From: a virus
Direction: 5' to 3' (one strand)
Virus record (IMG/VR): IMGVR_UViG_3300035212_000537
Span: 1 to 34,891 of that record
DNA length: 34,891 bases
Under the pieces are notes generated by a model. It had not been told where the DNA came from, ran no database searches, and was given only the letters and a program-made list of their open reading frames with translations. Each line of letters starts with the position of its first letter. The stretch's first letter is position 1. Both the position numbers and the translations under genes were made by a program. This document shows positions 1 through 34,891 of the stretch, piece by piece.

Positions 1-126
1 GTGGCAAGGGAAGTATTTCACGTCAATAGATGCGTGGAGAGTTAATAAAGTACAAACAGAAGAAACACCATTTTAGTTATGTTTAAAGTAGGAGATAGAG
101 TATTTCATTTGCAACATGGTTGGGGT
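1..126. repeat. Terminal direct repeat, left copy
   Basis: These 126 bases are identical to 34728-34853. They cover the last codons of the DUF3127 gene and the first 16 codons of the SH3-like gene. An exact repeat at both ends means the sequence is a circular or circularly permuted molecule opened here. Identity ends at the TGGGGT shared by the two paralogues, so the true redundancy may be longer. Confidence 0.95.
2..76 (+). CDS. DUF3127 protein, C-terminal fragment cut by the window edge
   Basis: This is the last 24 codons and the stop of the gene that is complete at 34504-34803. The reading starts WQGKYFTS and ends EETPF. It is partial only because the circular genome was opened inside the gene. 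See the full copy for function. Confidence 0.9.
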   Translation, partial: WQGKYFTSIDAWRVNKVQTEETPF

Positions 127-447
127 GAAGTAACAATTATAGATACTGAACAGGCTTATCCAATAATTGTTTGTTTTGATAATGCGAACGAAATGTATAC
201 CTTTACTAAAGAAGGTCGTAAAACCTCATGGGATAAAACACCGACACTTTCATTCACAGAATACACCTTACAAGGGTTTAGTCAAGAAAGACCAATTGAA
301 CTTCCTAAAGTGGGTGAGGAAGTAATGGTAAGTGATGACGGAATGACATGGGGATTAGCAATTTTTCATGGTACTAATCCGACATCTTGTAAATATCCAT
401 ATCATACTTCATTAGGTTCTGTTATGTATTTTAAAAGATTAAAATGA
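79..447 (+). CDS. Small SH3-like phage protein, paralogue 1
   Basis: The 122-residue protein begins MFKVGDRVFHLQHGWGEV. The pattern of V-G-D-x-V followed by G-W-G is typical of a small SH3-like or Tudor-like beta barrel (residues 1-55). A second part after SFTEYTLQGFSQERPI (about residues 57-73) contains VGEEVMVSDDG, which may be another barrel strand set. Its role is unknown; such domains often bind protein or nucleic acid. It is a tandem paralogue of the next gene, shares a 49-base exact stretch with it and overlaps it by 4 bases. The start is the first ATG after the preceding stop. Confidence 0.8.
   Translation: MFKVGDRVFHLQHGWGEVTIIDTEQAYPIIVCFDNANEMYTFTKEGRKTSWDKTPTLSFTEYTLQGFSQERPIELPKVGEEVMVSDDGMTWGLAIFHGTNPTSCKYPYHTSLGSVMYFKRLK
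250..298 (+). repeat. 49-bp exact direct repeat, copy 1
   Basis: This stretch is identical to 591-639 and encodes the shared SFTEYTLQGFSQERPI segment of the two SH3-like paralogues. The flanking coding sequence is much more diverged, which points to gene conversion or a recent partial duplication. Confidence 0.95.
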
Positions 448-800
448 AGAAAGACGTTATGTTTAAAGTAGGAGACAAAGTATACCACATAAAATATGGA
501 TGGGGTATTATTGAGGAAATACAAGATGATGATATATTGTCAAGATTTGACGAGTATACAGTATGGAATAATTCAAACAATAATTTGCTGTCATTCACAG
601 AATACACCTTACAAGGGTTTAGTCAAGAAAGACCAATTGTACTACCTGAAACTGGTGAGTTGTGTTTGTTTTCTGATGGAGAAGACAGGACTTGGATTTT
701 AAAAGAGTTTATTTGTTACAACCTAGAATCAAATCTGCCATATATTACAAAGGGAAATGTTCCGTACAGATTAATAAAACGAATTAAAATATTAGATTAA
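444..800 (+). CDS. Small SH3-like phage protein, paralogue 2
   Basis: The 118-residue protein reads MKKDV followed by MFKVGDKVYHIKYGWG, so the domain aligned with paralogue 1 starts at the internal ATG at 459. The MKKDV prefix (444-458, plus the A at 459) is the same 16 bases that begin the gene at 996. It may be a remnant of the duplication, and translation could start at either ATG. The protein carries the same SH3-like N-terminus, the same repeated middle segment and a GELCLFSDG strand. Function is unknown. The extreme right end of the window fuses the front of paralogue 1 in frame to this gene. Confidence 0.78.
   Translation: MKKDVMFKVGDKVYHIKYGWGIIEEIQDDDILSRFDEYTVWNNSNNNLLSFTEYTLQGFSQERPIVLPETGELCLFSDGEDRTWILKEFICYNLESNLPYITKGNVPYRLIKRIKILD
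591..639 (+). repeat. 49-bp exact direct repeat, copy 2
   Basis: This is identical to 250-298, in the same reading phase relative to the paralogous proteins. The spacing between copies is 341 bases. Confidence 0.95.
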
Positions 801-801
801 T

Positions 802-999
802 ATGAAAAGACCTTTAAGACATCGCAATGTAGATATAACACTACTTGTACAATCATGCGAAGATTTTATTGATTTTTTAGAAGCCGATGATTATCATGAG
901 GACAAAATAGAAAACTATGTAAATGATATATTTGGAAAAGCAATGTCAGCAATATACGGTAAAGACATATTTAATTATATAAATAGTAAAATAGAATGA
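802..999 (+). CDS. Small acidic hypothetical protein
   Basis: This 65-residue protein (MKRPLRHRNVDITLL start) has a basic first eight residues and an acidic, probably helical remainder. I do not recognise a family. It lies 2 bases after the preceding gene and overlaps the following ATG by 4 bases, so it is translated as part of the same cluster. Confidence 0.65.
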   Translation: MKRPLRHRNVDITLLVQSCEDFIDFLEADDYHEDKIENYVNDIFGKAMSAIYGKDIFNYINSKIE

Positions 1000-1304
1000 A
1001 GAAAGACGTTAAAAGCCTTGCTGATTTAAGTGAGGCTAAGCGCCAACAGGCGATAGAATACTACAAACACATAGCACACGCAACAATGCTTTGCCAATCT
1101 GCTTTGCATTCCTTAGACGATGTTAGCGACAACGTTTTTCACAAGCGTGAGATAAAGCAAACAATAAACGCTTTCATTACAGGAGTTGAAAGATTTGCAG
1201 CTACCTTTGTAGAGAACAACAACGAGACAATGGCTCAAACCTATTCCAATGTTATCAAACAGATTGACGAGTTCAAAAAAAACATTAATATTGAGATACA
1301 ATGA
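996..1304 (+). CDS. Hypothetical helical protein
   Basis: This 102-residue protein starts MKKDVKSLADLSEAKRQQA and looks all-helical. It could be a small coiled-coil or four-helix protein. The first 16 bases are identical to those at 444-459. It overlaps both neighbours by 4 bases. No function can be assigned. Confidence 0.7.
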   Translation: MKKDVKSLADLSEAKRQQAIEYYKHIAHATMLCQSALHSLDDVSDNVFHKREIKQTINAFITGVERFAATFVENNNETMAQTYSNVIKQIDEFKKNINIEIQ

Positions 1305-1501
1305 CACCTAAAGAGAAAGCAAGTGAATTATTGAATAAAATGCTATCTAAGAATCCAAATAGACAGGATGGCATTTCAATGATAGATACCATACAAGCAA
1401 AACTATGCGCCTTAATTGCAGTAGATGAATGTCTAAAAACGTGTGTTTTCTCAATGATTTATTATTGGCAAGAAGTTAAAGAAGAACTATTGAAGTTATG
1501 A
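1301..1501 (+). CDS. MTPKEKA family small protein, tandem copy 1
   Basis: The 66-residue protein has the layout MTPKEKASELLNK, then AKLCALIAVDE, then YYWQEVKEELLKL. The two following genes share this layout, so it is the first of a tandem triplet. The ends are conserved and the middle varies. Similar small proteins are frequent in Bacteroidota phages, but I know of no function. It overlaps its neighbours by 4 bases. Confidence 0.75.
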   Translation: MTPKEKASELLNKMLSKNPNRQDGISMIDTIQAKLCALIAVDECLKTCVFSMIYYWQEVKEELLKL

Positions 1502-1707
1502 CACCGAAAGAAAAAGCAAAAGAATTATTTGATGGTTACTATTACTGCTTGTTGCAATCTAATATTGAAAAAAGAAATTATTGGAGTAAACAATGTGCAT
1601 TAATTGCAGTTGAATTTTCACGTGAATTTATAACAGGAGATTTAAGTGAAAGATTTGATAAAACAATGTATTTATTAGAAGTTAAAGAAGAACTAGAAAA
1701 GTTATGA
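1498..1707 (+). CDS. MTPKEKA family small protein, tandem copy 2
   Basis: The 69-residue protein starts MTPKEKAKELFDGYYY, has KQCALIAVEFSRE in the middle and ends LLEVKEELEKL. It is a diverged paralogue of the genes on both sides. It lacks the YWQ that precedes EVKEE in the other two copies. Function is unknown. Confidence 0.75.
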   Translation: MTPKEKAKELFDGYYYCLLQSNIEKRNYWSKQCALIAVEFSREFITGDLSERFDKTMYLLEVKEELEKL

Positions 1708-1922
1708 CACCGAAAGAGAAAGCACACGAGTTATTTGATAAGTATAATGAGTTATTATCTGTTCATGTTTTTAATGGTAATTTTGATATAGCTAAACAAT
1801 GCGCTATATTATCGGTTGATGAGATAATAAATTCAAATCCTCACAGCAATCCATTTAATACAACAAGATATTCAACAATGGATTATTGGCAAGAAGTTAA
1901 ACAAGAAATAGAAAACTTATGA
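1704..1922 (+). CDS. MTPKEKA family small protein, tandem copy 3
   Basis: The 72-residue protein starts MTPKEKAHELFDKYNE, has KQCAILSVDEII in the middle and ends DYWQEVKQEIENL. It is the third tandem paralogue. The overlaps with the previous and next genes indicate translational coupling along the array. Confidence 0.75.
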   Translation: MTPKEKAHELFDKYNELLSVHVFNGNFDIAKQCAILSVDEIINSNPHSNPFNTTRYSTMDYWQEVKQEIENL

Positions 1923-2074
1923 TTTCAAGAAACAACAAGAACAGGAATCGTTGGATGATAGCGATATCGTTTGACATTTGCAGATGGAAGTTCAGAGAGA
2001 ATCGCAAGGGTGTCATTAACGTAGGTAGATTAATTAGAAAAGCATATTATAATAAATATAACGATGGAAATTAA
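1919..2074 (+). CDS. Small basic hypothetical protein
   Basis: A 51-residue reading frame (MISRNNKNRNRWMIA to KYNDGN) starts at the ATG overlapping the previous stop. It is strongly basic and contains a C-x-W-x-F segment. It may bind nucleic acid, but no family is recognised. It overlaps the next small gene by 11 bases. Confidence 0.5.
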   Translation: MISRNNKNRNRWMIAISFDICRWKFRENRKGVINVGRLIRKAYYNKYNDGN

Positions 2075-2237
2075 AGAAGAAATAGAGCAATTAAAAGCAT
2101 TGTTAACAGGTGATTTATTTGCCGATGGGGACTTGATGCAAAAGATTTATGAGCTGAAGAAACAGCTTAATCCTGAGATAGTAGACAATCCCGAAGCGGA
2201 TGAAGATGAGGACGAATGCCTCTATTGTGGCTCATAA
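2064..2237 (+). CDS. Small acidic protein with CxxC tail
   Basis: A 57-residue reading frame (MEIKEEIEQLKALL start) consists of a helical N-terminus, an acidic stretch DEDEDE and the ending CLYCGS. The C-x-x-C pair at the tail could hold a metal together with another subunit. Similar short proteins occur in Bacteroidota phages, but the role is unknown. Confidence 0.6.
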   Translation: MEIKEEIEQLKALLTGDLFADGDLMQKIYELKKQLNPEIVDNPEADEDEDECLYCGS

Positions 2238-2247
2238 TCAATAAGTT

Positions 2248-2406
2248 ATGACAAAGAAAAGAGCAGTTGAATTTCTTTATTCACTATGGGAGAATGGAGA
2301 AGTACCCTCAAATTTTACTGAAGACCATTCAGAATATGAAAGAGCAGTAGAATTATTAATGAAGGGATTAGATTGGGAAGAACATGTAAAATTAGAAGTA
2401 TTATGA
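2248..2406 (+). CDS. Small hypothetical protein
   Basis: A 52-residue reading frame runs from MTKKRAVEFLYSLW to EEHVKLEVL. It is probably helical and acidic. Its stop overlaps the thyX ATG (TTATGA), which supports it as a real coupled gene. No function is recognised. Confidence 0.6.
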   Translation: MTKKRAVEFLYSLWENGEVPSNFTEDHSEYERAVELLMKGLDWEEHVKLEVL

Positions 2407-3044
2407 AAGTAGAGTTGTTAAGCACTTGGGGAGATGATTTATCAGTTTGTGATATCGCAAGGGTATCATTTGATAAAAAAGCGGATAATTATTCATCAGA
2501 ACAAAATTTAAGGCTATTAAGCTATTTAGCGAGACATAATCATTGGAGCTGTTTCGCTCACGCAAAAGTGCAATTTAGATTGCAAATACCCGTGTATGTT
2601 GAACGTCAATTAGTTAAGACGCAGGCAGGTGTCGAGTATAACTCGATAAGTGGTCGGTATTGTGATTTTTCCGATACTTATAGCTTAATCAGTGAGTGGC
2701 GAACACAATCTAAAGACAGTAAGCAAGGTAGTGCAGAACCTTTAGATGTTTATGGACAGGAGGCTTGTAATGTTATCGAGTATGAAGTCAAAGAGTTTTG
2801 TCAAAATGCTTATAAGAAACTAATTGATTTAGGAGTAAGTAAAGAACAGGCAAGAACTATACTACCGTTAAATCTTAACACGACTATGATTTGGACAGGC
2901 AGTTTATATTCATTCATTCGATTATGTAAGCAACGTTTAAAGTCAGACGCACAACAAGAAACACGTGAAGTTGTTTCCGAAATGTTACGACTATTAAAAG
3001 AAAACGGTAACTTTGCAGAGTCATTAAAAGCTTTTGAATTATGA
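2403..3044 (+). CDS. thyX: Flavin-dependent thymidylate synthase ThyX
   Basis: ThyX makes dTMP from dUMP using FAD, NADPH and methylene-tetrahydrofolate, which helps a phage supply thymidine nucleotides. The 213-residue protein has the family's N-terminal SVCDIARVSFDK segment. RLLSYLARHNHWSCFAHAKV precedes the core, and ERQLVKTQAGVEYNSISGRY stands where the signature RHRxxSxNExSxRY normally lies. C-terminal helices containing PLNLNTTMIWTGSLYSF follow. The central RHR is replaced by VKT, so the dUMP/FAD-binding loop is divergent although S-x-R-Y is kept. The start is taken at the ATG at 2403, which overlaps the previous stop; upstream in-frame codons lie within the preceding gene. Confidence 0.85.
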   Translation: MKVELLSTWGDDLSVCDIARVSFDKKADNYSSEQNLRLLSYLARHNHWSCFAHAKVQFRLQIPVYVERQLVKTQAGVEYNSISGRYCDFSDTYSLISEWRTQSKDSKQGSAEPLDVYGQEACNVIEYEVKEFCQNAYKKLIDLGVSKEQARTILPLNLNTTMIWTGSLYSFIRLCKQRLKSDAQQETREVVSEMLRLLKENGNFAESLKAFEL

Positions 3045-3403
3045 AGATTAAAGTTAGTACAAGAGTTGTATTCATATTCAAGGATCATGTTGTTAAAGTA
3101 CCGATCAGTTTACGTGGGTACTTACAATGTTTACAGGAGCGAAACATTTGGGATAAGTACAAAGACCTTGGTATATTAGGCGAGCTTTATTCTTACAAGC
3201 GTGGAGTAATAAAAATGAAGCGATACAACCCTATTGACTCAATTGACTATACAGATGTTGATTTAGTCAAAGGATTGATTGAAGAGCTTGACATTAACAA
3301 CTGCGACCTATACAACAAAGCGAACTGGGGTGAACTAAACGGTAGGAGATACCTAATTGATTATGGTATTAATGAAGAGATAAGTAAAATGTATAATTTA
3401 TGA
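3041..3403 (+). CDS. Miniature protein-kinase-like fold protein
   Basis: The 120-residue protein begins with an RVVFIFKDHVVKVP hairpin resembling the ATP-lobe strand with a lysine. It continues with GELYSYKRGVIKMKRY and ends with NKANWGELNGRRYLIDYG. The last part resembles the N-x-x-N…DFG-like metal site of kinase folds (here IDYG). Similar truncated kinase-like proteins occur in phages of Bacteroidota. Catalytic activity is uncertain because the protein is less than half the usual kinase length. It overlaps thyX and the next gene by 4 bases. Confidence 0.5.
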   Translation: MKIKVSTRVVFIFKDHVVKVPISLRGYLQCLQERNIWDKYKDLGILGELYSYKRGVIKMKRYNPIDSIDYTDVDLVKGLIEELDINNCDLYNKANWGELNGRRYLIDYGINEEISKMYNL

Positions 3404-3750
3404 AGTTAAGATGTATTGAAAAACACTTTGCGAATGTTACTTTTGGTAAAGTGTACGATGTGATTAAAAAAGATAATAGCTATATTTGGATTATGAATGA
3501 TAAAGGCCAAGAACATCAGTTTGACACTATCGAAAACTATTTTGAAGTAGTGACCGACAACGCACCTAGTTATTACAATAATGAGAACGGTAGTCTTTAC
3601 AAGTTTGCAGTAGACCATGACCTAAACGCATACGAATTTGACTTAGTCAAACGCCTTGTAAGATGCAGAAAGAAAGGTAACTTTGTACAGGATTTAGAAA
3701 AGACAAAGTTTTTAATTGATTTATATATTAAAGAATGGAAAGAGAAATAA
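3400..3750 (+). CDS. SH3-like plus DUF3310-like protein
   Basis: In this 116-residue protein, residues 1-48 (FGKVYDVIKKDNSYIWIMND) look like a small beta barrel. Residues 68-116 contain YEFDLVKRLVRCRKKGN followed by LEKTKFLIDLYIKEW. This resembles DUF3310, a helical phage domain that sits near nucleotide metabolism genes. Neighbouring ThyX and MazG-like genes fit that setting. The biochemical role of DUF3310 is not clear to me. Confidence 0.6.
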   Translation: MKLRCIEKHFANVTFGKVYDVIKKDNSYIWIMNDKGQEHQFDTIENYFEVVTDNAPSYYNNENGSLYKFAVDHDLNAYEFDLVKRLVRCRKKGNFVQDLEKTKFLIDLYIKEWKEK

Positions 3751-4019
3751 ATAATTGGGCGAAGGCTCGTAACTTAGACAACCCCGACAACAAATTTCAA
3801 CAGCTTGCAAAGGTCATGGAAGAAGTAGGGGAATTATCAGCAGCAATACTAAAGAAAGATATAGCAGAAACAATAGACGCGCTTGGAGATAGTTACATCA
3901 CACTTGTTATATTAGCTAATCAAATGGGTTACTCATTAGAAGATTGCGCTAAACGTGCCTTTAAAGTTATTGAATATCGAAAAGGCAAAACCGAAAACGG
4001 AACATTTATCAAAGAATAA
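3735..4019 (+). CDS. MazG-like nucleotide pyrophosphohydrolase
   Basis: The 94-residue protein matches the single-domain all-alpha MazG-like fold. MEEVGEL (E29, E30, E33) and ETIDALGD (E45, D48, D52) supply the acidic residues that bind Mg2+ in this superfamily. Such enzymes split NTPs or dNTPs to the monophosphate and pyrophosphate. In phages they may lower unusual nucleotides or ppGpp signals, but the substrate here is unknown. The gene overlaps the DUF3310-like gene by 16 bases and follows ThyX, so a nucleotide-pool function is reasonable. Confidence 0.8.
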   Translation: MEREINNWAKARNLDNPDNKFQQLAKVMEEVGELSAAILKKDIAETIDALGDSYITLVILANQMGYSLEDCAKRAFKVIEYRKGKTENGTFIKE

Positions 4020-4024
4020 TTTGT

Positions 4025-4315
4025 ATGAAAGACTTAGAAAAATTAATAAGACTTCAATCTTTTTTAAAGTCTTACATTCAAACAAAAAAACAAAATGAGC
4101 AAATTAACATAAAATTAATTGGTAGTTATAATAAAAAGGCATCTACTAATTTACACTATAATTCAATAAAAATTGAAGAATATGCTCATGAAATACATTG
4201 TTTATGTGTTGAATTGGGATTTTCAGATATTAGAGAAAATGAATATTATCAAGATCATGTAGTTAATTTTGGTTCAATAGAAAGGTTAATAAAAAAAAGA
4301 AAACCAAATGTTTAA
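4025..4315 (+). CDS. Hypothetical protein
   Basis: A 96-residue lysine-rich, probably helical protein (MKDLEKLIRLQSFLK start). No family motif is recognised. The gene is more AT-rich than its neighbours and overlaps the next start by 8 bases. Confidence 0.65.
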   Translation: MKDLEKLIRLQSFLKSYIQTKKQNEQINIKLIGSYNKKASTNLHYNSIKIEEYAHEIHCLCVELGFSDIRENEYYQDHVVNFGSIERLIKKRKPNV

Positions 4316-4511
4316 AAAAAACTGGACAAAATGGGAACACGTAATGTTTGTAGAAGATTTCAGAAGTGGAATAAAAACATTTGAACTACTAAGACGTGTT
4401 GACCAAGACACTGGAATTACCCAATGGAAAAGAGTTTATGTAAAAAAATGCGTTCATTCACTTACTCACTTTCTTGCAAAGTGGGGGGGAGAAAATAAAA
4501 TTAAACGATAG
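4308..4511 (+). CDS. Small basic hypothetical protein
   Basis: A 67-residue basic protein (MFKKNWTKWEHVMFVEDF start) with alternating polar and hydrophobic strands, possibly a small beta barrel. It is the last gene of the left block. Its TAG stop touches the structured RNA and terminator that follow. Confidence 0.6.
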   Translation: MFKKNWTKWEHVMFVEDFRSGIKTFELLRRVDQDTGITQWKRVYVKKCVHSLTHFLAKWGGENKIKR

Positions 4512-4614
4512 TGTTGGTATGTGATTAAAGTGTTACTATGGCTAATGGACAAGTACCATAAATCTAAGTGCCTAAAACTTAGCATATCACGATACGGTCG
4601 TAACACGCCAACAT
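4511..4614 (+). ncRNA. Candidate structured RNA with crossing helices
   Basis: The gap between the left block and the sigma gene can form five helices. They are 4511-4517 with 4608-4614, 4518-4525 with 4586-4594 (one bulge), 4530-4536 with 4600-4606, 4537-4541 with 4556-4560, and 4564-4569 with 4577-4582. The second and third cross, so they form a pseudoknot or two alternative folds. No reading frame explains the region, and a terminator follows at once. It could be a processed 3' RNA, a regulatory leader or a packaging element. The structure was found by eye and needs covariation support. Confidence 0.4.
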
Positions 4615-4626
4615 TTCGTTTTTTTA

Positions 4627-4658
4627 AACCCTTGCATCAATTGGTGTAAGGGTTTTTT
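4627..4658 (+). terminator. Rho-independent terminator
   Basis: A 10-bp stem, AACCCTTGCA with TGTAAGGGTT (one G-U pair), has an 8-base loop and is followed by a run of six T. It separates the left gene block from the sigma and terminase block. Confidence 0.9.
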
Positions 4659-4674
4659 CGTTATCTTTAACCCC

Positions 4675-5157
4675 ATGAATTTAATTGAAATAGCAAAGTA
4701 TCACGACGAATGGGTGCGAATAGTTAAACGTTTTGGAGCTAAAACCGAAGCAGAAGACATCGTTCAAGATATGTACATACGGTTCCATAAATACGGCAAA
4801 GGTCAAGTAGTAACCAAGTCGTTCATTTGGATAATGCTTCGTAATATCTTTTTTGACTATTGCAAACGTGAAATATCAATGGTCGATATTGACCTCATGG
4901 TAGACCTATCAGAAGATGAAAACAACAAAACATACGAAATAGAGTTATACTATCAGAGCGTTGAAAATGAAATAAAGAAATGGGAGTGGTTTGACCAACA
5001 ACTATTTTTATTATATTTGCGAAGCGGAAAAAGTATGCGTGAACTTGAAAAGGAAACTAAAATTAGTTTGACCTCGATTTTTCACACAATTAAAAAATGT
5101 AAACGAAAATTAAAGATATGGCAAAAAGAGTATCAAAAGGCTTTGGAGATACAGTAG
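4675..5157 (+). CDS. ECF-like RNA polymerase sigma factor
   Basis: The 160-residue protein has the two-domain layout of small sigma-70 proteins. Residues 10-62 resemble region 2: WVRIVKRFG, AEDIVQDMYIRFHKYGKG and WIMLRNIFFDYCKRE. Residues 105-150 resemble region 4, with the helix-turn-helix SGKSMRELEKETKISLTSIF followed by a basic tail. It probably binds host RNA polymerase core and directs it to phage promoters. Lying directly before terminase, it is a candidate late-gene activator. The start ATG is 17 bases after the terminator T-run. A weak TTG-N18-TATCTTTA match (4641-4669) would give a nearly leaderless transcript. Confidence 0.75.
   Translation: MNLIEIAKYHDEWVRIVKRFGAKTEAEDIVQDMYIRFHKYGKGQVVTKSFIWIMLRNIFFDYCKREISMVDIDLMVDLSEDENNKTYEIELYYQSVENEIKKWEWFDQQLFLLYLRSGKSMRELEKETKISLTSIFHTIKKCKRKLKIWQKEYQKALEIQ
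4991..5019 (+). promoter_or_regulatory. Candidate internal promoter (TTG-N18-TATATTTG)
   Basis: A full Bacteroidota -33/-7 match lies inside the sigma gene, about 100 bases upstream of the next start. It could feed the terminase and structural operon independently of the sigma gene's own transcript. In AT-rich coding DNA such matches also arise by chance. Confidence 0.35.
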
Positions 5158-5513
5158 CTAAATTCACAGAAGCAACAGGAATAGATAAGGTTGTTAACTT
5201 TATCGCTGGTGAAGATTGTGGGTGCGATAAACGTAAAGAGAAACTAAACAAGCTATTCCCTTACAAAACACCTGAATGCTTAACAGAACCTGAATACAAG
5301 ATGTTGGAAGAACTATTACCTCAAATTTCTGTTAAGATTAAACCATCACAACAAATTGAGTTCTTAAAGGTTTACAATAGAGTTTTCAAAACAAACGAAC
5401 GACCAACCTCATGTGCTAGTTGTTTAAACGACATGCTTCGTAAAACAAGAATAGTTTTTAATGAGTATAACAAAGAGTCATTTCCTAATGACCAAGGAGC
5501 GTTTTTAGGATAA
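5118..5513 (+). CDS. Conserved Cys-containing phage protein upstream of terminase
   Basis: The 131-residue protein starts MAKRVSKGFGDTVAKFTEAT and contains GEDCGCDKRKEKLNKLFPY (about residues 31-49). A later CASC pair near residue 99 could bind a metal with the first C-x-C. Proteins with this GEDCGCDxRKEKLN signature commonly sit before terminase genes in Bacteroidota phages. The role is unknown; a packaging or DNA-binding accessory is possible. The gene overlaps the sigma gene by 40 bases in another frame. Confidence 0.75.
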   Translation: MAKRVSKGFGDTVAKFTEATGIDKVVNFIAGEDCGCDKRKEKLNKLFPYKTPECLTEPEYKMLEELLPQISVKIKPSQQIEFLKVYNRVFKTNERPTSCASCLNDMLRKTRIVFNEYNKESFPNDQGAFLG

Positions 5514-5538
5514 TTGATTAACCAAGATTTTTTTCAAG

Positions 5539-5832
5539 ATGGCAAACGGACACGGTGGAGCGAGACCAAACTCAGGAAACAAACCAAAGCAAGACTTTGA
5601 AAAGACAAATAATATATTCTTAACTGCAATAAAACAAGTTAAGGATGTTAATACAGATGATGAAGCACGAATAGAATTAGCAAAAGATTTGTTAACGTTT
5701 GAGCGTGGCAAGATATTTATTTCTGAGCATATCTTTGGTAAACCAAAAGAACATGTAGAGCAAGATATTAACATCAATACAACAACACTAAAAGACTTGA
5801 TAAGTTTTGGTAGTACTGAACCCGAAATATAA
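5539..5832 (+). CDS. Terminase small subunit candidate
   Basis: The 97-residue protein begins MANGHGGARPNSGNKPKQ. This resembles the GGARPxSGRKP motif at the N-terminus of many phage terminase small subunits and HTH DNA-binding proteins. The rest is helical with an acidic tail. TerS recognises the packaging site and loads TerL. Position immediately before TerL, with a 26-base overlap, is the strongest support. It is shorter than many TerS proteins. Confidence 0.65.
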   Translation: MANGHGGARPNSGNKPKQDFEKTNNIFLTAIKQVKDVNTDDEARIELAKDLLTFERGKIFISEHIFGKPKEHVEQDININTTTLKDLISFGSTEPEI

Positions 5833-7012
5833 AGCTTTTGCAAATGACAGTAGATATTTCATTGTTACAGGTGGTAGGGGTAGTGGTAAGTCATATTCTA
5901 TTAATTTACTTCTACTGCTCCTTACCTACGAATCAAACCATGTTATATTATTTACACGTTATACCCTTACTTCTGCTCACATCAGCATTATACCTGAGTT
6001 TATTGATAAGGTTGATTTGTTAGGTAAGAACTCAGACTTTCATATTACCAAGGATGAAATAATAAATCTAACAACAGGAAGTAAGATTCTATTCAAAGGT
6101 ATTAAGACATCGAGCGGAACTCAAACAGCTAACTTAAAATCATTGGCCGGAGTTACTACATGGGTGTTAGATGAAGCGGAAGAGTTAACCGATGAGGATA
6201 CGTTTGATAAGATTGATTATTCTATAAGACATAAAGAAAAACAAAACAGGGTGATATTAATACTTAACCCTGCTACAAAAGAACATTTTATCTATCAAAA
6301 GTTTTTTGAATCGAAAGGGATTGAAGCTGGAGTTAATACTGTTAAAGGCGATACAACGTATATCCACACAACATACCAAGACAACATATCAAACCTATCT
6401 GAAAGTTTCTTAAATCAGATTAAAACGATAAAAGAACGTAGACCTGATAAATATAAACACACCATACTTGGAGGATGGTTAGAAAAAGCTGAAGGGGTTA
6501 TTTTTACCAATTGGAGGATTGGGGAATATAACAAAGATAATGGCTCAGTGTTTGGTCAAGATTACGGGTTTAGTAATGACCCAAGTACATTGGTTGAAAC
6601 GTCAATAGATAAGACTAACAAGATTATTTATGTTAGACTTCATATTTATCAAACAGGATTAACCACGTCACAACTTTCACAACTTAATAGACAATTTGCA
6701 GGACGTGACTTAATAGTAGCGGATAATGCAGAGCCACGTTTGATTAACGAATTAAAGTCTCAAGGTCTTAACATTGTACCAACAATAAAGGGAGCGGATT
6801 CAGTAAAATACGGAATAAGTTTATTACAAGATTATGACTTAATTATTGACGAAAATTCAGTAGATTTGATAAAAGAATTAAATAATTATTGCTGGCTTGA
6901 AAAGAAGTCAGAAACACCAATAGATAAGTATAACCACGCATTAGATGCGTTACGTTATGCAGTTAGTTATCAATTAAGTAACCCAAACAAAGGTAAATAT
7001 GGAATTAGGTAA
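5807..7012 (+). CDS. terL: Terminase large subunit (PBSX/Terminase_3 type)
   Basis: TerL is the packaging motor and headful or end-cutting nuclease. The 401-residue protein has Walker A GGRGSGKS (residues 22-29), Walker B TWVLDEAEE (118-126) and a coupling motif ILNPATK (152-158). The RNase H-like nuclease has acidic residues at GQDYGF (D252), VADNAEP (D306) and the C-terminal NHALDALRYA (D380). This layout matches the PBSX-like Terminase_3 family. The chosen start is TTG at 5807, because the conserved NPKYKAF segment begins a few residues later and no ATG is available. It overlaps the small subunit by 26 bases. Confidence 0.95.
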   Translation: MVVLNPKYKAFANDSRYFIVTGGRGSGKSYSINLLLLLLTYESNHVILFTRYTLTSAHISIIPEFIDKVDLLGKNSDFHITKDEIINLTTGSKILFKGIKTSSGTQTANLKSLAGVTTWVLDEAEELTDEDTFDKIDYSIRHKEKQNRVILILNPATKEHFIYQKFFESKGIEAGVNTVKGDTTYIHTTYQDNISNLSESFLNQIKTIKERRPDKYKHTILGGWLEKAEGVIFTNWRIGEYNKDNGSVFGQDYGFSNDPSTLVETSIDKTNKIIYVRLHIYQTGLTTSQLSQLNRQFAGRDLIVADNAEPRLINELKSQGLNIVPTIKGADSVKYGISLLQDYDLIIDENSVDLIKELNNYCWLEKKSETPIDKYNHALDALRYAVSYQLSNPNKGKYGIR

Positions 7013-7190
7013 AAGTTTAAGACAAATGATTAATGAGAGCAGCGCAAAGGTTGTAGATGCTTACAAAGATGAGTACGGGGATAATTGGAAATTCCAATGT
7101 GTTGAATCAATCGATAATGAAGTAGCGAAAGCTGAAGCGTCATTGAAATATTGGAAGGGTGTGAGAGCTAAAGTAATGGTGGCAAAATGA
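6999..7190 (+). CDS. Small hypothetical protein after terminase
   Basis: A 63-residue probably helical protein (MELGKSLRQMINESSAK start) overlaps the terL end by 14 bases and the next gene by 4. No function is recognised. Its place between packaging and tail genes suggests a minor assembly or packaging role, by position only. Confidence 0.65.
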   Translation: MELGKSLRQMINESSAKVVDAYKDEYGDNWKFQCVESIDNEVAKAEASLKYWKGVRAKVMVAK

Positions 7191-7864
7191 AAGTAGAAAT
7201 CGAAATACCTTCCACACTATCAGAGATTAGTTTAGATAGGTATCAAAAGTACATGCTTACTTTGAACAACTCGGACGATAAAGAGTTTGTATTTCAAAAA
7301 ATGATTGAGATATTTTGTGGCTTAGAATTGAAAGAAGTTGTTAAGATGAAAGCATCGACTGTAATAGAGTTGGTGCAACACTTCAATAAAATATTCAACG
7401 AAAAAACTGAGTTCAAACATAGGTTCAAATTAAACGATATTGAGTTTGGATTTATACCTGATCTTGAAGAAATATCTTGGGGGGAATATATCGATATTGA
7501 GGCTAACATTGGTGACTTTCAAAACATACACAAAGCACTTGCGGTAATGTATAGGCCGATTGTTAAAGACGTTAAAGGTAAATATGAGATAGAGCCTTAC
7601 AGGGGTGATTTAAATTACTCAGAGGTGTTAAAATACGCACCTTTGGACGTTGTACTTCCTGCATCGGTTTTTTTTTGGACTTTAGGAATCGAATTAGTAA
7701 ACAGTACGCTATCCTCTTTGGAGAAAATGAAGAACAAAACCCATATTCAGAGAATGTTCAATTCAGCAAACAATGGGGATGGTATAGCTCAATCTATCAT
7801 GTCGCTCAAGGAGACATTAGAAGATTTGACGAAGTTACAGCGCTGGGACTTCATCAATGTTTAA
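7187..7864 (+). CDS. Tail assembly chaperone-like protein, unshifted form
   Basis: The 225-residue product contains LDRYQKYMLTLNNSDDKEFV and a repeated helical body, then NGDGIAQS and LKETLEDLTKLQRW near the end. Location after terminase and before tail genes, plus the overlapping frame behind a nine-T run, fits the gpG/gpGT type of tail assembly chaperone. These coat the tape measure before tube polymerisation. Sequence similarity to lambda G itself is not visible. The last 63 codons after the T run overlap the shifted frame. Confidence 0.65.
   Translation: MKVEIEIPSTLSEISLDRYQKYMLTLNNSDDKEFVFQKMIEIFCGLELKEVVKMKASTVIELVQHFNKIFNEKTEFKHRFKLNDIEFGFIPDLEEISWGEYIDIEANIGDFQNIHKALAVMYRPIVKDVKGKYEIEPYRGDLNYSEVLKYAPLDVVLPASVFFWTLGIELVNSTLSSLEKMKNKTHIQRMFNSANNGDGIAQSIMSLKETLEDLTKLQRWDFINV
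7669..7675 (+). promoter_or_regulatory. Candidate -1 frameshift slippery heptamer T TTT TTT
   Basis: Nine T bases lie at 7668-7676. The original frame reads TTT TTT at 7670-7675. Slipping back one base keeps perfect pairing and enters the open frame 7675-7941. No clear downstream stem was seen. Confidence 0.55.
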
Positions 7865-7941
7865 CATTTTTAACCTTCGAACAACAAAAAAGTAGAATCG
7901 AGGTTAAACAATTAAAGAAGTCACATGAAAAACTATTATAA
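7675..7941 (+). CDS. Frameshift extension of the tail assembly chaperone (GT-like)
   Basis: This frame lies one base back from 7187-7864. After the slip it encodes 88 residues, giving a fusion of about 251 residues with the first 163 codons of the upstream gene. The extension has a well-formed domain: QWGWYSSIYHVAQGDI, then FDEVTALGLHQCLTFLTFEQ and a basic tail. That character resembles T-domain extensions in other phages. It has no convincing start codon of its own (TTG inside the T run), which supports frameshifting. It overlaps the next gene by 17 bases. A homopolymer sequencing error is the main alternative. Confidence 0.6.
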   Translation: MDFRNRISKQYAILFGENEEQNPYSENVQFSKQWGWYSSIYHVAQGDIRRFDEVTALGLHQCLTFLTFEQQKSRIEVKQLKKSHEKLL

Positions 7942-8383
7942 CCTATCAACTTTACTACACGATTCTATACTTGCTGATCCATTAGTGAATAAAGTAACGA
8001 AAGGGAGCCTTGATAAGATCACAAATGCGAAGCAAGACATGTACCCATTGTGCCACATTATATTTAATGATGTAGCATTTAGAGGTAATACAACGGTGTA
8101 CAATATATCTTTGGTTATGATGTCAATAGTAGATATTAGTAAAGACGATGTAGTTGATATATTCAAGGGGAACGACAACGAGGACGATGTTTTAAATACT
8201 ACTTTAAGTATACTTAACAGGATATTTGAGAGGGTTCGACGTGGGGATATTAACGACGCTGGCTATGAAGTATTAGACGACACTGCAAGTTGCGAGCCTT
8301 TTGTTGATAGGTTTACCGATGCGGTTGCTGGTTGGACCATGACCTTTGATATTTTAGCACCTAATCAGATGACAATATGTTAA
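7925..8383 (+). CDS. Probable tail terminator or tail completion protein
   Basis: The 152-residue protein (MKNYYNLSTLLHDSILADP start) has a helical front, then alternating strands around YNISLVMMSIVD and GWTMTFDILAPNQ. This alpha/beta layout suits tail terminator proteins of the lambda gpU type, which cap the tail tube. Support comes mainly from position among tail genes. It overlaps the next gene by 7 bases. Confidence 0.45.
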   Translation: MKNYYNLSTLLHDSILADPLVNKVTKGSLDKITNAKQDMYPLCHIIFNDVAFRGNTTVYNISLVMMSIVDISKDDVVDIFKGNDNEDDVLNTTLSILNRIFERVRRGDINDAGYEVLDDTASCEPFVDRFTDAVAGWTMTFDILAPNQMTIC

Positions 8384-8955
8384 GTGATTTAAGGGAGTCG
8401 GGGTTACAGGATGCGCTTGATAAGTTCAAAGCATCTGTAATTAAACAAGCTCGTACAAATTTAACAAAGGGACGTGCGCCTTTTGGATCGCATAACAACA
8501 CACGAAAGTTATACAACTCACTTAAAGGTGAAGCGAAGGTTTATGCTAAAGGTTACTTCTTGAACTTTCAGATGGAAGAGTACGGTAACTATCAAGACAA
8601 AGGGGTGAGAGGTAAACGTTCTAATTCAAGAGCGCCAAAGTCACCATACAAGTTCGGTAGCGGAACAGGAGCAAAGGGAGGATTGACCGAAGGAATACAA
8701 CGATGGGTTAAAGCACGTAAGTTTCAGTTTAGACAACGTGACCCCGAAACAAAGAAGTCAACAGGTAAATTTTTATCGTACGAGCAAACTGCATGGATAA
8801 TTACAAGGTCAATTTACGCGAAAGGATTACGACCAACTTTGTTTTTTACTAAACCATTTGAAGCAGCGTACAAAAGACTTCCACAAGAATTAGTCAATGA
8901 TTTAAAAATAGATTTAGAAAAGATTTTTAATTACTCAATTAAACAACCGAAATGA
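8377..8955 (+). CDS. HK97 gp10-like head-tail or tail completion protein
   Basis: The 192-residue basic protein includes TRKLYNSLKGEAKV, FQMEEYGNYQDKGVRG and, after a Gly-rich loop, GGLTEGIQRWVKARKFQF. It ends with KGLRPTLFFTKPFEAA. The pattern of a short helix, E-Y-G-x-Y-x-D-x-G and a C-terminal helix recalls HK97 gp10-like tail completion proteins. The match was made by eye. It overlaps the neighbours by a few bases. Confidence 0.5.
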   Translation: MLSDLRESGLQDALDKFKASVIKQARTNLTKGRAPFGSHNNTRKLYNSLKGEAKVYAKGYFLNFQMEEYGNYQDKGVRGKRSNSRAPKSPYKFGSGTGAKGGLTEGIQRWVKARKFQFRQRDPETKKSTGKFLSYEQTAWIITRSIYAKGLRPTLFFTKPFEAAYKRLPQELVNDLKIDLEKIFNYSIKQPK

Positions 8956-9986
8956 TTAGAGCAAGGTCACCGTATATTATTAGTATCAATGAAGCAAGTC
9001 AGGTAAGTACAAAGATTGAATTGTTTATCAGCTTCGGTGCTTTAGGTTCAACTCCTACTTTAAGCTATACACTTAGTAAGGCAATTCCTGCATCAAATGC
9101 TCCAACAACTTACTATGACATTGCACCCTACATTCGTGAATACTTTGACCACACGGCATACAGTAACGTTACAAGTTTAACGGCCGCAGTTAGTTATACG
9201 TGTGTTGATAAACTAAATGTTAGAGTAAAGAGATATAAGACCGTTGGCAATACTGAGTCATTAATTGATACAACTGACTACATTGCAACGGATGGATACT
9301 CAGAGTTTGCCGATAGTGTTAATTATAACGGTGGTAATTACTTATTAGACCAAAAAAACTATTATTATCATAGTGGCGCAAACGCTGGGTTTATTATGCT
9401 TTACGCTGCATCATCTGATAAGATAAGATGGACAAATGTTACCGACGGAATTGTTTATTTAAGCGCTTCTTTAGGTTTAGGTTTTTATTACGTGCCACGT
9501 TGTTATAACTCGGAGTTTACAAAAGAGTATAAGGTAGAACTATTAAACAGCTCAAATGTAGTTCAAGCGACCTGGACATTTTACCCTGTTGAAGAATGTT
9601 TATACACACCTGTAAAGGTTGACTTCATAAATAAATATGGTGCGTTCCAACGTGAGTTTTTCTTTAAGGCTTCAAACGATAATATCGAAGTGACTAACAA
9701 AGATTATAACTTAATGCAACCGTATAATTATAGCTTAACAGGAGGTCAAAGAACAACGTATAACCAAAATGGAACGCAAACTATAAAGGTAAATTCAGGA
9801 TGGGTTGAAGAGGACTTCAAAGACAATTTAAAACAAATGATGCTAAGTGAAAAGGTGTTAGTAGACGAAAAGCCTGCGATACTTAAAACTAAATCAATTG
9901 AACTAAACAAGTCGATTAATACAAAACAGATTAATTATAGTTTGGAATTTGAATTTGCGTATGATTTAATTAATAGCATTGTATAA
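8952..9986 (+). CDS. Tail structural protein
   Basis: The 344-residue protein is rich in predicted beta strands, Asn, Ser, Thr and Tyr and begins MIRARSPYIISINEAS. Proteins starting RARSPYII/V are common in Bacteroidota siphophage tail modules just before the large tail protein. The exact place in the tail is unknown; a distal tail or baseplate-type part fits the order. It abuts the next gene with a 1-base stop/start overlap (TAATG). Confidence 0.6.
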   Translation: MIRARSPYIISINEASQVSTKIELFISFGALGSTPTLSYTLSKAIPASNAPTTYYDIAPYIREYFDHTAYSNVTSLTAAVSYTCVDKLNVRVKRYKTVGNTESLIDTTDYIATDGYSEFADSVNYNGGNYLLDQKNYYYHSGANAGFIMLYAASSDKIRWTNVTDGIVYLSASLGLGFYYVPRCYNSEFTKEYKVELLNSSNVVQATWTFYPVEECLYTPVKVDFINKYGAFQREFFFKASNDNIEVTNKDYNLMQPYNYSLTGGQRTTYNQNGTQTIKVNSGWVEEDFKDNLKQMMLSEKVLVDEKPAILKTKSIELNKSINTKQINYSLEFEFAYDLINSIV

Positions 9987-12232
9987 TGAGACAGGTAGAC
10001 GTATATATAGAAGTGATCGCGGATTCAGGCAACTATGAAAAGTTAGAGTTATTTAACGATGAAGAAATACAAATTAATAGCTCAATCCAAAACGTTCAAG
10101 ACTTAGCAAAGGTTTACACTGATTTTACTCAGTCGTTTACAATTCCAGCATCTCCACGTAACAACAGATTGTTTGAACATTTTTATCAAAGCGATGTAAA
10201 TGCAAATGACAACCCTAATATCAGAAGGAACGCATTTATCGAAATAGGAACGATACCATTTAGGAGTGGTAAGATATCAATTGAGAGTTCAAACGTTGTT
10301 AAAGGACGTGTTGAAAGCTATTCTATTACGTTTTACGGGGATTTAACGAGCTTAAAGGATAAGTTTGGGGATGACACTCTAAAAGATTTAGATTTAAGTG
10401 TATATAGCGAACAATATAACGGAAATGCAGTAAGAACAAGTATCACAACAAACAATGCTTTATCTCATATTCGTTACCCTTTGATTTCAGCTAATAGGCT
10501 ATGGAGTTATGGGGATGGCTCAAACACGGACATAAGTAATAGCAGTTACCCTATTGTTTACACTGAATTATTTCCTGCATTACGTGTAAAAAAGATATTT
10601 GACGCTATACAAACAAAATATAACGTATCGTTTAACTCAAATTTTTTCAATCAAAAAGTATTTACTAATTTATTTTTATGGTTAAAGAATGCGAAAACGA
10701 TGCAAGTTTTGACCGAAACAGTGCAATTAACTGTTGATGACTTGCAAGTAAATGACGGTAGTAGGGTAAACACTACAACTGACACGGTGGATTTAAGTAA
10801 TACGGAAGGTGTTTTTGTATACGCTCAAGGGCTTACAAATATACCGACAGCAAAATTATATTTAGATGTTTACGTAAACAATAGTTTAATAAACACATTT
10901 GAGCTAAAAAGCACGGGTGTTTACAGGGATAACCAGATTATACCACGCACGACTTATAACGGTACTAACATAATGAGCTTTAAGCTTAGGGCTTCAGTAC
11001 CTTGTACGGCAACGGTTGTGGGTATAAGAATTGAATTTAAGAGTATAGGTCAAAGTGTTTTTGCACCAATACAGGCAGCACAATTTAGATGCTTAAATAA
11101 AACTTTTTCATTTGCAACTGTTGACCCAACTGTCTATGCTCCTAACATTAAAGTTAGCGACTTTGTTAGTGGAATATTTAAAATGTTTAATCTTACTTGT
11201 TACGCTACATCAGTAGATAATTTTCAAGTGGAACCGTTAGACGATTGGTATTCAAAAGGTGCAGTTGTTGATATTACAGAATATGTGGATACGGATGAAA
11301 TAACAATAGAGCGCCACAAACTTTACAAAGAGATTTCATTTGATTACGAAAAGTCAGAAAGCTTTTTAAATCAAGAATATTTTGATTCACAAACAAACGC
11401 ACCTAAAGAGTTTGGAAGCTATAAAGAAACAAATTCAAATTATGATGGTGGTGAATATAAAATAGATATTCCATTTGAAAACATTAGATTCTCAAAAGAA
11501 TTAACAAGTAATGTAAATGAGCCACCAACAGCGTTTATTCTAAATGAAAAGACTTCAAATGAAGCGTATGACAATAAACCTATATTGTTGTATTACAATG
11601 AGAATTCTGTTTCAACTTCTTTTTATTTTGATACTGGAGGGTCAACAGCAATAGTTAATAGTTACAAACCATTAACAAACCAAACAACATATAACAATGC
11701 TGTTTATTCAAATCATTTTGCAGTTGAAGGTAGCCCATTTGACGCGACTTACATTACAAATACTTTGTACTCACAATACTACGATAGCTATTTAAAAAAC
11801 CTATACAACCAAAAAAACAGACTAACAAACGTTAAAGCATTGTTCCCAATTTCATTACTTACATCTTTAAAGTTAAATGACCGTTTGATTATTCGTGACA
11901 AACGTTATATCATTAATGAGATGAAAGTAAACCTAACAACGGGAGATGTGGATTTGTCATTGATAAATGATTTTAGAGCTGTTGCTAATATTAATATTCC
12001 TATACAGTCGAATGTTCAGAGTGTTGTTGAAGTATCTTTCTTACCAAAAGGAGAACAGGTTTTTGAATATCAAACAGTCCACCCAACATTAGGATTGATA
12101 ACGCAAACCATAACAACTGATATAGATGTTTTAGCTGTTATTACAATACCTGCAAACACAACGGGACTGCCTGTTGATTGGCCAATAACACGAGACAACG
12201 AACCATACTTAACAATTTACCAAGATGCTTAA
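9986..12232 (+). CDS. Large tail-tip or baseplate structural protein
   Basis: This is the largest tail gene at 748 residues. It has an N-terminal KVYTDFTQSFTIPASPRNN segment characteristic of a large tail protein seen in Bacteroidota siphophages. GKISIESSNVVKGRVESYSI follows, then a long beta-rich body. It is probably part of the tail tip or hub that contacts the host surface. No enzymatic motif was seen. The order tail-tip gene, small gene, tape measure differs from lambda, where tape measure comes first. Confidence 0.6.
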   Translation: MRQVDVYIEVIADSGNYEKLELFNDEEIQINSSIQNVQDLAKVYTDFTQSFTIPASPRNNRLFEHFYQSDVNANDNPNIRRNAFIEIGTIPFRSGKISIESSNVVKGRVESYSITFYGDLTSLKDKFGDDTLKDLDLSVYSEQYNGNAVRTSITTNNALSHIRYPLISANRLWSYGDGSNTDISNSSYPIVYTELFPALRVKKIFDAIQTKYNVSFNSNFFNQKVFTNLFLWLKNAKTMQVLTETVQLTVDDLQVNDGSRVNTTTDTVDLSNTEGVFVYAQGLTNIPTAKLYLDVYVNNSLINTFELKSTGVYRDNQIIPRTTYNGTNIMSFKLRASVPCTATVVGIRIEFKSIGQSVFAPIQAAQFRCLNKTFSFATVDPTVYAPNIKVSDFVSGIFKMFNLTCYATSVDNFQVEPLDDWYSKGAVVDITEYVDTDEITIERHKLYKEISFDYEKSESFLNQEYFDSQTNAPKEFGSYKETNSNYDGGEYKIDIPFENIRFSKELTSNVNEPPTAFILNEKTSNEAYDNKPILLYYNENSVSTSFYFDTGGSTAIVNSYKPLTNQTTYNNAVYSNHFAVEGSPFDATYITNTLYSQYYDSYLKNLYNQKNRLTNVKALFPISLLTSLKLNDRLIIRDKRYIINEMKVNLTTGDVDLSLINDFRAVANINIPIQSNVQSVVEVSFLPKGEQVFEYQTVHPTLGLITQTITTDIDVLAVITIPANTTGLPVDWPITRDNEPYLTIYQDA

Positions 12233-12398
12233 TACAATTATACAACTATTGAAGTCGGGTGACTTCTACGGTCAAAGCGAAATTATAGACATCGCTAAAG
12301 GCAAATATAAACTTACTAATTCGGTGCGTGAAAGCTACAAACAGGCCAAACGTGAGTTATACTTAAAACAAGCTACAACATGGCAGAAAAGAAAATAA
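12225..12398 (+). CDS. Small hypothetical protein between tail gene and tape measure
   Basis: A 57-residue frame runs from MLNTIIQLLKSGDFYG to TTWQKRK. It begins inside the end of the large tail gene (8-base overlap) and ends 19 bases into the tape measure gene. It fills the only gap between two essential tail genes. It is helical and basic. No function is recognised; a small chaperone or connector is possible by position. Confidence 0.6.
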   Translation: MLNTIIQLLKSGDFYGQSEIIDIAKGKYKLTNSVRESYKQAKRELYLKQATTWQKRK

Positions 12399-14017
12399 TA
12401 GAGTTAGAGGTTAAGAATAATTTAGGTTCGCTTAAATCACAGCTTAGAGAGGCACAGGCTGAAGTAGCTAAGTTATCGGAGCAGTTCGGTGTGACTTCTA
12501 AAGAGGCAGCCAATGCAGCGAAAAGAGCGGCGGAACTAAAAGACCAAATTGAAGATGCAAAAGCCTTAACAGATGCCTTTAACCCTGATGCGAAATTTAA
12601 AGCTTTATCTTCATCGTTGGGAGGTGTTGCAAGTGGTTTCGCTGCCTATCAAGGCGCTTTGGGTTTAATTGGTGTTGAAAGCAAAGAAGTTGAAGCTCAA
12701 CTTTTGAAGGTTCAGAGTGCTATGGCTTTAGCTGAAGGGTTGCAATCTTTAGGAGGCTTAAAAGATTCAATGATAGCATTAGCTTCTGTTGTTAAAAACC
12801 AAGTTGTAACAGCATTTGCTACGTTAAAAGGAGCGTTAATGGCTACGGGTATTGGATTAGTTATCGCAGCTATTGGGACGGCTATTTATTTAATGGATAA
12901 GTACAACGATGAGATAGAAGATAATATTCAAAAACAAAAACGGTTAAATGAAGAGAATAAAAAATATGCTGAAGAATTAGGTAAAGTTGCTGATGCAAGA
13001 CAAAAGGAACGTAACGCATCAAAAGGAGGTTTAAATGATAAAGAAAGAGAGTTACAATTATTAAGAGCAAGAGGTGCGAGTGAGCAAGATATTTACAAAA
13101 AAGAAAAAGAAATAATTAATAAACGAATATTTGACCAAAATGTGTTGTTAAACACTTTTATTGGAAATAATGCTGCTGAAAGACAAAAAAGATTAGAAGC
13201 TCAAGAGAATTTAAAGAACTTATATGCTGAGTCTAAATCTTTAGATGCGTCTTACAATAGACAATTAAGAGAAAACCAACAAGAAAGAATACAAGACGCA
13301 CAAGAAAAAAGACAGAAAGCAAACGAAAAACAATTACAAGCTGAAAAAGATTTCTATGATAATCAAGCAAAGATGCTTGAAGAAGCCGAAAAAAATACGT
13401 TAAAGAAAAAAGAATTAGAAGACCCTACAAAGAAAGCTATTCGAGACGCTCGTAAATTGATGGAAGCGCAAAATGTTATTAATGAAGAAAAAGTAAAACA
13501 AATTGAAGCTCATAACGAAGCCGAATTAAAGTTAGAAGAAGATAAAAACAGAAAGAAACAAGAATTAACAGCAATGTCTTTTGATGTTATTAGGAGTGTT
13601 GCAGATTTATTCGCACAAGGAAACGAAGCAGACCAACGTAAAGCGTTTCAATTAAACAAGGCAGCAAGTTTAGGGAATGCAATTGTCAACACTGCTCAAG
13701 GGGTTACAGCTGCATTAACTCAAGTACCTTTATTCCCCGGTGCGCAAATTATACAGGCAGGTTTAGTAGGTACATTAGGAGCTTTGAACATCGCAAAGAT
13801 AGCTAACACACAATTTCAAGGCGGCAACAATGCAGGAGGAGGCAACACACCAATAGCAAGCGCACCACGTACACCGTCCTTTGACATTATACAAGCGCAA
13901 CCACAAATGCAGTTAGGAGCATTACAACAACAACCAATTAAAGCTTATGTAGTGAGCGGTGAAGTATCGACAGCGCAAGCCTTAGATAGGAATAGAGTAA
14001 GAAATGCAACATTTTAA
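12380..14017 (+). CDS. Tail tape measure protein
   Basis: The 545-residue protein sets tail length and passes DNA or opens the host membrane. It starts with a long coiled coil (residues 8-60, many K/E/A). A Gly/Ala-rich part and a hydrophobic segment, MATGIGLVIAAIGTAIYLM, follow around residues 154-172. Then come extended charged coiled coils (180-400) and a second hydrophobic Ala/Gly region around 425-480. The tail ends in a Gly/Asn/Gln-rich stretch. This composition is typical of tape measure proteins. The length suggests a fairly short siphovirus tail. Confidence 0.85.
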   Translation: MAEKKIIELEVKNNLGSLKSQLREAQAEVAKLSEQFGVTSKEAANAAKRAAELKDQIEDAKALTDAFNPDAKFKALSSSLGGVASGFAAYQGALGLIGVESKEVEAQLLKVQSAMALAEGLQSLGGLKDSMIALASVVKNQVVTAFATLKGALMATGIGLVIAAIGTAIYLMDKYNDEIEDNIQKQKRLNEENKKYAEELGKVADARQKERNASKGGLNDKERELQLLRARGASEQDIYKKEKEIINKRIFDQNVLLNTFIGNNAAERQKRLEAQENLKNLYAESKSLDASYNRQLRENQQERIQDAQEKRQKANEKQLQAEKDFYDNQAKMLEEAEKNTLKKKELEDPTKKAIRDARKLMEAQNVINEEKVKQIEAHNEAELKLEEDKNRKKQELTAMSFDVIRSVADLFAQGNEADQRKAFQLNKAASLGNAIVNTAQGVTAALTQVPLFPGAQIIQAGLVGTLGALNIAKIANTQFQGGNNAGGGNTPIASAPRTPSFDIIQAQPQMQLGALQQQPIKAYVVSGEVSTAQALDRNRVRNATF

Positions 14018-14038
14018 TCAAAGTTAAGTTATAAAGAT

Positions 14039-14605
14039 ATGCAGAACATAGAGCTAACAATTAAAGACGATGAACAAGGGGTTTTCGCAATTTCACTTGT
14101 AGACCGCCCTGCCATAGAAGAAACTTTTATTTACTTAAGTGAAATAAGCGTTGAACTAAAGGTAACCAACGACGAAAAGAGGGAAGTTGTAGGACTTGCA
14201 TTGGTACCTAATAAACAGATATTAAGACGTATTAAGGATAAGGAGTTTACGATATCGTTTAGTGAAGAAACAATCGCTAAGGTTCAAGAACTCTATTTAA
14301 AAAAGAATTATAATAACAACGTAACAGTTGATCATGATCATAATGTTGACGGTGTTAGTTTAATCGAGAGTTGGATAGTTGAGGACGAGAAAAACGATAA
14401 ATCTAACATTTATAAATTAGATGCTGTTAAAGGTTCATGGGTTGTTAAGATGAAAGTTTATAATGAAGAGGTGTGGCAACAAATCAAAGACGGTAAATTT
14501 AAAGGATTTAGCATCGAGGGGAAGTTTGATGGGTTAGACCAATTGGAAGCTGAAAGCCACGAAGATATAATAAACGAAATTAAGGAACTTTTAAAACAAA
14601 TATAA
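14039..14605 (+). CDS. XkdF-like prohead protease
   Basis: The 188-residue protein has the XkdF/S78-like layout. VVGLALVPNKQILRR is followed by VTVDHDHN with a candidate catalytic His99, then LIESWIVED, and finally DGKFKGFSIEGKF with candidate Ser158. Such proteases cleave scaffold and capsid N-termini during head maturation. It is separated from the scaffold-like and capsid genes by fibre-like and small genes, which is unusual. The activity is inferred from the His and Ser motifs. Confidence 0.75.
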   Translation: MQNIELTIKDDEQGVFAISLVDRPAIEETFIYLSEISVELKVTNDEKREVVGLALVPNKQILRRIKDKEFTISFSEETIAKVQELYLKKNYNNNVTVDHDHNVDGVSLIESWIVEDEKNDKSNIYKLDAVKGSWVVKMKVYNEEVWQQIKDGKFKGFSIEGKFDGLDQLEAESHEDIINEIKELLKQI

Positions 14606-14607
14606 TT

Positions 14608-15324
14608 ATGCCAGTTACACAAATTGACACTACGCAAACTATTAATAACGCAACATGGAGGGTGCAACCTGATGTTATCACATCTGAAAGCGGAATAGTA
14701 AAAGAAAACGGTACTATTCACTACATTGATGGTAAGTTGAAATACCATGCTGATGGTGTGATTAAAGAGGTAGGAGTTGGAACGGACTATGCTATGCCTG
14801 TTACTGATGTTATTACCATGCTACCGGGCGGTGGGTTAGGTTCGGGATTTGATAAATATTTATACTTATCTGGAGGTGTTGTCACTTGGAATGGTGATTC
14901 TTGGTCATATATTTACGAAAACGCAACCGTTGGGGTTGGGACGTTAGTGTTATCAACAAGAACTAACACTACATATAGATGGTCGGGTTCTGCATGGCAA
15001 GTGTACACACAACAAACTATTCTTGATTTAACGTTAGCACGTAAAACAGACGATTATACATTGACAGCTGTAGACAACGGGCAAGTAGTTGAAATGAACA
15101 AAGCAACAGCAAACACTTTGACTGTACCTTCAGGAGTTTTTTCAGCAGGTCAACAAGTTTTAATCACACAATACGGAGCAGGTCAAACGACAATTGCAGC
15201 GGGTGCTGGTGTAACGTTAAGAAGTTCGGGAGGTAAATTGAAGTTAACTAACCAATACGCAACAGCTACATTAATTTTTATTAGTGCGAGTGAGGCTTAT
15301 GTTTCGGGTAATTTAACAGCATAA
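14608..15324 (+). CDS. Virion fibre or decoration-like protein
   Basis: The 238-residue beta-rich protein has a C-terminal half often seen at the ends of phage fibres and appendages. It contains DNGQVVEMNKATANTLTVPS, then VLITQYGAGQTTIAAGAGV and LRSSGGKLKLTNQYATATLI. This repetitive strand pattern suggests a trimeric beta fold exposed on the virion. The ending NLTA is typical of the same class. Whether it decorates head or tail is not evident. Confidence 0.6.
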   Translation: MPVTQIDTTQTINNATWRVQPDVITSESGIVKENGTIHYIDGKLKYHADGVIKEVGVGTDYAMPVTDVITMLPGGGLGSGFDKYLYLSGGVVTWNGDSWSYIYENATVGVGTLVLSTRTNTTYRWSGSAWQVYTQQTILDLTLARKTDDYTLTAVDNGQVVEMNKATANTLTVPSGVFSAGQQVLITQYGAGQTTIAAGAGVTLRSSGGKLKLTNQYATATLIFISASEAYVSGNLTA

Positions 15325-15325
15325 C

Positions 15326-15580
15326 ATGACTGAGTTTAATAACAAAATAACTCCTTCATTCATAAGATTTAGAGCAGTCACTACCGTTAGCGATAGTGAC
15401 TCTTTATTTTTACAACCTATTGGCGAAATACCGAACAGAATATCAATGTTACAATTCAAAAACTATTTAGGGGATGAAGATAACGGAATTCTATTTGGTG
15501 GAACATGTGCAGATGAAGACGTTTATAAAATAATCGGAGGCGTTGGAGCAAGTATTAATTCAGACATATACAATTTATGA
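15326..15580 (+). CDS. Small virion-region hypothetical protein
   Basis: An 84-residue protein (MTEFNNKITPSFIRFRAV start) contains SLFLQPIGEIPNRISM and ends IGGVGASINSDIYNL. No family is recognised. Its location between two fibre-like genes suggests a small structural part or assembly factor. It overlaps the next gene by 4 bases. Confidence 0.6.
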   Translation: MTEFNNKITPSFIRFRAVTTVSDSDSLFLQPIGEIPNRISMLQFKNYLGDEDNGILFGGTCADEDVYKIIGGVGASINSDIYNL

Positions 15581-16608
15581 GCGATATAACAAAGAGAATA
15601 ATAATAAAAAAAGGCAGTGGTATTGCAACTGTACCAAGTAGCTCAGACCATAGGGATGGCACGTGGTTAGCTACGGACATTTACATGGGTGAATTCTATA
15701 TGAACACTGTTAACGGTAAGATATACACACGTACAGCAAGTGGTATAGAAGAGATTATTTATGATGTTGCAGATTTTGAAGTTTTAGCAAATAAAGCGAC
15801 TGATTTCACTACTATAAACAACACAAAGTATCCAACTACTCAGGCAGTAGAAAATCAAATTGATGCTAAATTATTAGCTGAGAACTATTGGACAGTTAAA
15901 AGTGATGAAATTGCAAGGGGTTACAGAGCGCAACATAACTCAACAACGGTATTATCCGAAAATATTGCAGTTGGAACACTACAAGGTACAGCAACTGCGG
16001 TGGCGGTGTCAACAACATCTATACAAACTAAAAAAACAAGGTTAAAAATTGGAGTTTCAACACCTGCATTAAATGGTATTTGTGGCTATAGGTCAACAAG
16101 TGCGTTCAATATTATTGGTACAGGATGGAAATTTTGTGTAGGTTTTGGTGTAAGTGACACTGGTTTTAACACAAACGCGCGTCAATTTTATGGAATGACA
16201 GCAACAACAGCATCTTTGGGATTATCTTCTACTGTTACAGTTGAAAGTTTGTTAAATATTATTGGTATTGGTTCGGACGCTGCAGATACTAATTTGCAAA
16301 TATTTCATAACGATGGGTCAGGTACAGCTACAAAGATAGATTTAGGCTCAAACTTTCCTGCAAATAGAACAAGTGGTGCAGTTGCTTCTGATTTCTTTGT
16401 GTTTGAAATGTACAACCCATTTGATTCTATGAATGTATATTACAAAGTTTCATCTTTAGAAAACAACGTGACAGTTGAGGGTACAATCACAACTAATTTA
16501 CCAAGTGATACAACGCCAATAACTATGCAAGCGGTTAGAACTTCGGGATCATCTTCAAACGCTTGTAGCTTTGATATTAGTCAATTAACTTTAAATTGTT
16601 TGTCATGA
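15577..16608 (+). CDS. Fibre-like or receptor-contact protein
   Basis: In this 343-residue protein the N-terminal part contains WLATDIYMGEFYMNTVNGKI and TRTASGIEE, a pattern common in fibre N-termini of Bacteroidota phages. The C-terminal 200 residues are beta-rich, Ser/Thr/Asn-rich and contain GWKFCVGFGVSD. They could form a jelly-roll-like tip. No enzyme motif is visible. Host-range function is plausible, without proof. Confidence 0.55.
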   Translation: MSDITKRIIIKKGSGIATVPSSSDHRDGTWLATDIYMGEFYMNTVNGKIYTRTASGIEEIIYDVADFEVLANKATDFTTINNTKYPTTQAVENQIDAKLLAENYWTVKSDEIARGYRAQHNSTTVLSENIAVGTLQGTATAVAVSTTSIQTKKTRLKIGVSTPALNGICGYRSTSAFNIIGTGWKFCVGFGVSDTGFNTNARQFYGMTATTASLGLSSTVTVESLLNIIGIGSDAADTNLQIFHNDGSGTATKIDLGSNFPANRTSGAVASDFFVFEMYNPFDSMNVYYKVSSLENNVTVEGTITTNLPSDTTPITMQAVRTSGSSSNACSFDISQLTLNCLS

Positions 16609-16754
16609 TAGAGGTAATAACAGAAGTAAGGGGAGCTTACACTTATGTAGAAAGTAGCTACTCAAATATAATCAGAGTAGGAAATGAAGTTTTGAATGCT
16701 GATGTAACAACCGAAATAACAGCACAGGAAACTATCATTAATGATTATATCTAA
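16605..16754 (+). CDS. Small hypothetical protein
   Basis: A 49-residue frame (MIEVITEVRGAYTYVESSYS start, INDYI end) starts with an ATGA overlap at the fibre-like gene stop. It is acidic and likely beta-rich. The overlap and open frame support it, but no family is known. Confidence 0.55.
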   Translation: MIEVITEVRGAYTYVESSYSNIIRVGNEVLNADVTTEITAQETIINDYI

Positions 16755-16790
16755 TTTACAACAACACTCCTAAATCAAGGTTATATAATT

Positions 16791-17405
16791 ATGAATGAAG
16801 TCAAGTACATTTTAGAGCAAATCAGGAAGACAAAGATAACGGTGCTAATTATAATTCTACTTGCTTTCATTCTTTTTTATTACAAGTCATTGGTTACTCA
16901 AGTAGTGGTTAAAAAAATTGAAAGTGTTGACGAGGTGAAAAAAGACATTAATAACAATGTTTTGATTCAGCAAATGCTTAACGAATTGATGCTAAAATAT
17001 AAAGCTGACAGGGCTTATATCTTCCAATTTCACAATACAATAAAATACTACGATGGTACGCATAGAAACCATCAATCAATGACGTTTGAAGTTTGCAATA
17101 ATGGTATTAGCTCGGAAGCGCATAATTTACAGAATATTCCCGTTAGCTTATACCCTTTGTTCTTACAACAAATCATGTTAGAAAGAATGAACTATTGCGA
17201 CGTGAATAGCATTAAAGAGCAGACTACAAAAGCATCTTTATTAAGACAAGGAATTCAATCGATATGTATAGCACCGTATTTTAAGAAAGGAAATTTTGTG
17301 GCTTATATCGGTTTAGACTTTGTAAAAGAAAACAAGTGTACAGAGATTGATTTTAAGGAGTTTAAAGAGTTTACAAACGAAATAGGTAATATATTAATGT
17401 TATGA
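16791..17405 (+). CDS. Membrane-anchored GAF-like protein
   Basis: The 204-residue protein has a clear membrane helix (residues 15-35, ITVLIIILLAFILFYY), a coiled linker, and a cytoplasmic-type domain from about residue 60. The motif KADRAYIFQFHNT and the later SICIAPYFKKGNFVAYIGLDF resemble a GAF-type fold. No ligand or catalytic residues are evident. A membrane sensor-like protein inside a head gene cluster is unexpected. It might act at the host inner membrane or be an injected or exclusion factor. Confidence 0.6.
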   Translation: MNEVKYILEQIRKTKITVLIIILLAFILFYYKSLVTQVVVKKIESVDEVKKDINNNVLIQQMLNELMLKYKADRAYIFQFHNTIKYYDGTHRNHQSMTFEVCNNGISSEAHNLQNIPVSLYPLFLQQIMLERMNYCDVNSIKEQTTKASLLRQGIQSICIAPYFKKGNFVAYIGLDFVKENKCTEIDFKEFKEFTNEIGNILML

Positions 17406-17563
17406 GAAAAGGCGGAAAAAAAGGTTGTCAATGTAAAGATGGCACGTATTCAAAAGAGTGTTGTGATGGTCAATCTCAAGGGATTGGAAGCACAGAACAA
17501 CAGTCAATTGCGATAGTAAACCATACTATTGAAGTGAAACAAATTACAACAGAAAGAGGTTAA
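17402..17563 (+). CDS. Small Cys-rich conserved phage protein
   Basis: A 53-residue frame begins MRKGGKKGCQCKDGTYSKEC, followed by CDG and a QGIG segment. The spaced C-x-C and CC pairs (C9, C11, C20, C21) look like a small metal-binding or disulfide knob. The pattern GCxCKxGTYSxxCC…QGIG recurs in head regions of Bacteroidota phages. The function is unknown. The ATGA overlap with the GAF-like gene supports the start. Confidence 0.7.
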   Translation: MRKGGKKGCQCKDGTYSKECCDGQSQGIGSTEQQSIAIVNHTIEVKQITTERG

Positions 17564-17587
17564 ATAAGTTATTAAAGAAAAACGTTT

Positions 17588-18169
17588 ATGAATAAAGAAA
17601 TAAAAGATGCGTTGAGAACTATCAAGACATTTTTAGGAATGGAAGTTAAGTTGGAGCAAATGAAGTTAGTCGATGGTAACACGGTAATCGAAGCAGATTC
17701 TTTTGAAGCTGGAGCGAGTGTTATGATTTTAGTGCCTGATAGCGAAGCGGTGCCTTTGGAGGTTGGTAAGTACGAACTTGAAGACGGTCGTTTACTTATC
17801 GTTGAAGAAAAAGGAATGATTGCAGCGATTGAAGAGATGCCAAAAGAAACTGAAGAGGAAGAGATGCCAGTAGAGGCTGATGTAACTCCTGAAGTTGAAG
17901 TAAAGCAACCGAAAAAAGTTGTGTCAATCACTGAGCAACACTTTTCAGAAATGAAAGCAAAGATTGAAGAGCTTGAAACTAAGTTAGCATCATTGGAAGT
18001 AAAAGAGGAAGAGCAACCAACTGACATCGTTGAGTTCAAAGCTGAAGAACCTAAACCAATTCAATTCAATCCTGAGAATGTTAACCCAATTGAGCATATG
18101 GATTTAGCGACAAACACAGGTAAATCAACAAGAGATAAAATTTTAGAAGAAGTATATAACAACAAATAA
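17588..18169 (+). CDS. Capsid scaffold-like protein
   Basis: The 193-residue protein lies directly upstream of the capsid gene. It has a folded front (residues 1-80), an acidic low-complexity middle, a coiled coil (FSEMKAKIEELETKLASLE, about residues 119-137) and an acidic tail. Length, composition and position match phage scaffolding proteins that guide capsid assembly and are then removed. The XkdF-like protease is the likely remover. Confidence 0.65.
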   Translation: MNKEIKDALRTIKTFLGMEVKLEQMKLVDGNTVIEADSFEAGASVMILVPDSEAVPLEVGKYELEDGRLLIVEEKGMIAAIEEMPKETEEEEMPVEADVTPEVEVKQPKKVVSITEQHFSEMKAKIEELETKLASLEVKEEEQPTDIVEFKAEEPKPIQFNPENVNPIEHMDLATNTGKSTRDKILEEVYNNK

Positions 18170-18180
18170 ACAAATAAAAA

Positions 18181-19140
18181 ATGGCTACAACTGCAAACAT
18201 TACTACATCATATGCTGGACAAGATTCTAAGCTATGGGTAAAAGCTGCTTTATTAAGCGGTAACACATTGGCAAATGGAGGAATGACTATCATTCCTAAC
18301 ATTGCTTACAAAACAACAATGTTTAAAATCGGAACGGACGATCTTTTAAAGAATGCTACGTGTGATTTTGATGCTACATCTACTGTAACACTTTCTGAAA
18401 GAAGTTTGACATTAGAGCAATTTCAAGTTAATTTACAATTGTGTAAAAAAGACTTTTTACCAACATGGCAAGCTGAAGAAATGGGTTTCAGCGCAAACAA
18501 AGTTTTGGCAAAATCATTTGTTGATTACTTGTTAGCTTACATCACTGATAAAGTTGCTTCATCTGTAGAGGTTTCTATTTGGAGAGGTACAAATGCAACA
18601 GCGGGTCAAATTGACGGTATTTCTACTTTGTTAGCTGCTGACGCTGCGTTACCAACTGCGAATGAAGTTGCTGGTTCTTCTGCTATTTCTGCTGCATCTA
18701 CGGTAATTGCTGAATTAGGTAAAATTGTAGACGCTATTCCTGCTGCGTTATACGGTTCACCTGACTTGAAAATATACGTTCCTCAAGGTGTTATGAAGGC
18801 TTACATTAGAGCGTTAGGTGGTTTTTCAGTAGCTGCTACATCAAACTCAGGTACAGATGCTAAGGGGACACAATGGTATAACGGTGGTGCTTTAACTTTC
18901 GATGGTATTCCAATTTTCGTTGCTAACGGATTGGCTGCTAACACTGCTATCGCTGCTGAAACTTCAAACTTGTTCTTCGGCTGCAGTTTATTAAATGACA
19001 CAAATGAAATCGCGCTTTTGGACATGGCACCGATTGACGGGTCGCAAAATGTACGTTTTGTATTGAGAGCCGGTATGGCAGTTAACTATCATTCTGTATC
19101 AGATATCGTGACTTACAACATCCCGAATTCAGCTAACTAA
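18181..19140 (+). CDS. Major capsid protein (HK97-fold type)
   Basis: The 319-residue protein has the position, length and composition of a major capsid protein. Support includes the scaffold-like gene 11 bases upstream, high Ala content, and LTLEQFQVNLQLCKKDFLPT in the front half. ALYGSPDLKIYVPQGVMKAY follows, then the FDGIPIFVANGLA segment that resembles the P-domain end of HK97-like capsids. It should build the icosahedral head. The transcript ends at a strong terminator just after the gene, as expected for a highly expressed gene. Confidence 0.85.
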   Translation: MATTANITTSYAGQDSKLWVKAALLSGNTLANGGMTIIPNIAYKTTMFKIGTDDLLKNATCDFDATSTVTLSERSLTLEQFQVNLQLCKKDFLPTWQAEEMGFSANKVLAKSFVDYLLAYITDKVASSVEVSIWRGTNATAGQIDGISTLLAADAALPTANEVAGSSAISAASTVIAELGKIVDAIPAALYGSPDLKIYVPQGVMKAYIRALGGFSVAATSNSGTDAKGTQWYNGGALTFDGIPIFVANGLAANTAIAAETSNLFFGCSLLNDTNEIALLDMAPIDGSQNVRFVLRAGMAVNYHSVSDIVTYNIPNSAN

Positions 19141-19161
19141 TTAACTAATTAATAACCAATT

Positions 19162-19192
19162 AAAGGGAGGGTATATTCCCTCCTTTTTTTTT
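19162..19192 (+). terminator. Rho-independent terminator after capsid gene
   Basis: The stem AAAGGGAGGG with CCCTCCTTTT (one G-T pair) has the loop TATATT and a run of nine T. It lies 21 bases after the capsid stop and probably limits readthrough into the tail-tube-like genes. Confidence 0.9.
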
Positions 19193-19205
19193 AAACTTTA
19201 AATTT

Positions 19206-19748
19206 ATGGCTTGTAATTTAACAATAGGAAGAGCAGAAGCATGTAAAGAGGCAATCGGAGGACTGAAAGCTGTATACTTCATTAATTACCAAATCTTACC
19301 TGCAGATGTTACTTTCTCAAATGACTTAATAACAGCAGTAACAAACGTTGACAACTTGTACAAATATGAGTTAAAGTCAAACGAAAACGTATTTGACCAA
19401 GAAATAGTATCGAGCCGTGAAGCTGGTACAACTTTCTTTAGACAAACGTTAACGATTAAGTTGAAAAAACAAGACGCAACGACTCACAAAGAGGTCAAAT
19501 TATTGGCTTACTCAAGACCTCACGTCTTAGTAGAAAATAACAATGGTCAATTCTTTTTGATGGGATTGTTTAGAGGAGCTGATTTAACGGCGGGAAGTAT
19601 CAATTCGGGCGGGTCGCTTGCAGATTTTTCAGGTTACAGCTTGACATTTACTGCTGAAGAGGCTTTACCAGCACCATTCACGGATATTACAAGCTCAGCG
19701 ACAATTGTTTCTGATTGTTTCACAGGTGCAACAATTGTAACTGCTTAA
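19206..19748 (+). CDS. Tail tube-like protein, paralogue 1
   Basis: The 180-residue protein begins MACNLTIGRAEACKEAIGGL and contains LYKYELKSNENVFDQEIV, TTFFRQTLTIKLKKQD and DLTAGSIN. The same anchors occur in the next gene, so the two are tandem paralogues. Proteins with this layout follow the capsid gene in Bacteroidota siphophages and are probably tail tube or tube-associated. There is no direct structural proof. The start is 14 bases after the terminator. Confidence 0.65.
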   Translation: MACNLTIGRAEACKEAIGGLKAVYFINYQILPADVTFSNDLITAVTNVDNLYKYELKSNENVFDQEIVSSREAGTTFFRQTLTIKLKKQDATTHKEVKLLAYSRPHVLVENNNGQFFLMGLFRGADLTAGSINSGGSLADFSGYSLTFTAEEALPAPFTDITSSATIVSDCFTGATIVTA

Positions 19749-19750
19749 CC

Positions 19751-20356
19751 ATGGCTTGCTTAATAACAGCAGGACGTTTAGAGCCTTGTAAGGATAGTCT
19801 TGCAGGGCTTACAAACGTTTATTTTATTAACGAGGATATAACGCCAAACTTTATATATAAAGAAAATACACCGATGGTTAATCAGTGGGACTACCTATTA
19901 GACAATGATTTTAATGAGTCAATTGATTATTTAAACGGAATAAATTCTTTATATAAGTTTGAGTTGAAATCTAACGAAAATGTTTACGACCAAGAGATAG
20001 TGACATCACGTGAAAACGGTACTACTTTCTTTCGTCAAACATTGACTATAAAGCTAAAAAAACAGGACATTGCAACACATAACGCTGTCAAAACTTTAGC
20101 GTATGCAAAACCGAGAATTTTAGTTGAAAACAACGAGGGTCAATTTTTCTTAGTTGGACTACTTAGAGGTTGTGATTTAACGGCAGGAAGTATAAATAAT
20201 GGTGGTGCGCTTTCAGAATTTAATGGTTATTCCTTGACTTTCCAAGCTGAAGAGCTTTTACCGTCACAATTCGTGCCTTTGGGGACAAATGCTTTTTACG
20301 ACAACTTAAACAACGATGATTTTCCAAAAACTTTATCTACGATTGTAACAAGTTAA
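19751..20356 (+). CDS. Tail tube-like protein, paralogue 2
   Basis: The 201-residue protein starts MACLITAGRLEPCKDSLAGL at the ATG 2 bases after the previous stop. An upstream in-frame start at 19715 would lie inside paralogue 1 and break the alignment. It has the same LYKFELKSNENVYDQEIV, TTFFRQTLTIKLKKQD and DLTAGSIN segments. An insertion of about 20 residues (FIYKENTPMVNQWDYLLDND) is near residue 35. The pair may form a mixed tube or serve as tube and tube-end proteins. Confidence 0.65.
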   Translation: MACLITAGRLEPCKDSLAGLTNVYFINEDITPNFIYKENTPMVNQWDYLLDNDFNESIDYLNGINSLYKFELKSNENVYDQEIVTSRENGTTFFRQTLTIKLKKQDIATHNAVKTLAYAKPRILVENNEGQFFLVGLLRGCDLTAGSINNGGALSEFNGYSLTFQAEELLPSQFVPLGTNAFYDNLNNDDFPKTLSTIVTS

Positions 20357-20361
20357 TTTAC

Positions 20362-20392
20362 GGAGGGGTTTAAAACGCCCCTCTTTTTTTTT
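20362..20392 (+). terminator. Rho-independent terminator
   Basis: The stem GAGGGG (20363-20368) with CCCCTC (20378-20383) is followed by a run of T. It closes the tail-tube-like pair. Confidence 0.88.
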
Positions 20393-20427
20393 GCAACAAA
20401 AACACTAATTTTTAGTTATACTATTAT

Positions 20428-20745
20428 ATGATAGTACTAACTACTTCTACAAGTCCACAAACGGTTTATTTTATCCCTCGTGAAGGCACGGGAAACTCCG
20501 ATAAGATATTTCTTACAGACGAACAAACAAACGTCACCACAACTATTAATATTACTACCTACGCAAGTGGTGACTATTACCACACTGCGACCGCTACATT
20601 TGCGTTAATAGAAGGACATACGTATATTTGTAAAATTGGAAAAACAAACGACATTCGATTTTATGGACGTGTATTTTGCACAGACAATCCAAGCTCAAAT
20701 TTCACACAAACGGTAACAACCAACGAATTTATAATTTATGAATAA
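20428..20745 (+). CDS. Small structural hypothetical protein
   Basis: The 105-residue beta-rich protein begins MIVLTTSTSPQTVYFIPREG and ends VTTNEFIIYE. The layout of SxQTVYFIPR, LTDEQTNVT and NEFIIYE occurs in small proteins beside portal genes of Bacteroidota phages. The function is unknown; an Ig-like or decoration fold is possible. The start overlaps nothing upstream, and the end overlaps the portal gene by 8 bases. Confidence 0.65.
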   Translation: MIVLTTSTSPQTVYFIPREGTGNSDKIFLTDEQTNVTTTINITTYASGDYYHTATATFALIEGHTYICKIGKTNDIRFYGRVFCTDNPSSNFTQTVTTNEFIIYE

Positions 20746-22468
20746 TATTATACAATTATCATCCTATACAGCGCCCGTAATTGTTGAGAATAACAAGAAT
20801 GAGTGGGTGGAATATGGTGAAGATAACAACTACTATCAATTTTTAATTGACCGATATAGCAATTCAGCAACCAACAACGCTGTAATTAATAACATTTGTC
20901 GATTAATATTTGGCCAAGGGTTAACAGCTACGGATAGCGCAATGAAACCAAATGAATGGGCGCAACTATTATCTATTCTTAAGGAAGATGATTTAAGACG
21001 TATTATATTCGATTTGTACGCACTTGGTCAATGTGCCTTACAGATTCATTACGACAAAGGACATAAAGCGATTACAAGGGCTTTTCACACACCTATACAA
21101 TTATTAAGACCTGAGAAGTGCAACCAAGACGGTGATATTGTAGGTTATTATTATTCCGACAATTGGAGCGACCCAAAGAAGTATGTACCTAAAAGATTCG
21201 ATTCTTTTGGAACTTCAAAAAAAGAAGTTGAAATTTTATACTTAGCGCCTTATAGTGCTGGAATGAAATACTTTTCAAATGTAGATTATCAAGGGGGAAT
21301 TGATTACGCTTTATTAGAAGAGAAAATAGCGGAATACCTTATAAATGAGGTTAGTAACTCTTTTGCTCCTACAAGTATCGTAAATTTTAACAATGGTACC
21401 CCAACGGACGAGATGAAGGATGAAATTTCAGCTCAAGTAATTAGTAAGCTTACAGGTTCAAAAGGGAAGAAAGTTGTAATATCATTTAATGAAAATGAGA
21501 ATACAAAAACAACGGTTGATACAATACCATTGCAAGACGCTGCAGACCATTATTCTTATTTGAGTGATGAATCAACAGCTAAAATATTACGTAGCCACAA
21601 TATAACTACACCATTGTTATTCGGTGTGACTTCAGCAAGTGGGTTCAGTTCAAATGCTGATGAGATGAAAACGGGTGCGATGTTGTTTGAAAATATGGTT
21701 ATAAAGCCAAAGCAACAAATGATAGTTGAAATGATTAAAAAGATACTTTCGTTTAATGGTGTATCGCTTAACCTTAGATTCAAAACTTTAAATCCGTTAC
21801 AAGGGGATGAACCACAACCTGTACAAGAGGTTAAAATGAGTGCTCAAGATGAGTTAGACGTTGCGAAATATGGTGAAGACATTGATTTAGATGAATGGGT
21901 ATTAGTTGATAGTAGAGAGGTTGATTATGATTTAGAGGATGAATTAGATGCAGAGCTTGAAAAACTTAACAACCCTACAACACTTTCTAAGGTTTTAAAC
22001 TTTGTGAAAACGGGGACAGCAAGACCAAACGCAAACAGTATTCAAGATGGTAAACTTTTCAAACATCGTTACAGATATACAGGTGACACAACTGAAAAAT
22101 CCCGTTTGTTTTGTAAGAAAATGATTCAAGCTAATAAGGTTTATCGTAAAGAAGACATTGTTAGAATGAGTAGTGAGATTGTAAACCAAACACGTACACG
22201 TACAGATGGTACAGTTGGTGGTTTAGGGCCGCGTGGAGCTACAACATACGATATTTGGTTATACAAAGGCGGTGGAGCATGTCACCATAAATGGGTGAGA
22301 GAGACGTATTTAAGAAAGTCAGATGTTAACTCCCCAATAGCTAAAAAGTTTATGAAGGAGTTTAAACCATCAATTGCTCGTAAACAAGGGGAGATTGTAC
22401 CCGTGAACGATAAAAGAGTATACACACGACCGATTGATATGCCTAATAAGGGATTTTTACCTAAATAA
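20738..22468 (+). CDS. Portal protein with C-terminal extension
   Basis: The 576-residue protein has portal features. The N-terminal part contains NNYYQFLIDRYSNSATNNAV and FGQGLTATD, then helical segments with LLRPEKCN and the ITTPLLFGVTSASGFSSNAD loop typical of PBSX-like portals. The portal ring is the DNA entry gate at one capsid vertex. From about residue 440 an extra domain contains KHRYRYTGDTTEKSRLFCKK, GPRGATTYDIWLYKGGGACH and HKW. It resembles a MuF-like head morphogenesis C-terminus. The gene lies 14 kb from terminase, unlike the usual portal-next-to-TerL order. Confidence 0.8.
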   Translation: MNNIIQLSSYTAPVIVENNKNEWVEYGEDNNYYQFLIDRYSNSATNNAVINNICRLIFGQGLTATDSAMKPNEWAQLLSILKEDDLRRIIFDLYALGQCALQIHYDKGHKAITRAFHTPIQLLRPEKCNQDGDIVGYYYSDNWSDPKKYVPKRFDSFGTSKKEVEILYLAPYSAGMKYFSNVDYQGGIDYALLEEKIAEYLINEVSNSFAPTSIVNFNNGTPTDEMKDEISAQVISKLTGSKGKKVVISFNENENTKTTVDTIPLQDAADHYSYLSDESTAKILRSHNITTPLLFGVTSASGFSSNADEMKTGAMLFENMVIKPKQQMIVEMIKKILSFNGVSLNLRFKTLNPLQGDEPQPVQEVKMSAQDELDVAKYGEDIDLDEWVLVDSREVDYDLEDELDAELEKLNNPTTLSKVLNFVKTGTARPNANSIQDGKLFKHRYRYTGDTTEKSRLFCKKMIQANKVYRKEDIVRMSSEIVNQTRTRTDGTVGGLGPRGATTYDIWLYKGGGACHHKWVRETYLRKSDVNSPIAKKFMKEFKPSIARKQGEIVPVNDKRVYTRPIDMPNKGFLPK

Positions 22469-22477
22469 TTTTAAGAC

Positions 22478-22978
22478 ATGGCAGAAGCACTATTAATATC
22501 AAAAAAAGACTTACAAGAATACACTTCTTTAAACGCAAATACAGACGTTGATAAAGTTATTCAATTTGTATTGGTGGCACAAAACATTTGGATTCAACAA
22601 TACACGGGCAGTAAGCTATTGGATAAGATAAAAACGGATATTACCAACAATACTTTATCGGGTAATTATATAACCCTTGTAAGGTCGTATTTAAAGCCTA
22701 TGTTGATACATTTTACAATGGTTGAATACTTACCTTTTTGCGCTTACACAATTTCTAATAAGGGTATATATAAGCACCAATCTGAGAACAGCGAAATCGT
22801 ATCGAAAGAAGAAGTTGATTACTTAATCGAAAAAGAAAAACGCATAGCTGAAAGTTACTCACAAAGGTTTTTAGACTATATTTGCAAAAACAATAGCTTA
22901 TTCCCTGAGTACACAACCAACGAGAATGGAGATGTATATCCGCAGCATAATAACTATCTAACAAATTGGTATTTATGA
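22478..22978 (+). CDS. Head-tail connector (adaptor-like) protein
   Basis: The 166-residue, mainly helical protein begins MAEALLISKKDLQEYTSLNA and contains VDKVIQFVLVAQNIWIQQY. It sits right after portal and has the helical size range of gp6-like or DUF6712-like adaptors in Bacteroidota phages. Such adaptors form the ring below the portal. It is 9 bases after the portal stop and overlaps the next short frame by 4 bases. Confidence 0.65.
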   Translation: MAEALLISKKDLQEYTSLNANTDVDKVIQFVLVAQNIWIQQYTGSKLLDKIKTDITNNTLSGNYITLVRSYLKPMLIHFTMVEYLPFCAYTISNKGIYKHQSENSEIVSKEEVDYLIEKEKRIAESYSQRFLDYICKNNSLFPEYTTNENGDVYPQHNNYLTNWYL

Positions 22979-23070
22979 AGAAAAAAAAAGAGTATAAACC
23001 AAAAGAGGAAAATATAATTAAACTTAAAATCTATTTAAATGATATTAGCAAACCACGGAATAATAAGTAG
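22975..23070 (+). CDS. Very small basic frame, possibly a real peptide
   Basis: A 31-residue frame (MKKKKEYKPKEENIIKL start) begins with an ATGA overlap at the connector stop and runs 32 bases into the next gene. It is strongly lysine-rich. The coupled start supports translation, but length and composition make it doubtful. Confidence 0.3.
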   Translation: MKKKKEYKPKEENIIKLKIYLNDISKPRNNK

Positions 23071-23833
23071 TAGCGGAGGTGTTTTGTACGATGCTGACGC
23101 GCTTGCATTTATGACAGCCGCATCTATTACCGACAACACTCAAAAAACAGCAGTTAACACACTTGTAACTGATTTAAAGACGTACAACATTTGGACTAAA
23201 ATGAAAGCAATTTATCCATTTGTTGGTGGTAGTGCAACGAGTCATAAATGGAATTTAAAAGACCCAAGAGATTTAGATGTAGCATTTAGATTAACATTTA
23301 ATGGTGGTTGGACTCATAGCGCAACTGGAGCTTTACCAAACGGGACGACTGGTTATGCAGACACCTATTCAAGCCATATAACTGATAATAGTTCTATTTG
23401 GTACTATTCCAGAACAAATAACACAACAAATTCCATAGAAATGGGGGTATATAATAACCCTTATTCTGACACGTTAATACATGGATATTTTAACACACTG
23501 ACTAATTTAGGTATTAAAGCCAATACGGGTGGCTATGTATTATACACTTCAACAACATCAGCTGGTTTTTTTGGCGCTAACAGAACATCTAATGTACTAT
23601 TAAATGGATGGCACAATGGTGTTAAAAAAGGAACAAATACAAATGCATCATCATTAGATGCGATAACTAAAAGTATATGGTTGGGTGGTTATAACTCAAA
23701 TGCTGGTCTTGCAGCTCCATCTAATAAAGAAGCAGCATTTGCATCAATTTGCGATGGTTTAACAGACACTGAAGCAGAAAACTTATACACAGCAGTTCAA
23801 GAATTTAACACAACTTTATCTCGTCAAGTATAA
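23039..23833 (+). CDS. Fibre or LamG-like virion protein
   Basis: The 264-residue protein has LYDADALAFMTAASITDN and KTYNIWTKMKAIYPFVGGSA. KWNLKDPRDLDVAFRLTF then precedes a beta-rich body with GWHNGVKKGTNTNA and WLGGYNSNAG. These segments are familiar from concanavalin-like appendage proteins common in Bacteroidota phages. It probably contributes to host surface contact. It sits just before the lysis genes, where fibre genes are often found. Confidence 0.6.
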   Translation: MILANHGIISSSGGVLYDADALAFMTAASITDNTQKTAVNTLVTDLKTYNIWTKMKAIYPFVGGSATSHKWNLKDPRDLDVAFRLTFNGGWTHSATGALPNGTTGYADTYSSHITDNSSIWYYSRTNNTTNSIEMGVYNNPYSDTLIHGYFNTLTNLGIKANTGGYVLYTSTTSAGFFGANRTSNVLLNGWHNGVKKGTNTNASSLDAITKSIWLGGYNSNAGLAAPSNKEAAFASICDGLTDTEAENLYTAVQEFNTTLSRQV

Positions 23834-24039
23834 TGAAAGTAAGACAATTAACAATAGAGCAAAAAAACACTTTAGTAGGTCAAACCTATGACGGTGTTCA
23901 ATTTTTCAACCCTACATTAGATGCTAACGGCGTATGGTTTATTTCAAATGAAGAGTATTTTAACTGCACAACGGATATACTATTCGGTTGGACTTTGCCC
24001 GAAATAGACTATAACCCAGTAATAACAGAATTACCGTAA
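23833..24039 (+). CDS. Small hypothetical protein after fibre gene
   Basis: The 68-residue protein begins MKVRQLTIEQKNTLVGQTYD and contains VWFISNEEYFNCTTDILFGW. Small proteins with the K-x-x-LT-x-E-Q-x-x-x-L-x-G-x-x-Y-D layout often accompany tail fibres. A chaperone role is possible. The TAATG overlaps on both sides indicate coupling. Confidence 0.6.
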   Translation: MKVRQLTIEQKNTLVGQTYDGVQFFNPTLDANGVWFISNEEYFNCTTDILFGWTLPEIDYNPVITELP

Positions 24040-24161
24040 TGAAGCGTAAGTTCTACTAGGGACAAATAATTAACAATAAAGTCGTTAAAACAGTATGGAG
24101 CGACTCAAGTAATCACATATTATTATATACAGATGGAAGTTTTGAAGTCATTAAAAAATAG
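24039..24161 (+). pseudogene. Small ORF interrupted by an in-frame TAG
   Basis: ATG at 24039 overlaps the previous stop as in a normal coupled gene. It reads MKRKFY, then TAG at 24057-24059. The same frame stays open for 33 codons with sensible protein character (GQIINNKVVKTVWSDSSNHI, then LLYTDGSFEVIKK) and stops at 24159. It looks like a small gene of about 40 residues broken by one amber codon, perhaps CAG or AAG to TAG, or read through. The holin start lies inside its end. Confidence 0.5.
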
Positions 24162-24339
24162 ATGGAACGCACCAACACCCGACTTTTGGAAGCGTGTGCA
24201 AAGTGTTGGAATAGCAATCGGAGGAATAGGAGCGGTGTTAATCGCTCCGCCTTTTGGTTTAGCAATTGCGCCTTATATGGTTGCAGTTGGTTCAGTAGCA
24301 GGAGTGTTATCACAATTGACAGTAGATGAGCAACGTTAA
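24133..24339 (+). CDS. Holin candidate
   Basis: The 68-residue protein has a basic N-terminus (MEVLKSLKNRWNAPTPDFWK) and two close hydrophobic segments, VGIAIGGIGAVLIAPP and APYMVAVGSVAGVLSQL. This is the form of small class II-type phage holins that open the inner membrane at lysis. It overlaps the endolysin candidate by 14 bases, the classic lysis order. The N-terminal WKAPTP-like motif recurs in Bacteroidota phages. Confidence 0.7.
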   Translation: MEVLKSLKNRWNAPTPDFWKRVQSVGIAIGGIGAVLIAPPFGLAIAPYMVAVGSVAGVLSQLTVDEQR

Positions 24340-24913
24340 GAATTACACAGATAAACAGATACTTGATAGAGTAAAAAGTTTAAAATCATTTAAATCAATT
24401 CCTGTTGGTTATTGGATAGTTGGTGTAAGGTCAAACGAGGACGCACCAAACAAGTACGATGATAAGTTTTACTTATTCAATGGTGATCAATTTGTGAAAG
24501 TTGTTACAGGAACTACTAACCCTGGTACACCAATATTACAAGGAGGCTATCTTAAGTACAACAAGGTAGGTGCAGCAGTTGTTAAATCAAACGAATGGTA
24601 TTACGATGTTTGGAAGTTTGGATTGCATCAAGGTAAGATGCCCGCATTACGTCAAGTTGGTAACTTCATCGTATACCGTGACGGTGATAAAGATGGTAAA
24701 AGTGAAGAAATAGGATTGCCAATCGTTGGAAGTGGTTACGGAATCAACTTTCATACGATTTCAAATGATTTATCAGTTAGAATTGTTGGCGAGAATATTG
24801 GTAACTATTCAGCAGGTTGTCAAGTATGCAATAATGTAGAGCAGTATAGAATGATAATTAACATGGTTAAAAATCAAAATCGTGTTACATATTGTTTATT
24901 GGAGGAATTTTAG
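24326..24913 (+). CDS. Endolysin candidate with L,D-transpeptidase-like motif
   Basis: In this 195-residue protein residues 27-105 form a conserved beta-rich region (GYWIVGVRSNEDAPNKYDD). YRDGDKDGKSEE near residue 117 looks like a Ca2+-binding loop. The C-terminal YGINFHTIS…YSAGCQV carries His143 and Cys165 in the spacing and context of YkuD-type L,D-transpeptidase or carboxypeptidase sites. It follows the holin, so it probably attacks peptidoglycan cross-links or peptides. It has no signal peptide, which fits holin-dependent release. Its last codons are duplicated by the GIY-YIG gene behind it. Confidence 0.6.
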   Translation: MSNVKNYTDKQILDRVKSLKSFKSIPVGYWIVGVRSNEDAPNKYDDKFYLFNGDQFVKVVTGTTNPGTPILQGGYLKYNKVGAAVVKSNEWYYDVWKFGLHQGKMPALRQVGNFIVYRDGDKDGKSEEIGLPIVGSGYGINFHTISNDLSVRIVGENIGNYSAGCQVCNNVEQYRMIINMVKNQNRVTYCLLEEF

Positions 24914-24921
24914 TATCTTTA
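24895..24921 (+). repeat. 27-bp near-repeat, endolysin end copy
   Basis: This region covers the LLEEF-stop codons and eight following bases. It matches 25499-25525 at 24 of 27 positions, in the same reading phase. See the GIY-YIG gene. Confidence 0.85.
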
Positions 24922-24932
24922 TAAAAAAAAAG

Positions 24933-25517
24933 ATGAACAATATTTACTACATATACTTCCATATTAATCCATTAACCAATAAGGTTTTTTACGTTGGTAA
25001 AGGAAAATTAAAAAGAGCTTTTGACAGAAGAAAAAGAAGTGATTATTGGAATAATGTAGTTAATAAATACGGATATATAGTAGATATTGTTCACTCTAAT
25101 TTAAGTGAGGAAAAAGCATTTGAATTAGAAATAATGTATATCAAAAGATTTGGAATTAAAAATTTAGTAAATTCAACTATTGGAGGAAGTGGTGGAGATA
25201 CAATAAGTTTAAATCCAAATAGAGATATTATAGTTGAAAAACAAAAAAAGTATGCTAATGATAATAGAGAATTATTATCTAAAAGAGCAAAAGATGCGTG
25301 GACTCCCGAGTTTAGAAAAAATCAAATAGAAAAACAAAGTAAAAATCCTTTAATGGCTATTGATTTAGAAACAGGATTTCCAATCTTTGCTATTAATTCA
25401 AAAGATTTATCTGAACAATTAAAAGTTAAGCATTCTACATTAAGAACTGCTAAATGCTACAACTATAATTTAAAGCATAGATACATAATAAAAGAGGATT
25501 TATTAGAAGAATTTTAG
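24933..25517 (+). CDS. GIY-YIG homing endonuclease
   Basis: In this 194-residue protein, residues 1-75 carry the GIY-YIG nuclease core: YYIYFHINP…VFYVGKGKLKRA, followed by EKAFELEIMYIKRFG with the catalytic Glu. The C-terminal part (AIDLETGFPIFAINSKDLSE) looks like a NUMOD-type DNA-binding helix repeat. The start is the ATG at 24933; an upstream in-frame start at 24882 lies inside the endolysin and adds no nuclease sequence. The gene is AT-rich and has its own terminator. Its last codons copy those of the endolysin, a sign of recent insertion. Confidence 0.88.
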   Translation: MNNIYYIYFHINPLTNKVFYVGKGKLKRAFDRRKRSDYWNNVVNKYGYIVDIVHSNLSEEKAFELEIMYIKRFGIKNLVNSTIGGSGGDTISLNPNRDIIVEKQKKYANDNRELLSKRAKDAWTPEFRKNQIEKQSKNPLMAIDLETGFPIFAINSKDLSEQLKVKHSTLRTAKCYNYNLKHRYIIKEDLLEEF

Positions 25518-25525
25518 TATATTTA
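25499..25525 (+). repeat. 27-bp near-repeat, GIY-YIG end copy
   Basis: This region encodes the GIY-YIG ending LLEEF-stop and matches 24895-24921 at 24 of 27 positions. The copies flank the whole endonuclease gene, 604 bases apart. Confidence 0.85.
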
Positions 25526-25538
25526 CAATGTGTTTTGT

Positions 25539-25568
25539 AGCGGTTAAGAAATTAATCGCTTTTTTTTT
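25539..25568 (+). terminator. Rho-independent terminator after GIY-YIG gene
   Basis: AGCGGTTA pairs with TAATCGCT (one G-T pair) around a six-base loop and is followed by nine T. It ends the lysis and endonuclease transcript just before the next promoter. Confidence 0.88.
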
Positions 25569-25578
25569 GCTTAAAAGT

Positions 25579-25608
25579 TTGCGCATTAATAATAAATGTT
25601 TAAATTTG
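25579..25608 (+). promoter_or_regulatory. Bacteroidota-type promoter TTG-N19-TAAATTTG
   Basis: TTG at 25579-25581 and TAAATTTG at 25601-25608 have exactly 19 bases between them, matching the -33/-7 consensus. Transcription would begin near 25615 and feed the small-gene operon starting at 25634. It lies 10 bases after a terminator. Confidence 0.85.
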
Positions 25609-25633
25609 TAACATAATTAAAAACATAAACACA

Positions 25634-25924
25634 ATGGAAGCAACAATTTTAACCAACTTAAAAGACAGCAGAGGTGTAGTTGAAAGTAGATTCAATGAGC
25701 TAAATGTTGTTTTTTCAAAGCAAGATTTTTTTAAAGTAGTTTTTGACCACTTTGAAAACTTAAGCAAAATAATGATAAACAAGATTTTAAAAAGTAACAC
25801 ACTATTTGCTACCGAGTTACATAAGGCTTGCGAAAAAGCTGAGTATAAAGCACATGAAGTAAATAGAAAGAGTAATTTTAACATGATGATTAAAAATCAA
25901 AAAACAAACACATACAACGGATGA
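25634..25924 (+). CDS. Small helical hypothetical protein, first gene of promoter-driven operon
   Basis: The 96-residue protein (MEATILTNLKDSRGVVESRF start) is mainly helical with a basic end. No family is recognised. Its place directly behind a consensus promoter suggests early expression by host RNA polymerase, so a host-takeover or early regulatory role is possible. It overlaps the next ATG by 4 bases. Confidence 0.7.
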   Translation: MEATILTNLKDSRGVVESRFNELNVVFSKQDFFKVVFDHFENLSKIMINKILKSNTLFATELHKACEKAEYKAHEVNRKSNFNMMIKNQKTNTYNG

Positions 25925-26094
25925 AAACAGCAGATTTAATTGAAAGTCAAATTACCGAAATCAGAGAGTTTTTTGGCTATGGCAACAAAAGCGAAAAAAT
26001 TCCTTACTCGGAGGAGCTTGTAACAGAAACACAGAAAGTAGTCGGCGAAAATTATTTATTCATTTTAAAAATTATGGGATATGAAGCACGCTAA
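25921..26094 (+). CDS. Small hypothetical protein
   Basis: A 57-residue frame runs from MKTADLIESQITEIREFFGY to KIMGYEAR. It is helical and acidic. It starts with an ATGA overlap and overlaps the next membrane protein by 14 bases. No function is recognised. Confidence 0.6.
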   Translation: MKTADLIESQITEIREFFGYGNKSEKIPYSEELVTETQKVVGENYLFILKIMGYEAR

Positions 26095-26236
26095 GAAATT
26101 AATATACGCATTGATTTGCATTATCATTGTTGGATTTGTAAATCAATATTGGAACGCATCGACTGCATTTTGGATTGGATTTGGATTATTTGGTTGGACA
26201 TTAACAGGATTAAGCTATGAAAAAGATAATAAATAA
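26081..26236 (+). CDS. Small two-helix membrane protein
   Basis: A 51-residue frame begins MKHAKKLIYALICIIIVGFV and has a second hydrophobic segment FWIGFGLFGWTLTGL, separated by a short polar turn. It is likely an inner-membrane hairpin. In an early operon it could be a superinfection-exclusion or membrane-modifying protein, or a holin or antiholin acting with the lysozyme-like protein downstream. It overlaps both neighbours. Confidence 0.65.
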   Translation: MKHAKKLIYALICIIIVGFVNQYWNASTAFWIGFGLFGWTLTGLSYEKDNK

Positions 26237-26546
26237 AATATTTAACGTTGATACGCTAATCATTCCCTCAGACGTTGATTTTACAAAGATTGACAGCGAT
26301 AGTGTATACGCATCGTTTGAAGAGCTTAGAGAACGTTTATATATTAATGACGGGCTTGTTTATAGTGAAGATGGTGACCGCATCTGCACAACAATGGAGT
26401 TAGAGCAGTTTGATGAGTTTGCAGAACTAAACAAATGTATTACGTGTAGCGGATCAGGTGAGTACATGGTGACCGATTACGATCAAGATGCACCATTTCA
26501 AAACATTTTAATAAATTGCTATTGTGAGAAGCCCTACGAGTTATGA
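26217..26546 (+). CDS. Hypothetical protein with possible zinc site
   Basis: The 109-residue acidic protein (MKKIINKIFNVDTLIIPSDV start) has CITCSGSGEY near residue 74 and NCYCEKP near the end. Together these could form a C-x-x-C/C-x-C zinc-ribbon-like site (DnaJ-like CxxCxGxG spacing in the first). No family is recognised. It overlaps both neighbouring genes by about 20 bases. Confidence 0.65.
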   Translation: MKKIINKIFNVDTLIIPSDVDFTKIDSDSVYASFEELRERLYINDGLVYSEDGDRICTTMELEQFDEFAELNKCITCSGSGEYMVTDYDQDAPFQNILINCYCEKPYEL

Positions 26547-26832
26547 ATATATTTACGAGCGTGTACGTAATATGTTGGAATCAGGTTGGATTCAGTTAGA
26601 CATCGCAAAACATTTAAATTTACCCGTATCTGTTGTCGGTCACGCAATAGCAAAATGGGAAGGAAAAAAGTATATAACAAGCCTATATTTTGGCTACAAA
26701 AACGAAGCATACAATGAAGAAGATTACATTTATAAAACCCCTACTTATGACGAGCTTTCTGATGATGAGCAAGCTATCTATCGGTCAATTGAGTTTACAG
26801 CAAATCAAGGACAAAGGGATAAAACATCCTGA
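26524..26832 (+). CDS. Small HTH protein
   Basis: In this 102-residue protein, residues 12-50 (RNMLESGWIQLDIAKHLNLP then VSVVGHAIAKWEG) fit a helix-turn-helix. The C-terminal part is acidic and Tyr-rich (YIYKTPTYDELSDDEQ). It may be a DNA-binding regulator of the early operon or the origin just downstream. The GTG at 26524 is chosen because it overlaps the upstream gene. An ATG at 26572 would cut off the first 16 residues but keep the HTH. The 3' part overlaps the lysozyme-like gene by 119 bases. Confidence 0.6.
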   Translation: MRSPTSYEYIYERVRNMLESGWIQLDIAKHLNLPVSVVGHAIAKWEGKKYITSLYFGYKNEAYNEEDYIYKTPTYDELSDDEQAIYRSIEFTANQGQRDKTS

Positions 26833-27079
26833 GATTGTTTACGCACAATACAGGCTTGAAACAGGAAACGGTAAGAGCAGAGCATTTCGAGAGTACAACA
26901 ACGCGTTCGGATTCACGTTAAAAGGCAAATTAATGCGATTTAAGAGCGTTACTGAGTGCGTGGAGTATTACAAGACGTGGCAGGATAAAAGATACGTTAA
27001 AGGGGATTATTACGTATTCTTGCAGAAAATAGGATATGCGGAAGAGGAAGGATATATTCAAATGTTAAAACAATTTTAA
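26714..27079 (+). CDS. Secreted glucosaminidase or lysozyme-like protein
   Basis: In the 121-residue form starting at the ATG at 26714, residues 1-24 (MKKITFIKPLLMTSFLMMSK) form a signal peptide, with likely cleavage before Q25. The rest contains HPEIVYAQYRLETGNGKS, with Glu49 in the position of the catalytic acid of glucosaminidase/lysozyme-like folds. YNNAFGFTLKGK and ECVEYYKTWQDKRY follow, a pattern common to these phage peptidoglycan hydrolases. It would reach the periplasm without a holin. An upstream ATG at 26690 is possible but would spoil the signal peptide. A terminator follows. Confidence 0.75.
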   Translation: MKKITFIKPLLMTSFLMMSKLSIGQLSLQQIKDKGIKHPEIVYAQYRLETGNGKSRAFREYNNAFGFTLKGKLMRFKSVTECVEYYKTWQDKRYVKGDYYVFLQKIGYAEEEGYIQMLKQF

Positions 27080-27106
27080 GTATGCACTACAATTGGTAAC
27101 CAACTA

Positions 27107-27132
27107 AACCGACCTAACAAGTCGGTTTTTTT
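27107..27132 (+). terminator. Rho-independent terminator
   Basis: AACCGAC pairs with GTCGGTT around CTAACAA and is followed by a T run. It closes the operon begun at 25634. The palindrome TTGGTAACCAA just upstream could be a small operator. Confidence 0.9.
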
Positions 27133-27203
27133 ATTGAAATGTACTTTTTAAAATCAATCTGTACTTACTTAAATAACTATAAAACAATATGTTAATGCAA
27201 AAT

Positions 27204-27407
27204 AGTACGAGTACGAATTGAAATTCCCTATGCTGTATATATTACGGTACTATTATATATTTATTCATATAAAAAATATATTTATTCTTACCGCTTTTTT
27301 AAAAAAAAACAGCTAAAAAATGTGTTCGATTCGTACTATTGAGTATAATAGATTGATAAATAGACTTTTACACGCAACAGATTACGCAACAGATACAGTA
27401 CGAATCG
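27204..27407. other. Candidate replication origin with iterons
   Basis: This non-coding stretch holds copies of AGTACGAAT-type sites: AGTACG plus AGTACGAAT in tandem (27204-27218), CGATTCGTACT (27327-27337, reverse) and AGTACGAATCG (27397-27407). The last two are perfect 11-bp inverted copies. Between them lie very AT-rich DNA (about 27253-27320) and the tandem 12-mer ACGCAACAGATT/A. Iterons, AT-rich DNA and a primase-helicase gene downstream together suggest the phage origin. An operator array is the main alternative. Confidence 0.5.
27372..27395. repeat. Tandem 12-bp repeat
   Basis: ACGCAACAGATT at 27372-27383 is followed directly by ACGCAACAGATA at 27384-27395, differing in the last base. 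It lies next to an AGTACGAATCG site inside the candidate origin. Confidence 0.9.
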
Positions 27408-27485
27408 TAAATTATACATCTTATTTAGAATCGTTTTAAATTAGTGTTGTTTTTTATTTAAGTGTATTTAATTAAAATAATTGTT

Positions 27486-27493
27486 TATATTTG
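27486..27493 (+). promoter_or_regulatory. Candidate promoter -7 box TATATTTG
   Basis: The -7 box is perfect, but no exact TTG lies 17-21 bases upstream, so it may be activator-dependent or weak. Transcription would start close to 27500, right at the switch-like leader RNA before the HNH and primase genes. Confidence 0.5.
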
Positions 27494-27502
27494 CATATCG
27501 AA

Positions 27503-27591
27503 GCATAGGAAACTCCGAAAAATATTTATTACAATTAAATTAAAAGCTATCTGATAAAGGTTTTCCTATGCACCTTTTGACGATGGCTTTT
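27503..27591 (+). promoter_or_regulatory. Switch-like leader RNA with loop-upstream pairing
   Basis: Three pairings can be drawn: AAAAGCTATC (27542-27551) with GATGGCTTTT (27582-27591), AAAGG (27556-27560) with CCTTT (27573-27577), and GCATAGGAAA (27503-27512) with TTTCCTATGC (27562-27571). The third uses nearly the whole 12-base loop of the hairpin. It therefore forms a pseudoknot or competes with the small stem. This lies between a -7 box and the HNH ATG. It may regulate the replication operon; no known riboswitch class was recognised. Confidence 0.5.
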
Positions 27592-27608
27592 TGATTTAAA
27601 AAAAAAAT

Positions 27609-28091
27609 ATGAACATTCAAGAAATTTGGAAGGACATCCCGGGATACGAAGGATTGTATCAAGTTAGTAATTTTGGTAGAGTAAAATCGTTTAAGAATAA
27701 AACAGAAAAGATTTTAAAACTAAGTATTTGTTCTCATGGTTATTATGTTATTACAATTAGGACTTACAAAAAAATAAGAGTCCATCAATTGGTAGCTATG
27801 GCTTTTTTAAACCATAAACCAAATGGATATAAAAAAGTAATTGACCATATTAATTCTGATAAATTAGATAACAGAGTTGAAAACTTACAAGTTGTTTCTC
27901 AAAGGTTTAATACTAGTAAAAGACAAGGTGTTTTTACAAGCAAGTACACAGGTGTTAGTTGGTTAAAAGACAGAAATAAATGGAGGGTTCAAATAAATAT
28001 AAATGGTAAAACAACATATTTAGGAGCATTCAACTGCGAATTAGCGGCAGCATTAGCATATCAAAACAAATTAAAACAAATAACATGTTAG
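27609..28091 (+). CDS. HNH homing endonuclease with NUMOD4 and AP2-like parts
   Basis: In this 160-residue protein, residues 1-45 (EIWKDIPGYEGLYQVSNFGR) match the NUMOD4 DNA-binding motif. Residues 57-105 are the HNH nuclease (VHQLVAMAFLNH, KVIDHINSDKLDNRVENLQV). Residues 107-155 (YTGVSWLKDRNKWRVQI, TYLGAFNCELAAALAY) look like an AP2-type DNA-binding domain. It probably cuts and spreads itself into a related site near the replication genes. Its stop overlaps the primase start by 7 bases, so insertion kept the operon intact. Confidence 0.9.
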   Translation: MNIQEIWKDIPGYEGLYQVSNFGRVKSFKNKTEKILKLSICSHGYYVITIRTYKKIRVHQLVAMAFLNHKPNGYKKVIDHINSDKLDNRVENLQVVSQRFNTSKRQGVFTSKYTGVSWLKDRNKWRVQININGKTTYLGAFNCELAAALAYQNKLKQITC

Positions 28092-30484
28092 TAGACTTAT
28101 ATAAAGATGCCTATCAGAACACACCGATAGGAAGACCAAAAAACGTTTTGTTTTATTTAGATCGCATTAGAAATGGGGATAGCAAAAAAACAATTGAATT
28201 AGTAAGGTCAGAATTAGATTCAAAAAAGAAATCTAAAATCAAATTACAACTGCCTGCTGTTACATTTGCTGGTACATTTACCACAAGGTCGAAGGATAAT
28301 TTAAAAAAGTCAAGTGGTTTATGTATATTGGATTTTGACAAACTTAAAAGCTATGATTTAGTTTTAGAATTAAAAGAAAAACTTAAAATTGATAATTATG
28401 TTTATTCAACATGGATAAGTCCTTCGGGAGATGGTTTAAAGGCTTTGGTTAAAATACCTTGTATAGAATCCAATGACGAATATAACAAATACTATAAATC
28501 AATTGTAAAGCATTTTGAATGGGTAAATGATAACTACGGCAGTGACACGATAGATACATCAGGACAGGACATTTCAAGACTATGTTTTGAATCATACGAC
28601 CCAACAATTTACATTAATTTAGAATCTGATTTATATGTTGACTTTGAAAGAACTGAACTTGTTGAAATAAACAGTACTTTAGGAGTAGTTACAAATATTC
28701 CTTTAACAGACCAAGACCAAATAGCTAACAGGTTAATGGTATGGTTTAAGAAGTCTTATAACGGTGTAAATCGTAACAATTCCTTCCATAAATTAGCACT
28801 TGCATTTAATGATTTTGGAGTTGAAAGATTTATTGCAGAAAGGTATATCTTAGCGAATGAGCAAAAGGATTTTGATAGTAAAGAAATATTAGCATTAATA
28901 AACTCAGCTTATAAGCATACCGCTAACTTTGGGACAAAACAGTTTGAAGATAAGGTTAAATTGAAGACCATTTCAAATATGATTTTAGTTGGTAAGACAA
29001 ACGACTATATTAAAAAATCATTTCCTGACTTAAGCGATGAGAAATTAGATGCTGAGATAAATGCACAAAAAAGTAAAATTGACGTTAACAAATTTTGGAG
29101 TCATAATGAGGAGGGGAAGTTAGTAGTGTCACACCACAAGTTTAAATTCTATTTAGAAAACAAAAACTTTTTTAAGCACTTTCCAATTGATAAATCAAAG
29201 ACTTTTACTTTCATAACTAAGGAAGGTAATTTTGTTGACGAAGTAACAGAATTTCAAATTAAGGATCATGTACTAAACGAGTTGTTAAGTAGTGATAGTT
29301 TAGAGCCTTTTGATTTAGTGGCAGGTAGTACAAAGTCATTTACACCGCAATACTTATCAATGTTAGAAACCGCAAAATTTAACATTGAAGAAGATGCTTC
29401 TGACTTTGCAATTTTATACTATCGTAATTGTGTAATCAAAGTATTTAAAGATGGTTACCAAAAATTAAACTATGAAGACTTAAAAGGTTTTGTTTGGAAA
29501 AAACAAGTAATTGACCGTGACTTTATAGATGCAGACCACCACGATTCAGAGTTTAGGAGATTTCTTTGGTTAGCTTCATCACAAAACAAAAATAAATACG
29601 AAAGTTTAAAATCTGTCATTGGTTACTTGATGCACTCATACAAAACAAGTGCAAACAATAAAGCGATAATATTTAACGATGAAACAATTTCTGATAATCC
29701 TAACGGTGGATCGGGGAAATCTTTATTTTGGAATGCGTTGGGTAAAATGAAAAAAGTATCCGCAATAGATGGTAAAACGTTTGAATTTACTAAATCATTT
29801 CCTTATCAGTCTGTTCCTGTTGATACACAACTTTTAGTATTTGATGACGTTAAAAAGAACTTTCAATTTGAATCTTTATTCTCATTAATTACGGAAGGTA
29901 TTACTTTAGAATACAAAGGGCAGGACGCAATAAAATTGCCTGTTACTAAATCTCCTAAAATAGTTATTACAACAAATTATACTATCGGTGGTGTTGGTGG
30001 TTCTTTTGAACGCAGAAAGTTTGAAGTTGAAATGAGTAGTTATTTTAACGCAAATCATACACCTTTAGACGAGTTTGGTCATATGTTATTCGATGACTGG
30101 GACGAAAATGAGTGGGCAAGGTTTGACCATTTTATGATTAATTGCCAAAAATTTTATCTTGAAAAGGGATTAGTACCATTTGACTTTACAAATTTAGAGC
30201 ATAGAAAATTAATCAACGAAACGTCTTCTGAGTTTTTAGAGTGGATTGGAGATGGGAACGTACAAGAAGATAGTAGACTAATTAAAAGTGTTTGCTTTGA
30301 AAACTTCTTACAGGAACATAAAGATTTTAGAAGTTGGTTAAAGTCTAAACGTTTTACAATTTGGATTCAGAAGTATTGCGTTTATTATGGTAAGACATAC
30401 ACGGAAGGAAATTCAAATGGTCAAAGATGGTTTGAAATTACAAGTAATAACGAATTTAAAAAAGTAGAAGAATGCCCATTCTAA
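28085..30484 (+). CDS. Primase-helicase with BT4734/VirE_N domain and SF3 helicase
   Basis: In this 799-residue protein, the N-terminal BT4734/VirE_N-like part (about residues 10-190) has FAGTFTTRSKDNLKKSSGLC, LDFDKL and STWISPSGDGLKALVKI, followed by DTSGQDISRLCFESYD. A linker is followed by an SF3-type helicase with Walker A NGGSGKS (near residue 540) and Walker B LLVFDDV (near 583). The sensor-like KIVITTNYTIGG and arginine-containing GSFERRKFEVEMS follow. It should unwind and prime phage DNA, probably at the iteron region upstream. Confidence 0.88.
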   Translation: MLVDLYKDAYQNTPIGRPKNVLFYLDRIRNGDSKKTIELVRSELDSKKKSKIKLQLPAVTFAGTFTTRSKDNLKKSSGLCILDFDKLKSYDLVLELKEKLKIDNYVYSTWISPSGDGLKALVKIPCIESNDEYNKYYKSIVKHFEWVNDNYGSDTIDTSGQDISRLCFESYDPTIYINLESDLYVDFERTELVEINSTLGVVTNIPLTDQDQIANRLMVWFKKSYNGVNRNNSFHKLALAFNDFGVERFIAERYILANEQKDFDSKEILALINSAYKHTANFGTKQFEDKVKLKTISNMILVGKTNDYIKKSFPDLSDEKLDAEINAQKSKIDVNKFWSHNEEGKLVVSHHKFKFYLENKNFFKHFPIDKSKTFTFITKEGNFVDEVTEFQIKDHVLNELLSSDSLEPFDLVAGSTKSFTPQYLSMLETAKFNIEEDASDFAILYYRNCVIKVFKDGYQKLNYEDLKGFVWKKQVIDRDFIDADHHDSEFRRFLWLASSQNKNKYESLKSVIGYLMHSYKTSANNKAIIFNDETISDNPNGGSGKSLFWNALGKMKKVSAIDGKTFEFTKSFPYQSVPVDTQLLVFDDVKKNFQFESLFSLITEGITLEYKGQDAIKLPVTKSPKIVITTNYTIGGVGGSFERRKFEVEMSSYFNANHTPLDEFGHMLFDDWDENEWARFDHFMINCQKFYLEKGLVPFDFTNLEHRKLINETSSEFLEWIGDGNVQEDSRLIKSVCFENFLQEHKDFRSWLKSKRFTIWIQKYCVYYGKTYTEGNSNGQRWFEITSNNEFKKVEECPF

Positions 30485-31881
30485 GAGATTACCAAGAACA
30501 ATATATTTTGGATATACAAAAGTCTTTTCAAAAAGGAAATAAAAAAGTTATTCTTTGCGCTCCAACGGGCGCAGGGAAAACTGTTATGTTTTCTTATATG
30601 TGTAAAAACGCATTTGAAAAAAACAAAAAGATATTAATTTTAACAGATAGAAAGGAATTGTTTTCTCAGTCTGATAACATACTTTCAAAATTAAATTTAA
30701 CTCCACAACTTATAAAACCAAACTCAAAAATAGATTTAAACGAAAATTTATTTATAGGAATGGTTCAAACAATAATGCGTAGAATTAATTTATTATCTGA
30801 ATGGTTAAAGACTTTAGATTTTATTATAATAGATGAAGCACATAAGTCTATATTCGATAATTTATTTGAGCATTTAAATGAAAATACTTATGTAATTGGT
30901 GCTACTGCCACACCTTATCGAGAGGGTAAACAAAATAGTTTAAAGAAATATTATACTGATGTAATACAAGTAATAGACACTCCCGAATTAATTGAGAAAG
31001 GTAATTTATCAAAGCCATCTTCTTATGGTGTTAGAGTAGACCTAAAAGGTGTGAAAATAAAAGGTGGTGATTACGATGAAAAAAGTTTGGGTGATAAATA
31101 TTCAGAAATACAACTTTACCACGGTGTATATGATAATTATACAAGGATATGCAATGGTAAAAAAGCATTAGTATTTTGTCCTAACATTGATAGTTCTATT
31201 GAATTAGTAAATTCATTTCAACAAAAAGGATTACCAGCCAAACACGTAGACTGTTACATGAACAATAGAGAGGAAGTGTTAGAATGGTTTGAAAATACAC
31301 CTGGTGCAATACTATCAAATTATGGTATATTAACAACAGGCTTTGATTGCCCAACTATTGAAGTTGTAATTTTATATCGTGCTACTAAATCTTTGCCTTT
31401 ATTTTTACAAATGGTTGGACGAGGCTCTAGAGTTACACCAACAAAAAATGAGTTTACAATATTAGATTTTGGAAATAATATTAAAAGGCATAACTATTGG
31501 GAAGAGCCAAGAAAATGGAGTTTAGACAAAAAAGAAAAGAAACAAGGAGAGGCACCAATAAAAGAATGTCCAGATTGTTGTTTCCTTATGCCTGCAAGAA
31601 TTATGGATTGTCCCGAATGTGGTCACGTGTTTGAAAAGTCCGAAAAGGAAAAAGAGGAAGACGTAATTGTAGAATTACAAAAACTATCTTCAAACGCTTT
31701 AAAATCTAAAATACAAGGAGCAACTTTTAAAGAACTCGAAATGATACAAAAAGCAAAAGGATATAAAGTTTCGTGGATATTTCACCAATTGAAAACAAAA
31801 GAAGATTATTTCGCTTATGAGAAATACATGGGCTATAAAAAAGGATGGGCAAATAGACAATTTAATTTAAAATATAAATGA
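30472..31881 (+). CDS. SF2 DEAD/DEAH-box helicase with zinc-ribbon-like tail
   Basis: The 469-residue protein has Walker A APTGAGKT (residues 30-37), the DEAH box IIIDEAHKS (118-126), motif III GATATPYR (143-150) and motif VI FLQMVGRGSRV (311-321). Cys pairs at 366-370 and 380-383 (CPDCC, CPECGH) form a zinc-ribbon-like element. It resembles UvrB/RecG-type phage helicases that remodel DNA or restart forks. It overlaps the primase-helicase by 13 bases and the VRR-NUC gene by 4. Confidence 0.9.
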   Translation: MPILRDYQEQYILDIQKSFQKGNKKVILCAPTGAGKTVMFSYMCKNAFEKNKKILILTDRKELFSQSDNILSKLNLTPQLIKPNSKIDLNENLFIGMVQTIMRRINLLSEWLKTLDFIIIDEAHKSIFDNLFEHLNENTYVIGATATPYREGKQNSLKKYYTDVIQVIDTPELIEKGNLSKPSSYGVRVDLKGVKIKGGDYDEKSLGDKYSEIQLYHGVYDNYTRICNGKKALVFCPNIDSSIELVNSFQQKGLPAKHVDCYMNNREEVLEWFENTPGAILSNYGILTTGFDCPTIEVVILYRATKSLPLFLQMVGRGSRVTPTKNEFTILDFGNNIKRHNYWEEPRKWSLDKKEKKQGEAPIKECPDCCFLMPARIMDCPECGHVFEKSEKEKEEDVIVELQKLSSNALKSKIQGATFKELEMIQKAKGYKVSWIFHQLKTKEDYFAYEKYMGYKKGWANRQFNLKYK

Positions 31882-32213
31882 AAAGCGAAGACAAAATTCA
31901 ACAGGAAATAGTAATGTGGTATAGAAATAATTATTGCTTAAAGAAACATGTTCCACGAAATTTAATTTTTTCAGTACCCAACGATTCAAAAGATGCAAAG
32001 GAACAAATGAGAAAAATTGCAACAGGATTGTTTTCGGGTGTATCTGATTTAATTATGATACACTTTGGTAACGTGTATTTTATCGAAGTAAAAACAGACG
32101 TTGGAAGGCAATCTGACAAACAAAAAGAGTTCCAAACGCTTGTTGAAAACCAAGGCTTCAAATATTATTTAATAAAAAGTTTAGAAAAATTTAAAGAAAT
32201 ACTTGCAGATTAA
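31878..32213 (+). CDS. VRR-NUC nuclease
   Basis: The 111-residue stand-alone VRR-NUC protein is a PD-(D/E)XK nuclease. The motifs are FSVPNDSKDAKEQ, then GVSDLI (D57), FIEVKTD (E70, K72) and the characteristic GRQSDKQKEF. Such proteins cut branched DNA or trim ends, often beside an SF2 helicase, as here. The gene overlaps the helicase by 4 bases and is followed by a new promoter. Confidence 0.92.
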   Translation: MKSEDKIQQEIVMWYRNNYCLKKHVPRNLIFSVPNDSKDAKEQMRKIATGLFSGVSDLIMIHFGNVYFIEVKTDVGRQSDKQKEFQTLVENQGFKYYLIKSLEKFKEILAD

Positions 32214-32232
32214 TAATTAATGCTTATATTTG
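32203..32232 (+). promoter_or_regulatory. Bacteroidota-type promoter TTG-N19-TATATTTG
   Basis: TTG at 32203-32205 and TATATTTG at 32225-32232 have a 19-base spacer. The start would be near 32239, ahead of a small AGCC/GGCT hairpin, the tRNA-like gene and the recombination genes. It overlaps the end of the VRR-NUC gene. Confidence 0.85.
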
Positions 32233-32279
32233 TAACATGATTCTTTGACGTATTAGAAAACAAGTTGAGCCTTTGGGCT

Positions 32280-32354
32280 TAGTCGGCTAGTGTAAATGGT
32301 GATGCACGAGGGTACGGCTCCCTAAGATTGCAGGTTCGAATCCTGTCTGACTAC
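32280..32354 (+). tRNA. tRNA-like gene, anticodon uncertain
   Basis: The 75-nt element has a 7-bp acceptor stem TAGTCGG/CTGACTA, a perfect T arm GCAGG-TTCGAAT-CCTGT, a D arm with GTGT/GCAC and a GG in the loop, and a 4-bp anticodon-type stem AGGG/CCCT. The 7-base loop is TACGGCT. Read normally the anticodon would be CGG (Pro), but position 33 is A instead of the near-universal U. An alternative ACG reading spoils the stem. CCA is not encoded. It could be a divergent tRNA or a tRNA mimic. Confidence 0.6.
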
Positions 32355-32374
32355 TAACTAAAACAAAACACACA

Positions 32375-32587
32375 ATGAAAACAAATCTCAGAAAATTAGC
32401 ATTGATACTTCGTAAGGTCGATGCTTCAAAGTTCTTTTCAATTAGCATTTACAACGGGTCGATAGTACTCGGAGCTTTTGAACAAGACGTATTAATCGAC
32501 GACTTAAACATAAATTGGGATTCAATTGAATACGATTTAGAAATGACAATCTTTAAGAAAAACAATATTAAACTAATTGTATCATGA
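32375..32587 (+). CDS. Small hypothetical protein before ERF
   Basis: The 70-residue protein (MKTNLRKLALILRKVDASKF start) contains FSISIYNGSIVLGAFE and looks like a small alpha/beta protein. No family is recognised. It overlaps the annealing protein gene by 4 bases and is the first protein of the transcript after the tRNA-like gene. Confidence 0.65.
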   Translation: MKTNLRKLALILRKVDASKFFSISIYNGSIVLGAFEQDVLIDDLNINWDSIEYDLEMTIFKKNNIKLIVS

Positions 32588-33090
32588 AAAATTTATACAA
32601 AGCATTGGCAAACTTTCAACAGGAAGTTCCAACAATCCACAAGGGCACTGCAGGTTATGGGTATTCTTATGCAGACCTTACAGCGATTTACAAAGTAATC
32701 AATCCATTAATGAAAAAACATGGGTTAGGTTTTACGCAACCGATAGTAAACAATCAAATGAAAACAATAGTTTTTCATATTGAAAGCGGTGAATCAATTG
32801 AAAGTCTTGCAGATATTCCAATGAATGTACAACTCAAGGGGATGAATGATTACCAAGTTATGGGGTCTGCGTTTACTTACTTTAGACGTTACACTTTGAG
32901 TTCTATGTTAGGACTTGTAACCGATAAAGACATTGATGCAAGCGGTGAGCAAACAGGCAAACGTAAAGAAACAATTTCAGACGATAGGTTAGCTGCTGCA
33001 CTTGCTAAAATCAAAGACGGGTCCTACACGATGGAAAAGTTAAAAGAGAAATTTGAACTAACTACTAAACAATTAGAGCTATGTATGTAA
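32584..33090 (+). CDS. ERF-family single-strand annealing protein
   Basis: In this 168-residue protein, KALANFQQEVPTIHKGTAGYGYSYADL opens the ERF fold. The family signature MGSAFTYFRRYTLSSMLGLV plus DKDIDASG lies at about residues 97-124. ERF proteins anneal complementary single strands during recombination and circularisation. The C-terminal helical part is short. It overlaps the next gene by 10 bases and works with the exonuclease encoded at 33353-33979. Confidence 0.92.
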   Translation: MKNLYKALANFQQEVPTIHKGTAGYGYSYADLTAIYKVINPLMKKHGLGFTQPIVNNQMKTIVFHIESGESIESLADIPMNVQLKGMNDYQVMGSAFTYFRRYTLSSMLGLVTDKDIDASGEQTGKRKETISDDRLAAALAKIKDGSYTMEKLKEKFELTTKQLELCM

Positions 33091-33359
33091 GTTATGAATT
33101 ATACGACAAAGAGGGTGAACCGGTAATGGATTTGAAAGGCAATAAATACATCGCTCCAATTGGTTCAAATGTTGTTTTTTCTGATGATGTAGAAGAAGGT
33201 AAAGAGTTTGTTGCAGTTGAGTTTGTTGGAAAGGTAATATCTCACCTATATAATGTTACATCAGACACACTTTATATTGATTGCGAAACAGATTTAAATG
33301 AACATGACCATTTAAGGTTAAAAAAGTATTACGAACTTAAATTTAAAAAACAATGCTAA
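33081..33359 (+). CDS. Hypothetical protein between annealase and exonuclease
   Basis: The 92-residue acidic, beta-rich protein starts MYVSYELYDKEGEPVMDLKG. No family is recognised. Its position between ERF and the YqaJ-like exonuclease, with overlaps on both sides, suggests a recombination accessory factor. Confidence 0.65.
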   Translation: MYVSYELYDKEGEPVMDLKGNKYIAPIGSNVVFSDDVEEGKEFVAVEFVGKVISHLYNVTSDTLYIDCETDLNEHDHLRLKKYYELKFKKQC

Positions 33360-33979
33360 TCAGATGTTCATCACTACCTAAAATTATGACAGCCTCACGA
33401 AGTAAAAGTGAGGCACTGTCCGAAACAGCAAAGTCATACATTAAGTCAATTGCTAAGCAAGATTACTTTGGTTATACTACTGAGTTAAACAACAAGTACG
33501 TAACTAAAGGAATACAATGCGAAGAGCAATCGATTGAACTACTTAACGATGTTCTATTTACGAACTACGAAAAGAACACGGAACGTAAAACAACCGAGTT
33601 GCTAACAGGGGAATGCGATATCTACACCCCTGAGTTAATAATCGACATTAAAACATCGTGGAACTTCGATACATTCCCGGCAACACCGAGTGATATTAAC
33701 ATTAAAGATTATGAGTTTCAGTTAAGGGGGTACATGTATCTTTACGATGTAGAACGTGCTGCACTTGCATACTGCATGGTTAACACACCGAGTGACTTAA
33801 TAGGATACGAAAGCGAAGACCTACACAGAGTGCGAGATACACCAATTCAAAGCCTTGTAACGATGTTAACCATTGAACGTGACTATCAACTTGAAGAGGA
33901 AATGTTAGATCGCTCAGCGGCTGCAATTGAATATTATCAACAATACATAAACCAAATACATGAGAAAATCAATAATTGA
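33353..33979 (+). CDS. YqaJ-like PD-(D/E)XK exonuclease
   Basis: The 208-residue protein has the lambda-Exo/YqaJ-like layout. N-terminal RCSSLPKIMT precedes VTKGIQCEEQSIELL (E57 or E58), then LTGECDIY (D89) and LIIDIKTSWN (D98, K100). These acidic and Lys residues coordinate metal for 5'-3' resection of duplex ends. The product strand is passed to the ERF annealing protein. It is a two-component recombination pair with gene 32584-33090. It overlaps the next small gene by 20 bases. Confidence 0.88.
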   Translation: MLIRCSSLPKIMTASRSKSEALSETAKSYIKSIAKQDYFGYTTELNNKYVTKGIQCEEQSIELLNDVLFTNYEKNTERKTTELLTGECDIYTPELIIDIKTSWNFDTFPATPSDINIKDYEFQLRGYMYLYDVERAALAYCMVNTPSDLIGYESEDLHRVRDTPIQSLVTMLTIERDYQLEEEMLDRSAAAIEYYQQYINQIHEKINN

Positions 33980-34112
33980 CTTTAGCGACATACCTATCGA
34001 TGAGATACGGATGCGGTTAAAGTACCAAAAGAAAAAGTATAGTGTAACAGAGTGCGTAAAGGAAGCATTTAAAATAGCAAACAATAAAATAAAAGAAGAT
34101 GAAAGCAAGTGA
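33960..34112 (+). CDS. Small basic helical protein
   Basis: A 50-residue frame runs from MRKSIIDFSDIPIDEIRMRL to KIKEDESK, beginning inside the exonuclease end and overlapping the next gene by 14 bases. It is helical and basic. A small DNA- or protein-binding factor is possible; no family is recognised. Confidence 0.6.
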   Translation: MRKSIIDFSDIPIDEIRMRLKYQKKKYSVTECVKEAFKIANNKIKEDESK

Positions 34113-34497
34113 GTTAAGAATTGGGAATTTTTTGTTATTTGTAAATAAACTTCAAGAAGTATCTTCTATTCATTCAGATAATACTATAAGATTAAGGAAA
34201 ACAAAAAATGACAACTGCCACGGTTGTTATTGTGTTGATTCCATAACTATTAATCCAATACCAATTACAGAAGAATGGTTGTTGAAGTTAGGTTTTGAAT
34301 ATCACAGTTTTGACAAAAACTATGTAATAAAAAATAAAGATGGATATTGTAATTCTATCAAAAACAATAATAGTGAGTGGTGTTATAACAATGATTATTC
34401 AGATGCTAATTGTTATTTTATAAGAGAGTTAAAATATATTCACCAATTACAGAACTTGTATTACGCATTAAATGAAGAGGAATTAACAATAAAATAA
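34099..34497 (+). CDS. Conserved Bacteroidota phage hypothetical protein
   Basis: The 132-residue protein has SELRIGNFLLF at the start, ITINPIPITEEWLLKLGFEY in the middle and IRELKYIHQLQNLYYALNEE with LTIK at the end. This layout recurs in many Bacteroidota phages and prophages, but no biochemical function is known to me. The N-terminal RIGN…V segment suggests a small barrel. Confidence 0.75.
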   Translation: MKASELRIGNFLLFVNKLQEVSSIHSDNTIRLRKTKNDNCHGCYCVDSITINPIPITEEWLLKLGFEYHSFDKNYVIKNKDGYCNSIKNNNSEWCYNNDYSDANCYFIRELKYIHQLQNLYYALNEEELTIK

Positions 34498-34503
34498 AAG
34501 AAG

Positions 34504-34803
34504 ATGAGCAAAAATGAAATGAAGTTTGTAGGTAAGATTACCAACATTTTAGAAGTGATTGAAGTAGGAGCAAACAAAAAAATCGAGTTTGTAGTGACAG
34601 AGACAAATGGCCAATACCCTCAAGCGGTTAAGTTTGGAATCTTTGGAACTGAGAAAGTGGATAAGTTCTTGCAGTATAACAAAATTGACCAAGAAGTTGA
34701 GGTGTTATTTAACTTCAAGACCAATGAGTGGCAAGGGAAGTATTTCACGTCAATAGATGCGTGGAGAGTTAATAAAGTACAAACAGAAGAAACACCATTT
34801 TAG
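34504..34803 (+). CDS. DUF3127 protein, probable ssDNA-binding OB fold
   Basis: The 99-residue protein matches the DUF3127 layout: FVGKITNILEVIEVGANKKI, then EFVVTE…YPQAVKFGIFG, then VEVLFNF and WQGKYFTSIDAWRV. This is an OB-like barrel with a role as an ssDNA-binding protein in Bacteroidota phages. Its place next to the annealase and exonuclease suggests it protects single strands during recombination and replication. The last 24 codons recur at the left edge because of the terminal repeat. Confidence 0.8.
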   Translation: MSKNEMKFVGKITNILEVIEVGANKKIEFVVTETNGQYPQAVKFGIFGTEKVDKFLQYNKIDQEVEVLFNFKTNEWQGKYFTSIDAWRVNKVQTEETPF

Positions 34804-34853
34804 TTATGTTTAAAGTAGGAGATAGAGTATTTCATTTGCAACATGGTTGGGGT
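34728..34853. repeat. Terminal direct repeat, right copy
   Basis: This copy is identical to 1-126. It is followed not by the left-end continuation but by the sequence of paralogue 2, so it forms a variant junction. Confidence 0.95.
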
Positions 34854-34891
34854 ATTATTGAGGGAATACAAGATGATGATATATTGTCAAG
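34806..34891 (+). CDS. Chimeric SH3-like gene, front of paralogue 1 joined to paralogue 2 (cut by window)
   Basis: The protein reads MFKVGDRVFHLQHGWG as in paralogue 1, then IIEGIQDDDILS as in paralogue 2 (IIEEIQDDD). The switch is at the shared TGGGGT. Bases 34848-34891 match 501-544 with one difference (A to G at 34864). The fusion is in frame. It is truncated by the end of the window. Confidence 0.85.
   Translation, partial: MFKVGDRVFHLQHGWGIIEGIQDDDILS

Follow-up and report, generated by a model that had tools for sequence, protein, structure and literature searches.

The window analysed here is an entire virus record of 34,891 bases. A structured leader at 27486-27608 precedes two genes on its + strand (Table 1): a homing-type endonuclease gene with NUMOD4, HNH_3 and AP2 domains, and the gene for a replication protein that resembles phage primase/helicase. 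An AT-rich, repeat-rich stretch (27130-27480) separates the leader from a terminator at 27106-27128. This stretch contains short repeats such as AGTACGAATCG, relatives carry AGTACACATT-type repeats at the same place, and it is a candidate replication origin or set of regulator sites. Elsewhere in the window, a small protein at 4675-5157 has a weak Sigma70_r2 match (22.3 bits, under the Pfam cut-off) and is possibly a phage sigma-like factor, and an open reading frame in the late region (24882-25517) with a weak GIY-YIG match is perhaps another homing-type endonuclease.

Table 1. Features of the leader and of the genes behind it, in window coordinates
Feature	Position	Strand	Remarks and basis
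Promoter -7 element, TATATTTG	27486..27493	+	Bacteroidota sigma-A type TAnnTTTG; predicted +1 at 27498
P1 hairpin	27498..27518	+	RNA 5' end; loop bears A; sequence, covariation in relatives
A, kissing sequence GCATAGGAAA	27503..27512	+	Within P1 loop; 5'-most G also closes P1
AU-rich linker between P1 and P2	27519..27541	+	Sequence
P2 hairpin	27542..27591	+	P2a, internal loop and P2b; sequence, fold
A', TTTCCTATGC	27562..27571	+	Whole 10-nt apical loop of P2; complementary to A
U-tract TTTTT, terminator-like	27588..27592	+	Foot of P2a; sequence
First gene, NUMOD4-HNH_3-AP2 homing-type endonuclease	27609..28091	+	Start codon 17 nt past P2a
Second gene, replication protein (BT4734-like_N, DUF5906)	28085..30484	+	

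Anatomy of the leader

The leader follows a TAnnTTTG element, and sequence comparison places the same element immediately 5' of the leaders of relatives. In F. psychrophilum this consensus occupies positions -12 to -5, taken here as the rule for Flavobacterium (PMC9723704). Applied to TATATTTG, the rule puts the predicted start of transcription at 27498, so that the first base of the P1 hairpin lies at +1. P1 is a small 5' hairpin around A that the original prediction overlooked. It pairs 27498-27500 with 27516-27518 and 27502-27503 with 27513-27514, with an A.C mismatch at 27501/27515 (TCGaAG/CTcCGA), and in this phage it is weak, at -0.7 kcal/mol.

P2 is built from two stems. The outer one, P2a, pairs AAAAGCTATC (27542-27551) with GATGGCTTTT (27582-27591) over 10 bp that include one U.G; the inner one, P2b, pairs 27556-27561 with 27572-27577 (AAAGGT/ACCTTT). 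Between them is a 4x4 internal loop, UGAU/UGAC (27552-27555/27578-27581), consistent with tandem G.A pairs. A and A' are perfect Watson-Crick complements over 10 bp. The end of P2a is 17 nt from the ATG of the HNH gene at 27609. Together with the TTTTT run, P2a has the make-up of an intrinsic terminator, a G/C-bearing stem with a U-tract directly attached. P2 is absent from the output of a standard terminator pattern scan, which accepts loops of up to 8.

Could so short a leader pair in this way by chance? The whole of 27486-27608 folds at -22.3 kcal/mol (z -2.9), and only one of 200 dinucleotide shuffles folds equally well; a kiss of equal strength arises in about 1 of 300. These shuffles, the covariation and a test on unselected leaders (both below) rule out chance pairing of A with A'.

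Much of the original prediction is thereby borne out. The 10-bp pairing that it proposed between 27503-27512 and 27562-27571 is an exact reverse complement, the latter segment is indeed a hairpin loop, and the second 10-bp stem does run into a run of T. It erred for the most part in having this pairing compete with the hairpin's own stem. Because A' is the apical loop of P2, the contact with A is a kissing-loop (pseudoknot) interaction largely compatible with both hairpins. The stems are also conserved together with the kiss, which leaves a stem-replacement switch unsupported.

Covariation and recurrence in relatives

In an alignment of 13 alignable leaders (A1), the kiss is formed in every sequence, with Watson-Crick pairs in 104 of 104 cells. 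Two-sided changes are seen at seven of its eight pairs and one-sided changes at none. Its covariation is 0.636, compared with 0.244 for shuffled columns and 0.05-0.11 for slid partners. P1 is 100% paired, with two-sided changes at five of five pairs, and RNAalifold recovers P1, P2a and P2b without structure input. All stems taken together contain 17 G.U pairs and a single A.C, which identifies the RNA of the + strand as the molecule that folds. The covariation that the original prediction proposed as a check is present in the relatives: paired bases are kept while the sequence changes.

The changes are extensive. Within the source phage's own leader family, GCATAGGAAA/TTTCCTATGC is replaced by GCGTAGGAAA/TTTCCTACGC in L174 and by GCGTGGAAA/TTTCCACGC in L007. 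The cultured virulent phages mumin and snusmum have GTGGAACG/CGTTCCAC, hattifnatt and filifjonk have GTGAGACG/CGTCTCAC, and morran has GTGAGAAG/CTTCTCAC; the leaders of these phages are nearly identical outside the kiss. Across the class the kissing sequences are hypervariable yet still complementary. We conclude that the leader is a kissing-loop RNA whose two stems and loop-loop helix are kept by compensatory change.

This architecture recurs in about 65 distinct leaders, found in phage contigs and in the cultured Flavobacterium phages mumin, snusmum, hattifnatt, filifjonk, morran and elemoF. In contigs that encode relatives of the replication protein (28085-30481), TAnnTTTG is followed at the same place by a leader of the same architecture and different sequence. 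We counted with a descriptor made up of the promoter, P1 with loop A, the linker, P2a, and P2b with loop A', requiring the promoter and a strict layout and using shuffles as the control. Among 2,388 distinct promoter-like sites at 276 loci, 72 scored at least 60, as against 4 in the shuffles, and most of the high-scoring sites had the same orientation as the primase gene. Without the promoter requirement, many background matches in AT-rich genomes score 62-75, so that the descriptor can be relied on only when TAnnTTTG and the strict layout are both demanded. As a guard against circularity, 26 leaders were picked by position alone and thinned. The full architecture (score at least 58) was present in 15 of them, with 0.01 expected, and a kiss pairing score of at least 17 was reached by 16, with 2.0 expected.

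Segmentation covered 67 element calls, an upper count of the roughly 65 leaders because a few are repeat calls of one leader, as in L064 (twice) and L007 (at 1261). P1 calls are imprecise for some leaders; the source phage was called automatically with an ATAT/ATAT stem, and the P1 in Table 1 comes from hand inspection. P1 is mostly 4-5 bp, and in 51 of the 67 its first base falls between -1 and +3. The kiss is mostly 7-8 bp, P2a 7-15 bp and P2b 3-6 bp. The internal loop of P2 is drawn from several modules: TGAA/GGAT or TGAT/TGAC, consistent with tandem G.A; AGTA/GAA, which would resemble a loop-E or bulged-G motif; and TT/TT. A run of at least four T follows P2a in 77% of 81 leaders, compared with 14% of control stretches, and the mean T content of the 9 nt 3' of P2a is 6.4 in these leaders versus 3.5. 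In L028 and L056 the U-tract lies 3 nt off the stem. The next start codon is 9-27 nt 3' of P2a in nearly all leaders.

A few leaders carry a third copy of the recognition sequence. This A2, a second copy of A of at least 8 nt 3' of the U-tract, is present in 8 of the 67 (about 0.1 expected), namely L002, L006, L231/L247, L250, L255/L266 and L262, which represent at least five sequence types; L068:4708 is a ninth case. A2 always sits beside the start codon, ending within a few bases of it. Since A2 is also complementary to A', A' has two alternative partners, A at the 5' end and A2 near the start codon. Most leaders, including the one at 27486-27608, are without A2, and the window holds no further exact copy of A. 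In L002, L006 and L068:4708, A2 is directly 5' of the ATG of an HNH gene, and leader and gene are seemingly a cassette.

The element was not found in the examined parts of crAss001, PhiCrAssBcn4, Cellulophaga phi46:1 and Polaribacter Leef_1, or in the primase loci of bacterial genomes (L105-L112). An exact search for GCATAGGAAACTCCG in viral contigs returned 23 scattered matches, none of which belongs to the element. One of them, in L101 (4828-5076), is a tandem array that includes seven exact copies of GCATAGGAAACTCCG and is apparently unrelated to the leader. A different, distant class of leader stands directly 5' of primase in L015-L017, L026, L049-L055, L065, L067, L069-L077 and L081, with the type GGGGTTGTCGG...CCTTTCCCC-T8-...AACGAGT. 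Its U-tract is placed differently, inside the outer pairing, and this class (L015-L017, L026, L049 and others) does not fit the descriptor; the fold seems to be an H-type pseudoknot, perhaps another means to the same end.

What do the leaders precede? In relatives, the leader is often immediately upstream of the second gene. Across the class, the genes that follow are primases, NUMOD4-HNH and GIY-YIG endonucleases, methylases and small proteins. Relatives of the leader at 27486-27608 stand 5' of the primase directly (L007) and 5' of an unrelated 159-residue protein (L174). The leader is therefore not tied to a single gene. A restriction to HNH genes is ruled out by the variety of genes that follow, and the element is not specific to the HNH and primase operon whose control had been proposed.

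L005 and L007 are 94% identical at the primase start and 90% in the promoter, whereas their leaders are 69% identical; L004, L005 and L010 have leaders that are 100% identical and primases that are 87-93% identical. Within the source phage's group, where primase starts are 82-94% identical, leaders are either near-identical or only about 60-70% alike, so leaders are swapped as cassettes. This turnover resembles specificity types of plasmid or immunity RNAs; plain recombination can also produce it. A single genome may have several leaders, and their kisses differ: L030, L066 and snusmum9-1 have three and mumin6-4 has two.

Comparison with known RNA control systems

No family in Rfam 15 (4227 families, among them riboswitches, c4 antisense, IsrK, group I introns and Bacteroidota motifs) matched the window at gathering score. 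Permissive thresholds gave only chance matches in the source record, and the leaders of 15 relatives gave no match, in keeping with the original view that the RNA belongs to no recognised class. We found no account of the kissing leader in open-access papers, and structured leader RNAs of Bacteroidota phages seem to be little described. A match to the DUF805b RNA (38.8 bits, above gathering) lies in a phage contig, L030 (2293-2325), away from the kissing leader.

Phage P4 offers one parallel. Its CI RNA, like the c4 antisense RNA of P1 and P7 (RF01695 in PMC2864571), uses complementary boxes to control termination ahead of replication genes (PMC4825925). Like the P4 system, with its seqA and seqC (PMC4825925), the kissing leader is a leader RNA with short complementary boxes ahead of replication genes, where termination control is predicted; where A2 is present, the arrangement A-A'-A2 recalls seqA - CI RNA - seqC. 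The differences are as clear. P4 and c4 RNAs belong to lysogenic control, whereas the kissing leaders have no lysogenic setting and no known separate processed regulator; they carry two kissing loops in one leader, occur several to a genome and match no Rfam family. The element-bearing muminviruses are lytic isolates (PMC7077304). The 34,891-bp record, which may be incomplete, gave no Phage_integrase match, and the temperate or phage-plasmid setting of P4/P1-type immunity RNAs was not found.

Plasmids control their replication by antisense and attenuation mechanisms, as in the kissing of ColE1 RNAI with RNAII and the attenuation of pT181 repC. The phage leaders share with these systems kissing loops that vary yet stay complementary and a terminator, here putative, just 5' of a replication gene. 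They differ in that the kiss forms within one RNA, no counter-transcript is seen, and genes other than replication genes are also preceded. T-even phages have a pseudoknot in the gene 32 leader and hairpins before the homing endonuclease genes mobE and I-TevI (PMC3014915). There a fold in a phage 5' leader controls a replication or endonuclease gene near its start codon, as is predicted for the kissing leaders; the two are parallels in function. The T-even structures are operators of single genes for Shine-Dalgarno start sites, whereas the kissing leaders are one architecture of changing sequence before many genes, in hosts that do not use Shine-Dalgarno sequences. Finally, the leader resembles an intrinsic terminator in having a stable stem and U-tract between promoter and first start codon. 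Unlike the usual attenuator, its terminator loop kisses the 5' hairpin of the RNA, and it has no leader peptide, tRNA or known ligand site.

Models of leader function

We tentatively favour, at somewhat short of even confidence, a model in which the element is a cis-acting leader of virulent-type Bacteroidota phages that acts as an attenuator-type switch and is ON when the kiss forms. An attenuator is the most likely form of control because P2 and its U-tract are terminator-like and lie 17 nt 5' of the start codon. In the steps that follow, termination, the direction of the switch and a kiss-breaking factor are all postulated. As RNA emerges from 27498, P1 would fold first, and A' would pair with A on leaving the polymerase. 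The kiss would slow or block closure of P2a at the U-tract, so that transcription reads through, and would hold A' off the start site. Were there no kiss, P2 would terminate transcription and, in leaders with A2, A' would cover the start site. The kiss might be broken by a matching leader RNA in trans, by removal of P1 or by a protein. In Flavobacterium, which has no Shine-Dalgarno sequences, structure in the start region lowers or tunes initiation (PMC6847099), so that a gate made of RNA structure close to the start codon is plausible. Our reason for choosing the kiss as ON is that A' would be engaged before P2a closes and, in leaders with A2, would be held off the start codon; the kiss could equally favour termination. 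Its effect on termination is kinetic or steric speculation, since a loop-loop kiss does not exclude P2a by pairing.

A start of P1 at +1 would suit a shield for the 5' end as well, and protection of this kind may operate alongside attenuation. Taken as the whole function, it is possible but unlikely: P1 would close over +1, the kiss would lock it against pyrophosphohydrolase and 5'-sensing RNases, and P2 would be a spacer or roadblock. The sequence would be free to drift because only structure matters, as is seen in a class that conserves structure and not sequence, stands before many unrelated genes, and begins P1 at -1 to +3 in most leaders by the published start-site rule (PMC9723704). But armour of this kind does not explain the enrichment of the U-tract, the A2 copies at start codons or the need for a partner hairpin just 5' of the start codon.

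A leader, or its terminated short form, might instead act in trans, pairing through A or A' with leaders transcribed from other copies of the same phage, with feedback on copy number or exclusion of close relatives as the result. The analogues would be the P4/P1 immunity RNAs and ColE1-type plasmid control, with A/A' pairs as specificity types. We give this rather low probability. The leaders do behave like swapped alleles (L005 and L007 set against L004, L005 and L010), each leader within a genome has its own A/A' pair, and the pairing is strictly Watson-Crick. However, the 34,891-bp record shows neither a separate antisense gene nor another exact copy of A; with no integrase found there and muminviruses known as lytic isolates (PMC7077304), lysogenic immunity is not needed; and simple recombination could also swap alleles. 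As a slightly longer shot still, the hypervariable, self-matching leaders may be RNA identity tags for each operon or phage type that act in trans without a repressor protein.

Control of translation alone, with P2 and A' gating the start codon and no role in termination, we rate about as improbable as regulation in trans. P2a ends 9-27 nt 5' of the start codon, A2 lies at the start, many downstream genes encode NUMOD4-HNH or GIY-YIG endonucleases, and comparable hairpins repress endonuclease genes of the T4 type (PMC3014915). Yet the AU-rich start region is unpaired in most leaders and the U-tract is strongly enriched. P2a here stops 17 nt short of the ATG, and structure reaches the start site only through A2, in a minority of leaders.

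The original prediction also entertained a riboswitch. Its attenuator-like half agrees with the anatomy, the covariation, the U-tract and the site before start codons; binding of a metabolite or protein is very unlikely. A compact tertiary fold in a 5' leader and recurring motifs in the P2 internal loop would suit a ligand. By inspection, however, no unpaired stretch is strictly conserved across the segmented leaders, and the internal loop is exchanged among tandem G.A-like, AGTA/GAA and U.U types, both of which disfavour a ligand riboswitch; the unrelated downstream genes and the absence of an Rfam match also count against it. A DNA-level element, such as an origin hairpin or a recombination or insertion site, is the most improbable of all: the leader adjoins a repeat-rich possible origin and swaps with the first gene as a cassette, but the stems favour G.U over A.C by 17 to 1, the place at promoter +1 is constant, the U-tract has polarity, and several copies serve different operons.

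The kissing leader is a compact, portable, putative control element with exceptionally clear compensatory evolution, and its hypervariable sequence hides it from ordinary similarity searches. If the leaders are identity tags, they would set copy-number feedback or exclude close relatives. The element is present in virulent phages that can be cultured and whose hosts, Flavobacterium sp. LMO6 and LMO9, are known, so that its function is open to direct test. The way in which two loops of one RNA change together, with a third copy at some start codons, offers a route to studying how an RNA recognition code diversifies.
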